Source of the DNA: Thermoproteus uzoniensis 768-20
GTDB taxonomy: Archaea > Thermoproteota > Thermoprotei > Thermoproteales > Thermoproteaceae
Assembly (NCBI RefSeq): GCF_000193375.1
Contig: NC_015315.1
Span: forward strand, 876,622 to 940,621
Reading direction: 5' to 3'
Length of the DNA: 64,000 nt
Below the pieces are notes generated by a model. It had not been told where the DNA came from and did not search any database. It saw nothing but the letters and a program-made list of their open reading frames with translations. Shown piece by piece: positions 1 to 64,000 of the stretch; positions within the stretch are counted from its first letter, which is position 1; the number at the start of each line of letters is the position of its first letter. The translations under genes and the position numbers were made by a program.

Positions 1-1
1 C

Positions 2-1438
2 TCAAACCCCAAGGACCGCGAGTTCTTCAAGGCCATGAAGCGCTACGGGCTGTCGAGGGCCAAGCTGGCCGTGTTCGGCAGCACCAGGCGGAGGGGCGTC
101 AGGCCTGAGAGGGACGAGAGCTTGAACTCGTTGGTGGAGGCAGACGTGCCGGCGGCCGTGATATTCGGCAAGAGCTGGACCCTCCACGTGAGGGAGGTGC
201 TGGGCGCCACTTGGGAGGAGAACTTGTCCATGATCGCGGAGAGTGTGGAGTATTTGAAGAGCCACGGCATGGAGGTTATATACGACGCCGAGCACTTCTT
301 CCAGGGGTACCAAGAGGATCCCGAGATGGCCCTGGCCTCTATAGAGGCGGCTTGGAGGGCCGGCGCACGCGTCGTCGTGCTCGCCGACACCAACGGCGGC
401 ACTCCGCCGCACGAGATCTACAGAATCGTCGGCGAGGTCAAGGAGAGGTTCCCCGCAATGCCTCTGGGGGCCCACATGCACAACGACATAGGGTGCGCCG
501 TCGCCAACACCCTCATGGCGGTGGCCGCCGGGGCGAGACACGTGCAGGGGACCATAAACGGCATTGGTGAGAGGACAGGCAACGCAGACCTGACCGCCGT
601 GTTGCCGACGCTGGAGCTCAAGATGGGGCTGAAGGTGCTCCGCGACGAGCCTCCCGGCGTCAAGTTCGGCAGGCTTAGGGAGGCCTCGCGGCTGGTCTAC
701 GAGGCCTTGGGGATCCAGCCGAACCCCTACCAGCCCTACGTCGGCGACTTCGCCTTCGCCCACAAGGGAGGGGTCCACGCAGACGCCGTCATGAAGGTGC
801 CGAGGGCGTATGAGCACGTCGACCCGGCGCTTGTGGGCAACAGAAGGGTCATAGTGGTGTCCGAAGTCGCCGGAGGGGCCAGCCTGGCCCTCAAGGCGGC
901 CGAGGAGCTCGGCCTGTCGCTCGACAAGAGGAGCGAGGCAGTGAGGCAGGCGCTGGAGGAGATAAAGGCGTTGGAGAGGGAGGGCTACTCCTTTGACGCG
1001 GCGCCGGCCTCCGCCCTCCTCATATTGATGAGGCGCCTCGGGATCCACAAGGAGAGGTTCAAGCTCCTCGAGTGGAGGGTCGTGACGGGCCCGACGTCGT
1101 CGGCGTACGCGGTGGTCAAGGTCAACATAGGCGGCAGAGAGGTCCTCGAGGCGGGGGAGGGCGTCGGCCCGGTCCACGCCGTGGACGTGGCCCTGCGGCG
1201 CGCCCTCACGTCGGCGTTCCCGGAGCTGCAGAAGACCTATCTGAGGGACTACAGAGTGGTTCTGCCCACGGCCGTGAAGAGCACGGAGAGCATAGTGCGG
1301 GTGACCGTGGAGTTCTCGGACGGGGATAGGGTGTGGCGGACCGTCGGCGTGTCGAGCAACGTGGTGGAGGCCTCCATAAAGGCCATAATAGACGCCTACG
1401 ACTTCGCGCTCCAGCTAGACGGCTTGAATCTTCATTAA
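2..1438 (+). CDS. Citramalate / 2-isopropylmalate synthase family protein (5' truncated by window edge)
   Basis: An enzyme of the acetyl-CoA condensing DRE-TIM family, which joins acetyl-CoA to a 2-oxoacid at the start of isoleucine or leucine synthesis. The reading frame is open from base 2 and the first visible residues (SNPKDREFFKAMKRYG) already align inside the TIM barrel, so the real start is upstream of the window. Visible are the AHMHNDIGCAVANT metal-binding motif and the NGIGERTGNADL segment typical of the family. The C-terminal third (from about residue 340) fits the LeuA-type regulatory domain. The opening KRYGLSRAKLAVFGSTRR resembles the citramalate-synthase subgroup (TIGR00977 type) more than ordinary LeuA; this substrate call is inference. 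Confidence 0.85.
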   Translation, partial: SNPKDREFFKAMKRYGLSRAKLAVFGSTRRRGVRPERDESLNSLVEADVPAAVIFGKSWTLHVREVLGATWEENLSMIAESVEYLKSHGMEVIYDAEHFFQGYQEDPEMALASIEAAWRAGARVVVLADTNGGTPPHEIYRIVGEVKERFPAMPLGAHMHNDIGCAVANTLMAVAAGARHVQGTINGIGERTGNADLTAVLPTLELKMGLKVLRDEPPGVKFGRLREASRLVYEALGIQPNPYQPYVGDFAFAHKGGVHADAVMKVPRAYEHVDPALVGNRRVIVVSEVAGGASLALKAAEELGLSLDKRSEAVRQALEEIKALEREGYSFDAAPASALLILMRRLGIHKERFKLLEWRVVTGPTSSAYAVVKVNIGGREVLEAGEGVGPVHAVDVALRRALTSAFPELQKTYLRDYRVVLPTAVKSTESIVRVTVEFSDGDRVWRTVGVSSNVVEASIKAIIDAYDFALQLDGLNLH

Positions 1439-1457
1439 GCAGTGGCCGCCCTCCGAC

Positions 1458-2600
1458 GTGTCGCAGAGCAATATACTGCTCGTCACTCTTTGGGCGAAGC
1501 CGGAGCAAGTGCTGGCCTCTCTGCCCGAGGACGCGCGGCGCATGGTCGCCGCGGCGACTGCCCTATACAGCAAAGACGGCGTGAACCACCTCCTGGCGTC
1601 GCTCGCCGAGAGGCTCCTCTCCGTCGACACAGTCATCGTCTACGGCCCCGACTTGACCGGCTCGGGCCAGGCCTTGATAGAGGCTCTCGAGGGGCGGTGC
1701 GGCGATTGGGCCAGAATCCCTTGCGAGAGGCTGGGCGAGCTCGGCGTTGCCGTCGTCGATTTGAGGAAGGCGTACGGCGACCCCGCTAGGCTAGCCGAGG
1801 AGGTGAGGGCCAGATATAGGCCCAGGCCGCCTCGTAGAAAGGTCGAGATGCCTCTCTCCCCTCCGCGGGGGAGGCCCGGCTACCCCAAGCCCGTCGGCTG
1901 GGGGCTGATATACGATACGTCCCCCTACTATCTCTGGATAAAGGCGCTGGACTACGCGCTGACCTACGGCAACTGGGAGGGAGGGCTGAGGGCCTCCCTC
2001 GTGGCCCAGCTAGGCCTCTGGGGGAGCAAGCCGGAGTGGAGGGGGCCGCCGCCGGCCCGGCGGGGGGCCTGTCCCCTGGACGAGATCGGCCGCGCTCTCT
2101 CCGGCGCCCTTGCCGAGCAGGCCGGCGCGTGCCGCGTGCTGTCGGCCAGGCGGGCGGGGGGCTGGGCCTCCGCCGACGTGTTAATAAGGGGTTGCGAGCT
2201 TGTGGAGGGGTTCCCGGGCGAGCTGTTCGCGGCGGCAGAGGCGTTCGTCAAGGCCTCCGAGGAGGCCGGGCTGAGGCCCGGCTTGCTGTCGTTCCTGCTC
2301 CTAGACGCCTACATCCCCGCCGAGGTTCTAGACAGAGCGGCCGGCATTGTCGAGGCGGAGTGGAGAGCCGCCTATTCGAGGGACGTATACGATCCCAGGG
2401 GGAACTTCGTGCTGGGGCCCGACGGTCTGCTCCACTACACCGACGAGGGGATCCTGTATAGGGCGTTGGGCGGGGGGCGGGAGGTGGCGGCTAGGGAGGC
2501 CGCGAAGCTGTTGCCGGGACACGCCTTCTATCTAGGCGAGGAGACGGCGGCGAGGAAGCTACTCGGCGATAGGTATAGACAGGAGGAGTGGAGGCTGTAG
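1458..2600 (+). CDS. MtrA-like / DUF4346 domain protein of unknown function
   Basis: A 380-residue protein starting at GTG 19 bases after the previous gene, so probably co-transcribed. The first 90 residues resemble subunit A of tetrahydromethanopterin S-methyltransferase (a TGSGQALIEAL segment after a hydrophobic strand). The last 70 residues resemble DUF4346: DPRGNFVLG, then LLHYTDEGILYRAL, then GHAFYLGEETAARKLL. The middle (residues 125-270) has no clear assignment; a thymidylate-synthase-like fold is conceivable because DUF4346 is found joined to such domains. No transmembrane segment is visible. A role in one-carbon or nucleotide metabolism is only an inference. Confidence 0.55.
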   Translation: MSQSNILLVTLWAKPEQVLASLPEDARRMVAAATALYSKDGVNHLLASLAERLLSVDTVIVYGPDLTGSGQALIEALEGRCGDWARIPCERLGELGVAVVDLRKAYGDPARLAEEVRARYRPRPPRRKVEMPLSPPRGRPGYPKPVGWGLIYDTSPYYLWIKALDYALTYGNWEGGLRASLVAQLGLWGSKPEWRGPPPARRGACPLDEIGRALSGALAEQAGACRVLSARRAGGWASADVLIRGCELVEGFPGELFAAAEAFVKASEEAGLRPGLLSFLLLDAYIPAEVLDRAAGIVEAEWRAAYSRDVYDPRGNFVLGPDGLLHYTDEGILYRALGGGREVAAREAAKLLPGHAFYLGEETAARKLLGDRYRQEEWRL

Positions 2601-2632
2601 CGGCGCCAAGTTTTTAAGGCAACGCCCCGACA

Positions 2633-3469
2633 TTGGAGGTGGAGGTAGCCGATCTCAAGAGACTTCTGCGGGAGCTTGCCCGCGAGGACCCTGCATTTCT
2701 ACGGGATCTCTTCCTCGAGGCGCTCCGCGGGGACGGCCGATCTGCCGCCGAGCTCCTCGACCTCATGCTCAGCCACGAGGAGGTCCGGCTAAAGCTCGCC
2801 AAATCCCTATTGGGCGAGGTGGCCATACCGCTGAACGTCGCCGCCAAGGACGACGTGAGGAGGCTGGAAGAGGCCGTGGCGGCCATAAGAGACGACGTGA
2901 GGAAGCTTGAGGCGGTGATGGCCACCAGGGACGATATCAGGAGGCTTGAGGGGGCGATGGCTACTCGGGACGACATTAAGAGGCTGGAGACGGCCATGGC
3001 TACGAGGGAAGAGCTTAAATTGCTAGAGGAGAAGATGGCGACGAAGGAGGATCTTAGGAGGTTGGAGGATAGGATGGCCACTAAGGAGCAGTTCGAGGAT
3101 CTCGCCGTGTCTCTGGAGGAGACGGCGCGTTCCTGGATATCCCACCTTCTGAAGAGCAAAGGCCACCTCTGCGCCGCGGAGCGCTTGGTCATACCCGGCG
3201 CCTACGAGGTCGACGTGTATTGCAAGGCCGAGGCCGTCACGGTAATCGGCGAGGCCAAGGTGAGGGCCGGCGCCTCGGTGGTCGAGAAGGCCGCCCAGAG
3301 AGCCGCCTACATAGCCTCTACGCGGCCCCATCTGGTCTCGGGCAGATTAGTGCCTGCCGTCTTCACGCTAGCCGCCAACCCAGACGCAGTCGACGCGGCG
3401 AGGCGTCTGCGCGTCTGGCTCGTTGAGTGGAACAGAGAGGTTGTTCCTCTGGAGGAGGCCATCGGTTAG
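2633..3469 (+). CDS. Coiled-coil protein with C-terminal PD-(D/E)XK nuclease-like domain
   Basis: A 278-residue protein with a TTG start about 20 bases after a strong TATA box (TTTTTAAGG near 2611-2619). Residues 1-65 form a helical N-terminus. Residues 70-165 consist of tandem 14-residue units (MATRDDIRRLEGA, MATRDDIKRLETA, MATREELKLLEEK, MATKEDLRRLEDR) that must form a long coiled coil. The last 100 residues carry YEVDVYC then TVIGEAKV, a D...ExK pattern of the restriction-endonuclease fold. The family is common in Thermoproteales and Sulfolobales as uncharacterised proteins. Nuclease activity is inferred from the motif only. Confidence 0.7.
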   Translation: MEVEVADLKRLLRELAREDPAFLRDLFLEALRGDGRSAAELLDLMLSHEEVRLKLAKSLLGEVAIPLNVAAKDDVRRLEEAVAAIRDDVRKLEAVMATRDDIRRLEGAMATRDDIKRLETAMATREELKLLEEKMATKEDLRRLEDRMATKEQFEDLAVSLEETARSWISHLLKSKGHLCAAERLVIPGAYEVDVYCKAEAVTVIGEAKVRAGASVVEKAAQRAAYIASTRPHLVSGRLVPAVFTLAANPDAVDAARRLRVWLVEWNREVVPLEEAIG

Positions 3470-3622
3470 GCCGACAACTAGATATACGCCGCGGCGCTTA
3501 TAGCCTCCTGCCGCCTCTCTTGGGTCGCCTTGGGCCGCTACTTCATAAGAGGTCTGTTGGCGCTCGGCACCGGCGGGAAGGCCTAGAGGGCCAGACTTTT
3601 ATGTAGCTATCGGCGGCCGTAC

Positions 3623-4237
3623 GTGGAGTGTAGGGAGATAAGGCTGGAGAGGCCTTGGCCCCCCAACCAAGTCAAGGCCCGTAGGTTCGTGGTATACGAC
3701 GTGTACGACCCGCCGGACGTGCCCTTCGAGGCCCACACCATAAGGGTCGTCGGCCTCGTGGAGAGGCCTCTCGAGATGCCGCTGAGGGAGCTCGCCGCCC
3801 GCTATCCCTGCGTCGACCTCGTCGCCCCGTTCCACTGCGTCACCGGGTGGTCGATAGAGAGGGTTGTGTGGAGGGGCGTCCAGACCAAGGCGTTGCTGGA
3901 GGACGCGAGGCCCTACGGCCCCTTCGCCCTGGCCTGGGGCGCCGACGGCTACAGCGCTACCCTGCCTCTGGAGGCCCTCATGGAGGAGACGTCCGTAATC
4001 GCCTGGGCCATGAACGGCGAGCCCCTCCCCAAGAAGCACGGAGCCCCCGCGAGGCTCGTCGTGCCGACCCGCTACGCGTGGAAGAGCGTGAAGTACTTCG
4101 CCGCGTTGGAGGTGCTGGAGGGCCCCGTCCCCGGCTATTGGGAGGCCTCCGGCTACTCCATAAACGCCGATCCGTGGCGCGAGGAGAGGTTCGACTTCGG
4201 TAGTCCCCAGATGAGAGGCCGCCGGACCTCTTTCTAG
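3623..4237 (+). CDS. Cytosolic sulfite-oxidase-fold molybdopterin protein
   Basis: A 204-residue protein of the Oxidored_molyb (sulfite oxidase/MsrP) fold. The molybdenum-coordinating cysteine is C72 in PFHCVTGWS; WGADGYSATLPLEAL and KKHGAPARLVVP are further core signatures. There is no Tat or Sec signal and no C-terminal dimerisation domain, so it should stay in the cytoplasm, unlike the second family member at 46649. The GTG start at 3623 lies about 25 bases after a TATA-like CTTTTATG (3596-3603). The substrate is unknown; enzymes of this family reduce or oxidise sulfur and nitrogen oxo-compounds. Confidence 0.85.
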   Translation: MECREIRLERPWPPNQVKARRFVVYDVYDPPDVPFEAHTIRVVGLVERPLEMPLRELAARYPCVDLVAPFHCVTGWSIERVVWRGVQTKALLEDARPYGPFALAWGADGYSATLPLEALMEETSVIAWAMNGEPLPKKHGAPARLVVPTRYAWKSVKYFAALEVLEGPVPGYWEASGYSINADPWREERFDFGSPQMRGRRTSF

Positions 4238-4349
4238 GCAAGTAGCGCTCCCAGCTACAATCGTCGGCCGCGCTCTGCACGGAGGGCGTGTCCACGCGCC
4301 CCGGCTGGGGTCGGTATTTCTGCTTAAATCTGCACATCAATGTTGTGCC

Positions 4350-5234
4350 ATGTTGGCCGAGATATTCAAGTCGTTGAGGCCCTGGAGCTTCCTTATGACT
4401 CTGGCCTCTATAAGCTCGGCCGCGGCGCTTGCGCTCGCCGACGGCCGGTGGCCGGGCGACGGCGTGGTCCTATACGCCATAACCATCGCCGGCACGATCT
4501 TGTTCCACGCCGCCGTCAACGTCATCAATGACTACTACGACACAATCCGCGGCGTCGACACGCCGACGTCCCCCACGGCGCTCTACAGGCCGCATCCGCT
4601 GTTATCTGGGCTCTTCTCCCCGCGCCAGGCTCTCGCCGTGGGGCTGGGCCTGTTCTCGGCCGGCGCCGCCGCGGTCGCCGTGGCCGCCGCCCTAGGCCGG
4701 CTCCTGGTGTTGCCCATATTCGCCATAGGCGCGCTGGTCTTGTTCAGCTACACGGGGCCTCTCGCGTACCTCAAGTACAGAGGCCTCGCCGAGCCGATGG
4801 TGTTCGTCGTGTGGGGGCCCATATTCTTCCTCGGCGGCTACTACGCCGTGTCCGGCCACCTATCTATCCGGCCGTTGGAGTACTCCGTGCCTTTGGGGCT
4901 CCTAGTCGCCGCCGTAGTTCTGGCCAACAACATAAGGGACATAGACAGCGATGCGAGGGCCGGGGTAAGGACAGTCGCTGTGAGGCTTGGGAAGAGGCGC
5001 GCCGTGGCGCTCTATAGATCGCTCATAGCGGCGGCGTACGTCTGGTCCGCGTGGCTGGCTCTCGGAGATCCGGCGTTGGCCCTAACCGCGTTGGCCGCGC
5101 CGCTCGCCCTCAAGCTCTCCCGCTGGATCGAGGATCCGGCCAGGACCTTAGCCGAGGCGCGGACGGCGCAGTTCGCCCTCCTGTTCGCCGCGCTCTTCGC
5201 CGCAGGTACCGCCTTGAGGGTCTTGTTGCCGTGA
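4350..5234 (+). CDS. UbiA-family prenyltransferase, probable quinone (MenA-like) type
   Basis: An integral membrane enzyme of 294 residues that should attach a polyprenyl chain to an aromatic acceptor. Both Asp-rich motifs are present: NDYYDTIRGVD near residue 62 and NNIRDIDSDARAG near residue 190. About eight transmembrane helices are visible. The first motif resembles MenA, so menaquinone-type synthesis is the best guess; this would supply the respiratory chain encoded at 50-64 kb, but a tocopherol- or lipid-type acceptor is not excluded. A TATA element GCTTAAATC lies at 4322-4330, 20-28 bases before the ATG. The stop overlaps the next start (GTGA). Confidence 0.8.
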   Translation: MLAEIFKSLRPWSFLMTLASISSAAALALADGRWPGDGVVLYAITIAGTILFHAAVNVINDYYDTIRGVDTPTSPTALYRPHPLLSGLFSPRQALAVGLGLFSAGAAAVAVAAALGRLLVLPIFAIGALVLFSYTGPLAYLKYRGLAEPMVFVVWGPIFFLGGYYAVSGHLSIRPLEYSVPLGLLVAAVVLANNIRDIDSDARAGVRTVAVRLGKRRAVALYRSLIAAAYVWSAWLALGDPALALTALAAPLALKLSRWIEDPARTLAEARTAQFALLFAALFAAGTALRVLLP

Positions 5235-6250
5235 GGGCCGTCGGGTTTGAGAAATTCGGCGGACCCGAGGTGCTCAAGACGATCGAGGCGCCCGACCCCC
5301 GGCCGGGCCCGGGCGAGGTGGTGGTCAGAGTCCTCGCGACGTCCGTCAACAGGCTCGACTTGTTAGTGAGGAGCGGCACGTTCGGCGCCGCCATACCGTT
5401 GCCCCACGTCCCGGGCGCCGACGTGGTCGGCGTGGTCGAGGAGGTCGGGCCCGGCGTCGTCGACGTGTCGCGGGGCGATCTCGTCGTGTCCAACACAATA
5501 TACGGATGCGGGTCCTGCAGATACTGCGCGAGGGGTGACGAGGTGTTGTGCCCCAGACACAAGGTCGTCGGCGTGAGCACGTGGGGCTCCTACGGGGAGC
5601 TGGTCAAGTTGCCGGCGCGGGCCCTCGTGAGGCCTCCCAAGGGGCTGAAGATCGAGGATCTGGCCGCCATGCCTCTGGCTTACGGCACCGCGTGGAGGGC
5701 CTTGAGGACTGTGGGGCGCGTGGGGCCCGGCTCGACCGTGTTCATATGGGCTGCCGCCGGCGGGGTCGGCACATTCGCCGTGCAGTTGGCCAAGGCGCTG
5801 GGCGCCTTCGTGATAGCCCAGACCAGGAGCGAGGAGAAGGGGCGTATGTTGAAGGCCTTGGGGGCTGACGCTGTCGTCTACGGCCACGACGTGGCACAAC
5901 AAGTGGCGGCGCTGGTCGAAGACGGCGTGGACGTAGTCGTCGACACGACGGGTGCCTACCTACAGACGTCCATCAACATGGCCAGGCCCGGAGGGCTGGT
6001 CGTGGCCATGGGCTATTTGGTTGGGCCCGAGGCGAGATTCGACGTGAGGACCCTCTACAGGAGGGGCAAAGCGATAGTGGGCGTGCAGACGTCGAACCGG
6101 TGGGAGCTCGCCGAGGCTCTCGAGTTTGCGGCCAGACGCGGCATAAGGCCGATCGTGCAAGAGGTCCTGCCTGTGGAAGAGGCCGCAAAGGCTCACGCGT
6201 TGCTGGAGTCGGGCAAGGTCTTCGGGAAAATAGTGTTGAGGCATGAATAG
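5231..6250 (+). CDS. Zinc-type alcohol dehydrogenase / quinone oxidoreductase
   Basis: A medium-chain dehydrogenase of 339 residues. The GTG at 5231 was chosen because it overlaps the prenyltransferase stop in a GTGA junction and begins the conserved MRAVGFEKFGGPEVL; the frame is open further upstream but inside the prenyltransferase. Four clustered cysteines (CGSCRYCARGDEVLC) form the structural zinc site, and WAAAGGVGTFAVQLAKALG is the NAD(P)-binding Rossmann turn. The catalytic-zinc residues are less clear than in true alcohol dehydrogenases. It is translationally coupled to the genes on both sides; the substrate is unknown. Confidence 0.85.
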   Translation: MRAVGFEKFGGPEVLKTIEAPDPRPGPGEVVVRVLATSVNRLDLLVRSGTFGAAIPLPHVPGADVVGVVEEVGPGVVDVSRGDLVVSNTIYGCGSCRYCARGDEVLCPRHKVVGVSTWGSYGELVKLPARALVRPPKGLKIEDLAAMPLAYGTAWRALRTVGRVGPGSTVFIWAAAGGVGTFAVQLAKALGAFVIAQTRSEEKGRMLKALGADAVVYGHDVAQQVAALVEDGVDVVVDTTGAYLQTSINMARPGGLVVAMGYLVGPEARFDVRTLYRRGKAIVGVQTSNRWELAEALEFAARRGIRPIVQEVLPVEEAAKAHALLESGKVFGKIVLRHE

Positions 6251-6827
6251 GGACGTCGTCTACGTCGCGTTGCCCGCGCTCCTCTGGCCCCTCACCTTCG
6301 ACATATTGCGTAGCCAATTCCTCTACGCCATGGCCGCCTCCACTGCCGTGTTGGCCGCGTTGACTCTGCTGTGGCGGCGGGGCGACGTGGCGTGGCTTAG
6401 AGCCCGCGCCCCCGTCGCCTTGGCGGCTGGGGTTGCGGCGAGCGCCGCCCTATACTTCGTCTTCGTCGCCGGCCATCTAGCCATGGCCTCTCTGGGGCTC
6501 GGCTCCTCCGTGACGTCGGTGTACCGTATGTTGACGTCCGCGCCTCCGCTGGTGCTGGCGGTCGCGGTGGTGCCCATAGGAGTCTTCGAGGAGATCTACT
6601 GGCGCGGCGGACTACAAGGGCTCTTCAAGGCGCGGGACTACCCCGGGTGGGCTCTCTCAGCCGTATACTACACTGCTGTGCACATCTCGACGCTCAACCC
6701 GGCCCTCGTGGCCGGCGCCTTAGTGATAGGCCTTGTCGACGGCCTCTTGGCGGAGCGCCTCGGCCTAGCCGCCTCGACTGCGGCCCACGTGATATGGCTG
6801 GAGCTCGTGGCCTTCTTCCCGCCCTAG
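6243..6827 (+). CDS. CPBP-family intramembrane protease (CAAX-protease-like)
   Basis: A 194-residue membrane protein with about six hydrophobic helices. The family motif EEIYWRGGLQG (residues about 116-126, the EExxxR core) and the later histidines in VHIST and AAHVIW are the expected metal-site residues of Rce1-like glutamyl intramembrane proteases. The ATG overlaps the end of the preceding dehydrogenase by 8 bases, so it is the third gene of the prenyltransferase operon. Neither the substrate nor a role linked to prenylation can be read from the sequence. Confidence 0.8.
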   Translation: MNRDVVYVALPALLWPLTFDILRSQFLYAMAASTAVLAALTLLWRRGDVAWLRARAPVALAAGVAASAALYFVFVAGHLAMASLGLGSSVTSVYRMLTSAPPLVLAVAVVPIGVFEEIYWRGGLQGLFKARDYPGWALSAVYYTAVHISTLNPALVAGALVIGLVDGLLAERLGLAASTAAHVIWLELVAFFPP

Positions 6828-6879
6828 ATCTCAGCCGTTGTGGCGAGAGAGCCGCTTGACGCGCAGACTTTACTGAATA

Positions 6880-7962
6880 TCAACACCTCAAGCCCTCTAG
6901 GGCCTTCCTCAATATGGGATCCGCGACGACGTACAGGTCCCCCCTCTTCTCCAAGAAGCCGTAGTTCACCAAGTTAGACAGGAGTTTCGTGACCTCGTAG
7001 TCCGTTATAGGCCTGCCCTCCGTCGCTTGTAGATGCCGCTTCACCTCGGACCACCTGGCCCCGTTTCTGCATATGCTGGCGACGTATATATAGCGCCGGG
7101 ATCCGGTGTACTCGACGAAGTGGCAGAACTCGGACGCCGCGAGCCTCGTGGCGTACTCCAAGGTCTCCTCCAAGGCAGTCCTTGGGCTCCTCAACGCTCT
7201 GAGGCCGAAGTAAGCCAGCCAGCCCACCACGCCGTCCAGCGCCTCTACGGCCTTGCGGATGAGGTCCTCGCCCACCTCGACGCCAGCTTGTCTGAAGCCC
7301 TCCTCTAGATACCTAACCGACAGCTCCGGGGGAAACGGCCCGAGGTCTATCCTCTCCACGTATCTGCCGAATAGGGGGCTGTCCGGATCCTCGAGCCTCA
7401 AGAACCTCAGCAATAGCCCAGCCTTTGAGCCTGTGAAGACCATGGCGATGTTCCGCAGATTGTCGTAGGCGTATCCGAGCGCCGGCAGGATCGCCCTCCC
7501 CCTTAGCTTTATCAACTCCTGCGCCTCGTCTATAATGAGCACGAGCCTCTCCCCCCTCTCGCCAGCCCATTGGTCGAACGCCTCCAACAACTCCGATATA
7601 TTCGGGGCCCTCCGCCCCATCTCGAACCTCACGTCGACGCCGGCCACCGATACGCCCCTAATTCTGCCCAAGAGCTCGCCAAGCCTTCTGTGCAGTGGTA
7701 GAATCCTCCTCAACTCGCTCCTCAAAGCGCCGAGGAGGTCGTCGTAGGAGATATAGGCCCTCTCCTCGAAGATCCTGGCGTCGATGTACACCCTGAGGCG
7801 GCCGCGCGTCGCCGCCCGCACAACAGAGGTCTTGCCGACCCTCCTCATGCCGAGCACTAGAGTGAGCGCCCTTCTAGACACGGACTCCAACAACATCTTG
7901 ACCTCGCTCTCTCTGTCGAAAAGCTCGTCGAGGCTTTCGGCCGGCCTGTCCATGAACAACAT
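6880..7962 (-). CDS. Archaeal AAA+/STAND-type P-loop ATPase with winged-helix C-terminus
   Basis: A 360-residue archaeal ATPase (Arch_ATPase family). The Walker A is GMRRVGKTS (about residues 38-46), the Walker B is LVLIIDEAQE (about 138-147) and a sensor-like TGSKAG follows near 176. The last 80 residues (ARWSEVKRHLQ, TKLLSNLVNYGFLEKRG) form a winged helix that could bind DNA. The first ATG (7962) lies inside a perfect 12-bp palindrome; a second ATG nine bases further in (7953) would give MDRPAESLDELF and is a good alternative start. Function unknown; relatives are often mobile or defence-associated. A paralogue lies at 18846. Confidence 0.75.
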   Translation of the reverse strand: MLFMDRPAESLDELFDRESEVKMLLESVSRRALTLVLGMRRVGKTSVVRAATRGRLRVYIDARIFEERAYISYDDLLGALRSELRRILPLHRRLGELLGRIRGVSVAGVDVRFEMGRRAPNISELLEAFDQWAGERGERLVLIIDEAQELIKLRGRAILPALGYAYDNLRNIAMVFTGSKAGLLLRFLRLEDPDSPLFGRYVERIDLGPFPPELSVRYLEEGFRQAGVEVGEDLIRKAVEALDGVVGWLAYFGLRALRSPRTALEETLEYATRLAASEFCHFVEYTGSRRYIYVASICRNGARWSEVKRHLQATEGRPITDYEVTKLLSNLVNYGFLEKRGDLYVVADPILRKALEGLRC

Positions 7963-7990
7963 AGGTATGTAGTTACTACATACCTATAAA
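7961..7990 (-). promoter_or_regulatory. Perfect palindromic operator overlapping the ATPase promoter and start
   Basis: On the plus strand, ATAGGTATGTAG (7961-7972) and CTACATACCTAT (7976-7987) are perfect 12-bp inverted arms around a TTA spacer. Read on the minus strand, a TATA-like TTTATAGG overlaps the outer arm at 7983-7990 and the ATG overlaps the inner arm. The palindrome therefore covers the expected transcription start, as a repressor site would. Confidence 0.75.
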
Positions 7991-8083
7991 GTTAGCGGAG
8001 AGATTGCCGCCCGGAGAGCCCGACGAGCAACGCGCGGTGGGTATGGGCGATGGTACGCAGAGGCCGACCTGCGGCGGGCCGGC

Positions 8084-9493
8084 CTATCCGCCGCAACAGC
8101 TCAGCTTGGTGGGGTCCGTGTAGAACGCCAGCGCGGCTAGGCGGACCGCCTCGCCGTATGAGGGGAAGCTCGGCAACCACTCCACAAGGTCGTCGACGGT
8201 CAGGCCGAGCTGTATGGCTAGCGCGAAGACGTTGATGAGCTCCTCGGCCTCCGGGGCCACGACAAGCGCGCCAGCGATTTTGCCCCGCTTCATCGACACC
8301 TTCCAGGTCTCCGGGTACGTGTTTATCTTTATAAAGCCGCCCGTATTACCCCTCGTCCACCCGGCCGCCACGGCCTCCACGGGGGCCAGCCGGCAGCGGC
8401 ACCCTATGCCGCCCCTCAACATGTCCTCCTCCCTCAGCCCCACGCTAGCGATCGCCGGGTCCGTGAAGACCACGCGGGGCGCGGCGAGCGGGTTGAACTC
8501 GGCCCGTCCCCCCATGGCGTTGACGGCGGCGACGACGCCCTGCCTAGCCGCCACGTTCTCCAGATAGCGCACGCCTCCCAGCCCGCCCGTGACGTCCCCA
8601 GCCGCGTACACGCCGGGGAGCGACGTCTCCATCCTCTCGTTGACCTCGACCCCTCCGTGGGGGCCGAGCCTCAAGAGGCCGCCGAGAGGCTCCACGTTGG
8701 GGATTCTGCCCGCCGCCACGAACACCGCCTCGGCCCTCACAGAGCCCTCCCCGTGCCTCACCTCGACCTCCCCGCCCCTCACCTCGACGGCCGAGGCCTC
8801 GGCCCTCACCAGGCGGACGCCCTCGTCGGCTAGGAGCTCCTCCATGAACTTAGACGCTATGCCCTCCTCGTACTTGAGGAGGGCGCTGCGGTATACCACC
8901 GCTACGCCCACGCCGAGCCTCGCGAGCGCTTGCGCCAGCTCTACCGCCACGGCGCCGCCCCCTATGAAGACCACTGAGGAGGGCACGTCGTCCAGCTTGA
9001 AGAACTCCTCGTTAGTGAAGGCGAGGCCCTTGGCAACAGCCTCGCGGAGGCCGGGCACGTCGGGCAGACGGGGCCTGGCGCCCGTGGCCACTATGACCTT
9101 CTCGCCAGTCAGCTCCAGGCCGCCGACCTTGACCGTCCTCGGCCCCGCCAAGACCCCGCGCCCCTCGACGACCTCCACGTCGTAGTACTGCAGGACCTCC
9201 TCGTACTTCCCCCTCCGCAGAGCGGCGACCACCTCCTTCATGTGGCCCATCAAGGCCTTGAGGTCCACCTCGACCTTCGCCGAGAGGCCCTTGAAGTAGG
9301 GCCGCTCAACAGCCCTCTTGAGCCCGGCCGCCCTGATCAAGAACTTGCTGGGGACGCAGCCCACGTTGACGCAGGTGCCGCCGAGAGGCCCCTCGTTGAC
9401 AAGAGCCACCCGCGCCCCCAACTGGGCCGCCTTAACAGCCGCCGCGACCCCCGCACTGCCGCCGCCCAGAACGACTACGTCGTAGTTAGGCAT
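8084..9493 (-). CDS. merA: Mercuric reductase (FAD-dependent pyridine nucleotide-disulfide oxidoreductase)
   Basis: A 469-residue flavoprotein that should reduce Hg(II) to Hg(0) with NAD(P)H. Visible are the N-terminal FAD fold (VVLGGGSAG), the redox pair C41/C46 in GGTCVNVGCVPSK, the second dinucleotide fold (VVFIGGGAVAVELAQ), and above all the C-terminal vicinal cysteines in KLSCCGG, which deliver mercury to the active site and separate MerA from dihydrolipoamide dehydrogenase. There is no N-terminal MerP-like domain. The ATG at 9493 was chosen over an upstream in-frame start at 9589 because a TATA box sits 18-25 bases before it. No merR-like gene or other mer gene is adjacent; the copper ATPase is the next gene upstream. 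Confidence 0.85.
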   Translation of the reverse strand: MPNYDVVVLGGGSAGVAAAVKAAQLGARVALVNEGPLGGTCVNVGCVPSKFLIRAAGLKRAVERPYFKGLSAKVEVDLKALMGHMKEVVAALRRGKYEEVLQYYDVEVVEGRGVLAGPRTVKVGGLELTGEKVIVATGARPRLPDVPGLREAVAKGLAFTNEEFFKLDDVPSSVVFIGGGAVAVELAQALARLGVGVAVVYRSALLKYEEGIASKFMEELLADEGVRLVRAEASAVEVRGGEVEVRHGEGSVRAEAVFVAAGRIPNVEPLGGLLRLGPHGGVEVNERMETSLPGVYAAGDVTGGLGGVRYLENVAARQGVVAAVNAMGGRAEFNPLAAPRVVFTDPAIASVGLREEDMLRGGIGCRCRLAPVEAVAAGWTRGNTGGFIKINTYPETWKVSMKRGKIAGALVVAPEAEELINVFALAIQLGLTVDDLVEWLPSFPSYGEAVRLAALAFYTDPTKLSCCGG

Positions 9494-9510
9494 ATACAAC
9501 CCGAAATCCG

Positions 9511-9518
9511 TATTAAAG
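9511..9518 (-). promoter_or_regulatory. TATA box of merA
   Basis: On the minus strand the sequence reads CTTTAATA about 20-27 bases before the ATG at 9493, the normal archaeal TATA spacing for a leaderless transcript. Confidence 0.5.
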
Positions 9519-9608
9519 TGGGCTTGCGCGAGGCCTCGGCCGAGGCGCGCAGATCTGCCTGCGATACTCGAACGGCGACGTAGCTCCACGCCCGGGGATC
9601 TACCGACC

Positions 9609-11987
9609 TCAAGCCCTCCTCAGCCGGAGGGAGTTGAGGGTGACCGAGATGCTGCTGAGCGCCATGGCCAGGCCGGCGAGCTCCGGGCGGAGCACGACGT
9701 AGGGGTACAGGGCCCCCGCCGCTATGGGTATAAGCGCCGCGTTGTAGGCGAAGGCCCAGAAGATGTTGAACTTTATATTCCCATATATTTTGTCCACTAG
9801 GCCCATCAGCTCGGCGAGCTTCGACAGATCGCCCCGCACTAGGACGAAGTCGCCCGCCTCCTTCGCCACGTCTGTCCCGGTGCCCACTGCGATGCCCACG
9901 TCGGCGGCCGCCAGCGCCGGCGCGTCGTTGACCCCATCGCCGACGAAGGCCACCCGCCGCCCGGCCCTCCTCATCTCGTCCACTATCTTGGCCTTGCCCT
10001 CCGGGTCGACTCCGGCGTAGACTCTCGTTATCCCCAACGCCGAGGCCACTGCCCTGGCTGTCTCCTCGTGGTCGCCCGTCACTATCACCGGCTCGACGCC
10101 GCGGGCCTTGAGCTCGGCGACCGCCTCGGCCGACCCCGGCTTGACTTCGTCCCCCACCGCGAACATCCCCACGACGCGACCCTCGGCGACCACGTACGCG
10201 ACGGTGTAGCCCCTAGCCCTGAGCTCGGCCGCCCTAGCCGCTAAGTCGCCGTCCACAGCGGCGCCCATGCCCTCCACTATCTTCTCGTTGCCTACGGCCA
10301 CCGCGACGCCGTCCACGACGGCGTATACGCCGAGGCCGGGGAGGGAGTCGAAGGACTCAGGCCTCCTAGGCTCCACGCCGGCAGATCTGGCGTACTCCAC
10401 CAGCGCCGCCGCTATGGGGTGTTCCGACAAGAGCTCAGCGGAAGCGGCGAGCTCCAAAGCGCGCCGGTCGCCCAAGAACTCGACGACCTTCGGCCTCCCC
10501 CACGTCAAGGTCCCCGTCTTGTCGAACGCCACCACGTCGACTCTCCTCAAGGCCTCGAGGGCCTCCGGGTTCTTGACCAGAACCCCGCGTTCGGCCAGCC
10601 TGCCGACCCCCACCACTACAGCCATAGGCGTCGCAAGCCCGAGGGCGCAGGGACAGGCCACCACCAACACGGCGGCGGCGAACAGCAGTGCGGTCCCGAG
10701 AGGGGCGCCGCGCGCCAGCCAGACGGCGAAGGTCGCCGCGGCTACGGCCATAACCGCCCAGGTAAACACGCCGGCGATTCTGTCCACGAGGCTCTGGACG
10801 GGCAATCTGGCGTTCTGGGCGTGCCTCACCAGCTTGGCCATCTGGGCGATCAACGTATGCCTCCCGCTACGGGTCGTCCTGACGGCCAGACTTCCTCTGA
10901 CCAGCGTGGAGCCTGCGAGGACTAAGTCGCCGGGCTTCTTCTCGACGGGCATGGGCTCCCCCGTGAAGGCGGACTCGTCCACGTAGCCGCGGCCGTCGTC
11001 CACCACGCCGTCGACGGGTATCCTCTCGCCCTGCCTCACCAACACAATCTCGCCGGGCGCCACCTCGTCGGCGGGCTTCTCGACCTCGGCGCCTCCGGCG
11101 ACGACCCTAGCCCTCGGCGGCTGTAGCCCGAGGAGCCTCCTCACCGCCTCGCCTGTCCTAAGCCGCATTTTGGCCTCTAGATACCTCCCGGCCAACACAA
11201 ACGCTATCACGGCCGCCGAGGCCTCGAAATACGTCGGGAGGCCCGCCGCCGCGGCGTAGGCGCTGTATAGATACGTCGCTGAGGTGCCCAGGGCCACCAA
11301 GGTGTCCATGTTGGCCGTGGCGTTTCTGAACGCCCGGAATGCTCCCTTGAGGAACCGCCAGCCGGAGTAGAGCTGGACCGGCGTGGCCAGAGCCCACTGG
11401 AGCAACGGCGCCCACCAAGCCCCGAGGCGGACGAACATGAGCGCCATCAAGACGGCCGCGAGGGGCGCGGCCACGGCGAGCCGCCTCCCCAGCTCGGCCA
11501 GCTCCACGGCCGCCGCCCTCCTGTCCACGTCAGTCTCGACTGCGCCGGTCCGCACCTCGGCGACCTCGAACCCGGCGCCCTCCAGCCGCCTCTTGACTTC
11601 CTCCGCCGACACGTCGAGGGGGTTGTAGAGCACCGAGACGCCTCCGCCGACTACGTCTGGCCTCGCCTCGAAGACGCCCCAGCCCTCTGCGGCCTCGGCG
11701 GCCTTGTGGACCTCCTCGGGGCCTACCCCCCGCAACGCCAGATAGGCCTCCTCTGCGTACACGTCGTAGCCCGCCCTCCGGACCGCCCTAAGGAGATCCC
11801 CGTACCTCAGCCTCGCCGGGTCGACGAGCAACCTCGCCTCGTCGCTCGCGAGGGACGCGGAGGCGGCGACGACGCCGGGCACCGACGCGAGGGCTCTCTG
11901 GACAGTCAACGCGCAGGTGGCGCAGTGCATCCCCAATATCTTCAACACGGCCTCCCTGCCGCCCTCGATCCTCAGCTTGATGTCCAC
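9609..11987 (-). CDS. copA: Copper-exporting P1B-type ATPase
   Basis: A 792-residue membrane pump. In order: an N-terminal heavy-metal-associated domain with GMHCATC (about residue 19); a second HMA-like domain (about 80-145) whose CxxC is replaced by GVGPEE; transmembrane segments; the ion-binding CPCALGLATP (about 445); the phosphorylated Asp in DKTGTLTWG (about 488); the P1B-specific HP dipeptide in EHPIAAALVEYA (about 522); and GDGVNDAPALAAADVGIA (about 680). The CPC motif and overall layout indicate Cu+ (or Ag+) export. The GTG start at 11987 follows a TATA-like AATATATTTAA on the minus strand. It is divergent from the DsrE gene. Confidence 0.9.
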   Translation of the reverse strand: MDIKLRIEGGREAVLKILGMHCATCALTVQRALASVPGVVAASASLASDEARLLVDPARLRYGDLLRAVRRAGYDVYAEEAYLALRGVGPEEVHKAAEAAEGWGVFEARPDVVGGGVSVLYNPLDVSAEEVKRRLEGAGFEVAEVRTGAVETDVDRRAAAVELAELGRRLAVAAPLAAVLMALMFVRLGAWWAPLLQWALATPVQLYSGWRFLKGAFRAFRNATANMDTLVALGTSATYLYSAYAAAAGLPTYFEASAAVIAFVLAGRYLEAKMRLRTGEAVRRLLGLQPPRARVVAGGAEVEKPADEVAPGEIVLVRQGERIPVDGVVDDGRGYVDESAFTGEPMPVEKKPGDLVLAGSTLVRGSLAVRTTRSGRHTLIAQMAKLVRHAQNARLPVQSLVDRIAGVFTWAVMAVAAATFAVWLARGAPLGTALLFAAAVLVVACPCALGLATPMAVVVGVGRLAERGVLVKNPEALEALRRVDVVAFDKTGTLTWGRPKVVEFLGDRRALELAASAELLSEHPIAAALVEYARSAGVEPRRPESFDSLPGLGVYAVVDGVAVAVGNEKIVEGMGAAVDGDLAARAAELRARGYTVAYVVAEGRVVGMFAVGDEVKPGSAEAVAELKARGVEPVIVTGDHEETARAVASALGITRVYAGVDPEGKAKIVDEMRRAGRRVAFVGDGVNDAPALAAADVGIAVGTGTDVAKEAGDFVLVRGDLSKLAELMGLVDKIYGNIKFNIFWAFAYNAALIPIAAGALYPYVVLRPELAGLAMALSSISVTLNSLRLRRA

Positions 11988-12063
11988 GTATGTGCCGACC
12001 GCCTGTTAAATATATTGAGCGGTCGGCGGCGCCATGTTTATAAGCCTCTGCGCGCCGGCGGCC
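11988..12063. promoter_or_regulatory. Divergent promoter region between copA and the DsrE-like gene
   Basis: Seventy-six bases hold two TATA-like elements facing opposite ways: TTAAATATATT (12006-12016) serving copA on the minus strand and TTTATAAG (12037-12044) serving the DsrE-like gene on the plus strand. Each lies about 20-29 bases from its start codon. Joint regulation by metal is possible but no operator is evident. Confidence 0.55.
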
Positions 12064-12402
12064 GTGAAGGCACTTATCCACGTGGATAGGGAGGACTTGC
12101 TCACGATGTCCATAGCCCTCTCCAACGTCGAGAACTTGCTGGAGGCGGTGCCGGGGGCGGAGGTGGCCGTCGTCGCCAACGGAAGCGCCGTGTTGTTCTT
12201 CGTCAGGCAGTCGCCCGCCCACATTAGGGAGAGGCTGGAGGCCCTCGCCGGGAGGGGCGTCAAGTTCTACGTCTGCGCAAACTCTTTGAGGGCCCACGGG
12301 ATAGACAGCGACGACCTCCTCCCATTCGCCGAGGTGGTGCCCGCGGGCATCGCCAAGATCCTCGAGCTACAGGCCGCCGGCTACCTCTACGTGAAGCCGT
12401 AA
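12064..12402 (+). CDS. DsrE/DsrF-like sulfur-relay family protein
   Basis: A 112-residue soluble protein starting MKALIHVDREDLLTMSIALS. Segments such as AVVANGSAVLFFV and KFYVCANSLRAHGI match the DsrE fold, with the cysteine of YVCANS at the position of the DsrE-family active cysteine. GTG 12064 was chosen over the upstream ATG at 12034 because the TATA box TTTATAAG lies at 12037-12044. It probably carries persulfide sulfur, or serves as a small sulfur-carrier relative. It is divergent from copA and is followed after 20 bases by a membrane protein gene. Confidence 0.75.
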   Translation: MKALIHVDREDLLTMSIALSNVENLLEAVPGAEVAVVANGSAVLFFVRQSPAHIRERLEALAGRGVKFYVCANSLRAHGIDSDDLLPFAEVVPAGIAKILELQAAGYLYVKP

Positions 12403-12422
12403 AGCCATTCAGCCGCCCGTCT

Positions 12423-12809
12423 ATGTTGCGCGAGGTCTTGCTCGCCCTCCACGTGACGGGCGTCGTGGGCTGGGCAGGCCTCACCGCAGGCGGCTACTAC
12501 GTGTTGCTCGGCTGTGGGGAGTCTGGATTCCCCAGATACGCCAAGCTGGTCTACCTACAATTCTCCTCGGCCCTTCTCATATTCGCCACGGGGCTCGCCA
12601 TGGCGTCCTACTACGGCCTCTCCCGCCCGCCGCTCTGGATATCTCTCGCCATCGCGATAGCCGCGGCGATGGGCGTCCTGGAGGTCGTCCACCTGCTGGC
12701 GGCCCGGGCGGGGTACCGCGCCTACATGAGGGCGGTCAGGCCGTTGATCCCGTTGTGGACCGCGGGGTACATCGCCATGATATACCTCATGGTCTTCAAG
12801 CCCACGTAG
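12423..12809 (+). CDS. Predicted integral membrane protein (four helices)
   Basis: A 128-residue hydrophobic protein with four likely transmembrane helices and a conserved-looking histidine near the N-terminus (LLALHVTGVVGWAG) and another at EVVHLLAARAGY. The arrangement recalls small heme- or copper-binding membrane proteins such as the CopD/DUF2269 type, but the similarity is weak. It lies 20 bases after the DsrE-like gene and is probably co-transcribed. Function unknown. Confidence 0.6.
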   Translation: MLREVLLALHVTGVVGWAGLTAGGYYVLLGCGESGFPRYAKLVYLQFSSALLIFATGLAMASYYGLSRPPLWISLAIAIAAAMGVLEVVHLLAARAGYRAYMRAVRPLIPLWTAGYIAMIYLMVFKPT

Positions 12810-12830
12810 GGCCCCGCGCCGGCGGGGGCA
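12810..12830. terminator. GC-rich hairpin after the membrane protein gene
   Basis: The bases CCCCGC-GCCG-GCGGGG just after the stop can form a 6-bp all-GC stem with a four-base loop. No T-run follows, so it is at best a weak termination or processing signal. Confidence 0.25.
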
Positions 12831-12974
12831 ACACGTCTCGGCCGGCCGGGCGACGTAAGATCTAGGTGAGGAGATCTCTTCGCGAGCAACGAAAGCCGTC
12901 CGAGCCCTCGGCGACATGGTCCCTCCGAGATCTCAGAGCCCCGTAGCCCTCGGCGGCTTTCTGCGAAAGAGATT

Positions 12975-13241
12975 TTAAGGCGTAGGCGGGGCATAGACGT
13001 GGCGGTTACTCTCTCGGCCCCTATCGCCGAGGTCTCGAGGCGCGTCCTCGACGTTGGAGACTCTCCTCTCTAGATCGGAGGCGCGCTTCTCCAGGCTCTC
13101 TATCCGCGCGGCCAGCTCTGCGAATCCGGCCTTGGTGTAGTCGGCGAGGGCCTTTAGGGCCTCGGCAACTGCCTTCATCTCCTCGCTACGGGCCTCCGCG
13201 AGAGCCTTCTTGACAGCCCTCTCCACAACCTCCTCAAGCAC
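12975..13241 (-). CDS. Small coiled-coil protein
   Basis: An 88-residue protein rich in Glu, Ala, Arg and Lys. Heptad-like repeats (FAELAARIESLEKRASDLER, then RVSNVED) predict a helical coiled coil over residues 25-65; the C-terminus is polar and unstructured. The GTG start is preceded by a strong TATA box (TTTTTAAAAA on the minus strand, about 13276-13287). No catalytic motif is visible. It resembles the many short coiled-coil proteins of Thermoproteales with no assigned role. Confidence 0.55.
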   Translation of the reverse strand: MLEEVVERAVKKALAEARSEEMKAVAEALKALADYTKAGFAELAARIESLEKRASDLERRVSNVEDAPRDLGDRGRESNRHVYAPPTP

Positions 13242-13467
13242 CTTAATGTCGGATAGACACGGAAATAAGCCGGCACTTTTTAAAAACCTGATGGATATTC
13301 GCTACGGCTACTTCTCGCGGTGACTATAAGTCGGTCGCTGTCTCTCGCTCGGCCTAGATTAGCCGGTCAGCCGCTTTACGGCCTGTCGTGCGGCAAGGCG
13401 GACGGCTGAGCCGTAGCCGGTTGCCGCGCGTCGCGATGGCGATATATAGGTGCTACTCGACACGTAT

Positions 13468-14199
13468 ATGGGCGGGAGACTTCAAGGGGCGAGGGTTTTC
13501 GTCGGCGGCGTCGGGCCCGGTCTGGGTTCTGCCGTCGTGTACTTCGCCCTTCTGGAAGGAGCCAGGGTGTTCGCTGTGGCGAGGTCTAGGGATTTCCTGG
13601 AGAGGCTACGGCGCGAGCTCTCCGGGCTTGGGGAGCTCCACGTGGGCGCCTACGACCTCTCGCGGCCCGAGTCCGCGGAGGCGGCGGTGGCCGAGGCCGC
13701 GTCCAAGCTGGGCGGGCTGGACGCGGTTGTGGTGACGGCGGGAGGGTACGTCGAGGCTCCGATAGACGCTCTGGACCCCGCGGTCCTGGAGGAGATGCTC
13801 TCGAGGAACCTCAAGGCCCACCTCTACGCCGTGAGGGCGGCCGTGAGGCGCCTCAAGCCGGGCTCCTCGATTGTCCTCGTGACTGCCGTCGGCGGGGCCT
13901 ATCCCGCCTGGCTGAGGAACAACGCGGCGTACGTCTCGTCGAAGGCCGCGCTGGCGAGGGCCGTGGAGGCCCTGGCCGCTGAGCTCGCGGAGAGAGGCAT
14001 CAGGGTGAACGGCGTGGCGCCCGGCGGCATGAGAAAGGACTTCGCCCCTGGCCGGGACTGGAGGCGGGAGCGTCGGCTGGGGGACCCGCAAGCCCCTCCT
14101 GAGGACGTGGCCCGCGTCATAATATGGCTGTTGACTGACGAGTCGTACTGGGTAAACGGCGCGGTTATACCTGTCGACGGCGGGAGGAGGCTCCTTTAG
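13468..14199 (+). CDS. Short-chain dehydrogenase/reductase (SDR family)
   Basis: A 243-residue classical SDR. The cofactor loop GGVGPGLGSAVV begins near residue 12, the NAAYVSSKAALARA segment provides the catalytic Tyr and Lys (YxxxK, about 153-157), and RVNGVAPGG and PVDGG close the fold. The ATG at 13468 was chosen because the TATA box GATATATAGG is at 13440-13449; an earlier in-frame GTG at 13450 would overlap that box. The substrate is unknown; members reduce ketones or act on 3-oxoacyl and sugar substrates. Confidence 0.85.
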   Translation: MGGRLQGARVFVGGVGPGLGSAVVYFALLEGARVFAVARSRDFLERLRRELSGLGELHVGAYDLSRPESAEAAVAEAASKLGGLDAVVVTAGGYVEAPIDALDPAVLEEMLSRNLKAHLYAVRAAVRRLKPGSSIVLVTAVGGAYPAWLRNNAAYVSSKAALARAVEALAAELAERGIRVNGVAPGGMRKDFAPGRDWRRERRLGDPQAPPEDVARVIIWLLTDESYWVNGAVIPVDGGRRLL

Positions 14200-14243
14200 C
14201 CCAGAGCCGCGACACCCTTTTTAACTCCGCTCGCGGATTTTCC

Positions 14244-15497
14244 GTGTACGTTGAGACTGCCAGGAGACTGTACCTAGAGACGGGTTTTAGGTTCCCCCGC
14301 GAGGTTATATGGGCTATGGGCGTCGTGAAGGCGGCGTGCGCGGAGGCAAACGCGCGGCTCGGCGCGCTAGATGGCGAGATCGCGAGGGCGGTCGCGGCCG
14401 CTGCGCGCGAGCTGGCCGACGGGAAAATGGACGGCGAGATCGCCGTCGACGTGTTCCAGACGGGCTCCGGCACGGGGCTCAACATGAACGTCAACGAGGT
14501 CCTGGCCAGGAGGGCCTCCGAGATCCTCGGCATGCCGGTGCACCCCAACGACCACGTCAACAAGAGCCAGTCCTCCAACGACGTGGTGCCCACAGCGATA
14601 AGGCTCGCCGCGTTGCGGGCGGCCAGAGAGCTGTTGTTGCCCGCCTTAGACGCCGCCATATCTACGCTGGAGTTGAAGGCGTCTGAGTTTGCCAACGTCG
14701 TCAAGGCTGGCCGCACCCATCTACGGGACGCGCTCCCAGTGACGCTGGGGCAGGAGTTGGGAGCATACGCCGATGCCCTTAGACGCGAGAAGGAGTTCGT
14801 GGAGCTGGCACTGGCTAAGGTGGCGGAGGTGCCTCTGGGAGGGACCGCGGTGGGGACTGGGCAAGGCGCGCCGGAGGGCTTCGCCGAGCTGGCCGTGGCG
14901 CTGGCGGCCAAGGAGTCGGGCCTTCCCCTTAAGAGAGGCGACCCGTTCACGCAGATGAGGCTCCTCACAGACTTGTTGCTCCTATCCTCGGCGCTACGCG
15001 CCGTCTCGGTCGACCTCTACAGGCTTATGCAGGACGTGAGGCTCATGTTCTCTGGGCCCAACACTGGCCTGGCCGAGATAGATCTGCCGAGCCAGCGGGA
15101 GCTCCCCGGCAGCTCCATGATGCCGGGCAAACACAACCCCGTCACCGCCGAGGCCGCCATGCAAGCCGCGGCGCAGGTAATGGGCCTTGACCACGCCAAC
15201 CAGATAGCGGCAATGCTCGGCGAGTTCGAGCTCTCCATGGGCATCCCGCTGACGGGCCACAACGTCGTTGTTCAGATAAAGCTACTGTCCGAGGCGTTGA
15301 GGAAGGCGGCCGCCGTGGTCGCCGATATTAGGCCCAACGCGGATAGGATGAGGGCCTACGCCCAAGCCTCCCAGGCCAATATCACGGCGCTGGCCGCCGC
15401 CTTGGGCTACGACGCGGCGACCCGCCTGGCCGAGATGCTCGAGAAGGGGGTGCCGCTTGAGGAGGCGTTGAAGTCGCTGTCTGGGTCAAAAAGCTAG
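14244..15497 (+). CDS. fumC: Class II fumarate hydratase
   Basis: A 417-residue member of the fumarase/aspartase superfamily, converting fumarate and malate. QTGSGTGLNMNVNEV and HPNDHVNKSQSSND match FumC more closely than aspartate ammonia-lyase, and GSSMMPGKHNPV (about residue 290) is the superfamily signature loop. The length is somewhat below the bacterial 460 residues. The GTG start at 14244 lies about 25 bases after CTTTTTAAC (14216-14224), so the gene has its own promoter. The enzyme would act in the oxidative citric acid cycle, which fits the aerobic chain downstream. Confidence 0.85.
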   Translation: MYVETARRLYLETGFRFPREVIWAMGVVKAACAEANARLGALDGEIARAVAAAARELADGKMDGEIAVDVFQTGSGTGLNMNVNEVLARRASEILGMPVHPNDHVNKSQSSNDVVPTAIRLAALRAARELLLPALDAAISTLELKASEFANVVKAGRTHLRDALPVTLGQELGAYADALRREKEFVELALAKVAEVPLGGTAVGTGQGAPEGFAELAVALAAKESGLPLKRGDPFTQMRLLTDLLLLSSALRAVSVDLYRLMQDVRLMFSGPNTGLAEIDLPSQRELPGSSMMPGKHNPVTAEAAMQAAAQVMGLDHANQIAAMLGEFELSMGIPLTGHNVVVQIKLLSEALRKAAAVVADIRPNADRMRAYAQASQANITALAAALGYDAATRLAEMLEKGVPLEEALKSLSGSKS

Positions 15498-15543
15498 GCG
15501 GCCCCCCACTTCCTCGTCTTGATCTCCAGCGCCCCCGCTGACT

Positions 15544-15848
15544 CTAACCGCCCCTTGAGCCCCCGGCCGACACGGGCAACCCGCCTTTGCCGAAGATCAG
15601 GCCTGCGCGAACTGTCAGCCCTATGTAGAAGGGGAGGTTCTGCGAGGCCCCCTCGGCGAGCTCCGCCTCTTGAAGATAGCGGCTGTCCGGGCCTTCAGAT
15701 AGGCTATCAAGGGGGAGAAGACGTAGGTCCCGGGCGTCTTATAGAGGGCTATAAGCTCCCCATCTTCGCCGATCACCGCTATCGATACCCTTATCCCCAG
15801 CCGCTCGGCCTTGGCGACGCCCTCGCCGATTGCCTCAAAGACCTTCAC
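15544..15848 (-). pseudogene. Frameshifted and C-truncated GlcG/HbpS-family (DUF336) gene
   Basis: The first 60 residues (MKVFEAIGEGVAKAERLG, VSIAVIGEDGELIALYKTPG, AYLKARTAAIFKR) match the GlcG/HbpS fold. The frame then leaves the family, but the adjacent frame continues it with ELAEGASQN, LPFYIGLTVRAG and LIFGKGGLPVSAGG before a stop at 15544. A one-base deletion in the AAGAGGCGGAGCTC stretch (about 15655-15672) explains the break. The usual end of the family (about 40 residues after the GGLPV motif) is missing. Its GTG overlaps the stop of the alcohol dehydrogenase gene (GTGA), so it was the last gene of that operon. Confidence 0.7.
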
Positions 15849-16840
15849 GGAGCTACCAAGATCTTGCCGACCCTATCGGCGGACCTCAGCTCCTCCAGCG
15901 CCCTCTTGACGTCGGCAAGTGGGTAGACGCCGTGGATAGCCGCCTTTATCTTGCTGGCCTCCAAGAGCCTCACCACCAACCTGAAATCGCCGCGGGTGCC
16001 TCCCGTTGCGCCAATTACCGATATCTGCATTCCATAGAGCCTCCTCAAGTCGAGCCTCACCTCGCTTCCGGTCAAGGCACCGGCCGTGACATAGCGCCCT
16101 CCTCTCCCCAGAAGGGAGAAGCTCAGCTCCCAACTCCCGGCCCCCGTCGGGTCCAGCACAACGTCGAAAGGAGCCGCCTCTCTGGCCTCCTCAGGCGCCA
16201 CCACGTGATCTGCGCCGAGCGCCCTCAAGACGGACCCAGCCCTCTCCTTACGCCTAGTCACAGCGTATACCTCTCCGCCGAGGAGCTTGGCGAACTGGAT
16301 CAGATACGTCCCGACGTTGCCCGTCGCCCCCACGACCGCTACCCTCTCGCCCGGCCTTATGGAGGCCCTCCTCGCCATATTGAACGCCGTCAAAGCGCCG
16401 ATAGGCAGAGTCGCCGCATCCCTCAAGTCGGCCCTAGTGGGCTCCACGTTCTTGGCGGGAGCCACCGCGTATTCCGCCATAGCTCCCTGGGTGGAGACTC
16501 CGATTATGGCCCCTCCAGTGATCTCGCACATCTGGGTCTCGCCGGAGAGGCAGTACCGACAGTGGCCGCAGTAGAGCCTGTTGTAGACCACCACGGCGTC
16601 CCCGCGCTGGGGGCTCGAAACGCCCGGCCCCACCTCCTCGACCACGCCGGCGAACTCGGAGCCGGGTATGTGGGGCATCGGCGACGCCTTTACGGCGCCG
16701 GCCACGACGTTGTAGTCGAGGGGGTTAACGCCGACGTAAGCCACCCTTATCAGGACCTCCCCGGGGCCGGGCCTGGGGACGGGGACGTCCTCGATCTTTA
16801 GGTTCTCCAACCCGGGCGCCGGGAAGACGGCGGCCCTCAT
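15845..16840 (-). CDS. Zinc-binding medium-chain alcohol dehydrogenase
   Basis: A 331-residue medium-chain dehydrogenase. The structural zinc site is complete (CGHCRYCLSGETQMC, near residue 88), HIPGSEFAGVVEEVGPGV is the GroES-like core, and VVGATGNVGTYLIQFAKLLG binds NAD(P). It starts 3 bases after the stop of the FAH-family gene and overlaps the broken HbpS gene by 4 bases, so all three formed one operon transcribed leftwards. This suggests a small catabolic unit for a sugar acid, aromatic or alcohol; the exact substrate cannot be read. A related enzyme is encoded at 5231. Confidence 0.85.
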   Translation of the reverse strand: MRAAVFPAPGLENLKIEDVPVPRPGPGEVLIRVAYVGVNPLDYNVVAGAVKASPMPHIPGSEFAGVVEEVGPGVSSPQRGDAVVVYNRLYCGHCRYCLSGETQMCEITGGAIIGVSTQGAMAEYAVAPAKNVEPTRADLRDAATLPIGALTAFNMARRASIRPGERVAVVGATGNVGTYLIQFAKLLGGEVYAVTRRKERAGSVLRALGADHVVAPEEAREAAPFDVVLDPTGAGSWELSFSLLGRGGRYVTAGALTGSEVRLDLRRLYGMQISVIGATGGTRGDFRLVVRLLEASKIKAAIHGVYPLADVKRALEELRSADRVGKILVAP

Positions 16841-16843
16841 ATG

Positions 16844-17740
16844 CTACTTCTCCTCCACTACGTAGTTCCGGAGCACGCCGATCTTCTCGACCTCGGCCTC
16901 CACCACGTCGCCTCCCTTGAGGAACTTGCCTCTGGGGAACCCGACGCCGGGAGGCGTCCCGGTGAATATGAGGTCGCCCGGCTTCAGCGTTATGCCCTGG
17001 GAGGCCCAGTATATGAGCTGTTGTACGTTGAAGATAAGCTCGGAGGTGTTGCCCCTCTGCTCCACCGCGCCGTTTACCCTGAGCTCCAGGCCTAGCTTGT
17101 TGGGGTCCTCTATCTCGTCCCTAGTCACTATGTAGGGCCCCACAGGCGCGGCTGTGTCCATGGACTTCCCCCATATCCAGTTGAGGCCGTACTGGGTGGC
17201 CGGGTACTGCCAGTCCCTAAGGGATATGTCGTTGCCGACGGTGTAGCCGAAGACGTAGTCCAGGGCCCTCTCGGGAGGTATGTATTTGCCCGGCCTCCCC
17301 AAGACGACTACGAGCTCCACCTCCCAGTCCATCTTCTCGACCACCTTGTGCTTGACTACGGGCTGTTCGTGGCCGACCAGAGCGTTGGGTAGCTTGGGGA
17401 AGAAATAGGGCTTGGGCGGGGGCTCGTGCCCCATCTCCTTGCCGTGCGATTTGTAGTTCACCGCGACGGCCAAGATCTTCTCGGGGTTGGGGACCGGGGG
17501 CTCCCAGACTATATCCTTGGGGCTGAGCTTAGCCTCCTCGGGCGCTCTGCGGGAGATATACTCGACTATCTCCAGCGCCGGCCTCCCGGCCGCTATGAGC
17601 TTCCTCATGTCGTGGAGGAAGTCCGGCGCCTCGTAGGCGTCGTAGACGAGCGTGTAGGCCTTGGGGAGATCCACCACGAATCCGTCGAGGAACAGTCCGA
17701 CTCTCCGCGCCTCGCCCTTCCTGAACGTCAACAACTTCAT
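16844..17740 (-). CDS. Fumarylacetoacetate hydrolase (FAH) family protein
   Basis: A 298-residue FAH-fold protein. The C-terminal catalytic domain (from about residue 85) shows AVNYKSHGKEMG, the metal-binding acidic residues in MDWEVELVVVLG, the GYTVGNDISLRDWQ core and GDLIFTGTPPGVGF. The family includes 2-oxo-hept-3-ene-dioate isomerases/hydratases, acylpyruvases and sugar-acid dehydratases. The ATG at 17740 follows a TATA-like CTTTTTTAG on the minus strand (17762-17770). It is the first gene of the operon with the alcohol dehydrogenase at 15845. Confidence 0.85.
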   Translation of the reverse strand: MKLLTFRKGEARRVGLFLDGFVVDLPKAYTLVYDAYEAPDFLHDMRKLIAAGRPALEIVEYISRRAPEEAKLSPKDIVWEPPVPNPEKILAVAVNYKSHGKEMGHEPPPKPYFFPKLPNALVGHEQPVVKHKVVEKMDWEVELVVVLGRPGKYIPPERALDYVFGYTVGNDISLRDWQYPATQYGLNWIWGKSMDTAAPVGPYIVTRDEIEDPNKLGLELRVNGAVEQRGNTSELIFNVQQLIYWASQGITLKPGDLIFTGTPPGVGFPRGKFLKGGDVVEAEVEKIGVLRNYVVEEK

Positions 17741-17770
17741 AGAGCAGTGTAACGAGGGTCTAAAAAAGTA

Positions 17771-18160
17771 CTAGGCCTGGCAGTAATACGTCGCTACTGG
17801 GTGGAGAAGGCGTGTTTCAAGCTCTTCGAACAAATGGTCTAGGACGCGCCCCCTCCGCCGCACGACGTTGGAGAAGTCGGAAATACCTCGACGCCCGCCG
17901 GCGCAGCGGCCTCAGCCCCGAGCGAGCGCCGCGTCTAGATTGGGGGCCGCCAGCCATTCACGAACCTCGCGTCGCATCGCCGAAGCCGCAAATCGTGGCC
18001 GTAAGCGCGCTAGGACGACGTAACCCGGCTGTGATAGACGCAGACGCTACGGCTGGGATGGGCGCCCCGGGCCGACGATCGCGGGACTCGGCCCCTACGC
18101 CTATAGAGGATGCCGAGGGACGGGCCGCCGGCGTCTTCGGCCCAGTCGGCGGGCGCTGGG
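17771..18160. other. Gene-free GC-rich stretch
   Basis: About 390 bases without a convincing gene. Open frames exist on both strands but have compositions typical of shadow frames (Arg, Pro and Ser rich) and no promoter at the right spacing. No repeat, tRNA or hairpin stands out. It may be decayed coding sequence between the FAH operon and the membrane/ATPase genes. Confidence 0.4.
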
Positions 18161-18700
18161 CTAGCCCCTCCTCTCCGCCTCCCTCCTCCTCAACAAGCCC
18201 CTCACTATCGCTATGTACATCACCAGTTTGGGGTAGTACCTGAATAGGTCTTCTCTCCCGGTCTCCCAAGCCTCCTTGTCGATAGCCTCGGCGATTCTCT
18301 CCAGCTCGGCCACGTCGTCCCACGTGTAGTCCTTGATGTCCTTATCCAGCAACTCGATCAGCCTTCTCCTAACCTCCTCGGTGTAGTACTTCGACTTTGC
18401 GAGGGGGACCAAAGCCCTAAGAGTTCCGCGCAACAGAACAGCCTCCGGCTCCGTTATGAGCCCCTTAGCGGCGAGGAAGTCTATCAAGGCGTTCTGGTAT
18501 CCGTAGAAGGCCTCCCTCACCTGCACAAGGCCCTTTGCCAACTCCTCCACACGCGCCTCGATCCTATCGATGCGGCCGCCGAGTTCTACCCTCACGGACT
18601 CAATTTTTCTGTCTAGCGTGTAGTAGAGTACTACGATCGCGATTACTACAAGCGGCGCCTGTGCTATGAGCGAGCTGACTACGAATCCGAGATCTATCAC
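18161..18700 (-). CDS. Membrane-anchored coiled-coil protein of unknown function
   Basis: A 179-residue protein with one N-terminal transmembrane helix (PLVVIAIVVLYYTL, residues 15-28), then a coiled-coil stretch (DRKIESVRVELGGRIDRIEA) and a helical cytoplasmic domain ending in basic residues. The GTG start at 18700 lies 20-30 bases from a TATA box reading GGCTTATAAGC on the minus strand (18720-18730). No known domain is recognised. It sits downstream of, and in the same direction as, the second ATPase gene, but 145 bases away with its own promoter. Confidence 0.6.
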   Translation of the reverse strand: MIDLGFVVSSLIAQAPLVVIAIVVLYYTLDRKIESVRVELGGRIDRIEARVEELAKGLVQVREAFYGYQNALIDFLAAKGLITEPEAVLLRGTLRALVPLAKSKYYTEEVRRRLIELLDKDIKDYTWDDVAELERIAEAIDKEAWETGREDLFRYYPKLVMYIAIVRGLLRRREAERRG

Positions 18701-18845
18701 GTAAGCCGCCGGCCTTCTCAGCTTATAAGCCTTATCCGCAACAGCCGCCGCCTAGAAACGCAAGCCGTCTGGGCGTCGCCCGCGGGGCCGTCATGTCTAT
18801 GGTAGAGGCGGCCGGACGGAGCCGCGGCCCGCACGTAGCGGGAAG

Positions 18846-19967
18846 CTATCTGAGGTACCGCTCGACGGCCCTCCGCACGATTGGGTCCGGGATCGAGTAG
18901 AGATCGCCGGCCTTTTCGAGGATCCCCATCTTCACCAGATAGTGGAGCAAGGCGGTGAAGTTCTTGTCGTCTATCTCGGCCCCCTCGCGGGCCTCGACCG
19001 CCATCTTTATCTCGGACCACCTCATCGGCCTCAACGCGACGGCCTTCAATATGGCGCGGTATCTCTCCTCGGCCCTCGACTTCAGCAGAAATCTCTCGAG
19101 CTCGGCCGCCTCCTGCCGCGCCGCCGTATCGGCTATCTCCTCCAGGCCGCCCGCGCCCGCGGTCCTCGCCCAGCCGTAGTAGGTGAGCCAGCCGATGATG
19201 CCGTCTAGGAGATCCACGGCCCTCTCCAGCTCCTCCTCGGGCGGGCTGATCCCGGCCTCGCCGAAGCCCCTCCTCAAGAAGTCGAGCGCCTGCTCTCTGC
19301 CCAGCCTCCTCGTCCTTATCTCGACTACGGCCCTCCCGTAGAGAGGTGACTCGGGGTCGTCTAGCCTCAAGATATCGTACACGAGGCCTATCTGCGAGCC
19401 CGTGACGATGGCCACCAGGTTGGGCAGATTGTCGTAGATATACGCCAACAGCTTGGCCAGCCCCACCCCAGCCCCTCTCAGCTCCTGCACCTCGTCTATG
19501 GCCACGGCCACCCGCTCGCCGGCTTCCTCGGCTACGCGGTCCACGGCCTCCAGCAACGAGGCCAAGTCGGCGCCTCCCCCGCTCCAGCTCAACGCCACAG
19601 ATAGGCCGTGCGCCGACACCGAGATCCCCCTCACCGAGCCGAGCGCCTGGATGAGCTTGTCCCTCAGGGAGGCCTCACGCCTGAGGAATTCCGTAAGGGC
19701 TCTGCCGAGCTCCGCCGCGAAGCCGCGCGCCGTGGCGCGGCCGGTCGCCAACGCGGCGCGTCTGGCGTCTATATAGATATGCGGCACGCGGAGGCCGTTG
19801 AGGAAGCTCCTCACCAGACTGGACTTGCCCGTCCGCCTAAGCCCCAACACGGCAGTGATGCGGCCTTTCTCATACCCCAGCCGCAACATACGGAGCTCCT
19901 CCTCGAAGTCGTAGAGCTCCTCAAGCGACTCCTTGGGCTCTAGCTTGAAGAGGGCTGGTACAACCAC
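18846..19967 (-). CDS. Archaeal AAA+/STAND-type P-loop ATPase, second copy
   Basis: A 373-residue relative of the ATPase at 6880. The Walker A is GLRRTGKSS (about 42-50), the Walker B is VAVAIDEVQE (about 153-162), a TGSQIG sensor follows, and a C-terminal winged helix contains MRWSEIKMAVEA and LHYLVKMGILEKAGDLY. The two proteins share the layout P-loop, DEAQE/DEVQE, LEDPDSPLFGR-like versus LDDPESPLYGR, and the winged helix, so they are clear paralogues. The GTG start at 19967 lies within repeated operator-like sequence. Function unknown. Confidence 0.75.
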   Translation of the reverse strand: MVVPALFKLEPKESLEELYDFEEELRMLRLGYEKGRITAVLGLRRTGKSSLVRSFLNGLRVPHIYIDARRAALATGRATARGFAAELGRALTEFLRREASLRDKLIQALGSVRGISVSAHGLSVALSWSGGGADLASLLEAVDRVAEEAGERVAVAIDEVQELRGAGVGLAKLLAYIYDNLPNLVAIVTGSQIGLVYDILRLDDPESPLYGRAVVEIRTRRLGREQALDFLRRGFGEAGISPPEEELERAVDLLDGIIGWLTYYGWARTAGAGGLEEIADTAARQEAAELERFLLKSRAEERYRAILKAVALRPMRWSEIKMAVEAREGAEIDDKNFTALLHYLVKMGILEKAGDLYSIPDPIVRRAVERYLR

Positions 19968-19998
19968 CAGTTACTGGTAGTACCACCAGTTAATAAAC
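19963..19998 (-). promoter_or_regulatory. Operator-like repeats at the start of the second ATPase gene
   Basis: ACCAGT-T-ACTGGT (19966-19978) is a 13-base palindrome, and the 11-base ACCACCAGTTA occurs directly repeated at 19963-19973 and 19982-19992. Alternating ACCAGT/ACTGGT half-sites thus span the region between a TATA-like TTTATTAA (minus strand, 19990-19997) and the start codon. The AGTTACT centre is shared with the operator of the paralogous ATPase at 7961. Confidence 0.65.
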
Positions 19999-20033
19999 AC
20001 ATGGCGCGGCCGGCCGTCCATACGTCGCCCGTA

Positions 20034-20396
20034 ATGCTAAAATTGGCGAATCGCCAAGCCTCCATGCGGAGGGCGCTAGCGGCTATGTTGGCCTTGCTCT
20101 CGGCGGGCTACGTTGCCGTGAACTTTGTGGGGTTGCCCGAGGCGTTGGTGGCCGAGAACCTGGCCTTCGCGGCCGTGTACGCGGCCTTGGCGGCGGCCAT
20201 CTGGCGGGGCGGCGGGCCTCCGGCGTACGCCGTCTTGCTTGCGGCGGCCGCCTTCAACGCCGGGAGGGTGTCCGAGGTGATCTGGTCGCCCGCCGTGGGC
20301 TTGGGCCCCCTCGCCGCCCAACACCTTCCGCTACTGGCGTATCTGGCCGTGGTGGCTGTGTTGGCCGCGGTCCAGATAGCCAGAAGCGGCCGGTAG
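20034..20396 (+). CDS. Small integral membrane protein
   Basis: A roughly 120-residue protein with about four hydrophobic helices (LAAMLALLSAGYVAVNFVG, NLAFAAVYAALAAAIW, AYAVLLAAAAFNAG, PLLAYLAVVAVLAAVQIA). ATG 20034 is taken as the start; ATG 20001 (next to the ATPase operator) and ATG 20064 (MRRALAAML) are alternatives in the same frame. It resembles short uncharacterised crenarchaeal membrane proteins. It is followed after 27 bases by a flavin reductase gene; no functional link is visible. Confidence 0.55.
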   Translation: MLKLANRQASMRRALAAMLALLSAGYVAVNFVGLPEALVAENLAFAAVYAALAAAIWRGGGPPAYAVLLAAAAFNAGRVSEVIWSPAVGLGPLAAQHLPLLAYLAVVAVLAAVQIARSGR

Positions 20397-20423
20397 CTTA
20401 TTTCTGGCGATATCGGCCAACAC

Positions 20424-20897
20424 ATGGCCTTCACTGGCGACTATCTGAGGAGGATAATGAGGCGCTACCCCACCGACGTGTCCGTCGTGACGACGGCCTA
20501 TAGAGGCGCCTTCTACGGCCTCACCGCCAACTCCTTCATATCCCTCTCCCTGAACCCGCCCCTAGTCCTCGTGGCCATAGACAAGAGGGCCAGGACGCAC
20601 GAGGCAGTCAAGGGATCCGGCGTCTACGCCGTCAACATACTTGCGCACGACATGGAGGAGATCGCCAGGAGGTTCGCCACGGCGCCGCCCGAAGAGCGGT
20701 TCAGAGACCTCAAGCTGGCGTTCGCGGCCACGGGAGTGCCCATACTGGCCGACGCCCTGGCCTACCTGGACTGCGAGGTCGTCGCCGAGTACCCTGGAGG
20801 AGACCACACCATATTTGTCGGCAGGGTGGTCGACGGCGCCGTGCTGAACGACAAGCCTCCGCTCATATACTACGACAGGGGATACCGGTCGCTTTGA
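20424..20897 (+). CDS. Flavin reductase-like domain protein
   Basis: A 157-residue FMN-binding split-barrel protein. RRYPTDVSVVTTAYRGAFYG, LTANSFISLSLNPPLVLVAI, and SGVYAVNILAHDMEEIARRF are the standard elements of the HpaC/HsaB flavin reductase family, which uses NAD(P)H to reduce FMN or FAD, often for a partner monooxygenase. No monooxygenase is adjacent here. The ATG start at 20424 follows a weak TATA-like CTTATTTC at 20397. Confidence 0.85.
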   Translation: MAFTGDYLRRIMRRYPTDVSVVTTAYRGAFYGLTANSFISLSLNPPLVLVAIDKRARTHEAVKGSGVYAVNILAHDMEEIARRFATAPPEERFRDLKLAFAATGVPILADALAYLDCEVVAEYPGGDHTIFVGRVVDGAVLNDKPPLIYYDRGYRSL

Positions 20898-20993
20898 CAC
20901 AATAGCAGGGGCTCTGGGCTGTGTAGCTCACGACGTCGCCGCAAGCCTCCCGGCCTTCAATTAAACCCCTCTGAAATTTGCCGCTGATAGCGG

Positions 20994-21788
20994 CTACAGC
21001 GAGCCCGGCATCGCGAACAGCAGTATGCTTTCCGTCGCGAAGGCCAGCGCCACGCCGGCCACCAACGACGCCCAGAACCTATAGCTGGTGAGCCCGCCCA
21101 GCTTGGGCAAGGCGCTGAGGTTGACGTGTAGCAAGGCGTATACAATAGAGGCCGTCGCCACGGTGTCGAGTGTGGCTATGAAGAGCCCTCCGCCGAGCCC
21201 CGTGTAGTATACAGCGGCCCCCGGGATCGCCGGCAGTCCGGCCAGGAGGGACAGACCCGCTATATACGCCGGCGAAGGCCTCGCGGCTCTATCCCCGAGC
21301 AACGGCCCAACTATGGCGAAGCCCTCTGTCGCGTTGTGGACGGCAAAGCCCACGGTGAAAAGCGCCGCCGAGGCCACGGCGCCTGCGAGGAGGCTGGCGG
21401 CTATGGCGAAGCCCTCGCCCACGTTGTGTATGCCGAGGGAGAGCGCCACTATAAACGCCGAGGCGGACGAAGGCGCCGCGCCCGCCCTAGCGCCCAGCCT
21501 CTCCGCCTTCGCAAAGACCACGAACGTCGCGACGAGGGCCGCAGTGGTAACAGCTACCGCCGCCAAGAAGTCCGGCAATGTGGCGGGCTTGGCCAGCCCC
21601 TCGACGTACTCAGACGCCTCGTGACCAGTCTCAAGGGCCAGATAGGCGAGGATCCCGCCGGCCATCGCCTGCAGAGTCCCCAGACTTTTTTGATCTAGCC
21701 TATACCTGGCGAGGTACATGGACCAGGCCCCTATTAACACAGTTATTCCAGCCAGGAACCCGTAGCCGATAGGCACCAGTTGGTCCAT
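20994..21788 (-). CDS. ZIP-family divalent metal transporter
   Basis: A 264-residue membrane protein with eight likely helices. The two metal-binding helices carry SLGIHNVGEGFAIA and FAVHNATEGFAIV, the HNxxEG signatures of ZIP zinc/iron permeases. The ATG at 21788 was chosen over an in-frame TTG 15 bases upstream because the TATA box (ATTTAAAAG on the minus strand, 21811-21819) lies about 25 bases before it. It should move Zn(II), Fe(II) or a related ion into the cytoplasm. The cytoplasmic His-rich loop seen in some ZIPs is short here. Confidence 0.85.
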   Translation of the reverse strand: MDQLVPIGYGFLAGITVLIGAWSMYLARYRLDQKSLGTLQAMAGGILAYLALETGHEASEYVEGLAKPATLPDFLAAVAVTTAALVATFVVFAKAERLGARAGAAPSSASAFIVALSLGIHNVGEGFAIAASLLAGAVASAALFTVGFAVHNATEGFAIVGPLLGDRAARPSPAYIAGLSLLAGLPAIPGAAVYYTGLGGGLFIATLDTVATASIVYALLHVNLSALPKLGGLTSYRFWASLVAGVALAFATESILLFAMPGSL

Positions 21789-21819
21789 CGCGGTATTCCC
21801 CAATATGTACTTTTAAATA

Positions 21820-22142
21820 TTAACAATGTTATTAGATCTTTTTAAAAACGATTTCGAAATTAAATTCGCTATGAACGCCGAAGGTCGGCAACAGTCTTTT
21901 ATATTTTCAACACTGATATCTTAAGCTATATCGTTCCGTAGCCATGTTAGAAAGCCTTATCGGGCGCCGGGTTAGGCTAGTGTTAGCCAGACGCAACCAA
22001 GTGCCGAGGCAGGTCTAGAGGTGGCGGAGGGGATCCTGCCCACATCGCGATAGGGCGCTGGCTAGCTATGGCGAGTGGGTGAGGCGGCGGAGAGGGAATC
22101 GGCCGTGGAGGCCAAACTTGTGTATAGTTAAAAGCGGGTTTT
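21820..22142. other. AT-rich intergenic region with promoters but no clear gene
   Basis: About 320 bases. A strong TATA-like CTTTTTAAAAACG (21838-21850) is followed 21 bases later by an ATG with a 17-codon frame. A second TATA-like TTTTATATTTTC (21896-21907) precedes an ATG at 21944 that opens a 24-codon frame (MLESLIGRRVRLVLARRNQV...) ending at 22018. These may be tiny peptides, gene remnants or the 5' part of a small RNA. Nothing is recognised further right. Confidence 0.3.
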
Positions 22143-22631
22143 TCATGCGCCGCGGCTTACCTTTTCGGCCTCCTTGATGACCTCGTCGTACGGCGGCTCG
22201 TTGCGCGGGTCGTCGCTGTGCCAGACGTACCTAATCGTGCCGCTCGGGTCGACAATGTAGACGGCTCTCTTGGCTAGGTGGAAGAGCGGCAGGCCGAGCA
22301 GGTTCGCCTGGACCACGTCGTACATGCCTATCACTATCCTGTTGTAGTCGGAGAGAAGCGTGAAGTTGAGCTTGTTGGCGTCCTTAAATGCCTTGAGCGC
22401 GAACGGGCTGTCCACCGAGATCGCCAACACCTCGGCGTTGGCCTTGTTCAGAAGCGCCATCTTGTCGCGGAACGTGCACAGCTCCTTGGTACATACCGAG
22501 GTGAAGGCGCCGGGGAAGAAGAGGAGCACCACGGGCCTCCCCCTCTTCAACACCTCGGACAGCCGCACCGGCTTCAGCTCCTCGCTGAGTAGCTCGAAAT
22601 CCGGAGCCTTGTCGCCTACTTTGAGCACCAT
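22143..22631 (-). CDS. Peroxiredoxin (AhpC/TSA family)
   Basis: A 162-residue thiol peroxidase. The peroxidatic cysteine is C47 in FFPGAFTSVCTKELC, with C52 five residues on, the spacing of Bcp/PrxQ-type enzymes in which the second cysteine can resolve the sulfenic acid. The fold continues with AISVDSPFALKAF and AVYIVDPSGTIRYVW. ATG 22631 was chosen over an upstream in-frame start because TATA-like GTTTAAAAATG (minus strand, 22648-22659) is about 20 bases before it. It would remove H2O2 or organic peroxides, useful in an aerobe. Confidence 0.9.
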   Translation of the reverse strand: MVLKVGDKAPDFELLSEELKPVRLSEVLKRGRPVVLLFFPGAFTSVCTKELCTFRDKMALLNKANAEVLAISVDSPFALKAFKDANKLNFTLLSDYNRIVIGMYDVVQANLLGLPLFHLAKRAVYIVDPSGTIRYVWHSDDPRNEPPYDEVIKEAEKVSRGA

Positions 22632-22774
22632 AGCCGTGCGTCGATGGACATTTTTAAACATTGGTCCACAACGTTATCACGGCGATAAGATCTCCGAAGA
22701 ACGGCAGACGCCTCCGCGACGGCCGCGTGGCTTCAAAAGTAAAGATATAAACTCAACAAAGTATATTGATCTGA

Positions 22775-22789
22775 TTTAATTATATATTT
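22775..22789 (+). promoter_or_regulatory. TATA box of lipA
   Basis: TTTAATTATATATTT lies 11-25 bases before the lipA start in an otherwise AT-rich 60-base spacer, a strong archaeal promoter for a leaderless or very short-leader transcript. Confidence 0.5.
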
Positions 22790-22799
22790 CGCTTAGGTT

Positions 22800-23672
22800 A
22801 TGCTTCCGCCTTGGCTCGCCACGACAGCCGGCGATTATGGGTCTATCTCGAGGATCAGGCAAGCCCTCAACCGCTACGGGCTCTACACGGTATGCGAGGG
22901 CGCCCGGTGCCCCAACATATTTAGATGCTGGGGCGAGGGCACCGCGACGTTCATGATACTTGGGGAGGTCTGCACCAGGTCTTGCAGGTTCTGCTCGGTG
23001 CGCACCGGGGATCCCAGAGGCCTCGTCGATATGGGCGAGGCCGAGAGGCTCGCCAAAGCCGTCAAGGAGCTGGGGTTGCGGTACGTGGTGGTGACCTCGG
23101 TGGCGAGGGACGATCTGCCCGACGGAGGGGCCTCCGCCTTCGCCGAGGCGGTGAGGTTGCTGAAGGGCGCCGGCGCGTTGGTCGAGGTGTTGGTGCCCGA
23201 CTTCGGGGGGAGCGCCGAGGCGGTAGCCGCAGTGGTGAGGTCGGGACCCGACGTCTTCGCGCACAACATCGAGACCGTGCGGCGGCTGACCCCCTCGGTG
23301 AGAGACAGGAGGGCGGGCTACGACAGGTCTCTGGCCGTCTTGAGGGCCGCCAAGGAGTTCGGGGCGCCCTTGACCAAGTCGGGCCTCATGTTGGGCCTAG
23401 GCGAGACCTTCGAGGAGGTAGTGGAGGCCCTCGACGATCTGCGGAGGGCGGACGTGGACATAGTCACAATAGGGCAGTACATAAGGCCGACCGGCTCCCC
23501 GAGGCACATCAAGCCGGCTAGATACGTCACGCCCGAGGAGTTCGAGAAGCTGGGCGATGTCGCCAGGGCCATGGGGTTCAAGGCCGTGGCGTCGGGGCCG
23601 TTGGTGAGGAGCTCCTACATGGCGGCCGAGTTATATAGGGAGGCCTTGAGGAATATAGTATACATAAGTTAA
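22800..23672 (+). CDS. lipA: Lipoyl synthase (radical SAM)
   Basis: A 290-residue radical-SAM enzyme that inserts two sulfurs into protein-bound octanoyl groups. Both iron-sulfur clusters are accounted for: the auxiliary cluster by C32, C37 and C43 (CEGARCPNIFRC) with the closing serine in VRSSYMA near the C-terminus, and the radical-SAM cluster by C58, C62 and C65 (CTRSCRFC). FAHNIETVRRL and TKSGLMLGLGET are further LipA signatures. It opens the 2-oxoacid dehydrogenase locus; E2 encoded at 25783 is the obvious substrate, after octanoylation by LipB at 28319. Confidence 0.95.
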   Translation: MLPPWLATTAGDYGSISRIRQALNRYGLYTVCEGARCPNIFRCWGEGTATFMILGEVCTRSCRFCSVRTGDPRGLVDMGEAERLAKAVKELGLRYVVVTSVARDDLPDGGASAFAEAVRLLKGAGALVEVLVPDFGGSAEAVAAVVRSGPDVFAHNIETVRRLTPSVRDRRAGYDRSLAVLRAAKEFGAPLTKSGLMLGLGETFEEVVEALDDLRRADVDIVTIGQYIRPTGSPRHIKPARYVTPEEFEKLGDVARAMGFKAVASGPLVRSSYMAAELYREALRNIVYIS

Positions 23673-23674
23673 AA

Positions 23675-23686
23675 CTTATATATTAA
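23675..23686 (+). promoter_or_regulatory. TATA box of the 2-oxoacid dehydrogenase operon
   Basis: CTTATATATTAA lies 17-28 bases before the E1 alpha GTG start, so the dehydrogenase genes probably have their own promoter besides any read-through from lipA. Confidence 0.5.
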
Positions 23687-23702
23687 TTTCGATTTAGCTA
23701 GT

Positions 23703-24821
23703 GTGTTGGAAACAAATTTAGAAATTCCTAGACAGTATAGAACAGAAGTTAAACAGCCGCAGATCTTCAGAGTGCTCGGCCAAGACGGCGAGCCCAACGA
23801 GGCCTACGAGATAGGCTATAAGCCGACCGAGGGCGAGCTGGCCAAGGCGTATAGGTGGATGGTGGTCGGCAGGACTCTCGACAAGTACGCCTTGATGTAC
23901 CACAGGATGGGCAAGGTGAGGTCCACCTACGGGCCTCACGAGGGGCACGAGGCCGCGGACGCCGGCACGGCGCTGGCGCTCAGGCCGGAGGACTGGGTGG
24001 CGCCGCACTACAGGAACTTGACTCTCGTCATCGCCCGCGGCGTCCCGCTGGAGGTTATATGGGCCAAGTTCTTCGCCAAGTCCGGCGACCCCGACAAGGG
24101 CAGGAACCTCACGATCGAGTGGGGCGGCTTCAAGAAATGGCGCATTCTGTCGATTGGCGCCCCTATAGGCCACCAGTACGTGTACGCGGCTGGGTTCGCC
24201 TACGCGCTGAGGTATATGAAGAGGGACGAGGTGGTGGCGGCCTACATCGGCGACGGCGGCACCTCGACCGGCGGCTTCCACGCAGGCTTGAACTTCGCCG
24301 GGGTCTACAAGGTCCCCGCGGCGTTCTTCATCTACAACAACCAATACGCCATATCCATGCCGGTGGCCAGACAGACCGCGGTGGAGCGGCTGGCGACCAA
24401 GGCGGCGGCATACGGGATAGAGGGCGTCTCGGCCGACGGTATGGATCTCCTGGCGGTTGTCAAGACGGCCAAATGGGCGGTCGAGAAGGCGAGGCGCGGG
24501 GAGCCAGCGTTGGTGGAGTACGTGATGTACCGCTTCGGCCCCCACACCACGGCCGACGATCCCCTGACCAGGTATAGGGACCAGAAGGAGGTTGAGGAGT
24601 GGAGGCGTTGGGATCCTCTGGCCAGGCTGGAGCGCTTCCTGATAAGGTCGGGGATATACAGCGAGAGCGACGTGAGGACTATCTGGGAGGAGGCGGAGAG
24701 GGAGGTCAAGGAGGCCGCCAAGGCGGCGGAGGCAATGCCCGACGTGCCCGTCGAGGAGGCGGTAAGGGACGTCTACAGCTTCGTCCCCAAGTCGCTCCAG
24801 GAATGGCTGGGGGAGCTATGA
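23703..24821 (+). CDS. 2-oxoacid (pyruvate-type) dehydrogenase E1 component, alpha subunit
   Basis: A 372-residue thiamine-diphosphate enzyme subunit. The TPP/Mg motif runs from [16 protein letters not shown] to [11 protein letters not shown] (about residues 182-217, the GDG...NN pattern), and [15 protein letters not shown] and [12 protein letters not shown] match E1 alpha of pyruvate or branched-chain oxoacid dehydrogenases. The GTG at 23703 follows the TATA box above. It forms E1 with the beta subunit, whose ATG overlaps this stop (ATGA). The E1 substrate (pyruvate or branched-chain oxoacid) cannot be decided from sequence alone. Confidence 0.9.
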
Positions 24822-25783
24822 TCGCCAATATGGCCAAGGCCATAAACATGGCGTTGCACGAGGAGATGGCGAGGGACGAGCGGGTTGTCGTGTTGGGCGA
24901 GGACGTGGGGAGGAGAGGCGGCGTCTTCCTCGTGACCGAGGGGCTCTACGAGAGGTTCGGCCCCGAGAGGGTGATAGACACGCCGCTCAACGAGGGCGGC
25001 ATATTGGGCTTCGCGCTGGGGATGGCCATGGCCGGGCTGAAGCCGGTCGCCGAGATACAGTTCGTGGACTTCATATGGACCGGCGCCGACGAGCTTCTGA
25101 ACCACATAGCGAAGCTCAGGTATAGATCCGGCGGCGAGTACAAGGCTCCGCTGGTCGTCAGAGCGCCGGTGGGCTCGGGCGTCAAGAGCGGGCTGTACCA
25201 CAGCCAGAGCCCCGAGGCCGTGTTCGTCCACACGCCGGGCCTGGTCGTGGTCATGCCGTCGACGCCCTACAACGCCAAGGGGTTGCTCAAGGCGGCCATA
25301 AGGGGGGACGACCCGGTCGTCTTCCTCGAGCCGAAGATACTCTACAGATCGCCGAGGGAGGAGATCCCCGACGGGGACTACGTGGTCGAGATAGGGAAGG
25401 CCAGAGTGGCCAGGGAGGGCGACGACGTCACGGTAGTGGCCTACGGGGCGATGGTCCACAGAGCGTTGGAGGCGGCCGAGAAGGCCAAGGCGTCTGTGGA
25501 GGTCGTAGACCTGCTCACGCTCAACCCTATGGACGTCGACGCGGTCCTCAAGAGCGTGTCGAAGACCGGGAGGCTGGTTGTGGCCTACGACGCGCCCAAG
25601 ACCGCCGGGCTCGGCGCAGAGGTGGCCGCCGTAGTCGCCGAGAAGGCCTTGGACAAGCTCGCGGCGCCTGTCGTGAGGGTGGCGGGTCCCGACGTGCCGC
25701 AGAGCCCCGTGGCCCACGACGCCATCTACGCGCCGACGGTCGAGCGTATATTGAAGGCGATAGAAAAGGTGATGGCGTACTGA
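24818..25783 (+). CDS. 2-oxoacid dehydrogenase E1 component, beta subunit
   Basis: A 321-residue transketolase-type subunit. [39 protein letters not shown] (with the catalytic-site glutamate) and [20 protein letters not shown] are E1 beta signatures, and a transketolase C-terminal domain follows from about residue 195. ATG 24818 overlaps the E1 alpha stop, and its own stop overlaps the E2 start (TGATG), so translation of E1 alpha, E1 beta and E2 is coupled. Confidence 0.95.
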
Positions 25784-26967
25784 TGGAGTTCAAGTTCCCC
25801 GATCTGGGAGAGGGCCTCGTCGAGGGCGAGATCGTCAAGTGGCACGTGAAGGAGGGGGACTACGTCAAGGAGGGCGATCCCCTGGTAGACGTAATGACGG
25901 AGAAGGCCACGGTCACCCTCCCCGCCCCCGCCGCGGGCAAGGTAGTCAAGATCTTGGCCAAGGAGGGCCAGGTAGTCAAGGTGGGCCAGACGCTGTGCGT
26001 AATCGAGCCGGCGGAGGGCGAGGCGAAACAAGCCGAGAGGCCCCAGGCCGAGGCGGCCCAGCAAGCCCCCCGCGAGGTGGCCGCCATGCCTGCCGCCAGA
26101 AGGCTCGCCAGAGAGCTCGGCGTAGATCTCGCCAAGGTCAAGGGCACAGGCCCCGGCGGGGTGATAACAGTCGAGGACGTAAGGAGATATGCCGAGGAGC
26201 TCAAGGCCAAGGGAGGGGAGGCGCCGGAGGCCCCCAAAGCCGCCGAGGCGCCTAAGGCTGTCGGGGGCGCCGAGGAGGCGGAGGTGATCCCCGTGAGGGG
26301 CATTAGGAGGGCCGTTGCGGAGAAGATGACGAAGGCGAAGAGGCTCGTCCCGCACGCCTACCATCTGGAGGAGGTGGACCTCACCGAGCTCATAAGGCTT
26401 CGCGAGAGGCTGAAGGCCGAGGCGGAGCGGCGGGGCGTCAAGCTGACGCTTCTGCCCTTCGTGGCGAGGGCCGTCGCGCTGGCGTTGAGGGAGTTCCCTA
26501 TGCTGAACTCCGAGTACGACGAGGAGAAGAACGCCATAGTTGTGAGGAAGGCGGTGAACTTGGGCATAGCCGTAGACACAGAGCAGGGCCTAGTGGTGGT
26601 CGTGGTGAGGGACGCCGATAGGAAGGGCGTGTTGGAGCTGGCCAAGGAGATCGCGGCGCTCGCCGAGAAGGCCAGGTCCGGCAAGCTGGATATACAAGAC
26701 GTCAGGGGCTCCACGTTCACCATAAGCAACATAGGCGCCGTGGGAGGGCTCGGCGGCCTCTCCATACTCAACTACCCCGAGGCCGCTATCATGGCCGTCG
26801 GCCAGGCCAAGAAGAAGCCGTGGGTTGTCGAGGGCAGGATAGAGATAAGGGATATAGCCCTCGTGGCGGTCAGCTTCGACCACAGAGTGGTCGACGGGGC
26901 GTACGTGGCCAGGTTCGTGAACAGGGTGAGGGAGCTCTTGGAGAGGCCCGAGCTCCTCTTGCTATGA
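25783..26967 (+). CDS. Dihydrolipoamide acyltransferase (E2) of the 2-oxoacid dehydrogenase complex
   Basis: A 394-residue E2 with one lipoyl domain (residues 1-78; the lipoylated lysine is K41 in VMTEKATV), an Ala/Pro/Glu linker, a peripheral-subunit-binding domain (about 101-140, PAARRLARELGVDLAKVKG), a second Ala-rich linker and a catalytic domain (about 165-394). The active-site HxxxDG is present as DHRVVDG (about residue 366). It is the core that carries acyl groups between E1 and CoA. It is coupled at both ends to E1 beta and E3 by overlapping codons. Confidence 0.95.
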   Translation: MEFKFPDLGEGLVEGEIVKWHVKEGDYVKEGDPLVDVMTEKATVTLPAPAAGKVVKILAKEGQVVKVGQTLCVIEPAEGEAKQAERPQAEAAQQAPREVAAMPAARRLARELGVDLAKVKGTGPGGVITVEDVRRYAEELKAKGGEAPEAPKAAEAPKAVGGAEEAEVIPVRGIRRAVAEKMTKAKRLVPHAYHLEEVDLTELIRLRERLKAEAERRGVKLTLLPFVARAVALALREFPMLNSEYDEEKNAIVVRKAVNLGIAVDTEQGLVVVVVRDADRKGVLELAKEIAALAEKARSGKLDIQDVRGSTFTISNIGAVGGLGGLSILNYPEAAIMAVGQAKKKPWVVEGRIEIRDIALVAVSFDHRVVDGAYVARFVNRVRELLERPELLLL

Positions 26968-28322
26968 AGCTCGTCGTGGTGGGCGGCGGGCCGGCCGGCT
27001 ACGCGGCGGCCATAAGGGCGAGGCACCTCGGCATCGACGTGGTCCTCGTGGAGGCGGAGCACGTCGGCGGAGAGTGCACCAACCACGCCTGTATCCCCTC
27101 GAAGGCTTTGCTCCACGCGGCGGAGGTCTTCCGCGCGGCGGCCTCGGCGCCGTGGCTTGCCGGCCAGCCCTCCTTCAAGTGGAGGGAGGCCGTTGCGTGG
27201 AAGGACAAGGTGGTGGAGAGGCTGAGGCGCGGGATAGAGTTCCTCCTCAAGTCGGCCGGCGTGGAGGTGGTGCGGGGGCTGGCGAGGCCGGGCCCCGGCA
27301 AGTCCGTGGAGGTGGACGGCAGGAGGATAGAGTACGACTTCCTCCTCCTGGCGACGGGCAGCGAGCCCGTCGAGCTGCGCCAGCTACCCCGCGGCGGGAG
27401 GGTGGTGGGCACCCGGGAGGTCTTCAGCCTAGAGGAGGCCCCCGCGTCGGTGGTGGTCGTCGGGGGAGGCGCCGCGGGCGTCGAGGCCGCCTCCCTGTTC
27501 TCGATGATAGGGGCAGACGTCCACCTAGTGGAGGTCATGGACAGGCTCCTCCCCGGCCTCGACCCAGACGTCTCTAGGCAGGTGGAGAGATCCCTCGCGG
27601 GCAGAGGAGTCAAGGTGCACACATCAAGCGAGGTCGCCAAGGCGACAGACGGCGGGAGGTCGGTCCGCCTAAAGCTGTCGACGCGCGAAGGCGAGAAGGA
27701 GGTGGAGGCCGAGCTGGTCGTCGTGGCGGTGGGCAGACGCCCCAGGCCAGGCCCCTTCGCCTCGCTAGGCCTCGAGCTGGACTCCAGAGGAGCCGTGAAG
27801 ACCGACCAGTCCATGAGGACGAGCCTGCCCTGGGTGTACGCGGCGGGGGACGTGGCGGGGCCGCCGTACTACGCCCACAAGGCCTACGCCCAGGCCAAGG
27901 TCGCCGTGGAGAACATGGCGGGGCTCAAATCGGCCTACGAGCCCCGGGCCGTGCCCGCGGTCATATTCAGCGACCCCGAGGTGGTGTCTGTCGGCCTCAC
28001 AGAGGAGGAGGCGGCTAGAAGGGGGTATAGGCCCAAGTCGGCCAGAGTGCCCCTATCGGCGATCGGGCGCGCCGTGGCGACGGACTCCTCCGAGGGCTTC
28101 GCCAAGCTCGTCTACGACGGGGAGAGCCGCATAGTGCTGGGCGTCCACATGGTGGGGCGCGGCGTCTCGGAGCTGGCCGGCGAGGCCGCGGCCCTCGTCG
28201 AGTTCTACGCCACCGTCGACGACCTCGCGCTGGTGGTCCACCCCCACCCCACGCTCTCGGAGGTGTTCGTGGAGCTGGCCGAGGCGGCCCTCGGCAAGCC
28301 GACGCACGTGGCCAAGCTATGA
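26964..28322 (+). CDS. lpdA: Dihydrolipoamide dehydrogenase (E3)
   Basis: A 452-residue flavoprotein that reoxidises the E2 lipoyl groups with NAD+. FAD binds at VVVGGGPAGYAAA, the redox disulfide is C38-C43 in GGECTNHACIPSK, the NAD fold is VVVVGGGAAGVEAASLF, and HPHPTLSE near the C-terminus supplies the catalytic His-Glu pair. Unlike the MerA at 8084 it has no C-terminal cysteine pair. ATG 26964 overlaps the E2 stop; the frame is open upstream but only within E2. Its stop overlaps the lipB start. Confidence 0.95.
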   Translation: MKLVVVGGGPAGYAAAIRARHLGIDVVLVEAEHVGGECTNHACIPSKALLHAAEVFRAAASAPWLAGQPSFKWREAVAWKDKVVERLRRGIEFLLKSAGVEVVRGLARPGPGKSVEVDGRRIEYDFLLLATGSEPVELRQLPRGGRVVGTREVFSLEEAPASVVVVGGGAAGVEAASLFSMIGADVHLVEVMDRLLPGLDPDVSRQVERSLAGRGVKVHTSSEVAKATDGGRSVRLKLSTREGEKEVEAELVVVAVGRRPRPGPFASLGLELDSRGAVKTDQSMRTSLPWVYAAGDVAGPPYYAHKAYAQAKVAVENMAGLKSAYEPRAVPAVIFSDPEVVSVGLTEEEAARRGYRPKSARVPLSAIGRAVATDSSEGFAKLVYDGESRIVLGVHMVGRGVSELAGEAAALVEFYATVDDLALVVHPHPTLSEVFVELAEAALGKPTHVAKL

Positions 28323-29008
28323 GGATCGTCTGGATCGGCAGGACGAGGTACCCGGAGGCCTGGCGGTTGATGAAGTCTATCCACAGAGCGGTCGCCTCGG
28401 GGCTTCTAGACGACGTCGTATTGGTCACGGAACACGACCCCGTGGTGACGGTGGGCAAACACGGGAGGGTCAACAACGTGTTGAGGTGGGACGTGCCCGT
28501 CTACGTGGTGGAGAGGGGAGGGGACGCCACGTACCACGGCCCCGGGCAGGCGGTGGTGTACCCCGTAGTGGTCTTGAGGTGGCCGTTGCGGCGCTACATA
28601 GACGCGTTGGAGAACGCGGTCATAGCGGCGTTGGGGCGCTACGGGATAGAGGCGGGGAAGAACCCCGGCCATAGGGGGGTCTGGATCGGCGGGAAGAAAA
28701 TAGCCAGCTTGGGAATAGCGGTGGAGGACAACACGGCGTACCACGGAGTCGCCGTAAACGTCTCAATTGACGTGGGCGAGTTCGCCAGGATAAACCCCTG
28801 CGGGCTGCCGGCCTCCCTCATGACGTCGATGAGGCTACTCGGCGTCGACGCCGACGTCAAGGACGTGGGCATACAGACGGCGCTCAGCCTAGCCAAGGAG
28901 CTCGGCCTGCCCGCCGAGATCTCCGAGAAGGCCCCCGACGTGCCTCTACTGCCGGTCGAGCTGAGGCCGGTGCAAGTCCAGGAGGCGGGGCCTCCCCCGG
29001 AGCGATAG
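28319..29008 (+). CDS. lipB: Lipoyl(octanoyl) transferase
   Basis: A 229-residue acyltransferase moving octanoyl groups to lipoyl domains. RGGDATYHGPGQ (about 65-76), the lysine of GGKKIASLGIAVED (about 122-135) and the acyl-carrying cysteine in INPCGLPASLMTS (about residue 160) are the expected LipB catalytic features. The ATG overlaps the E3 stop (ATGA). With lipA at the other end of the locus, the cluster encodes both the dehydrogenase and its own lipoylation. The octanoyl donor is not evident, since archaea generally lack a bacterial-type fatty acid synthase. Confidence 0.92.
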   Translation: MRIVWIGRTRYPEAWRLMKSIHRAVASGLLDDVVLVTEHDPVVTVGKHGRVNNVLRWDVPVYVVERGGDATYHGPGQAVVYPVVVLRWPLRRYIDALENAVIAALGRYGIEAGKNPGHRGVWIGGKKIASLGIAVEDNTAYHGVAVNVSIDVGEFARINPCGLPASLMTSMRLLGVDADVKDVGIQTALSLAKELGLPAEISEKAPDVPLLPVELRPVQVQEAGPPPER

Positions 29009-29036
29009 CCTTTTAAATAGAACGGGATTCCGAATC

Positions 29037-29279
29037 GTGAAGATAGTGGCGACCTACCGGTTTTCGCGGGACGACTCCTGCCACAAGCTGGGGCTCAGAC
29101 ACCCCGCATACCTCGTCATGGAGAAGATGAAGGAGCTGGGGCCCGGCCAGGCCCTGGAGGTCGTCACCGACGACTACGACTGGGCTCTGACCATAGAGAT
29201 GATAGCCAAGGGCGCCAACTACGGAGTCGAGCGCGGCGAGGCGGGCGGGCTCCAGAGGATAGTGGTATACAAGCCCTAG
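29037..29279 (+). CDS. TusA-like small protein lacking the conserved active-site cysteine
   Basis: An 80-residue protein with the beta-alpha-beta pattern of TusA/SirA sulfur carriers (helix HPAYLVMEKMKELGPGQALE, strand EVVTDDYDWAL, strand GGLQRIVVYKP). In TusA the first helix starts with CPxP; here the position reads RHPAY, so the sulfur-carrying cysteine is absent. The only cysteine is C17 in DDSCHKLG, which may substitute. The GTG start at 29037 follows a TATA-like CTTTTAAATAG (29010-29020). The position between lipB and a rhodanese suggests a link to sulfur supply or lipoate metabolism, by inference only. Confidence 0.65.
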   Translation: MKIVATYRFSRDDSCHKLGLRHPAYLVMEKMKELGPGQALEVVTDDYDWALTIEMIAKGANYGVERGEAGGLQRIVVYKP

Positions 29280-29284
29280 CCAAT

Positions 29285-29301
29285 ACTGAACTTTTTTCAG
29301 T
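29285..29301 (+). terminator. Hairpin with T-run after the TusA-like gene
   Basis: ACTGAA-CTTTT-TTCAGT forms a 6-bp stem whose loop and 3' arm contain a six-T run, just after the stop at 29279; a plausible terminator before the rhodanese promoter (CTTTAAGG at 29312). Confidence 0.4.
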
Positions 29302-29339
29302 TTAGAATACGCTTTAAGGTCAATTACGGGGTTTATCCC

Positions 29340-30197
29340 ATGTCCGAAGCGGTGGTGGAGACCGAGTGGGTCCAACAAAACCTGAACAACCCCAAGGTGA
29401 GGATCGTGGAGGTGGACTACGACCCGGCCACAGCCTACGAGCAGTGGCACGTGCCCAACGCCGTGTTGATCGCGTGGAAGGAGCTCAGACACCCCGTGAG
29501 GCGCGACTTCCTGGAGCCGAGCGACTTCGAGAGGCTCATGTCGGAGAGGGGCATATCTAACGACCACACCGTGGTGCTCTACGGCGACTACAACAACTGG
29601 TTCGCCGCCTACGCCTTCTGGCTGTTCCAGGCGTACGGCCACGAGGACGTCAGGCTAATGAACGGCGGGAGGACCGCGTGGGCCAAGGAGGGGAGGCCCA
29701 CGACTAAGGACCGGCCGACGTTCCCCAAGACGCAGTACAAGGTGAGGCGCGTCGACTGGGGCTCTAGAAGGGCCTATCTGTGGGAGGTCCTCAACAAGGT
29801 AGTGCACGGAGAGGTCGGGAAGAACGTCTTGTTGGTGGACGTGCGGAGCCCGCCGGAGTATAAGGGCGAGATAACGGCGCCTCCCGAATACGCCAACGAG
29901 CAGACGCAGGTAGGGGGCCACATACCCGGCGCGATAAGCATACCTTGGGCGCAGGCCGTCGACCAGCAGACGGGCAAGTTCAAGCCGGTGGAGGAGCTGA
30001 GGAGGATCTACGAAGGCGCCGGCATCACCCCCGACAAGGAGGTGATCACCTACTGCAGAATAGGCGAGAGGGCGGCCCACACTTGGTTCGTCCTGAAGTA
30101 CCTGTTGAAGTACCCGGCCGTGAGGGTCTACGACGGCTCTTGGGCCGAGTGGGGCAACTTGGTCGGGGCCCCCGTCAAGAAGGGCGACCAGCCGTAA
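29340..30197 (+). CDS. Thiosulfate sulfurtransferase (two-domain rhodanese)
   Basis: A 285-residue tandem rhodanese. The N-terminal inactive domain contains VEVDYDPATAYEQWHVPNAV; the C-terminal active domain contains LVDVRSPPEYKGE, HIPGAISIPWAQAVD and the active-site loop YCRIGERAAHTW, where C239 (approximate) carries the persulfide. It transfers sulfane sulfur from thiosulfate to cyanide or to thiol acceptors such as TusA/DsrE proteins or dihydrolipoamide. The ATG at 29340 follows a TATA-like CTTTAAGG about 22-28 bases upstream. Its place after the lipoate genes may reflect sulfur supply. Confidence 0.92.
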   Translation: MSEAVVETEWVQQNLNNPKVRIVEVDYDPATAYEQWHVPNAVLIAWKELRHPVRRDFLEPSDFERLMSERGISNDHTVVLYGDYNNWFAAYAFWLFQAYGHEDVRLMNGGRTAWAKEGRPTTKDRPTFPKTQYKVRRVDWGSRRAYLWEVLNKVVHGEVGKNVLLVDVRSPPEYKGEITAPPEYANEQTQVGGHIPGAISIPWAQAVDQQTGKFKPVEELRRIYEGAGITPDKEVITYCRIGERAAHTWFVLKYLLKYPAVRVYDGSWAEWGNLVGAPVKKGDQP

Positions 30198-30199
30198 AT

Positions 30200-30216
30200 C
30201 GGCCCTCTTTTTTTGT
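30200..30216 (+). terminator. T-rich terminator after the rhodanese gene
   Basis: A CTTTTTTTG run directly after the stop codon at 30197 is a typical archaeal poly-T termination signal. Confidence 0.5.
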
Positions 30217-30295
30217 CTCATATCGGCCCCATTTTTCGGGCCGAAATCTGGGCGCAACTTGAGGAGTGATAGAAGCTTATAAAAACTTTCTATTT

Positions 30296-30790
30296 GTGGA
30301 TGTGGAGGCGATTTATCTACCCGCAGTGTTGGCTAGGCGGCTGAGGTCGTTGGCCGAGTCGGAGGCCGTGTCGCTGGAGGATTATCTGCTCGAAATCGCC
30401 TTCTCGAACATGGATCCCCCAGAAAAGGCGAGGACGTACGCCGAAGCCGCCCTAGAGCTCTTAAAAGCCGCCGATGAGGAGTTGAGGGCCGGCGATTTGA
30501 GGCAGGCCAGCGAGAAGATTTGGGGAGCCGCCGCGCTTGCGGTGAAGGCCTATGCCTACTGGCGGGAGGGGGTTAGGCTGGCGTCGCACGGGGAGCTCTG
30601 GCGCTACGCCAAGAAAACCGCCGACGAGCTGGGCGGCTGGGTACACGACGCCTGGGCACAAGCAAACGCCATGCACATAAACTTCTACGAGGGGTGGGCG
30701 ACAGCGGAACAGGTAGCTGAAGCCCTAAAGCGGGTGGAGAAACTAGTAAAAGAAATAGTCGAGAGAGTGCGAACAAGAAGGTCTGCGTAG
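30296..30790 (+). CDS. PaREP1-family protein
   Basis: A roughly 164-residue helical protein of the PaREP1 repeat family. The family core is AGDLRQASEKIWGAAALAVKA (split here as DLRQASEKIWGAAALAVKAY), followed by SHGELWRYAKKTADELGG and MHINFYEGW. The GTG at 30296 was preferred over one at 30266 because TATA-like CTTATAAAAAC lies at 30276-30286, after the earlier codon. The family is thought to adopt a HEPN/KNTase-C-like helical bundle; no RxxxxH nuclease motif is seen here. Two more members are at 43539 and 44730. Confidence 0.85.
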   Translation: MDVEAIYLPAVLARRLRSLAESEAVSLEDYLLEIAFSNMDPPEKARTYAEAALELLKAADEELRAGDLRQASEKIWGAAALAVKAYAYWREGVRLASHGELWRYAKKTADELGGWVHDAWAQANAMHINFYEGWATAEQVAEALKRVEKLVKEIVERVRTRRSA

Positions 30791-30901
30791 TTGTGACGCC
30801 ACGAAGGCGTATGTGTAGGGCGGCGGGCCCCGCTACTACGAGAGGCGCCGCTTCAGGAGGTTAGACAATTGCTATACGCGACTGCCGGCGGCTTCCACGG
30901 C

Positions 30902-31999
30902 TCAAGAAAACCTTCTGGTGGTGATCGGCGTGTCGCGCCGCCGTCCGAGCGCCAGATCCGCCGCTATCCTGCCCATGGCCGGCGCATAGGTCCAGCCCAG
31001 TCTGCAGGTGCCGGTGGCGAAGACGACGTCGCCTCGCCTCTCCAGCACGGGCAGGCCGTCGGGAGTGCAGGGCCTGAACCCCACAGACGCGTCGACTACG
31101 TCAGCCTTGCCGACCCACCTGGCCGCCGCCTCGAGGACGTTGGGCAGATATTTTGCGTCTGGATGGGGGTCCAAGTCGAATCTGCCGGTGATCTTGACCC
31201 ACCGCGAGAACGGCACCACGAAGACGCCGCCGACGAAGTCCGCCACGGTCCGCCCCGGCCTCTTCTCGGTCTTGGCCCGAACTCCGTATCCCTTAAGCGG
31301 CGCCACGGGGACGCCGAAGCGGCGGCTCCACCAGCCGCCTGCTACTACCACGGCGTCGGCCCTCAACACCTTGCCCCCCTCAAGCTCCACCGCGCCGTCG
31401 CCCACCTTCACCGCCCTCTTGTTGACCACCTTGACACCCGAGATCTCTCTGGCCAGCCTCTCTGCGGCCAGGTCGGTCGAGATGATCAAGGGATCCAGAT
31501 AGACGATAGCCCTCGCCCCGTCGATCTCCCCGATCTCGAACCTCGGGCCTAGAGGGTCCCTCCTCAGCGCCTCTGCCTCTTTCTCCACGTCGTCGACAAC
31601 CTCGTACACCGGCTCCTCCCTCAGCTCGAAGTCGTTCTGCTCCTCGGCTAGCCGTAGATACTCCCGCCGCGAGAACTGGGCCATCTCCTTCAAGAAACTC
31701 CACGTCTCCTCGCCGGGCTCCCTCCCGTACATCTTGAGGTAGAGCACGAGCCAGGCGAGGTCGAGGCTCCTCACGGCGGCCTTCCCGCGCCTGACCATGC
31801 CGAGATAGCGCTGGGCGTATCCCCTCACGTTTATTCTGTTGAGCTCGAACTTGGTGAACTCCAGGACCCCGGCCGCGGCCCTCGACGAGTGGGCCAGCCC
31901 GCCCATTTCCAGGAGCGTGACGTCGGCCCCCTCCCTCTTCAGATAATACGCGGCGAAGAGCCCCACCACGCCGCCCCCGACAACCACAAAGGTGGACAC
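30902..31999 (-). CDS. FAD-dependent D-amino acid / proline dehydrogenase-like oxidoreductase (DAO family)
   Basis: A 365-residue flavoprotein of the DAO family. The FAD motif is VVVGGGVVGLFAAYYLKREG with the partner LLEMGG; AVVVAGGWWSRRFGVPV, SVGFRPCTPDGLPVLE and FATGTCRLGWTYAPAMG are characteristic of glycine/D-amino-acid oxidoreductases. Length and motifs resemble the dye-linked D-proline/D-amino-acid dehydrogenases known from Pyrobaculum, which pass electrons to quinone. GTG 31999 was chosen over the longer upstream frame because the TATA box (ACTATATATATT on the minus strand, 32017-32028) lies about 25 bases before it. The substrate remains inferred. Confidence 0.85.
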   Translation of the reverse strand: MSTFVVVGGGVVGLFAAYYLKREGADVTLLEMGGLAHSSRAAAGVLEFTKFELNRINVRGYAQRYLGMVRRGKAAVRSLDLAWLVLYLKMYGREPGEETWSFLKEMAQFSRREYLRLAEEQNDFELREEPVYEVVDDVEKEAEALRRDPLGPRFEIGEIDGARAIVYLDPLIISTDLAAERLAREISGVKVVNKRAVKVGDGAVELEGGKVLRADAVVVAGGWWSRRFGVPVAPLKGYGVRAKTEKRPGRTVADFVGGVFVVPFSRWVKITGRFDLDPHPDAKYLPNVLEAAARWVGKADVVDASVGFRPCTPDGLPVLERRGDVVFATGTCRLGWTYAPAMGRIAADLALGRRRDTPITTRRFS

Positions 32000-32104
32000 A
32001 TCTAAATAATTCTCAGGAATATATATAGTTGGCCCCCGGCCCCAACACACTAGGCAAAAATTTCACACATAGGTGGGTATAAGACGCCGAGACGTATAGG
32101 GGCT

Positions 32105-32683
32105 ATGTTGCGCCTGACGCCTACGGCCAAGCTTGTCATAAACTACATGGCGCTCCGCCACCTCGTGGACGGGGCGAGATACGTCACCTTCAGGGAGCTC
32201 GTCGAGCGGCTCGGCGTCTCCGAGCGGAGGCTGAGATCCGTCGTGCAGGAGCTGAGGCGCGCCGGGCTTGTGGAGGCCTATCTCGACCCCTCCAAGGGAC
32301 GCGCCATACTCTACAGGCTTTCCTTCAACAACTTCGAGTTCGACGCCCCGCGGGTGAGGCCCGGCCTCTACTACATAGACCTCCCCCCAGACGCCAAAAT
32401 ACCTGGCGACCTCACCTTCAAGGCCTACTCCATCATAAGGGCGTCGCGCCTTCTGCTCTACACCCAGACGTTCGCCTCGCGGAAAGAGCTCTTCAGGCTG
32501 ACCAAGTGCACTTGCTCGATAAAGCGATACGGCGAGGGGCCGCTCGCCGAGGCGCTGGAGGTGGTCAGGTCGGGCGGCATCGCGTCGGTCGTCTTCAGCT
32601 CCGCCGTCGACGAGGTGGACGTAGTTGGGCAAAAGCCTATATCGTCGTCGTATATAAAGATATATAGACACGTTTTTGTGTAG
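32105..32683 (+). CDS. HTH protein with a C-terminal part resembling a degenerate tetrapyrrole-methylase domain
   Basis: A 192-residue protein. Residues 1-75 form a winged helix (FRELVERLGVSERRLRSVVQ, then ELRRAGLVEAYLDPSKGRAI). Residues 85-180 look like the N-terminal half of a SAM-dependent tetrapyrrole methylase: GLYYIDLPPDAKIPGDLTFK (normally a GxGPGD loop), KAYSIIRASRLLLYTQTF, and EALEVVRSGGIASVVFSSAV. The glycine-rich SAM loop is not conserved, so a catalytic role is unlikely and a sensing role is speculative. It ends 16 bases before the pirin gene, which it may regulate. Confidence 0.6.
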   Translation: MLRLTPTAKLVINYMALRHLVDGARYVTFRELVERLGVSERRLRSVVQELRRAGLVEAYLDPSKGRAILYRLSFNNFEFDAPRVRPGLYYIDLPPDAKIPGDLTFKAYSIIRASRLLLYTQTFASRKELFRLTKCTCSIKRYGEGPLAEALEVVRSGGIASVVFSSAVDEVDVVGQKPISSSYIKIYRHVFV

Positions 32684-32699
32684 ATAACGACATTATGCC

Positions 32700-33569
32700 A
32701 TGGACGTCGAGTATTTGGTGGCCGGCTCGTGGACTAGGGACGGCGCCGGCGTAAAGCTCTACCGGGTCTTCGGCGACCCCGTCCTGGCCGAGCTGACCGA
32801 CCCCTTCCTCCTGCTCGACCACTTCGGCTCCCGCTACCCCCACGAATATCTGGCGGGATTCCCGTGGCACCCCCACAGGGGGATCCAGACCATAACCTAC
32901 CTCCTCAAGGGCGAGGTACACCACGAGGACTCTGAGGGGAACAAGGGGGTGCTGGGCCCGGGAGACCTCCAGTGGATGAACGCCGGCTCGGGGATATTCC
33001 ACTCCGAGATGCCGAGGCCCTACAGACAAGACCCCGAGGTCTCGGGCTTCCAGCTCTGGGTCAATCTGCCGAGGAGGCTCAAGATGTCGGACCCCTTCTA
33101 CAAGAACCTCAAAAGCGGCTCGATACCCAAAGTAGTGACGGACAGGGGCGCCGTCGTGAGGCTGATATCGGGCAGAGTAAGGGAGCCCGGAACAGGCGCA
33201 GTCGAGGGCCCCGTGTCAGGCCTCCCGATCCCCGTGGTCTACATGGACGTGGAGATTCCCGAGGGGGTCGAGTTCCTCTACGAGGTGGAGGAGGGCTGGA
33301 GAACTCTCGTGTACAACTTCGGAGGCCGCGCGAGGATACAGGGGAGGGCCGTGGAGGACAGATCGCTCCTCGTGTTGTCCAGAGACGGCGGCGTGTTGAG
33401 GGCCAGAGGCCCCGCCCGCTTCTTGTTGCTCTCCGGCGTCCCCATCGGCGAGCCTATCGCGTGGCGGGGGCCCATAGTCATGAATACGTGGGAGGAGATT
33501 AGAGAAGCATTCCTGGAGCTGGAGAGGGGTACTTTCATGAGGAGGAGGGCCTCCGTCGAGGATATATGA
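32700..33569 (+). CDS. Pirin-family cupin protein
   Basis: A 289-residue bicupin. The N-terminal cupin carries the metal ligands in WHPHRGIQTITY and GEVHHEDS, and LGPGDLQWMNAGSGIFHSEM is the pirin signature. The C-terminal domain contains the second barrel (WRTLVYNFGG) and the C-terminal LSGVPIGEPIAWRGPIVMNT motif. Pirins bind Fe and act as quercetinases or as redox-sensing co-regulators; the function in archaea is unknown. TATA-like GTATATAAAG (32649-32658) lies inside the end of the preceding gene, about 45 bases before the start. Confidence 0.92.
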   Translation: MDVEYLVAGSWTRDGAGVKLYRVFGDPVLAELTDPFLLLDHFGSRYPHEYLAGFPWHPHRGIQTITYLLKGEVHHEDSEGNKGVLGPGDLQWMNAGSGIFHSEMPRPYRQDPEVSGFQLWVNLPRRLKMSDPFYKNLKSGSIPKVVTDRGAVVRLISGRVREPGTGAVEGPVSGLPIPVVYMDVEIPEGVEFLYEVEEGWRTLVYNFGGRARIQGRAVEDRSLLVLSRDGGVLRARGPARFLLLSGVPIGEPIAWRGPIVMNTWEEIREAFLELERGTFMRRRASVEDI

Positions 33570-33646
33570 CGGTGGAGGTCCCGAGGACGGCGCGCGACAC
33601 GGCGGCGTGTTGCGCCGAGAACGTCGACGACGTCCTCGACGACTAA
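33566..33646 (+). CDS. Possible 26-residue peptide coupled to pirin
   Basis: The pirin stop is embedded in ATGA, and the overlapping ATG opens a 26-codon frame that starts MTVEVPRTARDTAACCAEN and ends in the acidic DDVLDD. The ATGA overlap is the normal coupling signal in this genome, and the acidic, two-cysteine composition is not typical of shadow frames, but the length is too short for a firm call. Confidence 0.25.
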   Translation: MTVEVPRTARDTAACCAENVDDVLDD

Positions 33647-33675
33647 ATCTCCCCCGCAGATAGGGGTAAAAAGGG

Positions 33676-34338
33676 CTATCCCTTTATGGTCGCTATGTAT
33701 CTCCCGTGCCACCAGTGGAATAGGACGGCGCCGTTGTAGCCGTTCACGCTGAGCATCTGCATGTCGCCGTCGGGCGTCATGAAGTGTATAGTGTAGTAGC
33801 CGGGGAATACGTGGACCTCCTCTATCTCGGAGCCCGGGAAGTGCGCCGCGAGCCACCGCTCCGCTATCTCGACAGCGGTCTTGTTGTCGATAAGCATAGG
33901 CAAGCCGCGCCACATCATCGACTGGGGCTCCGGATGGATCACGCCGTTGGGGAACACCAAGAGCTCCTCCAGCGGCTTCCCGCCGCGCCCCACTATCACG
34001 TAGTAGTTGTACTGGTACTTCTCGGCCTCCAGCACCTCCAAGCCGGTCGCGCTCTCCACGTACTGCACGAGGTTCGTGTCGTTGACGTAGCCGACGCCGA
34101 GCTGCCGGCCTCCCCACATGGGGCAACCGCCGACGTATCCGTACTGGTACACGTTCGCGTATACGCCCCCGCCGGTCGCCCATCCGCCCATCATGCCCGC
34201 CATCGGCGCCCACTGGTACGGCCCCGTAGATCCCCACCAGCCCTCTCTCCAGATCGTCCACCCGAACACTAGGGCGCCTGCCGCCGCGGCTGCCGCCGCA
34301 GCTAGCAGGGCTATTGCCAACATCTTTCTGTTTTCCAT
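33676..34338 (-). CDS. Exported, membrane-anchored Trp/Gly/Met-rich protein with PepSY-like C-terminus
   Basis: A 220-residue protein with an N-terminal hydrophobic signal anchor (LAIALLAAAAAAAAGALVFG), then a Trp/Gly/Met/Tyr-rich segment (APMAGMMGGW, GCPMWGG at about residues 71-77) and a C-terminal domain (about 125-220) with KTAVEIAERWLAAHFPGS and SVNGYNGAVLFHWWHGRYI, similar to PepSY-type domains of archaeal exported proteins. The Met and His residues could bind copper or another metal. It faces the YHS, membrane-HTH and CPMCGG genes that follow. No function is established. Confidence 0.65.
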   Translation of the reverse strand: MENRKMLAIALLAAAAAAAAGALVFGWTIWREGWWGSTGPYQWAPMAGMMGGWATGGGVYANVYQYGYVGGCPMWGGRQLGVGYVNDTNLVQYVESATGLEVLEAEKYQYNYYVIVGRGGKPLEELLVFPNGVIHPEPQSMMWRGLPMLIDNKTAVEIAERWLAAHFPGSEIEEVHVFPGYYTIHFMTPDGDMQMLSVNGYNGAVLFHWWHGRYIATIKG

Positions 34339-34566
34339 GCGTGCTTAGGAGCTCGGCGATAAATCCCCTTCGTGAAACCTTGCGCTATCCCGGTTTCGAA
34401 GGAGCGAAACGCGCTACTCGAAAACTGCATAGGCGTCGAGCCTCCGCGTATCGGCTAAAGTTGCGCCGGACTTTCTATAGGGGAGGCCGCTTGCGATTGC
34501 ACTAGCGCTGGGTCGCACATCGGCGCCTCGGGCGTAAAGGATAAATCGGGGAGGCGGGCGGAGGTC

Positions 34567-34740
34567 ATGGCCATAGATCCCGTGTGTGGGATGGAGGTCG
34601 ACCCAAAGACGGCGAAATATAAGACTATATATGGAGGCAAGATCTACTACTTCTGTTCCCAGGCGTGCAAGGAGGAGTTCGAGCGGAATCCCCAGCACTA
34701 TCTGACGCATGGCCCGCAGGGCATGCCCCACAGGCATTAA
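34567..34740 (+). CDS. YHS-domain metal-binding protein
   Basis: A 57-residue protein consisting of a single YHS domain: DPVCGMEVDP at the N-terminus, then YYFCSQACKEEFERNPQ with the paired cysteines typical of YHS/TRASH metal sites, and a His-containing tail (GMPHRH). Such domains bind Cu, Zn or similar ions and often accompany copper pumps and sensors. A TATA-like GGATAAATC lies about 25 bases upstream (34538-34546). The next gene, a membrane HTH protein, overlaps its 3' end by 32 bases. Confidence 0.8.
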   Translation: MAIDPVCGMEVDPKTAKYKTIYGGKIYYFCSQACKEEFERNPQHYLTHGPQGMPHRH

Positions 34741-35245
34741 CGGAGCGGCCCGCAGGCTCGGGGCGGCCACGGCTCGCGGGATCGCCGCAGTGCTGGCGGT
34801 TGCCCTAGCCGCCTCGCTCCTTCTCGACTACATGCACGTAAGGTACATGTGCCCCGACTGCCCCTACCCCACGCCCATGTCCGTCGTCTTCTTCGCCCTG
34901 CTCTCCACGTTGGGGCTTGCCGTTTACGCCGTTCTGAGGACCTCGTCGGGCGGGGCGAGAGCCGGCGGGGATCTGGAGATGTTGGCGTCGCTTCTCAGAG
35001 AGCCGGATCGCTCTATGTACCTCAAGCTTGTGGCCCACGGCGGCGAGGCCCCGGTCGCCCAGATAGCGAAGGAGCTGGGCCTCAACAAGGTCAGGGCGTG
35101 GAGAGCCGCCCAGAGGTTGCAGGAAAAGGGCTTGGTCGAGCTGGAAAAAACCAAGGGCAGGTTAGTGATGCGTCTGAGATCTAGCTATCTGCCTCCAGAG
35201 CCAAAGAACCAGCAGGACCAGAAGCGCTATAAACAGCAACATTAG
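34709..35245 (+). CDS. Membrane-bound winged-helix regulator
   Basis: A 178-residue protein with two N-terminal transmembrane helices (about residues 24-41 and 58-76) joined by a short outside loop containing MCPDCPYP, then a cytoplasmic winged helix (about 85-160: APVAQIAKELGLNKVRAWRA, then LQEKGLVELEKTKGRLVMRL). The CxxC in the outer loop could sense metal or redox state outside the cell. The ATG overlaps the YHS gene by 32 bases, which suggests co-expression. The last 84 bases overlap an opposing gene. A local regulator of the island is the natural inference. Confidence 0.65.
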   Translation: MARRACPTGINGAARRLGAATARGIAAVLAVALAASLLLDYMHVRYMCPDCPYPTPMSVVFFALLSTLGLAVYAVLRTSSGGARAGGDLEMLASLLREPDRSMYLKLVAHGGEAPVAQIAKELGLNKVRAWRAAQRLQEKGLVELEKTKGRLVMRLRSSYLPPEPKNQQDQKRYKQQH

Positions 35246-35395
35246 GAATAGGCCGAATATCCAGCCGAGGAACCCCCAAGGCCACATCCACCCGCCGCCC
35301 CACCAGCCTCCGCACATGGGGCACTGCCCGTACGACAGAGCCGCCAGGAGCGACAGCGCCGACAGCAACGCGGCGAATTTGGAAATCCGCGCCAT
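35162..35395 (-). CDS. Small exported CPMCGG protein with one membrane helix
   Basis: A 77-residue protein with a Sec-type signal peptide (ALLSALSLLAALSYG), a cysteine/tryptophan/glycine motif QCPMCGGWWGGGW directly after it, and one membrane helix (FGLFLMLLFIALLVLLVLW) ending in a His-tipped tail. On the minus strand a TATA-like GGTTTTAATCC (35414-35424) lies about 20-30 bases before the ATG, which supports it as a real gene despite an 84-base convergent overlap with the membrane HTH gene. Its CPMxGG motif is shared with the 220-residue protein at 33676. Confidence 0.65.
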   Translation of the reverse strand: MARISKFAALLSALSLLAALSYGQCPMCGGWWGGGWMWPWGFLGWIFGLFLMLLFIALLVLLVLWLWRQIARSQTHH

Positions 35396-35520
35396 GTGGG
35401 GACCTCCGCGCCGGGATTAAAACCTTCTCTGAAACCCGCCGCACGGACCTGCGCAACCTCGGTTACGCGAGCTGAAACCGGCGAGGGCCCAACGTTTTTA
35501 GAAGGCATTCGGGGGTATCC

Positions 35521-37524
35521 ATGGAGGAGTTGCGTCTGAGGTGTCTGCAGTCTTCCGGCTCCCCCTTCGTCTTGGAGGGGCTGAACAGCAAGATCCGTTG
35601 GTGGGGCTGGTGCCGGGAGGCCTTCGAGATCGCTCGGAGGGAGGACAAGCCGGTGTTGGTGGACGTGGGGGCCGTGTGGTGCCACTGGTGCCACGTGATG
35701 GACGCCACAACCTACAGCGACGACGCCGTCGCCGAGATGGTGAACAGGGAGTTCGTGGCAATCAAGGTCGATAGGGACGAGAGGCCAGACGTCGACAGGC
35801 GGTTGCAGGAGGCGGCGCAGCTGATCTCGGGCCAGTCGGGCTGGCCCCTCACTGTCTTCATGACCCCGGAGGGCCGCGTGATCTGGGCCGCCACGTATCT
35901 GCCCCCGAGGAGGCAGATGGGGCTTCCCGGCATGGACGAGGTGTTGGAGGCCGTGGTCAAGGCGTATAGGGAGAGGAGGGGCGAGATCGAGCGGCTCCAC
36001 GCAGACATAGCCGCGGAGCTCTCCAGCTGGCATTCGCCGAGCGCGGGGGAGCCCAGGAGGGATGCCCAGCTCGATGTCTTGGCCGCCCTCGCCGCGTCCT
36101 TCGACGAAGAGTTCGGCGGGTTCGGAGGGGCGCCTAAGTTCCCGCCCATAACCCAGCTGGAGCTCTTGTTGACGCGGCATTTCTACGACGGCGTTGGGAT
36201 ATACGGCAAGATGGCCGAGAGGACCTTGGACGCCATGGCGCTGGGAGGCGTCTACGACCAGCTTCTGGGCGGCTTCTTCAGATACTCCACGGACCGCCTC
36301 TGGCTTATACCCCACTACGAGAAGCTCCTCGTCGACAACGCAGAGCTTCTGGCCCTATACGCCAAGGCCTATAGGCACTTCGGGAAGAGGCTCTACAGAA
36401 AAGTCGCCGAGGGGATTGTCAAGTGGCTGGACGAGTTCATGAGGGCCCCCGGCGGCGGCTACTACGCGAGCCAGGACGCCGACGTGGAGGGGGAGGAGGG
36501 CGGGTACTACCGCTGGAGCTTGGAGGAGCTGAGGTCCATCCTCGGCGGGAGGTACGGCGTAGCCGCGAGGCACTTCGGCCTGGAGGACTTCGACTGGCCC
36601 GAGGGCAAGGCCACGCTTAGAGTCGCCGTGCCTATGGAGGGGCCGGAGGTTGAGGAGGTGTACCGGATACTGCTGGAGGCCAGACGGCGCCGGAAGCCGC
36701 CGTTCGTGGACAAGACTATATACGTCGGCTGGAGCTGCGCGATGGCCTACGCCGAGCTCCTCTCGGCCCGCCTCGCAGGCGTCGGGGACAGACGGCACGC
36801 CCTCGACACGCTCGAGCTCATCGCGAGGAGGTACGGCTCCGACGGCGCCCTGCCCCGCGGCTACCGGGGAGGCTCGCCCATCGGCGTCCCCACCGTGGAG
36901 GACTACGCCTACTGCGCCCTCGCGCTCGTGGAGGGCTTCTCCCAAACCGGCGACCTCCGGCTTGTCGAGGCCGCCGACAAGCTGGGCGGCGATCTGGCCT
37001 CCAAGTTCCTGGACGCCGGCGGCTTCAAGGACGTGGAGAAGGCAGACGACGTCGTCGGGATCCCCAACTACCCCTTCCTCGACACCCCCAACTTCTCCGG
37101 CAACTCTCTGGCGGCCATCTCCCTGGCCCTTCTCTCCGAGATTACGGGGCGGCGGGAGTACAGAGACGCGGCGTATGGGGCCGTGTCCGCCCTCTACGGC
37201 AAGATGGAGCGCGTGGGGCCGTCCGCATCCGGCATGTGGATAGCGCTGGACCTCCTCGCGGTGCCGCCGCCGAGGACTGTCGTGGTCGGAGACTCGCCGG
37301 AGCTGTGGAGGGCCGCCCTGGAGGCCTATCGGCCGTGGCACGTCGTCGTGCCTGTCGTGGAGGGCTGGCCTTTCCCCGAGTCCTCGATAAGGGCCATGGC
37401 GCGCGGGCCCAAGCCCGCGGCCTACGTCTGCGCTGGCACTGCCTGTAGCATGCCGATAAGGGATCCGGACGAGTTGCGGAGGGCCGTTGAGGCCTTCGCG
37501 AAGGACGCCTACGCCCTAAAGTAG
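35521..37524 (+). CDS. YyaL/SSP411-type thioredoxin-fold protein (DUF255)
   Basis: A 667-residue protein. The N-terminal thioredoxin-like domain (residues 1-165) carries WCHWCHVM (about 56-63) in DVGAVWCHWCHVMDATTYSD, followed by IKVDRDERPDVDR and GWPLTVFMTPEG. The rest is an alpha/alpha toroid of the six-hairpin glycosidase type (GGVYDQLLGGFFRYSTD, IPHYEKLLVDNAELL, YYASQDADVEGEEGGYYRW). The family (SPATA20 in animals) is widespread, but its activity is unresolved. It stands alone, with its start 125 bases from the divergent neighbour. Confidence 0.9.
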   Translation: MEELRLRCLQSSGSPFVLEGLNSKIRWWGWCREAFEIARREDKPVLVDVGAVWCHWCHVMDATTYSDDAVAEMVNREFVAIKVDRDERPDVDRRLQEAAQLISGQSGWPLTVFMTPEGRVIWAATYLPPRRQMGLPGMDEVLEAVVKAYRERRGEIERLHADIAAELSSWHSPSAGEPRRDAQLDVLAALAASFDEEFGGFGGAPKFPPITQLELLLTRHFYDGVGIYGKMAERTLDAMALGGVYDQLLGGFFRYSTDRLWLIPHYEKLLVDNAELLALYAKAYRHFGKRLYRKVAEGIVKWLDEFMRAPGGGYYASQDADVEGEEGGYYRWSLEELRSILGGRYGVAARHFGLEDFDWPEGKATLRVAVPMEGPEVEEVYRILLEARRRRKPPFVDKTIYVGWSCAMAYAELLSARLAGVGDRRHALDTLELIARRYGSDGALPRGYRGGSPIGVPTVEDYAYCALALVEGFSQTGDLRLVEAADKLGGDLASKFLDAGGFKDVEKADDVVGIPNYPFLDTPNFSGNSLAAISLALLSEITGRREYRDAAYGAVSALYGKMERVGPSASGMWIALDLLAVPPPRTVVVGDSPELWRAALEAYRPWHVVVPVVEGWPFPESSIRAMARGPKPAAYVCAGTACSMPIRDPDELRRAVEAFAKDAYALK

Positions 37525-37560
37525 CGCCCCAAATTTTTAAGCCCCGGCCCCCACATCTCC

Positions 37561-37947
37561 GTGGGCCACGTGTGGGTGGACGCCGTGGTGGCAAACGCCG
37601 AGGGGACCGCCCGCAAGTCGGTGAGGGCCTTAGTGGACACCGGCGCCACGCTGACTGTTCTGCCCAGAAGCCTCGCCGACGCGCTGGGCATAAAGCCCCA
37701 CTCGATCTCTAGAGTGGAGACGGGCGCCGGCGTGGTCACGATGGAGCGGGGGAGGGCCTACGTCGAGATAATGGGCCGCGGCGAGGTCGTCCCCGTCTTG
37801 ATCTCGGACGTGGCGGACAAGGTGCTCATAGGCGTCACCACGCTGGAGATCCTCGAGCTGGAGGTCGACCCAGTGACGGGGAGGCTGAAGGAGAGGGCTC
37901 TGCTTCTCTACACAGTCGTGGAGTCCGGGCCTAGAGGCCGATTTTAA
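37561..37947 (+). CDS. Retropepsin-like aspartyl protease family protein
   Basis: A 128-residue single-domain protein with the aspartyl protease flap-and-loop core: LVDTGATLTVLP (about 24-35) includes the DTGA catalytic triad, and later VLIGVTTLEILELEVD is the psi-loop-like ILG equivalent. It would be active only as a dimer, like retroviral proteases. The GTG start at 37561 is about 20-28 bases after AATTTTTAAGC (37531-37541). Homologous short proteins occur across archaea and have no assigned substrate. Confidence 0.8.
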   Translation: MGHVWVDAVVANAEGTARKSVRALVDTGATLTVLPRSLADALGIKPHSISRVETGAGVVTMERGRAYVEIMGRGEVVPVLISDVADKVLIGVTTLEILELEVDPVTGRLKERALLLYTVVESGPRGRF

Positions 37948-38149
37948 CATCTGAATTGTCGACTATGCGGCGACGGCTTTGCGTATCCAGCACCGTCCGG
38001 CATCATAGAGACTGAAAGTCTCCTCACAACGCTGATCAAAGAGGATCTAACAACATCGACGCCTCGATATGGAGAGATAGATCGATGGGTACTAATATAG
38101 ATAAGAATATATAATAGTACAATTTTATAAATAAGTACAAAAACCTAAA
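37948..38149. promoter_or_regulatory. Intergenic region with hairpin and promoter of the membrane-protein pair
   Basis: It contains GAGACT-GAA-AGTCTC (38008-38022), a 6-bp hairpin, then an AT-rich run with TATA-like TTTTATAAATAAG (38123-38135) about 20-27 bases before the ATG at 38150. The composition differs sharply from the flanking genes. Confidence 0.45.
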
Positions 38150-38656
38150 ATGGAGGAAAATTTAAAAATACAGTTACACAGTAGATCAATGTCTATTCCT
38201 GGACTAGAGGCGGGCATACATGTATTTTTTGCTACTCTGGCGGCGCTGGACGCGACGGCGTTGCTCGCGATGGTATATCTCCGGGCCACTAAGTACATAA
38301 GGCCGTTGGCAGTCGCCCTAGCCGTCTTGGTATGGCTGAGCTGGATAGCAGTGGCGCCCGTCTACGTGATAGAGTACCCCGCCGATAGGAAGGTCATCCT
38401 GGCCAACAAGATGACCGCGGCGGCCCAAGAACTAGGTATGGAGATCAAGGAGCATATATTCTACACTGGCTTGATGCTAGCTACCTTTGTCCCCATCGCC
38501 GCGTACGGCGTGGATCCGGCGTCGGAGAGCGGCAGAAGACTGCTCTTATGGAGCCTTGTCGCTTTGCTCATCGGATACTTCGTGATGGACTTCCTCGGCG
38601 CCTGGATAGGGGTATCAGCTAAAATGGCTTGGGCCGCTAAGGCGGGCTATGGATAG
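38150..38656 (+). CDS. Integral membrane protein (four helices), unknown
   Basis: A 168-residue protein with four predicted helices (AGIHVFFATLAALDATALLA, PLAVALAVLVWLSWIAVAPV, FYTGLMLATFVPIAAYG, LLLWSLVALLIGYFVMDFLG). Histidines sit at the edge of helix 1 and before helix 3 (KEHIFYTG), which could bind heme, but no family is recognised. The start fits the TATA box described upstream. Its end overlaps the next gene by 8 bases, so the two membrane proteins are expected to be made together. Confidence 0.6.
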   Translation: MEENLKIQLHSRSMSIPGLEAGIHVFFATLAALDATALLAMVYLRATKYIRPLAVALAVLVWLSWIAVAPVYVIEYPADRKVILANKMTAAAQELGMEIKEHIFYTGLMLATFVPIAAYGVDPASESGRRLLLWSLVALLIGYFVMDFLGAWIGVSAKMAWAAKAGYG

Positions 38657-38963
38657 GGCCGGCCGCTTCACGGTAGCCTCGGCAGTTGGATACGTCGTCG
38701 CCGCCCTATTCAATGCGATTCTCGATGTCGTTAAGGAGTCCGTCAAGGCCGTAAACGCTTGGTTGACCACGACGTTCGGCCACCACTGGATAGGCCACGG
38801 CGTCTTGGTCGTCTTGTCGTTCGTAATAGCCACTGCGCTGGCCGCTCTAGTCTATCGAGGGACGCCCACCGACTCCACGATCAGGAAAATAACGATCGCG
38901 GTGTTGGCCACAACCATAGTAAGCGTATTGATCATAGCGACCTTTTACACAACTCACGGATAA
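38649..38963 (+). CDS. Small integral membrane protein, partner of the preceding gene
   Basis: A 104-residue protein with three predicted helices and a short amphipathic segment with HHWIGHG between the first two. The ATG overlaps the preceding gene by 8 bases. The cluster of three histidines near a membrane boundary is suggestive of a metal or heme site but no family is recognised. A T-rich tract (TTCATTTTTTGTTTTATTAG, 38971-38990) follows as a likely terminator. Confidence 0.6.
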   Translation: MDRAGRFTVASAVGYVVAALFNAILDVVKESVKAVNAWLTTTFGHHWIGHGVLVVLSFVIATALAALVYRGTPTDSTIRKITIAVLATTIVSVLIIATFYTTHG

Positions 38964-38970
38964 AATAATT

Positions 38971-38992
38971 CTTCATTTTTTGTTTTATTAGT
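38971..38992 (+). terminator. T-rich terminator after the membrane-protein pair
   Basis: The run TTCATTTTTTGTTTTATTAG follows 8 bases after the stop codon and resembles archaeal oligo-T termination sites. Confidence 0.45.
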
Positions 38993-39079
38993 CGAGATTG
39001 CCGCAGTCTGCAGAGGTCGCCGCGTTCGGCTCGCTGGGCGTAGAGGCTCAGCTGTTTTAAACCCCTGTAGATCTCGCGC

Positions 39080-39580
39080 GTGTGTCTCGAGGGATTTGCC
39101 AAGGTGAGGGCCGGGGTGGGGGCTCTCTCCGCCGCAGAGATCTTGAGGCAGATTAGGGAAACCGCGGCGGCGCAGAGGCCAAGATGCGCCGTGCTTACCT
39201 GTAGCGACTCCCGCGTCTCGCCGGAGCTCCTCACCCTCTCGGGCGTAGGGGAGATGTTCGTCGTGAGGGTTGCGGGAAACGTCGTCGACGACTTGGTCTA
39301 CCACTCTCTGAAATTCGCCGTAGATAGGCTGGGCGTGAGGACCATATACGTGGTCGGCCACAAGAGGTGCGGAGCGGTGGCCCTAGGCCTAGACGGCGCC
39401 GCGCCGCCTCCGATACAGAGGCAGATAGACGAGGCTGTCAAGAGGGCGGGCAGTCGGGAGCCGGAGGCCGTGGAGGTCGAGAACGTGAGGGTCTCGTGCG
39501 AGAAGTTGAGGGATATAGGCGCGCGTGTTGAGGGCTACTACTACGACATAGACGCGGTCGAGCTGAAGAGGGTCTGCTGA
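39080..39580 (+). CDS. Beta-class carbonic anhydrase
   Basis: A 166-residue zinc enzyme interconverting CO2 and bicarbonate. The zinc ligands and the Asp-Arg pair are in LTCSDSRVSPE (about 39-49) and in VVGHKRCGAVAL (about 90-101), exactly as in small archaeal and plant-type beta enzymes such as Cab. The GTG start at 39080 follows TATA-like TGTTTTAAACC (39052-39062). It stands alone; the likely role is bicarbonate supply for carboxylases. Confidence 0.9.
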   Translation: MCLEGFAKVRAGVGALSAAEILRQIRETAAAQRPRCAVLTCSDSRVSPELLTLSGVGEMFVVRVAGNVVDDLVYHSLKFAVDRLGVRTIYVVGHKRCGAVALGLDGAAPPPIQRQIDEAVKRAGSREPEAVEVENVRVSCEKLRDIGARVEGYYYDIDAVELKRVC

Positions 39581-39614
39581 CGCAACCCTTAATAACGCGG
39601 TCTTGAGGCACCCT

Positions 39615-39944
39615 ATGGCCTACGTCCACAGTCTCGTCGGGCTGTTAGTCGGCTGGATCGTGTCGACGATAGCCGTGTGGATCGCGCTCAAGATATACCC
39701 CGGGAGGCAGAAGAACGAGAGCTTGGCCGGGGCGGCCGTGACCGCGCTGGTCGGCGCCCTCATCTTCTGGTTCTTCCGCGCGGTAGTTGGGATACCTCTC
39801 ATAGGCGGGATCCTCGCCTTGCTGGTGTGGCTGTACGTCTTGAGGAAGCTCCAAGGCGTCGGCTGGCTGGGCGCCGCGGCGCTGGCACTGTTGATATGGC
39901 TCATAAACGGCCTCCTCGGCCTCTTCCTGCCGACTATCCTATAG
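39615..39944 (+). CDS. Small integral membrane protein
   Basis: A 109-residue protein with about four helices (VGLLVGWIVSTIAVWIALKI, LAGAAVTALVGALIFWFFRA, IPLIGGILALLVWLYVL, WLGAAALALLIWLINGLLGL). ATG 39615 was chosen over an in-frame TTG at 39603 because the TATA-like CTTAATAA lies at 39589-39596. No family is recognised beyond a general similarity to archaeal membrane proteins of this size. Confidence 0.6.
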   Translation: MAYVHSLVGLLVGWIVSTIAVWIALKIYPGRQKNESLAGAAVTALVGALIFWFFRAVVGIPLIGGILALLVWLYVLRKLQGVGWLGAAALALLIWLINGLLGLFLPTIL

Positions 39945-40308
39945 GCCGCACCGAGACGTCAAGCCCTAACAGCCCGACGAGCCGACCTGGCGCATGGCTT
40001 TATATCGGTGCGTGGAGAAGCCCATGCCGGCCGAGCGCGCGAAGACCTGGAGGACCCGGCCGAGCCGCCGGTCGAGCATCCCGAGCTCCACAAGCCTGCC
40101 GTTCACCTATTCGAAGCCGCGGCGCGTTTCGTCTTCCGAATCTGCCGTCGGCCTCAATTCGTTCTCGATTCCCTCGCGCTTCACGGTAGGGGCTGTGCGC
40201 CTTCATGCGCGGCTCCAGCACGGCGACACGCCGACGCACGGCGCCGCCGAGATGGCGGACGTCCTCGGGCGCGCCGGCCGCGGGGCCTATCGCCAGGGGC
40301 GCGGCTCT
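39945..40308 (-). other. Gene-free stretch with probable decayed coding sequence
   Basis: No intact gene is seen. On the minus strand, a frame from about 40199 reads RTAPTVKREGIENELR and ETRRGFE, then a TAG, then VNGRLVELGMLDRRLGRVLQ and FARSAGMGF, with amino-acid usage like real protein. This looks like a gene remnant with an internal stop. The plus-strand frame over the same bases continues far into the DHH gene and is a shadow. A TATA-like GCTTTATATCGG lies at 39994 on the plus strand. Confidence 0.3.
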
Positions 40309-41253
40309 CTACAGCCGCGAGATGAACCCGTTGAGCTCCTCCACCAGAGTCCTGAACATGTCCTTGGGTACTCTGGCCCCAGCGGCGTTTCTGTGGCCGC
40401 CTCCCGACACCCCGCGCCTTCTGGCGAAGTCTCTCAAGAAGGCGTTCAGGTCCACCGGGGGAGCAGAGCGCAGGCTCATGACGTATACGTCGCCTCTCTC
40501 CTCCGCCGCGATGCCCACGGGCGACTCCTTGAGGCCCCTCGCGAGAGTTGCGGCGAGGCCGAGAGGCCCCGGGGGGTTCACCACGTAGGCCACGCGGCCC
40601 TCCACGACTGCGTTCCTCTCCACCCAGCCCACGAGGGCCTCGTTGACCCTAGCCTGCTCCTCGGCCAGCCTCAGCAACTTCGGCAGAGCCGAGGGGGCGC
40701 CGTTTCTGGACAGATGGCCCACCACCTCCCGCTTGAACTCGTGGTCTTTCCGCGCCCGCTCCAGCCCCTGCATTAACACGCCGGCCTCGTAGTAGACTAT
40801 CCGCCTATCCCACATCTCCAGCGCCTGTCTCACCCAGTCTGTGTGGTCCATGTAGTCGCTGATGGCGCCGTAGAGGGCGACTCTGCTGTAGAGCCGGGGC
40901 AACTTCCCGGCGAGCCGCCTGTAGACGAGCTCGGAGGCCGCGGCCCCCTCTTCGTGGACCACCTCCACGCCCGGCAGATCCGCGGAGAGGGGGTGGTGGT
41001 CTACGTACACGACGCGGCCTCGATGCGCCGAGAAGGCCTCCCGCGCCTCATCGAGGAACTTCTCGTCTATGGCCACGTCGACTATGTACACGTCCCCGGC
41101 GGCGGCCTCCCGGAAGTCCTTGACCAGATCCACGGGATGGGTGAAGTAGATCCGCACCTCCTCGTACTCCTCCGCAAAGGCGGCCTTCACGAGCGCGGCC
41201 GAGCACACGCCGTCGGCATCTCCGTGGGCCAGAATCGTCAACGTCTTGCCCAC
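40309..41253 (-). CDS. DHH-family phosphoesterase (RecJ-like / nanoRNase-like)
   Basis: A 314-residue protein with a DHH domain (residues 1-180: ILAHGDADGVCSAALVKAAF, YIVDVAID, VVYVDHHPLS) and a DHHA1 domain ending in RRGVSGGGHRNAAGARVP. Together these give Mn-dependent 5'-3' exonuclease or oligonucleotide/cyclic-dinucleotide phosphodiesterase activity. GTG 41253 was chosen because TATA-like AATAAATATT (minus strand, 41267-41276) lies 15-24 bases before it; a longer frame extends to 41355 without a promoter. It is divergent from the HEPN-nucleotidyltransferase gene. Confidence 0.85.
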   Translation of the reverse strand: MGKTLTILAHGDADGVCSAALVKAAFAEEYEEVRIYFTHPVDLVKDFREAAAGDVYIVDVAIDEKFLDEAREAFSAHRGRVVYVDHHPLSADLPGVEVVHEEGAAASELVYRRLAGKLPRLYSRVALYGAISDYMDHTDWVRQALEMWDRRIVYYEAGVLMQGLERARKDHEFKREVVGHLSRNGAPSALPKLLRLAEEQARVNEALVGWVERNAVVEGRVAYVVNPPGPLGLAATLARGLKESPVGIAAEERGDVYVMSLRSAPPVDLNAFLRDFARRRGVSGGGHRNAAGARVPKDMFRTLVEELNGFISRL

Positions 41254-41439
41254 GTGCGATATCCCAATATTTATTGAATTTACTTTGCGGGCCGAGCGCC
41301 TCCCAGAGGCCTTGACGACATGCCTAGCACTCCAGCGCCCATTTGATCCCAACATAGGCCGATGGCGTCTGTGGACGGCGCTACGCCATTCGCGATGGCC
41401 GCGGCGTCGGGGTTTTTAGACCTGCGTAGGTGTGGCGGC

Positions 41440-42165
41440 GTGAGGATTTTGAGGATTCTAGAAGACGCCGAGGCGAGGATTAAACGCGTCGAGTCGGCCG
41501 ACGACGAGGATATACTGCGGTGGAATCTCTACGCCGCAGTCCAGGACGTGCTCGACGCCTTGGCTGTTCTCTTCTCGGAGCTGGGCTGGAGGAAGCCGCC
41601 GTCGTACACCCGACTTGTCCTAGAGGCGGAGGAGAGGGGCGTGTTGCCGCCCGGCTTCGCCCCCTTTGTGAAGATGCGGAACGCCTTGGCCCATGCGTAT
41701 AGGGAAATAAATGCCCGCGAACTGGGGGAGATGAGGGCGAGGGCGCTGGAGGAGCTCCCGCGCCTCCTCGCCGCCGTTAAGTCGTTTGTAAAGGAGAGGG
41801 GAGTCGGCCCGGCGGTGGAGTGGGGGCCTGCCGCCGAGGTGTTTAGGAGGTTTGGGGTAAAGTTCGCCTACTTGTTCGGCTCCCGGGCCAGGGGGCTTGA
41901 GAGGGAGGACAGCGACTGGGACGTCGCGGTCTATTTCGGAAGGGACGTCTCCATTGTGGACGAGGCGGAGCTCGCGGCGGAGCTGTCGAGGGCGCTGGGG
42001 GCCGAGGTGGACGTGGTGGCGCTGGATGCGGCCGGCCTCGACCTCATCTACACGGTTCTGAGAGGCGGCGTGGTGATCTACTCCGTCGATGAGGAGTTGC
42101 GGAGGCGGTGGGAGATCGAGTCGTACCTAGAGTATCTGGACTACGCCAGCGGCTATCTAGACTGA
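41440..42165 (+). CDS. Fused HEPN (HepT-like) and minimal nucleotidyltransferase (MntA-like) protein
   Basis: A 241-residue protein joining two modules usually encoded as a toxin-antitoxin pair. Residues 1-115 form a HEPN/DUF86 helical domain with MRNALAHAY (about 79-87), the Rx4HxY RNase motif. Residues 125-241 form a minimal nucleotidyltransferase with YLFGSRARGLEREDSDWDVA (about 144-163: the GSxxxG and DxD motifs). In HepT-MntA pairs the transferase AMPylates the HEPN tyrosine. GTG 41440 was chosen because TATA-like GTTTTTAGA lies at 41411-41419. A self-regulated toxin-antitoxin is the inference. Confidence 0.8.
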   Translation: MRILRILEDAEARIKRVESADDEDILRWNLYAAVQDVLDALAVLFSELGWRKPPSYTRLVLEAEERGVLPPGFAPFVKMRNALAHAYREINARELGEMRARALEELPRLLAAVKSFVKERGVGPAVEWGPAAEVFRRFGVKFAYLFGSRARGLEREDSDWDVAVYFGRDVSIVDEAELAAELSRALGAEVDVVALDAAGLDLIYTVLRGGVVIYSVDEELRRRWEIESYLEYLDYASGYLD

Positions 42166-42196
42166 GGAGGTTTTTAAGGCAGGCCACGCGTCTGAC

Positions 42197-42307
42197 ATGG
42201 ATCTCGCAAAGTCGCCGGATATCTCCGTTGCGGCGGCTTTCGGGCCCGTCCTCGCAGTATTTCAGATCGGCGCAGATAGGGCATCGGCCGGGGCCCGAAC
42301 TGTATGA
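42197..42307 (+). CDS. Possible 36-residue leader peptide of the nucleotidyltransferase operon
   Basis: A TATA-like GTTTTTAAGG (42170-42179) lies 20-27 bases before an ATG that opens a 36-codon frame (MDLAKSPDISVAAAFGPVLA...) whose TGA overlaps the nucleotidyltransferase ATG (ATGA). This explains why the nucleotidyltransferase has no TATA box at the usual distance. No domain is visible; it may be a coupled small protein or just a translated leader. Confidence 0.35.
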   Translation: MDLAKSPDISVAAAFGPVLAVFQIGADRASAGARTV

Positions 42308-42825
42308 CAAGCCGGCTTCAACTACCGCGGGGCGTTAGGAGGGTGGCGGAGATATGCCGATCCTTGGGGTATAGAGTTTTTCTAATTGGGGCGAGGGCCT
42401 TGGAGCTCTACGGCCTGGTGCGGCAGACGGCTGATTGGGACTTAGCCATCGACCGGCCGTTCACCGTAGAGGTCAGAGATAGGCTCACAGAGGCGTTGAG
42501 GGGAGTCGGCTATTCCGTCCAGTGGAGGAAATGGGGGCTGTACGTGGACGCGGAGGGCGTACACGTGGACATAAACTATGCCCCCCTCATATTGGACGAC
42601 GAGTTTGTCTCCAGGTGTAGGGAGGCTGAAGGCCTCCTAATACCGTCACCCGAAGATCTGGCTATCCTGAAGCTAGCGAGCGGCGAACGGAAGGACATAG
42701 ACGACTTGAAGAAATTACTTAGGCTTCCCCTCGACTTGTCGTATCTGAGGAGGAGGGCCCTCCAGGCAGGTCTCGAGAAAGAGCTGGAGAGGATCTGGCG
42801 GAGGGTGCATGGTACTCGCCTTTAG
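42304..42825 (+). CDS. Nucleotidyltransferase-fold protein (AbiEii/DUF6036-like)
   Basis: A 173-residue protein with the core FLIGARALELYGLVRQTADW and DLAIDRPF (about 25-50), where the ADWDLAI acidic pair is the metal site of minimal nucleotidyltransferases related to AbiEii and DUF6036; HVDINYAPL gives the third acidic residue, and PSPEDLAILKLASGERKDID is the usual C-terminal helical segment. Many such proteins are halves of toxin-antitoxin systems. The following gene overlaps its end by 17 bases and could be the partner. Confidence 0.75.
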   Translation: MTSRLQLPRGVRRVAEICRSLGYRVFLIGARALELYGLVRQTADWDLAIDRPFTVEVRDRLTEALRGVGYSVQWRKWGLYVDAEGVHVDINYAPLILDDEFVSRCREAEGLLIPSPEDLAILKLASGERKDIDDLKKLLRLPLDLSYLRRRALQAGLEKELERIWRRVHGTRL

Positions 42826-43252
42826 AGAAGGGGGGTGTCTGCTCTTCGGAGCCGTGAGGCTGTCGGCAGAGGCTGTATACGTCTTGGAAGGCTGCGCCCT
42901 TGCTGGCTGGTCCGCCCTCGCCGCACGTCTAGGCACGGCGCTTCCTCTCCCATTCCATCCCCCATACCTCCAGTTCGTATGCCCGTCGCTCGATACTGTT
43001 GTTGAGAGGGCTGTGAAAACCTCTCTACGCGTCTGGAGGAGGCGGGGCCGCGTCTCCCTCGGCACTAGGCTGGGCAAGGAGGCCGAGGTAGTTGAGGGAT
43101 TAGTCGCCGGCGAGCGCTTCCGCTGTGGGCTGTATGTGCAGTCGTGCGACGAGGCAGTTAGACACATCGCCGCGCACGGCCCCGGCGCTAAGTATCTGAA
43201 GTTATTGCCGAGGTACGTGGAGGACTTGTGTCTACAAGGGCATAGGCGTTAA
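42809..43252 (+). CDS. Cysteine-containing protein of unknown function, coupled to the nucleotidyltransferase
   Basis: A 147-residue protein starting inside the end of the nucleotidyltransferase gene (17-base overlap). Notable features are six dispersed cysteines, an N-terminal beta-rich half (CLLFGAVRLSAEAVYVLEGC) and a basic middle (TSLRVWRRRGRVSLGTRLGK). No family is recognised. The tight overlap suggests a two-gene functional unit, possibly toxin with antitoxin, without direct proof. Confidence 0.5.
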   Translation: MVLAFREGGCLLFGAVRLSAEAVYVLEGCALAGWSALAARLGTALPLPFHPPYLQFVCPSLDTVVERAVKTSLRVWRRRGRVSLGTRLGKEAEVVEGLVAGERFRCGLYVQSCDEAVRHIAAHGPGAKYLKLLPRYVEDLCLQGHRR

Positions 43253-43538
43253 CGCGGGGCGTATCGAGCCTGAGATAGGTGGCCGCGGCACGCCCGCCGG
43301 CAACCCTCCGGGCCGCATCCGCGGCGGCAACCTAGGCACGGCGGGCTGTCCCTCTGCGCTATACGACCCCGTGTACCAAGGCTTTATTATCTCCCGTCTA
43401 GCCGGTGCGGCCACCTGGCGCGTCCACCTCGTTTGATAGGCCACCAGCTTGTGGACGCGGTTTGAGCAACTAGAAGGGGCCGCGGCATTAGAGCAACTCC
43501 TCCAAACTGTGTTCCTCACGGCCGCGCCACCTCTCAAC
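43253..43538. other. Gene-free stretch between convergent genes
   Basis: About 286 bases between the end of the cysteine-containing gene and the end of a PaREP1 gene. Short frames are present on both strands, none with motif or promoter support. A TATA-like GGCTTTATTATC occurs at 43379 without a following gene. It is probably decayed sequence in an accessory island. Confidence 0.3.
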
Positions 43539-44003
43539 TTACGACAATAGTCTCCTCAATATCTCAATAAGCCTCAGCGCGTCCTCTCTGTGAGCGTCAA
43601 AATTAAGTCTGGTTAGAAAGTTGTGATAAAAGTTTGAATGCAATCTTTCACAACTTGCAAAGAGTCTGCCCAGAGGCGCCCCCACCTCTTCGGAAAGCCT
43701 CTCTACAATTTCGGCGTAGTCCCGGTGGCTGTAGTGTCTCCAACCTCTCTTTTCCGCAATTGCGTTGAGCAACGCCGCGACGGCCCCCCAGTACTTCTCC
43801 CCGGCCTGCGGCAAGTCGCCCCTCGCATAGAGCTCCTCGGCCTCCCTTAGATATTTTTCCTGTAGCTCCAAGTAGATCTTAACCCTAACGTCAGGGTCGA
43901 GTTGCCGCGTTAACGCGTCTATCACTATCTCCTCCACGCTACTACCCCTCTCCTCGGCCATCTTTTTCAGTTCTTGAAAAAGTACTTGGGGGATACTTAT
44001 CAC
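43539..44003 (-). CDS. PaREP1-family protein
   Basis: A 154-residue helical protein. The PaREP1 core is ARGDLPQAGEKYWGAVAALL (about 60-79), followed by HYSHRDYAEIVERLSEEVG and SNFYHNFLTRL. An N-terminal segment (PQVLFQELKKMAEERG, SSVEEIVIDAL) resembles the short ribbon-helix-helix-like leader present in many family members. The GTG start at 44003 follows an AT-rich run on the minus strand (AAATAAACTAAAT, about 44017-44030). It is convergent with the nucleotidyltransferase pair. Confidence 0.85.
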   Translation of the reverse strand: MISIPQVLFQELKKMAEERGSSVEEIVIDALTRQLDPDVRVKIYLELQEKYLREAEELYARGDLPQAGEKYWGAVAALLNAIAEKRGWRHYSHRDYAEIVERLSEEVGAPLGRLFASCERLHSNFYHNFLTRLNFDAHREDALRLIEILRRLLS

Positions 44004-44110
44004 AGCCCATATCTGGATTTAGTTTATTTCTTTAATTTCTCCGAGGAATGTCCCTTTCTGCTCTCCTGCGTTCCGGGGCACGGGACCCACGCGGCCCACC
44101 TACACCGGTT

Positions 44111-44436
44111 CTAGCCCACTCCAACGCCCCTGCTGTGGTAGATCTCGCCGATCCACACGTCCCCGTGCTCGATGACGGCGCCGACCTGCAAGACGTTGAA
44201 TAAGCGCTACGCCAGCTGGACGGTTGCCGGCCCGCGCCCCCGGAGCCCTATCTGGAAGCCACGACGTAGTAGTAGGCGCAGTAGCTTGAGGAGTTCCAGC
44301 CTCGGCCTATCGCGCAGTCGAGCGAGGGGTTGTCGTGCAACTTGTAGAGCACGTTCACGGCGTAGACCGGCCGGACCGGCGCGAGCGCCATTACGGTCGC
44401 CAAGAGTGCGAGGGCCAAGATCAGAGGCGCCTCCAC
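44111..44436 (-). pseudogene. Disrupted gene for a small exported protein
   Basis: A GTG at 44436, about 20-25 bases after TATA-like TTTTGATAT (minus strand), starts a signal peptide (APLILALALLATVMALAPVR) and a mature part with VYAVNVLYKLHDN, then LDCAIGRGWNSSSYCAYYYV before a stop at 44248 (62 codons). The neighbouring frame then carries protein-like sequence: GFQIGLRGRGPATVQLA, a TAG, and RLFNVLQVGAVIEHGDVWIG with EIYHSRG, ending at 44111. A frameshift plus an internal stop is the simplest reading. A working 62-residue two-cysteine secreted peptide is the alternative. Confidence 0.5.
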
Positions 44437-44729
44437 GACCGGACAAGAGGTGCGGCAGATATCAAAATGGCGGGACGGCCGCCGCGGGCTATCACGAGCT
44501 AACGTTGGAAAGATATCCGGACATCGGCCCCCTCTATACTCTTCCTGTGGTAATGTCGGATGTTTCTCCTGAATCAGAAAATACAACAAGAGGGGGTCAT
44601 TCGCGAGGCCGTGGAGAATCTGCGAGGCGACCAGTCTGTTCGCGTATGCTTCCGCCCACTCCTTAGCTCCCCCACAAGTAACCTGCCCAGTAAGGCACAA
44701 ACCATAAATAATCTCGCCGAGTATACGCC

Positions 44730-45245
44730 GTGGAGATACCCCAGACGCTTCTCGAGATGGCCAGAAGACAGGGTCTGGACCTCGTCGAGTTGGTGTCTAG
44801 AGCGCTGTCGTTGGATCCGAACAGACGGGCCTCGGCCCACGTGGAGCTCGCTGAGCGGTTCCTCGCCGAGGGGAGGGGATTGGTGGATAGGGACCCGGTA
44901 CAGGCCTCCGAGAAGCTCTACAGGGCGGCCGAGGAGGCCGTGAAGGCGTTGGCCACAGCGCTGGGGCTGGGGGAAGCCGAGAGGGCGAGAGAGTACGGCC
45001 GCTGGACCGCCCAGTTGCTTTTCCAGGCGGTAGACTCGGCCTCGAGGATAGCTGGGAGAGACCTAAGGCTTCTCTGGCGGGCCGCGTGGTTCCTCCACGT
45101 CGAGGGGTTACACGAGGCGCGGCTGAACAGCGCACAGGTGAAGGAGGACGTAGAGTACGTCGAGAAGATCGTCGATCTAGCCTCAAAATATGTCAAGAAG
45201 GCTCGCGGCCTCGCCGAGGGCAACCGCGCCGGATCTGGGGCCTAG
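44730..45245 (+). CDS. PaREP1-family protein
   Basis: A 171-residue helical protein, third of its family here. The core reads RDPVQASEKLYRAAEEAVKA (about 51-70), with LLWRAAWFLHVEGLHEARLN further on. The GTG start at 44730 follows TATA-like CCATAAATAATC (44702-44713), 17-28 bases upstream. The lysine-rich C-terminus and absence of known catalytic residues are typical of the family, whose role is unknown. A GC-rich hairpin follows the stop. Confidence 0.85.
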   Translation: MEIPQTLLEMARRQGLDLVELVSRALSLDPNRRASAHVELAERFLAEGRGLVDRDPVQASEKLYRAAEEAVKALATALGLGEAERAREYGRWTAQLLFQAVDSASRIAGRDLRLLWRAAWFLHVEGLHEARLNSAQVKEDVEYVEKIVDLASKYVKKARGLAEGNRAGSGA

Positions 45246-45273
45246 GGCTGACCGGGCCCCGCGGCGTCAGCCC
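45245..45273 (+). terminator. Hairpin after the third PaREP1 gene
   Basis: GGGCTGAC (45245-45252) and GTCAGCCC (45266-45273) are perfect 8-bp arms around a 13-base GC-rich loop that begins at the stop codon. No T-run follows, so it could equally be an RNA processing or protein-binding site. Confidence 0.4.
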
Positions 45274-45316
45274 GACCGGGTCGGCAACCGATAAATAGCT
45301 ACATCGGAGTGTTGCC

Positions 45317-45574
45317 GTGAGGAAGGAGGAGTATATCGTGTATAGGATAAGGTTCAAGTCCCACACCGACGCGGCGAGGTTCTTGGCGAGCCTCGCAGAG
45401 GCCGCAGATAGGTTAGGCCACCACCCAGACGCGGAGTTGAGGTACACGGACCTCGTCCTCAAGCTAACGACACACGACGCCGGGAACAGAGTCACTGAGA
45501 GGGATCTATCGCTGGCGAGGGAAATCGAGAGGCTCCTGGAGGCGTATAGGGAATCCGTAATCGGAGTGGAGTAG
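45317..45574 (+). CDS. Pterin-4a-carbinolamine dehydratase
   Basis: An 85-residue protein. LGHHPDAELRYTDLVLKLTT and HDAGNRVTERDLSLAREIE are the conserved pterin dehydratase segments, with the catalytic histidines in HHP and THD. The enzyme dehydrates 4a-hydroxypterins; in archaea, which often lack aromatic amino acid hydroxylases, the homologues may serve molybdopterin or another pterin pathway. Here two molybdopterin enzymes are in the window, one 1 kb away. The GTG start at 45317 follows a TATA-like GATAAATAG (45290-45298). Confidence 0.85.
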   Translation: MRKEEYIVYRIRFKSHTDAARFLASLAEAADRLGHHPDAELRYTDLVLKLTTHDAGNRVTERDLSLAREIERLLEAYRESVIGVE

Positions 45575-45588
45575 CTGGATCCGCCGCG

Positions 45589-46158
45589 ATGGGCGGGCTC
45601 CTGCTGGCGGCTGTCGCGTTGGGCGCTCTCCACATGGCGGCGCCTGATCACTGGGCGCCGTTGGCGGCGTCTTTGGCCAGGAGGCGCTACGGCAGATTTG
45701 CCTTGGTGGCCATATCGGCGTTGGTGGGCTTGACGCACGGCGTGTTGTCGGTTGCCCTTGCTCTTATCGCCGCCCTTGCGGGCGCCTACGTGTTGCCGAT
45801 GGCCTACATCAAATACGTCTCGATAGCGCTGTTGGCGGCGGTGTCCGTCGGCGTATTGATCGGTGCAGTGCGTGGAGGCGGAAGCGGCATAGACGTGGAG
45901 GGCTCGGCGGCCGTCTCTGTGTTGCCCGACCCGGCGGCGATTCCCCTAGTCCTGGCCTCGTTGGCCCTCGGCAACTCGTACGCTTTCCTGGTCGCAGCTA
46001 CCTTCGTCGTATCCAGCGCCGCGTCTCTGGCCTTTGTCATGTCGCTGGCGGACGCAGGTCTCTCCCGGGCGCTCCGGAGGGTAGACCCTCGATATTTCGA
46101 CTACGTGGTGGCCGCCGTGTTGGCGCTGACCGCGCTCTACGTCTACCTAGCCCCCTAG
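45589..46158 (+). CDS. NicO/TauE-like membrane transporter
   Basis: A 189-residue protein with about six helices. The N-terminal GALHMAAPDHWAPLAASLA matches the HxxxPDHW motif of nickel/cobalt NicO-type and related exporters, and the second histidine motif LVGLTHGVLSVALALI follows. A Ni/Co or sulfite efflux role is plausible. It starts 14 bases after the pterin dehydratase gene and is probably co-transcribed. Its stop codon abuts the stop of the opposing membrane-subunit gene. Confidence 0.65.
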   Translation: MGGLLLAAVALGALHMAAPDHWAPLAASLARRRYGRFALVAISALVGLTHGVLSVALALIAALAGAYVLPMAYIKYVSIALLAAVSVGVLIGAVRGGGSGIDVEGSAAVSVLPDPAAIPLVLASLALGNSYAFLVAATFVVSSAASLAFVMSLADAGLSRALRRVDPRYFDYVVAAVLALTALYVYLAP

Positions 46159-46645
46159 GCCAAGAAGAACAAGCTGTCGAGGTAGACCACGGCGGCGAAG
46201 CCCGCTATTAACAAGGCCGGTATGACAGCGCTGTAGAGCGGGCGCCACGTCACGCCGCGTCTGATAAGCGCAAGGCCGACGCCGCTCGCTATGTGCAAGA
46301 CGAAGAAGAAGGCCAGGGGATCTATCAGCAAGAGGTGGAGCTGTAGCCCGACCCCCTCGTCAACAAGCCGCCGGTGGCCGCGCTGATTAGGTTAGAGGTG
46401 ACGGGGCCTGCGGCGAAGCCTGTCAAGGCCTCGGCGATCGCCAGCGCAAGCAGAGCCCAGGCGGTCTGCCTCTGGAGTTGCGGCGAGTATATGCTCCTGT
46501 TTATCTCGGGCACCGCCAGGGTCGCGCCCACCGCCGCCAGCAAATACGGCGACAGCGCCGGCTGTAGATACGCCGCTATCGACGCCAGCGCCGCCTCTAT
46601 CTGCAGAGCCGCCGGGCCTAGGCCGGCCGCGCGGCCGGTTCCCAT
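46155..46645 (-). pseudogene. Frameshifted membrane subunit of a sulfite-oxidase-type molybdoenzyme
   Basis: The first 95 residues from ATG 46645 contain two to three membrane helices (LSPYLLAAVGATLAVP, TAWALLALAIAEALTGF). The frame ends prematurely near 46325, but after a G5 tract (minus strand, 46352-46356) the next frame continues as an obvious membrane protein (GLQLHLLLIDPLAFFFVLH, IASGVGLALIRRG, IPALLIAGFAAVVYLDSLFF) to a stop at 46155. One extra G would join the two into a protein of about 162 residues. The paired histidines suggest heme b. It follows the molybdoenzyme gene by 3 bases. Confidence 0.65.
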
Positions 46646-46648
46646 GGC

Positions 46649-47356
46649 CTACTCGCCGCCGTCTTTCCTGGCCACGTCCGGATAGCCCACCGACTCCCAG
46701 TAGCCTAGGTAGTCCTTGTCGGTGACTGTCAGCTTGACGAGCCACTTCACGCTCTTGTAGCCCCACCACCTCGGCACGACCAGCCTGACGGGGTAGCCGT
46801 GCTTGCTCGGCAGAGGCTCGCCGTCGGCCATATAGGCCACAAGCGTGTCGGGCTCCATCGCCTTCCACAGAGGCAGATCGCTGGTGTACCCGTCGGCCCC
46901 GTAGGCGACCACCTTGACGGCGTTTTTGGAGACGCCGGCCATGTTGAGTATGTCGCTGAGCTTGACGCCCCGCCACTTGACCGTCGCCCTCAAGAAGTAG
47001 GGATCGGAGACGCATTGGAGCGTCGTCACGAGCTCTACCGACGGCAGAGAGGCCAGCTCCTTGTAGGTAAGCTTGAGCGGGTTCTCGACGAGCCCGTCGA
47101 CCACCAGCGCGTAGTTGCCCACGTCGACTGTAGGCGTCGGCCCGATCTGGACGACGTACCAGAGGTTCTCCGGCGTCAGCGGCGGCGCGCTCGTGGTCGT
47201 CGACCCGGTGTAGTTCTGTATAGCTGATATGTGGGAGTTGGGCGGGGGCTCCGGCCGACTCCCGCCTGTCTGGGGTAGCCGATACGTCGCGTAGCCGCCC
47301 AACACGGCGGCGCCGCCAGCGGCGAGCATGAGCTTTATGAAACGCCGCCTATCCAT
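46649..47356 (-). CDS. Tat-exported sulfite-oxidase-fold molybdoenzyme
   Basis: A 235-residue Oxidored_molyb protein. The N-terminus MDRRRFIKLMLAAGG is a twin-arginine signal followed by a hydrophobic stretch, so the enzyme acts outside the membrane or anchored to it. The molybdenum cysteine is C115 in TTLQCVSDP, with YGADGYTSDLPLWKAM and SKHGYPVRLVVPRWWGYKSV as family core. ATG 47356 was chosen because it starts the Tat signal; a longer frame upstream has no support. The frameshifted membrane protein downstream would be its electron-transfer partner. The cytosolic relative at 3623 shares the fold. Confidence 0.88.
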   Translation of the reverse strand: MDRRRFIKLMLAAGGAAVLGGYATYRLPQTGGSRPEPPPNSHISAIQNYTGSTTTSAPPLTPENLWYVVQIGPTPTVDVGNYALVVDGLVENPLKLTYKELASLPSVELVTTLQCVSDPYFLRATVKWRGVKLSDILNMAGVSKNAVKVVAYGADGYTSDLPLWKAMEPDTLVAYMADGEPLPSKHGYPVRLVVPRWWGYKSVKWLVKLTVTDKDYLGYWESVGYPDVARKDGGE

Positions 47357-47550
47357 AGCCTCACGGAGCGCCCGGCCCACCTGTTGCGCGATATCCACAC
47401 ACGGCGTGGACGGCTGGAGCCGCCGTCTCGGCAGTCCGTTTGTCAACAGCAAAGGGGAGGGCGGCCGCCCTTGTCGAGTACATGATTGAGCACCCCGAGA
47501 CGGCCCGCGCGGCGCCGGCCGCCGGAGTTGCGACAGGTTGACCGGCCTTC

Positions 47551-47913
47551 ATGGCCATGTACGGCCTATTGGCGCGTATTAATCTTTCCCCAAAAATTTG
47601 GGTAAAATCTTATAAATTGGCTATCTGGGTCGCACTGTGGCTGGAAGACCGCGATGCGAGGAGGCTTATACAATTCCTCTTCTACGCCACGAGGGGCGGC
47701 CAGACGAGGCTGGCGATAGTGAAGGCCTTGAATGAGAGGCCCATGAACGCTAACGAGATAGCCAAGTCCCTCGGCCTCGACTACAAGACCGTCAAGCACC
47801 ACCTGGAGGTGTTGATGAGGCACGGGCTTCTGGAGAGGGTGGGCGACGGCTACGGCTGCGTGTACATCCCGTCGCAACTGCTCAAGAGATACTGGAGCCT
47901 GATAGAGCCATGA
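47551..47913 (+). CDS. ArsR-like winged-helix regulator
   Basis: Up to 120 residues; the conserved part runs from about residue 33 (DARRLIQFLFYATRGGQTRL) through RPMNANEIAKSLGLDYKTVK and HHLEVLMRHGLLERVG, a winged helix. The start is uncertain: ATG 47551 gives the longest protein, but a palindrome and a TATA box (47589-47616) lie inside this frame, so the real start may be nearer 47635. A similar regulator is encoded at 62444. The ATGA overlap with the next gene links it to a small membrane protein. Confidence 0.65.
   Translation: MAMYGLLARINLSPKIWVKSYKLAIWVALWLEDRDARRLIQFLFYATRGGQTRLAIVKALNERPMNANEIAKSLGLDYKTVKHHLEVLMRHGLLERVGDGYGCVYIPSQLLKRYWSLIEP
47589..47616 (+). promoter_or_regulatory. 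Palindrome next to a TATA box in the regulator gene start
   Basis: CCCAAAAATTTGGG (47589-47602) is a perfect inverted repeat, followed at once by AAAATCTTATAAAT containing a TATA box. The same CTTATAAAT box precedes the related regulator at 62737. An autoregulatory operator is likely. Confidence 0.5.
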
Positions 47914-48185
47914 TGCTCTGGATGTTCACGGCGGCGGTCGGCGTCGCCGGGCTGTCGATACTCGTAATGACTCTGCGCGCGGTTAGAGGTCTGAGGACTA
48001 CGCTGGTGGGGCGGCGGCTGTTCCTGGCAGTGGCCTTCCTGGCAGTCTCGGCGTTTATGAACGTCGCCGCCGCGGTGTACTTCGCCATGAGGGGGTACGG
48101 CCAGGACGCGGCTGTCCCCCTCCTGTCTCTGTCCGTCTTCCTGGCGCTCTCCGCGCTGAATCTGTACCGGTTCGTCTCCACGTAG
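47910..48185 (+). CDS. Small membrane protein coupled to the winged-helix regulator
   Basis: A 91-residue protein with three predicted helices (FTAAVGVAGLSILVMTLRAV, LFLAVAFLAVSAFMNVAAAV, VPLLSLSVFLALSALNLY). Its ATG overlaps the regulator stop (ATGA). Regulator/membrane protein pairs of this kind are common in crenarchaea, where the membrane protein may sense the signal; this is inference. Confidence 0.6.
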   Translation: MMLWMFTAAVGVAGLSILVMTLRAVRGLRTTLVGRRLFLAVAFLAVSAFMNVAAAVYFAMRGYGQDAAVPLLSLSVFLALSALNLYRFVST

Positions 48186-48319
48186 GCCCACCGCGGCTAT
48201 CCGCCGGGCAGTGGTGAGGGCTTGACGAGCCCAATGCGGCTCGGGTAGGCCGCGCGCCAGCGCGGACGCGCCGAGCGTCGCCGGTCTCGGCCCGCGGCTG
48301 GGCGCAACAAACCGGCGCT

Positions 48320-48835
48320 CTAGGGGGGCTCTACGGAGGCTTCGTAGCGCCTGACTATCCTGCTCTCGGCGGCCGTGAGGCGTCTCTTGGCTATCTCCGA
48401 CTTCTCGACTCGGCCGCCGCTGGCCCTAACCTTGTAGAACGTGATCTCGCCGGGCTCCTCCCTCACGGCGTATCTCACCTCCTTGCCCTCGACGAGCTTG
48501 GGGAAGTCGTCGAGCTCCTCTACGGCGAAGTAGGCCGGCGTGTGCAGGACGGCCACCTTCTTGACGAGGGGCAGTATGGAGGCCACGGCGTCGGCGAGGC
48601 CGTCCCTATAGGGGCCCATGACGATGAAGGCGGAGTCCACTGGCCCCTCCAGACGCGAGGCCGGCGCCGCGCTCACCTTCTTCCCCCGCGCCATCAAGAG
48701 GGCGGCGAGGGCCGAGGCCAGCGAGATACAGCTGGGCGTGTCCTCGTACACCACGCTCACGTCGTCCAGATCCGCGGCCGCCTCAGCATATATTAACGAG
48801 AGCAGTGCTCTGTACTCCAGCTCGGCCGCGTCCAT
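48320..48835 (-). CDS. Conserved protein of unknown function, divergent from the DsrE-TusA module
   Basis: A 171-residue soluble protein. It shows a Rossmann-like alternation of strands and helices: VSVVYEDTPSCISLASALAA, then SAFIVMGPYRDGLADAVASI, then VKKVAVLHTPAYFAVEELDD, and a basic C-terminus. No catalytic motif is recognised. ATG 48835 was chosen because TATA-like CCTATAAG (minus strand, 48855-48862) lies about 20-27 bases before it. The divergent arrangement with the DsrE/TusA genes hints at a shared role in sulfur transfer, without proof. Confidence 0.55.
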   Translation of the reverse strand: MDAAELEYRALLSLIYAEAAADLDDVSVVYEDTPSCISLASALAALLMARGKKVSAAPASRLEGPVDSAFIVMGPYRDGLADAVASILPLVKKVAVLHTPAYFAVEELDDFPKLVEGKEVRYAVREEPGEITFYKVRASGGRVEKSEIAKRRLTAAESRIVRRYEASVEPP

Positions 48836-48928
48836 TGCATCGCGAACGCCGCAACTTATAGGTCTTTCGGAGGGTGAAAATTGGGCAGTGGACAGCCGTA
48901 TTTTAAACCGAGCCGCTTCAGGGGCTAC

Positions 48929-49381
48929 ATGGAGCGGAAGTTGGGGATTGTGTTCGCCTCGGGCGCCGCGAACAGGATATGTTGCCTCGTCGTCTACGGC
49001 GCGGCGGCCCTGGCCTCCGGCTACAAGGTGACGGTCCACCTAGTCAACGAGGGACTCGTCGCGTTCAGGAAAGACGTGTTGCCGAAGCTCAACGCCGGCG
49101 GTCTGGAGACCGCTATGTCGCCCCCGATGTACGCCCCGTACGTCGAGACGTACCTCAAGAACCTAAAGGAGGCGGTGGCCAAAGGCGCGTTGAAGACTTG
49201 GTACGACTTCCTTAAAGACCTAAAGAGCCAGTACGGCGATAGGTTCAAGATATACGCGTGTCCCCTCGCGGCTCAGCTATACGGCATATCCAAGGGCGAC
49301 TTAGTCGACGTGGTCGACGACATACGCGGCGCCGAGTACTTCTTAGAGGAGGTATACGGCGGCGTCGTGATGTACTTATGA
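48929..49381 (+). CDS. DsrE-family (DsrE2-like) sulfurtransferase protein
   Basis: A 150-residue protein with LGIVFASGAANRICCLVVYG at the N-terminus, a helical insertion (ETYLKNLKEAVAKGALKTWY) and the cysteine-containing FKIYACPLAAQLYGISKGDL, the position of the persulfide cysteine in DsrE2-type proteins. GRLY-type membrane anchors are not visible. The ATG at 48929 follows TATA-like TATTTTAAAC (48899-48908). Its stop overlaps the TusA start (ATGA); DsrE/TusA pairs pass sulfane sulfur between proteins in sulfur-metabolising archaea. Confidence 0.8.
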   Translation: MERKLGIVFASGAANRICCLVVYGAAALASGYKVTVHLVNEGLVAFRKDVLPKLNAGGLETAMSPPMYAPYVETYLKNLKEAVAKGALKTWYDFLKDLKSQYGDRFKIYACPLAAQLYGISKGDLVDVVDDIRGAEYFLEEVYGGVVMYL

Positions 49382-49611
49382 AGCCCGCAAAGACCCTCGA
49401 CGTGAGGGGCAAGTTCTGCCCGATGCCCGTTATGGAGACGGCGAAGGCCATCAACCAGATAAACGTCGGGGAGATATTGGAGGTGCTGGCGACGGACCCC
49501 GCGGCAGATCCCGACATAAAGGCGTGGGCCAAACGGACCGGCCACGAGGTCGTCGCGTCGGAGAAGACGCCGGAGGGGTATCTGAGGATATTAGTGAGGC
49601 GTCTGAAGTAG
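49378..49611 (+). CDS. tusA: TusA/SirA-type sulfur carrier protein
   Basis: A 77-residue sulfur carrier. [20 protein letters not shown] carries the CPMP motif with the active cysteine at the start of helix 1, and [20 protein letters not shown] and [17 protein letters not shown] complete the fold. The ATG overlaps the DsrE gene stop. Unlike the TusA-like protein at 29037, its active cysteine is intact. It should accept persulfide from DsrE or a rhodanese and deliver it to thiolation or oxidation pathways. Its 3' end overlaps the opposing gene at 49591 by 21 bases. Confidence 0.92.
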
Positions 49612-49911
49612 ATCCCTCCTTTTTCCTTCCCAGACAGCCCTCAAGGCCTCGCTCAGCCTCAACGCCTCCTCCAGCCTGCCGTCGGACGCCATGGACTTGA
49701 TGCCCTCGACAAGCAGCAGGAGGGCTCTCTTAAGCGCCGACCTTGCGGCGAGGGCGGCCGCCTCGTGGTAGCTGGGGTCTATGTAGTCGGGGCCGATCTT
49801 GAACGGAGCCACCTTGAGGCCCCTCTTCTGGAGCCCGTAGATTAAGGCGAGGGGTATAAGGGTCTTGCCCGACATGCCCTTGAAGGAGGAGGCTACCACG
49901 CGCGGAACCAC
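49591..49911 (-). CDS. Short protein with a CobB/CbiA-like P-loop N-terminus (truncated family member)
   Basis: A 106-residue protein. Residues 1-50 match the N-terminus of cobyrinate a,c-diamide synthase and related amidotransferase-coupled ATPases: [20 protein letters not shown] contains the Walker A, and [20 protein letters not shown] is the family signature. The catalytic and glutaminase domains (another 350 residues) are absent; a helical segment ([20 protein letters not shown]) follows instead. On the minus strand ACTTATAG (49934-49941) sits 23-30 bases before the GTG, so it may be expressed. It may be a gene fragment or a small reused ATPase. Confidence 0.55.
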
Positions 49912-49965
49912 GCGCCGATACGCCCGCGGCGCTATAAGTATTATTACCAGAAAATGTTAATTTAG

Positions 49966-50208
49966 TTAGACCTCCTCAGAAAGCTCGTAGGCGTATAGCA
50001 GAACTGCGATTATCGACATGGCGAAGATAGCCGTCCAGACGGTGCTCTGTATCGCGTAGTCCCTCTCTGAGCCGTACAACACAGCCGGGTTGCCGCCTTG
50101 CGAGAAGAAGCTGTAGACGGCGGGGCTCGCCAATATGGCCACGTTCAGCAACACCATCCCCACCGCGACCGCTACGCCTATGTATATAAGCAGATCGCGC
50201 CTATTCAT
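49966..50208 (-). CDS. Small membrane protein of the cytochrome b operon
   Basis: An 80-residue protein with two predicted helices (LLIYIGVAVAVGMVLLNVAI, STVWTAIFAMSIIAVLLYAY) around an outside loop. ATG 50208 overlaps the end of the preceding 114-residue membrane protein gene, so it is the last gene of the cytochrome c-Rieske-cytochrome b operon. It is probably an accessory subunit of that complex; no family is recognised. Confidence 0.65.
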   Translation of the reverse strand: MNRRDLLIYIGVAVAVGMVLLNVAILASPAVYSFFSQGGNPAVLYGSERDYAIQSTVWTAIFAMSIIAVLLYAYELSEEV

Positions 50209-50545
50209 GGCCCCGCCGCGACAGTTCGAAGTAGTACGATATGGCCGAGACGCCGGCCACGAAGAGCATCGCCGAGAGCACGCCGGCCGCCACGCGCTGG
50301 TAGGCGATCCCCTCGGCGATAGCATCCGGCGTCAACTGGGGCGAGGAGTAGACGGCGTAGACTGCCGACACTACGTAGGCGAACAGCACCGCCAACGCTA
50401 TCTCCACGACGAGCGAGGCGTAGCCCATCCACCTCCTGTCGAGCTTCGCCAGGCTGATCACCACTATGGACCCCATGGTGGCGACAGCCCCCGCGATCAC
50501 GGCGAGGGCGATGGGCGATGGGAAGCCGGCGGCTTGGAGGATCAT
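50201..50545 (-). CDS. Membrane protein of the cytochrome b operon
   Basis: A 114-residue protein with three predicted helices (FPSPIALAVIAGAVATMGSI, WMGYASLVVEIALAVLFAYV, AAGVLSAMLFVAGVSAISYY). ATG 50545 lies a few bases beyond the cytochrome b stop codon. The loop YSSPQLTPDAIAEG faces outside. It is likely a small subunit or assembly partner of the cytochrome b-Rieske complex; the sequence shows no heme-binding histidine. Confidence 0.65.
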   Translation of the reverse strand: MILQAAGFPSPIALAVIAGAVATMGSIVVISLAKLDRRWMGYASLVVEIALAVLFAYVVSAVYAVYSSPQLTPDAIAEGIAYQRVAAGVLSAMLFVAGVSAISYYFELSRRGHE

Positions 50546-50547
50546 GG

Positions 50548-51747
50548 CTAGCCCACAGGCGTCGGCGTGCCTATATAGGGCACGACGTAGTCGGGCGGAG
50601 GCGTTATGCGCGTCAACGGCGTCAAGGGCTTCGGTATGTCTATCAAGAAGCCGAGCACGGTGCCATAGCCTATTATGGCCATGTAGAGTATGGCTATGAG
50701 GACCCAGACCCACCGCTCCTCCAGCGAGTTGCCTCCCTTCCTATCTATGAGGGGCACAATTAGGGCGAACAAGACCATGAAGATGGGTATCCCGACCGAT
50801 ATGAACGGGTTTATCGCCTTGACATAGGTATAATACCACTCGACGGGCCACGGAGGCCTTACGCCCGAGGGCACGGGCTGGCCGGGCAGCCAGGGCTCCA
50901 ACAACGGCTGGGGGAACACTGCGACGAGCAGAAGCAACACGCTCAGCTGTAGCAACAGCTGGCCGACGGTCAAGGCGAATCTGTGGGGGTAGAAGGGCTC
51001 CGTCTCGGCAAGGGCCCTCTCCCTAGCCGCGTTGTTCTTCGTGGGGGGAGGCGAGACGCCGCCGTAGAGTATGCCGTTTATCTTGAGCCCCAGCAAGACC
51101 AGAATAATGGCGGGCACCACCAGCACGTGTAGCGTGTATATGTCCTTCATTATGCCGCTCGTTATGAATGTGCTGCCCAACACGGAGACCACCACCTGGC
51201 CCACGGGCACCCCGAAGTACTCCAGATATCTGAATATGTTGAGGCCTATCTGGAGGGCCAACGCGCCGTCTAGGTGGAGGGGCAGGATATAGCCCAACAC
51301 GGCCTGCGTCACCGTCAAGACGCCCAGCAAGACGCCGAGGAGCCACAGGGCGCCGCCGCCCCTGCGCTTGTAGGAGCCCAACACGAACTTGGCGAAGAAG
51401 TGGGTTATCGCGGCGAACACCATCATGTAGGCGGCCCATAGGTGTATCTCGCGTAGTATGAAGCCGAGGGGGGTCAAGTAGGCGATCTTGTAGACGGAGT
51501 AGTAGCTCTGTGATACCTCGGCGCTTCCGCCTAGGGTCTGGATAGTGTAGGTCGGGGTGACGCCGGGCGTGTAGAGGACGGCCAGGACCATGCCGGTTAT
51601 GGCCAAGATCACGAAGCTCATGGCTGCGACGTCCCCGAACCAGTAAAGCGGGTTAAGGTTGGCGTAGCGCGGCACCGGGTGCTCCAGGAACTCCTTGAGG
51701 TGGAAACGCTCCAGTATCAGCTCCCAGAGCCTAGATATGGGGTTCAT
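50548..51747 (-). CDS. Cytochrome b (b6/bc1-type) of a quinol-oxidising complex
   Basis: A 399-residue membrane protein with about eight to nine helices. Helix B carries H102 and H116 (IHLWAAYMMVFAAITHFF, 14 apart); helix D carries H207 with proline at +5, as in b6-type proteins, but the expected second ligand at +15 is K222 (LHVLVVPAIILVLLGLKI). Three of four heme-ligand histidines are therefore present. It ends with a subunit IV-like part including PPWPVEWYY, in place of the PEWY quinol-site motif of bc complexes. The ATG overlaps the Rieske stop (ATGA). It passes electrons from quinol to the Rieske centre. Confidence 0.85.
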   Translation of the reverse strand: MNPISRLWELILERFHLKEFLEHPVPRYANLNPLYWFGDVAAMSFVILAITGMVLAVLYTPGVTPTYTIQTLGGSAEVSQSYYSVYKIAYLTPLGFILREIHLWAAYMMVFAAITHFFAKFVLGSYKRRGGGALWLLGVLLGVLTVTQAVLGYILPLHLDGALALQIGLNIFRYLEYFGVPVGQVVVSVLGSTFITSGIMKDIYTLHVLVVPAIILVLLGLKINGILYGGVSPPPTKNNAARERALAETEPFYPHRFALTVGQLLLQLSVLLLLVAVFPQPLLEPWLPGQPVPSGVRPPWPVEWYYTYVKAINPFISVGIPIFMVLFALIVPLIDRKGGNSLEERWVWVLIAILYMAIIGYGTVLGFLIDIPKPLTPLTRITPPPDYVVPYIGTPTPVG

Positions 51748-52328
51748 ATGTACGCCCTCAAGGCGTATACCCTATCCCCCTTCACGGCGACCTTTATGGG
51801 CCTCAACGGGCGCGGCGCCGGCCCCGCCACCACTGCGGCCTCGAGGAACAAGGCTCCGTTGGGGCAACCCTTCGGATCCGCGCATATCTGGAACACCGAG
51901 CCGTGGCACGGACAGCCAAAGCCCGAGAGGTAGGGCCCGCCCAGCGGGTTCACGGGACAGCCGAAGTGGGTACACACTATGTTGTAGGCGGCTGGGTACA
52001 GCTTGCCGTCCGTGGCGCGGACCAGGCCGAACACGGCGGGTATGGCCAACGAGCCCTTCTGGAGCAGGACGAACTTAGGCCCCTGCTCCAGCTCGCTTAT
52101 AGGCACCGAGTACTGATCAGGGCAGTTATCCACCGACTCGCAGAGGACCACCTCGACCGACGCGTAGCCCGACTTGACCACGTCGGCTCTATGGAAGGAG
52201 AGCAAGGCGGCGGCCAGCGGCGCCGTGAGGGCCCCCACGCCCAGCGCCACCGACGAGCCTATGAGCAACTTGATTGCCTCCCTCCTGCCAGCGGCGGGGA
52301 CGTCCCCTGCCTGGTTGCAGTCGCTCAT
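51744..52328 (-). CDS. Rieske [2Fe-2S] protein
   Basis: A 194-residue protein with a GRREAIKLLIGSS twin-arginine-like N-terminus and one anchor helix (residues 20-45), then the Rieske domain. The cluster ligands are in VCTHFGCPV (about 117-125) and CPCHGSVF (about 138-145), with the cysteine pair of the stabilising disulfide; the C-terminal loop GPAPRPLRP is typical. It is coupled by overlap to the cytochrome c gene before it (ATGA) and cytochrome b after it, forming the bc-type complex. Confidence 0.93.
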   Translation of the reverse strand: MSDCNQAGDVPAAGRREAIKLLIGSSVALGVGALTAPLAAALLSFHRADVVKSGYASVEVVLCESVDNCPDQYSVPISELEQGPKFVLLQKGSLAIPAVFGLVRATDGKLYPAAYNIVCTHFGCPVNPLGGPYLSGFGCPCHGSVFQICADPKGCPNGALFLEAAVVAGPAPRPLRPIKVAVKGDRVYALRAYI

Positions 52329-52882
52329 GACGACGTCGCCTTATCGGCCGCCTCCTTCAACATCTCGACTATGGCCTTAACTATGTCGGTCCAGTTGGCG
52401 TACTGTTGCTTAAACGCCGAGACCTGCGCCTGCATTATCCCGGCGTAGCTGGGCGGGTTCTGGAGGAACTGCTCTATCAGCTGGGCAGCCTTCTGGGGAT
52501 CCGCCGCCGGGTTAGTCAGCCCGTTCTGCTGGAAGTACTGCGTCAGTACGTCGCCGGGGACGCCGGGGTTGCCCAGCAACGCCTTGCTGAGATCCGGCCC
52601 CACGTTGCCTCCCTGGATGCCCAGAGACTGTATCGAGTGGCAGAAGACGCACCCTATCGTCTTGAAGTACTTAATGCCTATAGAGGCGAGGGTGGCGTTG
52701 TAGGGCACGAGCTGCGCCGAGGTCGACGACGGCACCGAGGACGATGTGGCCGTCTGCGGCGGGGGCGCGGGCGAGGTCGGGCTTGTTGTCGAGGGGACAG
52801 AGGAGAGGAGGCTTAGGGCGACGCCGGTCGCTATGACTATCACTACTATACCTCCGATGAGGACTAGGGTTGGTGTCTTCAT
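52325..52882 (-). CDS. Membrane-anchored monoheme cytochrome c
   Basis: A 185-residue protein with an N-terminal anchor (LVLIGGIVVIVIATGVALSL), a Ser/Thr/Pro-rich linker (about 28-58) and a cytochrome c domain with a single heme site CVFCH (residues 78-82) in FKTIGCVFCHSIQSLG. NVGPDLSKALLG follows as in class I cytochromes; a distal methionine (possibly M151) is likely. It carries electrons between the Rieske/b complex and the oxidase. It requires c-heme maturation, for which CcmF-, CcmE- and CcmC-like genes lie at 59-64 kb. Confidence 0.88.
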   Translation of the reverse strand: MKTPTLVLIGGIVVIVIATGVALSLLSSVPSTTSPTSPAPPPQTATSSSVPSSTSAQLVPYNATLASIGIKYFKTIGCVFCHSIQSLGIQGGNVGPDLSKALLGNPGVPGDVLTQYFQQNGLTNPAADPQKAAQLIEQFLQNPPSYAGIMQAQVSAFKQQYANWTDIVKAIVEMLKEAADKATSS

Positions 52883-53094
52883 GTCCTCATGAAAGTTTCA
52901 TTTTTTAAACATTTTCCCTAATTAGATAACAACGTAGTATTATATCATAATATTGTAAAAATTACTTATATACAAACTGATAAATATTTATTTAATATAT
53001 TATTATTATCATTATTGTTCTATTTAATACCATATTTCAATTTAAAAAACAATTAGAGTAGCAACACTTAAAAACTCGAAGGAATATCTGGGCC
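52883..53094. promoter_or_regulatory. Divergent AT-rich promoter region between the bc-type and oxidase operons
   Basis: A 212-base AT-rich spacer. Toward the cytochrome c gene, GTTTAAAAAATG (minus strand, 52893-52905) lies 11-23 bases from the start; toward the oxidase, ACTTAAAAACTC (53068-53079) lies 16-27 bases before the ATG. The centre is a long A/T run with little GC. Coordinated expression of the two operons from here is likely. Confidence 0.55.
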
Positions 53095-53358
53095 ATGGAT
53101 GTCCCAAATAGTGTAAAACTTGCTACAAAAGACTATATAGTGTGGATATCTATTGTCCTCGCCATATTCTTCGTATGGCTTGTGGCGGGGGATTTCGGCA
53201 ACCCGCCGGCTCCGGTTGTGTCGCCCATCTCGGCCCGTATATTCAGCCTATACACGACGACATATATCGGCGCTGGCGTCGTCGCCTCTATCTTTCTGGG
53301 CACCATGATGTTCTTCGTATACAAGTTCAGGGTCAAGGAGGACTATGGAGAAGGCTAA
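53095..53358 (+). CDS. Small membrane subunit supplying the first part of oxidase subunit II
   Basis: An 87-residue protein with two helices (VWISIVLAIFFVWLVAGDF, YTTTYIGAGVVASIFLGTMM). The second helix followed by FFVYKFRVKED resembles transmembrane helix 1 of cytochrome oxidase subunit II. The next gene starts 14 bases before this stop and supplies helix 2 and the CuA domain, so subunit II seems split into two chains. The alternative is a separate small subunit. Confidence 0.65.
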   Translation: MDVPNSVKLATKDYIVWISIVLAIFFVWLVAGDFGNPPAPVVSPISARIFSLYTTTYIGAGVVASIFLGTMMFFVYKFRVKEDYGEG

Positions 53359-53779
53359 GATTTTCGAATACGCCACCATATTCGGCGCGGCCGCCGTGCT
53401 GGCATACCTCGCGACGGCCGCGGGCATAAACCTATACTACATAGACAACTACGGCAACGTCTACAGCCACCAGCCCTACGAGACCATCAAGGTGATAGCG
53501 AGGCAGTATGTCTGGGAGTTCCAGTATCCCAACGGAACCACCTCCTTCAACACGTTGGTCATCAAGGCCGGCCAGCTCTACAGGCTCGAGCTGACGTCGG
53601 CAGACGTGGTGCACGCCTTCTACGTGCCCGACCTCGGCATAAAGTACCAGGCAGTGCCCGGCTTCGTCTACACTATATGGCTTAAGGTGGACAAGCCCGG
53701 CACCTACCTCGTGGAGTGCGCCGTCTACTGCGGACCGGGCCACTACCTAATGTTGGGCAAGATAGTGGTGGAGCCATGA
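53345..53779 (+). CDS. coxB: Cytochrome c oxidase subunit II, CuA-domain part
   Basis: A 144-residue protein with one N-terminal helix (YATIFGAAAVLAYLATAAGI) and a complete CuA cupredoxin domain: VIARQYVWEFQYPNG, the first ligand histidine in DVVHAFYVPDLGIK, and CAVYCGPGHYLM providing the CxxxCxxxHxxM ligands. It receives electrons from cytochrome c. It overlaps the previous gene by 14 bases and the subunit I gene by 4 (ATGA). Confidence 0.92.
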   Translation: MEKAKIFEYATIFGAAAVLAYLATAAGINLYYIDNYGNVYSHQPYETIKVIARQYVWEFQYPNGTTSFNTLVIKAGQLYRLELTSADVVHAFYVPDLGIKYQAVPGFVYTIWLKVDKPGTYLVECAVYCGPGHYLMLGKIVVEP

Positions 53780-56187
53780 GGCTCGGCGAAAGGATCTTGG
53801 ACTACCTCACGACGACGTCGGCCCACAAGATAGGCTTGATGTATCTGGCGCTCAGCGTGGTTAACTTCATCATGGCGGGCCTCATGGCGCTTTTCATAAG
53901 GACGGTTATAGCGGCCACGCCCCCCGCGACCCCCACGTCGCTGGTGTCGCCGAACGACTACTACTGGTTCGTGTCCCTCCACGGGCTCGCCATGTTATTG
54001 CTGTTCGCGATGCAGGCGGTGGTCGGCATGGCCAACATAGCGGTGCCCAAGCTCATAGGCGCGCCCGATCTGTACTGGCCGAGGATAAACGCCCTCTCGT
54101 TCTGGCTACAAGTGCCGTCGTCCGTGCTCATGTGGTCCGCGCTGATGTACGCGTATCAAGGCGCGGGGACGGGGTGGACCCTCTACCCGCCTCTGTCGAC
54201 CGAGCTGAGGACTCTAGGCGTCGATTTGGTCCTCCTGGCGATAGTCATATCCGGCATATCGTCCACGCTGTCCGGCATAAACTTCATATTGACGATAACT
54301 AGGCTGAGGCGCCCCGACATCAAGATGTTGGACATGTCGCTGTTCGCCTGGAGCATATTGGCCATGTCTGTGTTGATGGTGGCCGCCCTGCCGCCGCTGG
54401 CGATGGGCGCAGTGATGCAGTTGCTCGAGAGGCATCTAGGCATGACGTTCTTCGCGCCCAACCCCGACAACCCGCTGGCGAGCGGCGACCCCAGGCTGTG
54501 GCAACACATCTTCTGGTTCTTCGGACATCCGGAGGTCTACATACTGGTGTTGCCGGCCATGGGCCTCGTGTCCGAGCTAGTCCAGAGGTTCGCCGGGCGT
54601 AGGGCGTACGGGTATACGGCTATAGCGGTCTCCTCGGTCGCCATAGCCTCGATAAGCTTCGCCGTGTGGGTACACCACATGTTCGTGGCCGTGGAGGACT
54701 GGATAACTAGAGTGGCCTTCGCGGTGGCGACAATGGCCGTGGCCATACCCTCGGGCGTCAAGGTGTTCAACTGGGTCGCCACGCTCTACGGAGCCCGTAT
54801 AAGGCTCAGGGCGCCCATGCTGTACGCCTTGTCCTTCATAGGCTTCTTCATTATCGGCGGAGTCACCGGCGTCTTCTTCCCCGTAATACCCGTGGACCTC
54901 GACCTCAACAACACCTACTTCGTCTTGGGCCACTTCCACTACATAGTCAACGCGATAGCCCTCGCCGTGCTCGGCGCCTTGCTCTACTACTTCCCGCACT
55001 TGACCGGGAGGTGGTACAACGAGGGCTTGGCCAAGGCCGCCTGGGCCCTCTGGGTCTTCGGAGGCGGCGTTACCTACAGCCTGATGCTGGCCGCAGGCGC
55101 CTTGGGCATGCCCAGGTGGTACGCCGCGGTCCCCACCCCGAGCTTGGAGCCCTACGCCTTAGGCATGACTGTGGGCAGCTGGATGATAGGAGCGGGCGCG
55201 GCTCTCTACCTCATAAACCTGCTCTGGAGCCTTAAATACGGCAGGCCCGTGAGGAACCCGGAAGATCCGTGGGGCGTCGCCAAGATCGGGCTACCCGACG
55301 TCGTGAAGCCCGCGGCCGAGCCGGAGCACGTCCACACGCCGTGGCCGGCCATAGTGGGCCTGGGCACCCTGCCGCTGGCGCTCGGCGTCCTCAACATACT
55401 CACGGCGGAGCCGACGAGCATAATGCGGGGCCTCACGTCGCCCTCGCCCGAGCTGGGGTGGGGACTGGTGGCCCTCTTCGCCGTGCTGGGGCTGGGCTGG
55501 TTCTGGTCCGACATGGTTAGGCGCGCCTTGGTGATACGCTCGCTCAACGGCGGGTACGTCCACTTCGAGTTGCCGAAGCCTCCCAGCGTCTGGAAGGACA
55601 TACACGCCACGATGGGCTGGGTGATACTGTCCGAGGCCGTGCTGTTCCTCACCCTCATATCGTCGGCCTACTACGCGCGCATAACGCTGTACCAAGAGTG
55701 GACAAGCGCCGCGCAGTCGGCCCCCGCCTTGCTCTCGCCGTTGGCTATAGCTATGTCGATCGCGTTGTGGAGCAGTAGCCTCACGGCGTCCATGGCCAGG
55801 AGAGAGTTCGTGGCAGGGCGCGTCGGGAGGTTCTACGCCTTTCTGGCCGTAACGATGGCGCTTGGCCTCTTCTTCGCGCTGTCCCAGTTCCTGCTCGAGT
55901 ACCCGCACCTAATGCACGAAGGGTTCGTCCCCACGGCCAGCATATTCTCTATGTACTTCTTCTCCATAGTGACGCTACACGGCTTCCACGTACTGATAGG
56001 GCTGACCTTCTGGGCCTTCGTGGCCTTGTTGACCCGCCTCGGCTACTGGACGCCTAAGAGGGCGGCCGGCGTCGAGGCCGCCGAGTACTACTGGCACTTC
56101 GTCGACGGCATATGGGTCCTCGTATTCCTCACGTTCTACGTAGGCGCAGTGAACAGCCTGCCTCCGCCCGCCGCGTTGCACGCATGA
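53776..56187 (+). CDS. Fused cytochrome c oxidase subunits I and III
   Basis: An 803-residue protein with about 19 helices. The subunit I part (1-560) has the heme-copper centre residues in FFGHPEVYILVLP (CuB histidine, cross-linked tyrosine and the conserved glutamate), WVHHMFVAVEDW (two CuB histidines), the K-channel lysine in PSGVKVFNW, and LGHFHYIVNAIAL (heme histidines), as in A-type oxidases. The subunit III part (about 615-803) includes TLHGFHVLIGLTFW and YYWHFVDGIWVLVFLTFY. ATG 53776 was chosen because it overlaps the CuA-subunit stop. It reduces O2 to water and pumps protons. Confidence 0.93.
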   Translation: MRLGERILDYLTTTSAHKIGLMYLALSVVNFIMAGLMALFIRTVIAATPPATPTSLVSPNDYYWFVSLHGLAMLLLFAMQAVVGMANIAVPKLIGAPDLYWPRINALSFWLQVPSSVLMWSALMYAYQGAGTGWTLYPPLSTELRTLGVDLVLLAIVISGISSTLSGINFILTITRLRRPDIKMLDMSLFAWSILAMSVLMVAALPPLAMGAVMQLLERHLGMTFFAPNPDNPLASGDPRLWQHIFWFFGHPEVYILVLPAMGLVSELVQRFAGRRAYGYTAIAVSSVAIASISFAVWVHHMFVAVEDWITRVAFAVATMAVAIPSGVKVFNWVATLYGARIRLRAPMLYALSFIGFFIIGGVTGVFFPVIPVDLDLNNTYFVLGHFHYIVNAIALAVLGALLYYFPHLTGRWYNEGLAKAAWALWVFGGGVTYSLMLAAGALGMPRWYAAVPTPSLEPYALGMTVGSWMIGAGAALYLINLLWSLKYGRPVRNPEDPWGVAKIGLPDVVKPAAEPEHVHTPWPAIVGLGTLPLALGVLNILTAEPTSIMRGLTSPSPELGWGLVALFAVLGLGWFWSDMVRRALVIRSLNGGYVHFELPKPPSVWKDIHATMGWVILSEAVLFLTLISSAYYARITLYQEWTSAAQSAPALLSPLAIAMSIALWSSSLTASMARREFVAGRVGRFYAFLAVTMALGLFFALSQFLLEYPHLMHEGFVPTASIFSMYFFSIVTLHGFHVLIGLTFWAFVALLTRLGYWTPKRAAGVEAAEYYWHFVDGIWVLVFLTFYVGAVNSLPPPAALHA

Positions 56188-56387
56188 CGCCGCTGAGGGC
56201 AGTGTCGTTGGCCATCGCCGTCGCGCTCTTCATATCCGGCCTGGCCATAGGCATATACACAGCGGCCGTGGGCAGGTTCGCGGCTGACTACGTCGCGTCT
56301 TTCTGGACGCTGGCTGCCATGGCCTATTCGTACGCCTACTTCGCCAAGTGGTACGAGAGATGGCTCTCGGAGTCGAGAAAACAGTAA
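56184..56387 (+). CDS. Small membrane subunit of the oxidase operon
   Basis: A 67-residue protein with two helices (AVSLAIAVALFISGLAIGIY, FWTLAAMAYSYAYFAKWYER). The ATG overlaps the subunit I/III stop (ATGA), and its own end overlaps the SCO gene. In size and place it resembles small subunit IV-like proteins of prokaryotic oxidases; no catalytic residue is expected. Confidence 0.65.
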   Translation: MTPLRAVSLAIAVALFISGLAIGIYTAAVGRFAADYVASFWTLAAMAYSYAYFAKWYERWLSESRKQ

Positions 56388-56974
56388 GGGCTCTCCTCTT
56401 CGCCGCATCTGCCGCGCTCATAGCGGCCTACTCGGCGCTCCACCCCGCAGTTCTGGAACAGCCGTACAGGAGCGTCTTCCCCCTCGAGATCAAATATTTC
56501 TGCGCCCCCGTGAGGCTCCCGCACATCGAGCTGGTCGACCAGTACGGGCGCCAGGTGGGCTTCCCTCCGCCGGGCGTCTTCGTGCTCTCTTTCGGCTATA
56601 CCCACTGCCCGGACGTATGCCCGCTGACGTTTAGAGTGCTTAACCAGACCCAGAAGCTACTGCATCTGTCGGTCTACATAGTCACTGTTGATCCCGCCGG
56701 CGATACCCCGGAGAGGCTCCGCATATACGCCGAGGCCAACCACTACAACTTCACCTTCTTGACCGGCCAGCCCGACGCCTTGCGGGAGGTGTGGAACGCC
56801 ATGGGGGTCTACGTCCAGGAGGCCCAGACGCAGGGCGGGTACGTCATATACCACAGCGTGGTGATCGCCTTAGTCGTCAACGGCACGGCGGTCAGGGAGA
56901 TAGACGGCTTGCCGGACCCGACGTCCATAGCCAACTTCTTTACAAACTCCAGCGCGTGTACAAGGACGTCATGA
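56360..56974 (+). CDS. SCO1/SenC-type copper chaperone, first copy
   Basis: A roughly 204-residue membrane-anchored thioredoxin-fold protein. An N-terminal helix is followed by FGYTHCPDVCPLTFRVLNQ, whose CPDVC cysteines bind copper with the histidine in YVIYHSVV. Such proteins load the CuA site of subunit II. ATG 56360 is used; a GTG at 56348 in the same frame is possible. The gene overlaps the small subunit gene before and CtaB after it. A second SCO gene lies at 58652. Confidence 0.92.
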   Translation: MALGVEKTVRALLFAASAALIAAYSALHPAVLEQPYRSVFPLEIKYFCAPVRLPHIELVDQYGRQVGFPPPGVFVLSFGYTHCPDVCPLTFRVLNQTQKLLHLSVYIVTVDPAGDTPERLRIYAEANHYNFTFLTGQPDALREVWNAMGVYVQEAQTQGGYVIYHSVVIALVVNGTAVREIDGLPDPTSIANFFTNSSACTRTS

Positions 56975-57849
56975 CCTCCCGAGACGTGCAGATCGGTCCG
57001 AGAAACCGCCGGCGGAGGGCCTTTTGCTACGTCGTCTTGATGAAGCCGCGGGTCATCTGGCTTCTGGTGCTCGCCTCTGTAGCCGGATACCTCTACGCGG
57101 GCGGTAGAAGCCCAGTATCCCTGGCCGAGCTCGTCGCCGTCGGCACGCTCTCGGCCGGCGGCGCCGCTGCTTTCAACCACTACTGGGAAAGGCGCGAGGA
57201 CTCCGTCATGTCTAGGACAAGGGCGAGGCCGATTCCTGCAGGTTGCGTGGAGCCGCGGCGGGCGCTTGAGTTCTCTCTGGCGACGACCGCCGTAGGCATC
57301 GCCCTCGCCCTCCTCTGGCTGGGAGCCCCCGCCGCGGCCTCGGTGGCTCTAGGGTGGTTCTCGTACGCAGTGGCCTACACAGTTATTCTGAAGAAGCGGA
57401 GCATCGCCAATATCTTCGTCGGAGGCCTCGCCGGCGTTGCCGCGTTTATTACGGGGTGCCTCTCGGCGGGCTTGCTGGACGCCTCTGCCCTACTGCTGTC
57501 GGCCGCGATCTACCTCTGGATCCCCTCGCATATATGGTCTCTGGCCTACGTCTACAGACAGGACTACGCCAGGGCCGGCATAAAGATGTTGCCTGTGGTC
57601 CTCGACGACAGGAAGGCGTCCGCCGTCATCTCTGCCCTGAACATCTTCTCGGCGGCCTACATGGCGGCCACTTTGCTCTTAGTCTCGCCGATAGCCGCGG
57701 CCGTGCAAGCCGCGGCGTCGGCCTACGGCGTGTACATATCGGCGCGCTCCCTCGCGGGCGGGGATCCGGGCTACTTCTGGCGTATGTTTAAGGCGTCCGG
57801 CCCCCTCTTGACGGTCTACCTCGCCCTAATCGCGGCCGCGAGGCTATGA
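56971..57849 (+). CDS. ctaB: Protoheme IX farnesyltransferase
   Basis: A 292-residue UbiA-family membrane enzyme that converts heme B to heme O. NHYWERREDSVMSRTRARPI (about 69-88) is the CtaB variant of the Asp-rich motif, and the later loop SLAYVYRQDYARAGIKMLPV carries the second acidic motif; WIPSHIWSLAY is another signature. ATG 56971 overlaps the SCO stop; an open frame further upstream lies inside the SCO gene. The CtaA gene follows directly (ATGA). Confidence 0.93.
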   Translation: MTSRDVQIGPRNRRRRAFCYVVLMKPRVIWLLVLASVAGYLYAGGRSPVSLAELVAVGTLSAGGAAAFNHYWERREDSVMSRTRARPIPAGCVEPRRALEFSLATTAVGIALALLWLGAPAAASVALGWFSYAVAYTVILKKRSIANIFVGGLAGVAAFITGCLSAGLLDASALLLSAAIYLWIPSHIWSLAYVYRQDYARAGIKMLPVVLDDRKASAVISALNIFSAAYMAATLLLVSPIAAAVQAAASAYGVYISARSLAGGDPGYFWRMFKASGPLLTVYLALIAAARL

Positions 57850-58655
57850 GGCGGCTGCCGCTTTTGGCCTACATTCTGATCGTCGCCACGTCGTTCACGG
57901 GATCCCTCACGGCCGGCCTCGGCGAGGGCCTCGACTTGGGCTCCTCGTGGCCCGGCGCGCCGGCGGCGCTCTTGGCTCAGCTCGCGGGCGGGAGCGTCGA
58001 GCCTCTCCACAGAATCCTGACGGTCTTGGCCGGCGTCGCGGTGCTCGCGGCCTTTCTAGCCAACTTGAGGAGGAACGCCCCGGCGTCGGCCGGCATGTTG
58101 GCGTCCCTGATAGCGACGGCGCTCACCGGCCGGCTGATCCTCCTCGCGCTGGCGGGCCAGCTGAGCCCGCCGTTCGACCTGCTCGTGTACCCCGCCAACA
58201 ATCTGCTCGCCCTGTCGTCGGCCTCGTTCGCCCTCGCGCTTGCTGTGGATTCGGAAATCCCGTGGAGGAGGCCGGTGTTGTTGCGCGGCGCCGCGTTCTG
58301 GGCCGCGACCGCCAGCGCTCTGGGCGCCTTCCTCCTGGGCTTCCAGAAAGTCGAGCGCGTCGACGTGCTGTCGGGCCCGCCCGTGTTGCGGGCTGCGCTG
58401 GGCCTCCACATAGCGGCGGCCCTGCTCGCCATAGCCCTGGCGATGTCGGCCTACAAACACAGAGCGGGCAATGGGGCGTTGCAGAAGGCCGTGTTGTGGG
58501 CAGCCGCGGCCCAAGCGCTTATAGGGCCCGTGGTCCTTATAGGCGATCTCTCCAGCTACTGGTCGCCCGGCTTCCCCGTGGCTCTCCACACGGCGGCCGC
58601 CCACCTGCTGGCGTCGACCTGCATAGTGGCCTACGTCAGGTCTAGAAGGGCATGA
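57846..58655 (+). CDS. ctaA: Heme A synthase (CtaA/COX15 family)
   Basis: A 269-residue protein with eight helices in two four-helix halves. Conserved heme-ligand histidines are in VEPLHRILTVLAG, ALGLHIAAALLAI and PVALHTAAAHLLAS. It oxidises the methyl group of heme O to give heme A (or an archaeal A-type variant) for the oxidase. The usual cysteine pair in the first extracellular loop of B. subtilis-type CtaA is not seen. It is coupled to ctaB and to the second SCO gene by ATGA overlaps. Confidence 0.88.
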   Translation: MRRLPLLAYILIVATSFTGSLTAGLGEGLDLGSSWPGAPAALLAQLAGGSVEPLHRILTVLAGVAVLAAFLANLRRNAPASAGMLASLIATALTGRLILLALAGQLSPPFDLLVYPANNLLALSSASFALALAVDSEIPWRRPVLLRGAAFWAATASALGAFLLGFQKVERVDVLSGPPVLRAALGLHIAAALLAIALAMSAYKHRAGNGALQKAVLWAAAAQALIGPVVLIGDLSSYWSPGFPVALHTAAAHLLASTCIVAYVRSRRA

Positions 58656-59263
58656 GGATGGCGACCATTCTCCTGGTCCTGCTGCCGGTGGCCTCACTCG
58701 CCGTATACTACCTCGCGTTCCGCGGGACTGCCGGCCAGTCCCCGGCCGACTCCCTGGGGCTTCCGCAGGCCGTCTACACGTGCTATCCTCCCGGCAAACG
58801 CCCCCAAGCCTACGACTTCAACTTGACCGACCAATACGGCGAGCGGATCGCCCTCGACCAGCTCTGGAACAGACCAGTGTTGTTGACATTCACCTACACC
58901 TACTGCCCCGACGTATGCCCTCTGGTTAACTCCTTGCTGAATAGGACCTTGCCGTTGTTGGGCGGAGGGGTAGTGGCGGTGGACGTGACGCTCGACCCAC
59001 AACACGACACGGTGCAGAGGCTCGCGGCCTACAGCAAGGCCAACCACTACGACTGGCTCTTCCTCACAGGCCCCGAGAGCTACCTGGAGGGGATCTGGAA
59101 GGCGTACGGCGTGACGCGGATCGCCCAGCAGAACTACATAGCGCACAGCATAGTGTTCGTCGTCATATACCGCGGCGAGGTGTTGGGGAGGGTCGACGGC
59201 ATGCCGACCTCGCCCGAACAGCTCGCCTCGTTTGTCAAGACCGCGCTGGCCGGATGCGGATAG
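58652..59263 (+). CDS. SCO1/SenC-type copper chaperone, second copy
   Basis: A 203-residue SCO protein with one N-terminal helix, FTYTYCPDVCPLVNSLLNRT (CPDVC copper site) and the partner histidine in YIAHSIVFVV. An additional cysteine at YTCYPPG and one at the C-terminus are present. It diverges from the first copy. One may serve CuA and the other CuB or a thiol reductase step. It overlaps the next gene by 10 bases. Confidence 0.9.
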   Translation: MRMATILLVLLPVASLAVYYLAFRGTAGQSPADSLGLPQAVYTCYPPGKRPQAYDFNLTDQYGERIALDQLWNRPVLLTFTYTYCPDVCPLVNSLLNRTLPLLGGGVVAVDVTLDPQHDTVQRLAAYSKANHYDWLFLTGPESYLEGIWKAYGVTRIAQQNYIAHSIVFVVIYRGEVLGRVDGMPTSPEQLASFVKTALAGCG

Positions 59264-60795
59264 CGGCGATAGCCTACGCGGCCGCGCTGGCCGCGTCTCT
59301 CGTAGGCCTTCTGCGCCCCAACAAGGCGTCGCGGCTGGCGTATCTGGCGTTCCTCGCCGGGCTGGCCGGCGGCAGTCCTCTAGAGATCGCGTCTTCGGCC
59401 GCCGCGGCGTTGGCCCTCCCCGGAGACGATAGGCGTATCCACGCCGTCGCCCTCCTCATATCGGTCGCCTTGTTGTTGCCCGCCGGCCCACAGCCCTACT
59501 CGATCAACGGCATAAGCATGGCCATCTACACGCTTGCGGTCCTCTCGGCAACCCTCTCGGCCGCCGGGCTTTGGCTCGGCTGGGGCCTTGCCAGCTCGGC
59601 GATAGCGGTGAGGTTCGTCTTCGGCCTCTACGGCGGACAGCCTTGGAGCTGGAGCCTCTTCGACGCGGCGTTGGCCGGCGCGTGGCTCGCCTCACTGGCC
59701 TCGTTCCACGCTGGCTCTAGACCCCCCAGATGGCCTCTTATGGCCATCCTCTCGGCGATCTCCTGGACCTCCGGCGGCGGGGCGGGCGCCTACGTGCTGT
59801 CGGCCGGGGCGCTGGCCTCGTTCTTCTACGAAGCCGCCGCGTTGAAGCCCGCGCCGAGCTTGAAGGGGTATATGGCCGCAGGTGCCTACGCCTTGTCCTC
59901 GGCGGGGCTCTTCGCGACGTCTTTGTTCCCCATGGCGGGGATTTATATGGAGGGCGACTTCTTCGTCAGAGTGCTCGAGCCGGTCATGGCGGCCGCGGTT
60001 CTCGCCGGCGCCGCAACGGTGGTCAAGGCCTCGCTTAGGGGCACCCCCTACCTCATCCCCATCCCGCTGTCGCTCGCCGTCGCCGCCGCCATGTATGCCG
60101 CGGGCTTCGACCCGTATTGGGCCAGCTGGGGCGTCACGAACATAGCCGTGCCGGCGATCGCGTACTCGGCGCTGTACGCCGCCGCGGCGGCTGTTGCCAA
60201 GGGACGGCGCGGCCCGTGGCGCGCCCTACACGCCGCCGCCATGGCCTCCGTGGCGCTCCTCGCCATATCGGGGCCCTACGCGTACAACTTCAACTACACC
60301 AAGGCCGTGCCAGCGGAGCCCGGCGCCGTGGCGCTGACCTACCTCACCTGGCCATATCCAGGATCCGCCTCGATCCTAAACGTGACCATACATAGGGAAG
60401 GGGGCTACGTGGAGACGGCGTGCGGCCCGTTGCCGCGGGGCCTAGTCGCCGTGGCTAAAGTGGACTTGGACGGGTGGAGGGCCGACGTGGCCGTGCAGTA
60501 CGGGGTCGAGCAGGCGCTCGGCCGGAGCCCGGCGATCGGCACAACGTTCGTGCCCGGCCCCGACTACATCGTGGTGCTGGGGCCTGCCTACAACGGCGAC
60601 GTGTCCCTACTGGGAGCCCTCTACTGGGAAGTCGCGGGGAACTCCACGTGTAGGCCGGCCGCGGCGGGAGCCGCGCCTGACTACTGGTACCTCGGCTTTA
60701 GGCCGGTGCCTCTGGCGACCCCCACGGCGGTCCTGCTGGCGCTCTTCGCCGCCTTGCACGTAGCGTACCTCGTTATATACACAAAACTTAAGTAA
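59254..60795 (+). CDS. Divergent CcmF-like cytochrome c maturation protein
   Basis: A 513-residue membrane protein with about 12-13 helices and an outside domain (about 345-475) before the last helix. YGGQPWSWSLFDAALAGAWL then ASLASFHAG (about 128-157) follows the pattern of the CcmF WWD motif (WGGFWAWDPVENAAL...H) with many substitutions but with the flanking glycines, tryptophans and histidine kept. The C-terminal PGPDYIVVLGPAYNGD resembles the CcmF end domain. It would ligate heme to apocytochrome. Context supports it: CcmE and CcmC genes lie nearby and a cytochrome c gene is at 52325. No other family fits well. Confidence 0.6.
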   Translation: MRIAAIAYAAALAASLVGLLRPNKASRLAYLAFLAGLAGGSPLEIASSAAAALALPGDDRRIHAVALLISVALLLPAGPQPYSINGISMAIYTLAVLSATLSAAGLWLGWGLASSAIAVRFVFGLYGGQPWSWSLFDAALAGAWLASLASFHAGSRPPRWPLMAILSAISWTSGGGAGAYVLSAGALASFFYEAAALKPAPSLKGYMAAGAYALSSAGLFATSLFPMAGIYMEGDFFVRVLEPVMAAAVLAGAATVVKASLRGTPYLIPIPLSLAVAAAMYAAGFDPYWASWGVTNIAVPAIAYSALYAAAAAVAKGRRGPWRALHAAAMASVALLAISGPYAYNFNYTKAVPAEPGAVALTYLTWPYPGSASILNVTIHREGGYVETACGPLPRGLVAVAKVDLDGWRADVAVQYGVEQALGRSPAIGTTFVPGPDYIVVLGPAYNGDVSLLGALYWEVAGNSTCRPAAAGAAPDYWYLGFRPVPLATPTAVLLALFAALHVAYLVIYTKLK

Positions 60796-60814
60796 TTGAC
60801 ATTAAAGACAACTT

Positions 60815-61246
60815 ATGAGGAAATTTGTTATAATAAGTGTGATTGTGATCGCCGCCGTGCTGGCCTATCTATACGCCAGGCCCACTCTGCTGATAACGTC
60901 GCCTTACGCCGAGCTGTCTCCCCCCGATCTAGGGCTTGTAGGGTTCACCGCATTTAACCTAGGCCTTAGGCCGGTCTGCATAACATCTATCGGCGGCCTG
61001 CCGCCCGGATTTCTATACCAGTTCCATCGTGCAGTAGTAAACGGCGATGTGGTCGCCATGGAGGTGACGGACAAGATCTGCATAGGCCCTCTGTCTTCGG
61101 TAAGGCTAGGCGAGGCCTCCTATCACATAATGATCGAGGGCAATATAACCTCTCTGAGATTGTTAAACCTAACTCTCGTCGCCGACAACGGACAGCTCAT
61201 ACGGCTGTCGGTAAAGCCCTCCATGGCGGCGGGCCCGCTTTCGTGA
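60815..61246 (+). CDS. Exported/membrane-anchored protein of unknown function
   Basis: A 143-residue protein with one N-terminal helix (FVIISVIVIAAVLAYLYA) and an outside beta-rich domain with two cysteines (LRPVCITSIGG and DKICIGPLSS). It has no known motif. It lies 19 bases after the CcmF-like gene and overlaps the next gene, so it may take part in cytochrome assembly. The two cysteines could take part in thiol chemistry, by inference. Confidence 0.6.
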   Translation: MRKFVIISVIVIAAVLAYLYARPTLLITSPYAELSPPDLGLVGFTAFNLGLRPVCITSIGGLPPGFLYQFHRAVVNGDVVAMEVTDKICIGPLSSVRLGEASYHIMIEGNITSLRLLNLTLVADNGQLIRLSVKPSMAAGPLS

Positions 61247-61710
61247 TGGTGGAGAAGAAGCTCGCGTACCTAGTGGGGATGGTAGGCGCCTTCACGTTCC
61301 CTGTCGAGGGCGTGTTGTTGCCGGTGTCCATAGCGTCCCACATAGTACTGTTCATAACGTTCGCGTGGCTGGCCGACGTCAGGAGGGCGGCCGTCTGGAT
61401 GGGGACCGCGTCGGCGGCCACTCTATCCACGTGGGCTCTGCTGGGCACGAACCCCGTGAGGATCCTCCTGGCGCTGACCCCCTTCTCGTCGCAGAACATG
61501 CCGGTGGTCGCCGGGCTGTGGCTTTTGTCGGCGTGGTTCTATTGGGACGTGGTGCGCCTTCTTGAGCGGAGCTCTTGGACCTTGGCCTCCGCCGTTCTCT
61601 ACGTCCTCGGCGCAGGCCTTCTGCCGTACAAGATAGGCTCTGTCTTCCTCTCAGCGGCCTTCGTCGTGTTGGGCATAAGGATGGGCATCAACTCTACTAG
61701 AACAGAATAA
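61243..61710 (+). CDS. Integral membrane protein at the end of the assembly operon
   Basis: A 155-residue protein with about five helices (YLVGMVGAFTFPVEGVLLPV, IVLFITFAWLADVRRAAVW, PVVAGLWLLSAWFYWDVV, LASAVLYVLGAGLLPYKIG, VFLSAAFVVLGIRMG). The ATG overlaps the previous stop (GTGATGG region). Unknown family; it is probably the last gene of the oxidase/assembly operon, followed by an AT-rich stretch. Confidence 0.6.
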   Translation: MMVEKKLAYLVGMVGAFTFPVEGVLLPVSIASHIVLFITFAWLADVRRAAVWMGTASAATLSTWALLGTNPVRILLALTPFSSQNMPVVAGLWLLSAWFYWDVVRLLERSSWTLASAVLYVLGAGLLPYKIGSVFLSAAFVVLGIRMGINSTRTE

Positions 61711-61852
61711 TATAGATAAAACAATATTGTTTTTATTAATTCAATATAATTAATTCTAAAAATTAGATATTTTATTATAGATATAATGTGTAATATATAT
61801 TAATTGCTTCATATTGTTTACAACACTTATAAGCTTGTACACAAGGCTGTGC
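61711..61852. promoter_or_regulatory. AT-rich spacer with promoter of the ribbon-helix-helix regulator
   Basis: A strongly AT-rich 140-base region. TATA-like CACTTATAAGC (61824-61834) lies 19-29 bases before GTG 61853. The upstream run of T and A may terminate the oxidase/assembly operon. Confidence 0.5.
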
Positions 61853-62425
61853 GTGACGAGCCGCTCCCATATAGCCGTGTCTAAGGATGTGGCCGAGAGG
61901 CTCGCCGCTGTGGCTAAGGACCTCGGCATGACCCAGTTTGCTCTGGCCAACGAGATATTGACGTTGGGCCTCGACATGATCTCCAACGGCATCACCACGG
62001 CGCGCGTCCGCGAAATAATGACGCTCTACAAGATCTTGACCGAGATAGAGGTGGTGCCGGTGCCGGCCCGTATCTTCGACAAGCTTATAGTCAACTCCTA
62101 CAACGTAGATAGGGAGAGCACCGTCAAGGCGTGGTGCGAGGCCGGCAAGACCTTAGCCGCCTACATAAAGGCCATGTTCGGCTCGCTGAACAACATATCG
62201 TCTCTCCTCCCCTACCTCTCCGACATATTCCCCTCCAAGAAGTTCGAGGTCAAGCTTACGGAGGACGAGTTCGACCTAAACATAGTGGGGCTGGGCTACA
62301 GCGCGGAGACCGTCGAGGCCAACGCCGCCGCCCTGCGCTGTCTGCTGGAGGATCTCGGCTACAAGATAGAGGAGCTGATAACGGCCCCCGGCCTGCTCAA
62401 GGCAAAGGCAAAAAAGGTGGGCTAA
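61853..62425 (+). CDS. Ribbon-helix-helix-like DNA-binding protein with conserved C-terminal domain
   Basis: A 190-residue protein. The first 50 residues (SHIAVSKDVAERLAAVAKDL, then GMTQFALANEILTLGLDMIS) fit a ribbon-helix-helix fold as in CopG-type regulators. Residues 75-185 form a second domain including FEVKLTEDEFDLNIVGLGYS and LRCLLEDLGYKIEELI, possibly ligand-binding. GTG 61853 was chosen because a TATA box sits at 61824-61834 inside the longer upstream frame. Its position between the cytochrome-assembly genes suggests regulation of respiration. Confidence 0.65.
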   Translation: MTSRSHIAVSKDVAERLAAVAKDLGMTQFALANEILTLGLDMISNGITTARVREIMTLYKILTEIEVVPVPARIFDKLIVNSYNVDRESTVKAWCEAGKTLAAYIKAMFGSLNNISSLLPYLSDIFPSKKFEVKLTEDEFDLNIVGLGYSAETVEANAAALRCLLEDLGYKIEELITAPGLLKAKAKKVG

Positions 62426-62443
62426 AGTATATATTTTTATATA

Positions 62444-62737
62444 TTAGTACTTAGATGCTATCTCGGCTATCTCGTCCCAGCGGGACACCACGTCCTCCGG
62501 CACGAAATAGGGCGCCCCGTAGTGCTTCGCGACCCTCCTCACGAGGCCGAAGCTCTCGAGGGCGTCTAGATGGCGGCGGATGACCTTGTAGTTGACGTTC
62601 AGGGCTCTGGACAGCTGGTTGGCGTTCATGGGCCTCTCCCGCAACTTCTCCAGAAGGGCGAACCTCAGCTTGCCCGACCGAGATCCGAATAGCCATATTA
62701 GCGAAGCCCTGTACGCGTCGGAATTCTGTGCAACCAT
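62444..62737 (-). CDS. Winged-helix regulator (ArsR-like)
   Basis: A 97-residue winged helix: GKLRFALLEKLRERPMNANQ, LSRALNVNYKVIRRHLDALE, SFGLVRRVAKHYGAPYFVPE. It resembles the regulator at 47551 (both have RPMNAN before the recognition region). ATG 62737 was chosen because TATA-like GCTTATAAATC (minus strand, 62755-62765) lies about 18-28 bases before it; an in-frame ATG at 62773 is upstream of the box. It is convergent with the ribbon-helix-helix gene, and its target is unknown. Confidence 0.75.
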   Translation of the reverse strand: MVAQNSDAYRASLIWLFGSRSGKLRFALLEKLRERPMNANQLSRALNVNYKVIRRHLDALESFGLVRRVAKHYGAPYFVPEDVVSRWDEIAEIASKY

Positions 62738-62899
62738 GTTAACAAGTTTTAACAGATTTATAAGCTTTTCCATTATTGCCCGATATTCCGTAGTTTATAT
62801 CAAAATTGGTACCTAAATAGTTTTAATTATTCTATTAATATTATAATATAATTATTTTTAAAAACTAACAATATTTAAGCCTTATATCAATGTGATCTA

Positions 62900-63292
62900 T
62901 TATGTATTTGCCGCCGGCTGGGCATATGCGGAGTGGCAACCTCTGAGGACCGCCGAGACTACGATCGTGTCGTTTCCGGGCAGATATAGCCCCCTCACGA
63001 CGACCACAGACTCGAAGCTGGACGGCGTGACGGGGCCGTAGAGGGCGTACAGCGTGGTCTTGTTTATCAACGCCGTCACGGCAAATCCGTTATCTCCGAC
63101 AAGCCGCAATACGACGTATTTAGAGCCTATGTCCACGGCCGCCACCTTGCCGGACACGGTGACGTAGGCCGGCTCCTTGATCTGCGCCAGCCGCGAGACG
63201 TCCAATATACCCGCGTTGGATATGAGCGCCAGCAACGCGCCAGCGAGCGCCAACGCAGCAATGGCCGCCGCCGAGACGGCCTTAAAGTTCAT
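62900..63292 (-). CDS. ccmE: CcmE heme chaperone, archaeal CxxxY type
   Basis: A 130-residue protein with an N-terminal anchor (AAAIAALALAGALLALIS) and an outside OB-fold domain: PAYVTVSGKVAAVDIGSKYV, FAVTALINKTTLYALYGPVT, SSFESVVVVRGLYL. The C-terminal motif is GCHSAY (C119 to Y123), the CxxxY form that replaces the bacterial HxxxY heme-attachment motif in archaeal CcmE. It accepts heme from CcmC and hands it to CcmF. The ATG overlaps the end of the CcmC-like gene by 11 bases. Confidence 0.82.
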   Translation of the reverse strand: MNFKAVSAAAIAALALAGALLALISNAGILDVSRLAQIKEPAYVTVSGKVAAVDIGSKYVVLRLVGDNGFAVTALINKTTLYALYGPVTPSSFESVVVVRGLYLPGNDTIVVSAVLRGCHSAYAQPAANT

Positions 63293-63998
63293 GCCGCCCC
63301 GACACGGACAGCGCCAGTATCGCGGCGCCGGCTATCAACACGTTGACGGCCACGGACCAATGGACGACGATGGCGCCGTTGGGAGCAACCAGATGGCCTA
63401 CTAAGGTCGACGTCCCGTTGACGAAAAGAGGCCTTAGATCCACCCTAGACAGCGGCACCGAGAGGACGCCCCCGGAGGTGTTCATGACCACGACGTTCCC
63501 CGCCAAACTGGCTCCGTACACGACGTAGACGGGCTGTAGGTACTGGGCGCCTATCACCGCGGCTACAGACGCGGCGATTGCGAGCGATAGGTAGGCGATC
63601 GGCTTGGGCACTCTGGCGCCCGCTATATACAGAGCGAGTAGGGATAGGGCCAGCGCCATGGAGACGTCTAACAGCCTGGCGATCGGCTCACCTAGGGCCT
63701 CGACTGCCGTGCCTGTCGCCGGGTGGAGGGCCGGGAATATCGACGGGGCTATCAGGACAACGGGCACCGACGCAAAGGCGACGGTCGCGTAGAACGCAGA
63801 TATGGACATTGACCTGTCAGGGTCCTCGACGGAGCGTTTGACGACGAGGTATATCGAGTACAGGACAGCCATGGCCAGAACAGACAGCTGGCGGGGATCG
63901 CCCGAGAATGCAGAGCCCCACGACGTCGCGGCCCAGGCCGTGCCGCCGACGAAGCTGGCCCACGAGAGGGCCGCCGCGGCCTTGGCGGATCTGTCCAA
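63282..63998 (-). CDS. ccmC: CcmC-like heme handling protein (5' end beyond the window)
   Basis: A partial protein of at least 238 residues with about six helices. SWGSAFSGDPRQLSVLAMAV corresponds to the WWD region of CcmC (bacterial WGAWWVWDARLTSEL), keeping WG and the aspartate but losing the three tryptophans. VEDPDRSMSISAFYATVAFA and SIFPALHPATG match the following helix and the second heme histidine. The frame is open to the window edge and no TATA box is visible, so the start is probably outside. It delivers heme to CcmE, encoded next. Confidence 0.7.
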   Translation of the reverse strand: MDRSAKAAAALSWASFVGGTAWAATSWGSAFSGDPRQLSVLAMAVLYSIYLVVKRSVEDPDRSMSISAFYATVAFASVPVVLIAPSIFPALHPATGTAVEALGEPIARLLDVSMALALSLLALYIAGARVPKPIAYLSLAIAASVAAVIGAQYLQPVYVVYGASLAGNVVVMNTSGGVLSVPLSRVDLRPLFVNGTSTLVGHLVAPNGAIVVHWSVAVNVLIAGAAILALSVSGRHEL

Positions 63999-64000
63999 CA

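Follow-up and report, generated by a model that had tools for sequence, protein, structure and literature searches.

Two exported-type proteins, a YHS-domain protein and a predicted membrane regulator are encoded side by side in Thermoproteus uzoniensis 768-20, which raises the question of whether these genes form a functional unit and, if so, what that unit would sense. The window analysed here is the whole stretch of 64,000 nucleotides in which the genes lie, corresponding to positions 876622-940621 of the genome (G000, a single contig of 1,936,063 bases).

The four genes and their products

The open reading frames of the window and their translations place all four genes, termed here P1, YHS, mHTH and P4, as a cluster, which is listed below with its promoter elements and the copper ATPase gene of the window.

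33676-34338, minus strand: P1, 220 aa; N-terminal hydrophobic segment, Gly/Trp/Met-rich stretch with GCPMWGG, then two PepSY-like domains (predicted) with HPEPQSMMW
34567-34740, plus strand: YHS-domain protein, 57 aa; PF04945, 72.5 bits (cut-off 30.3)
34709-35245, plus strand: mHTH, 178 aa; two predicted TM helices around an outer loop, HVRYMCPDCPYPTPM, then a winged HTH
35162-35395, minus strand: P4, 77 aa; signal-like N-terminus, QCPMCGGWWGGGW, CPMCGG, Trp/Gly-rich, one hydrophobic/TM segment (by eye)
34359-34378, minus strand: TATA-abutting element of the P1 promoter, GTTTCACGAAGGGGATTTAT; matrix rank 2 in 64 kb
34393-34410, no strand: inverted repeat GTTTCG-N6-CGAAAC, upstream of P1 and of the divergent YHS gene
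35416-35435, minus strand: TATA-abutting element of the P4 promoter, GTTTCAGAGAAGGTTTTAAT; matrix rank 1 in 64 kb
35462-35478, no strand: degenerate inverted repeat GTTACG-N5-TGAAAC, upstream of P4; two mismatches, spacer of 5
9609-11987, minus strand: copA, copper-type P1B ATPase (TIGR01511 match), 22 kb from the cluster in the window

A preliminary description of this DNA had placed a YHS gene and a membrane-HTH gene between two exported-type genes with a common motif, and positions and motifs (GCPMWGG in P1, CPMCGG in P4) agree with it; its account of P1 and P4 as opposing genes was mistaken, as both lie on the minus strand and flank the plus-strand YHS and mHTH genes. The latter two share 32 bp, and the convergent mHTH and P4 genes share 84 bp. 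These genes are real, because open orthologues exist in other genomes: P1 at 44-55% identity in 7, P4 at 40-53% identity in 7, and mHTH at 35-48% identity in 6 members of the window's family. The cluster is preceded by a pirin gene (32700-33569), and a similar-looking protein (by eye) is encoded near mHTH in another locus (L088, 6724-7623). On the other side, the plus strand at 38150-38963 encodes two small hydrophobic proteins that matched no family above cut-off; G+C there (47-58%) is lower than in the surroundings.

Neither P1 nor P4 matched a Pfam or NCBIfam family above cut-off, and a P1 profile searched against PDB sequences gave no match up to E 10. The predicted P1 model has two helix-plus-sheet units in residues 91-220 (block-mean pLDDT 84-97); residues 13-82, which include the CPM motif, fall below a pLDDT of 50 and are not reliably modelled. 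The best structural matches of the model are the PepSY proteins YpeB (Z 7.7, rmsd 2.3, 72 residues) and CD1622 (Z 6.0), with unrelated proteins next at Z ~5, and a Z below 8 can reflect a common arrangement. UipA matched weakly (Foldseek rank 9, E 0.044). The PepSY profile PF03413 found no match in the window's P1 and at best 18.1-18.3 bits, under the cut-off of 24, in the P1 homologues tested. On the strength of the model, P1 is predicted to be a tandem PepSY-like protein, either exported or N-terminally anchored. All 8 P1 rows of the family alignment (A1) keep the Cys-Pro of the CPM motif, which varies in the wider P1 alignment (A3). Invariant in A3 are HPEP, S and MMW of HPEPxSMMW, together with M195, H208 and WHG, and the family alignment adds H185 and M193; by their conservation, these residues are candidate metal ligands. 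For P4, predicted to be a small exported or membrane protein, the family alignment has 8 rows, and a member was found at each of the ten loci fetched from a sister family.

Conserved linkage and copper-related neighbours

Our survey covered 45 genomes of the order, from which eight P1 regions of the window's family (f1; L069-L076) were fetched. P1 homologues occur in 9 of the 45 genomes, all of them in f1, and mHTH adjoins P1 in seven of the nine. More specifically, six of the eight other P1-bearing family genomes (G027, G028, G029, G032, G041 and G042) have a close mHTH orthologue that is divergent from P1, and in each of them P4 lies within 1.7 kb; in G043, the regulator is absent and the end of P1 is overlapped by P4. 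The neighbourhood is rich in copper genes: copA lies 0.3-4.2 kb from P1 in 7/8 family regions, YHS within 6.3 kb in 6/8, and DUF411 in 5/8 (Pfam-confirmed in L071 only). P1, YHS and copA share one strand in L069, as do mHTH, YHS and copA in L077, which has no P1 match, and mHTH is also found without P1 in G039. The set in G036 is damaged, with copA in three blocks, YHS in two, a stop in P1 and mHTH missing, which looks like joint decay, although sequencing or assembly errors are an alternative. In one frame of that genome (L075, 8319-8826), a P4-like start passes into P1-like sequence at the common CPM motif and the intervening mHTH is gone, as if a deletion had run through the motif.

The linkage extends beyond the family. 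The sister family (f3) comprises 25 genomes, and ten of its mHTH loci were fetched at length, with others that have matches (e.g., G003, G006, G019 and G020) left out. At all ten, mHTH adjoins an exported protein of one family, whose frame is shorter or split in L090 and L092. This partner is a cupredoxin: the two members tested matched Copper-bind (PF00127) at 29.2 and 32.8 bits (cut-off 21.2), and C-TYPG-H-x4-M was found in the eight sequences inspected. A P4-like frame is likewise present in 10/10 loci, nine at E 5e-12 or better and L092 at only 0.001, by a profile that was built partly from seven of the same ten loci; the frames of L088 and L092 are without CPxC. Since the ten f3 loci keep both the regulator and P4 beside a cupredoxin, these two genes appear to be constant, with the exported partner switching between cupredoxin and P1.

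An alignment search of named genomes yielded 6 loci, two of them in the window's family. In a Desulfurococcales MAG (L094), mHTH, P1 and P4 occur together; in three Nitrososphaeria/Thaumarchaeota MAG loci, P1 is present and no such regulator was seen beside it. Across the phylum, P1 matches were found in 43 of 398 genomes and 21 of 163 genera. A P1 match was present in 34 non-family genomes, and 33 regions were fetched, with G171 (fragments) and the secondary matches of G357 and G385 left out. A match to the mHTH profile with two hydrophobic segments and enough length to include an HTH adjoins P1 in 16 of these 33 distant regions, representing 8 genera and 5 families; fifteen pairs are divergent (one 816 bp apart) and one is on the same strand. 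Pfam searches on 4 of the 16 regulators gave a named HTH above cut-off in L129, L137 and L154, and only DUF7343 in L149. The other mHTH-profile matches in distant regions are three-TM proteins and two short two-TM proteins, all adjacent. DUF411 accompanies P1 in 9/33 distant regions, ArsR in 4/33 and copA in 3/33, and none of the sought neighbours was found in five (L130, L131, L133, L135 and L158). A regulator beside P1 is absent from 17/33 distant regions and from 2/9 family genomes. In many distant genomes, a three-TM Met/Trp-rich protein is encoded directly after P1 (L137, 5597-5983, DUF6114 above cut-off; L153, 6600-6989), and an ArsR/SmtB-type regulator follows some P1 genes (L112, 2350-2736, NF033788 91.1 bits with cut-off 55; L150; L155; L161).

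Among the findings that would have counted against the preliminary description was a lack of conserved association elsewhere; the opposite was seen, as P1, mHTH and P4 travel together across families. The four genes could in principle have come to adjoin by chance, without common function, and gene order in related family genomes is indeed not independent. However, the P1-regulator pair recurs in 5 other families, the sister-family regulator keeps P4 beside a different exported partner, and P1 and P4 have a common promoter element (see below); we therefore regard chance adjacency as extremely improbable.

The ATPase encoded in the window matches TIGR01511 at 555.9 bits (cut-off 397), also passes the cadmium model TIGR01512 (384.4 versus 313.5), and carries CPC and CATC motifs. 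In relatives, the YHS gene adjoins copA. The product of the window's YHS gene, which has a single YHS domain as the preliminary description stated, scores 19.7 with Arc_trans_TRASH, below the cut-off of 27, and is probably cytoplasmic, because no signal-like segment was seen (by eye); by sequence, it is a candidate CopM-like copper chaperone. The earlier claim of a copper-type system outside the membrane is supported, with one correction: copA, DUF411 and the cupredoxins supply the copper company, but the YHS protein goes with CopA and is probably inside the cell. A search for PF08394 (TRASH) next to copA in the window's genome gave as best match a 79-aa frame at the cut-off, far from copA, and TRASH matches are weak across the window's family apart from G037 (E 3.7e-8). 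mHTH may stand in for CopR in f1. A simple replacement is weakened, because f3 has both: a strong TRASH match is divergent from copA in 12 sister-family genomes. The best reading is that mHTH serves where CopR usually does.

The regulator loop and shared promoter elements

mHTH, as the preliminary description proposed, is a two-helix membrane regulator with a loop, by prediction. Its HTH matches lie just above cut-off (TrmB 28.6 versus 25.6; MarR_2 28.6 versus 27), no TRASH match was found in it, and two hydrophobic segments surround the loop. The predicted model places helices 10-47 and 56-94 around the loop, followed by the winged HTH (mean pLDDT 66, moderate confidence, three sequences). 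In 33 regulators, Met, His and Cys together make up 28.7% of the predicted outer loops versus 2.8% of the residues after the second segment, with loop limits taken from crude hydropathy and the L090 mHTH left out of both alignment and loop count. Met is present in 33/33 loops, His in 27/33 (absent from 6) and Cys in 14/33 (absent from 19); besides the window's own, examples are AYYHCMGMMCGMMMYYP from the sister family and WQHNNIMSEVMRNIAGMPMHESMMFW from a distant genome. By prediction, mHTH is a one-component transmembrane transcription regulator with a Met/His/Cys loop outside. With Met in all 33 loops and no Cys in 19 of them, the composition is more in keeping with Cu(I)/Ag(I) than with a disulfide switch.

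The loop might instead sense another metal (Ag, Hg or Cd) or a redox/thiol signal, the copper genes being incidental. In support of this, the motif noted in the preliminary description is Cys-rich in the window, thioredoxin-like genes lie near (e.g., a DUF255 protein at 35521), and the ATPase passes the cut-off of the Cd family model. Set against it are the many Cys-free, uniformly Met-containing loops and the cupredoxin partners in the sister family. We judge such a signal improbable, and redox-only sensing is rated low because of the 19 loops that lack Cys.

Two elements recur in the P1 and P4 promoters of the family: GTTTCR-N6-YGAAAC-like repeats and, closer to the gene, GTTTCR-N4-RGG-N-WTWW at the TATA box. 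The exact repeat (GTTTCR-N5-7-YGAAAC) has one site in the window's genome, at P1. Over 19 family genomes it totals 11 sites, against 16 for a reversed control; the cluster holds six of the 11 (G000, G027, G029, G032, G036 and G042), and the other five lie elsewhere. With up to 2 mismatches, 11 matches fall in 1,876 bp of cluster promoters versus 14 in the remaining 160,130 bp, two of the 14 overlapping annotated mHTH starts; the promoter limits for this count were set by us. A genome-wide regulon based on the repeat with 2 mismatches was rejected, as the reversed control gave similar counts. Among sister-family loci, the repeat lies near the cupredoxin in 2/10 at 1 mismatch, and its density ratio at 3 mismatches is ~2 (11 loci including L094), a weak enrichment.

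For the TATA-abutting element, a weight matrix was built from ten examples in six other genomes; searched on both strands of the 64 kb, it ranked the window's P4 (24.9 bits) and P1 (22.5 bits) promoters first and second, with the next site at 16.4 bits; the training elements were picked by eye from promoters after the motif had been noticed in the window, so that the ranking is independent and the choice of elements is not. When each genome was left out in turn, a cluster promoter ranked first in 6/6 genomes, and the second rank also lay in the cluster in 5/6 (not in L070). The matrix also marks a site before DUF411 in L072. As an exact pattern, the element is confined in the 1.94-Mb genome to the promoters of P1 and P4, with one site each, and it precedes copA in G029 and G036; at the window's own copA promoter, no inverted repeat and no element above the matrix ranks was seen. 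Among the eight genomes with a P1-copA cluster (G036 included), 11/15 matches lie in the cluster and the four off-cluster matches (G027, G029, G036 and G041) fall within reading frames; the remaining 11 family genomes hold 3 matches (G031, G037 and G038, all without P1). The total over 19 genomes is 18 versus 16 for the reversed control. Hence the places of the matches, not their number, are special, because totals are no higher than (repeat) or close to (TATA-abutting pattern) the reversed controls. Its linkage to these promoters suggests that mHTH binds the elements.

These genes might alternatively form a copper supply unit that, instead of giving protection when copper is in excess, would be induced when copper is scarce or growth is aerobic and would hand the metal to cuproproteins outside the cytoplasm (heme-copper oxidase, cupredoxins). 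A match to the heme-copper oxidase subunit I family PF00115, to which nitric oxide reductases also belong, is present in 6 of the 7 family genomes (>=90% complete) whose P1 is intact versus 2 of 8 in which P1 is absent or broken; as these genomes are related, the counts are not independent and the co-occurrence is suggestive only, and we rejected it as the main explanation. There are also exceptions, with P1 but no oxidase match in G042, and an oxidase but no P1 in G037 and G044. A supply role would further accord with the cupredoxin partner in the sister family and with the support of heme-copper oxidase by a bacterial PepSY_TM protein, as indicated in part of one report (PMC13038864). Nevertheless, the genes lie with the exporter gene copA and with DUF411, and a TATA-abutting element precedes copA in two genomes; on balance, we consider supply unlikely. 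The window itself encodes a match to this oxidase family (53827-55185, plus strand; PF00115, E 3.4e-125), 18 kb from the cluster.

A proposed copper homeostasis unit and its relation to known systems

We favour, as the probable explanation, a copper homeostasis unit in which a one-component, outward-facing regulator senses Cu(I)/Ag(I) outside the cytoplasm and governs exported proteins that bind copper. The computed observations behind it are gene content, conserved linkage, loop composition, the PepSY-like model and shared promoter elements; copper as the metal is inferred from neighbour genes and ligand-type residues. The two TM helices of mHTH would expose its short Met/His/Cys loop on the outer side of the membrane, with the winged HTH on the inner side. 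The loop would change on meeting extracytoplasmic Cu(I), which P1 may present to it, and the winged HTH would then act at the GTTTCA-N6-TGAAAC repeats and at the GTTTCR half-sites next to the TATA boxes of P1 and P4; in some relatives, such half-sites would also serve copA and probably DUF411. P1 (tandem PepSY-like) and P4 (CPxC, Trp/Gly-rich) would bind or buffer copper outside. P1 might be a buffer, or else a co-sensor that touches the mHTH loop, as part of one report describes for DbfQ with its kinase (PMC12714742), and the YHS protein would serve CopA inside the cell.

More broadly, such units could represent a class of outward-reading archaeal copper sensors in at least 7 families, a proposal whose merits we find evenly balanced: two-TM one-component regulators with a Met/His/Cys loop, a tandem PepSY-like co-sensor or buffer (in f3, a cupredoxin) and P4, together the archaeal one-component equivalent of the copper kinases that sense the periplasm in bacteria and of PepSY-kinase modules. 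If true, a single small protein would connect an outer loop of metal ligands with a DNA-binding domain, the promoter element being defined and the set of targets compact, and copper measurement before cell entry in archaea would become directly testable in cultured Pyrobaculum and Thermoproteus. It would also provide a functional lead for P1, with its matches in 43 of the 398 phylum genomes, and for P4, two proteins that the family libraries used here leave unnamed.

Each component has precedents, in archaeal cop clusters, in membrane regulators and in PepSY-sensor modules; their combination, which the preliminary description called undescribed, was likewise not found in a limited check of open-licence literature. 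The archaeal cop cluster (CopA, the CopM/TRASH chaperone and CopR/CopT; PMC7830388, in part) resembles the present one in having a copper ATPase, a small YHS/TRASH protein and a regulator gene. In CopR/CopT, however, an excerpt of the same source has metal sensed by a TRASH domain fused to an HTH, whereas here the regulator is a predicted membrane winged HTH with an outer loop, and two exported proteins are additional. Transmembrane transcription regulators (TTRs), which combine a DNA-binding domain and TM helices in one protein, as predicted for mHTH, are common in Thermoproteota according to part of PMC10269533; the available main text of that source is without the words "copper" or "metal", whereas the loop described here is Met/His/Cys-rich and linked to copper genes. 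The PepSY-sensor modules DbfQRS (PMC12714742) and UipA with UipRS (PMC8963506), as excerpts of these sources present them, have an exported PepSY protein encoded beside a membrane sensor, an arrangement that the present cluster would share if P1 is PepSY-like as predicted, and UipA is described there as a metal-binding tandem PepSY protein. Their sensor is a two-component kinase, however, whereas the cluster described here has a one-component regulator and no histidine kinase or response regulator among its genes. Finally, the sister-family partner resembles copper-tolerance cupredoxins such as CopI, which a partial account gives as exported cupredoxins among copper genes; the window's P1 is no cupredoxin, but it occupies the same genetic place.
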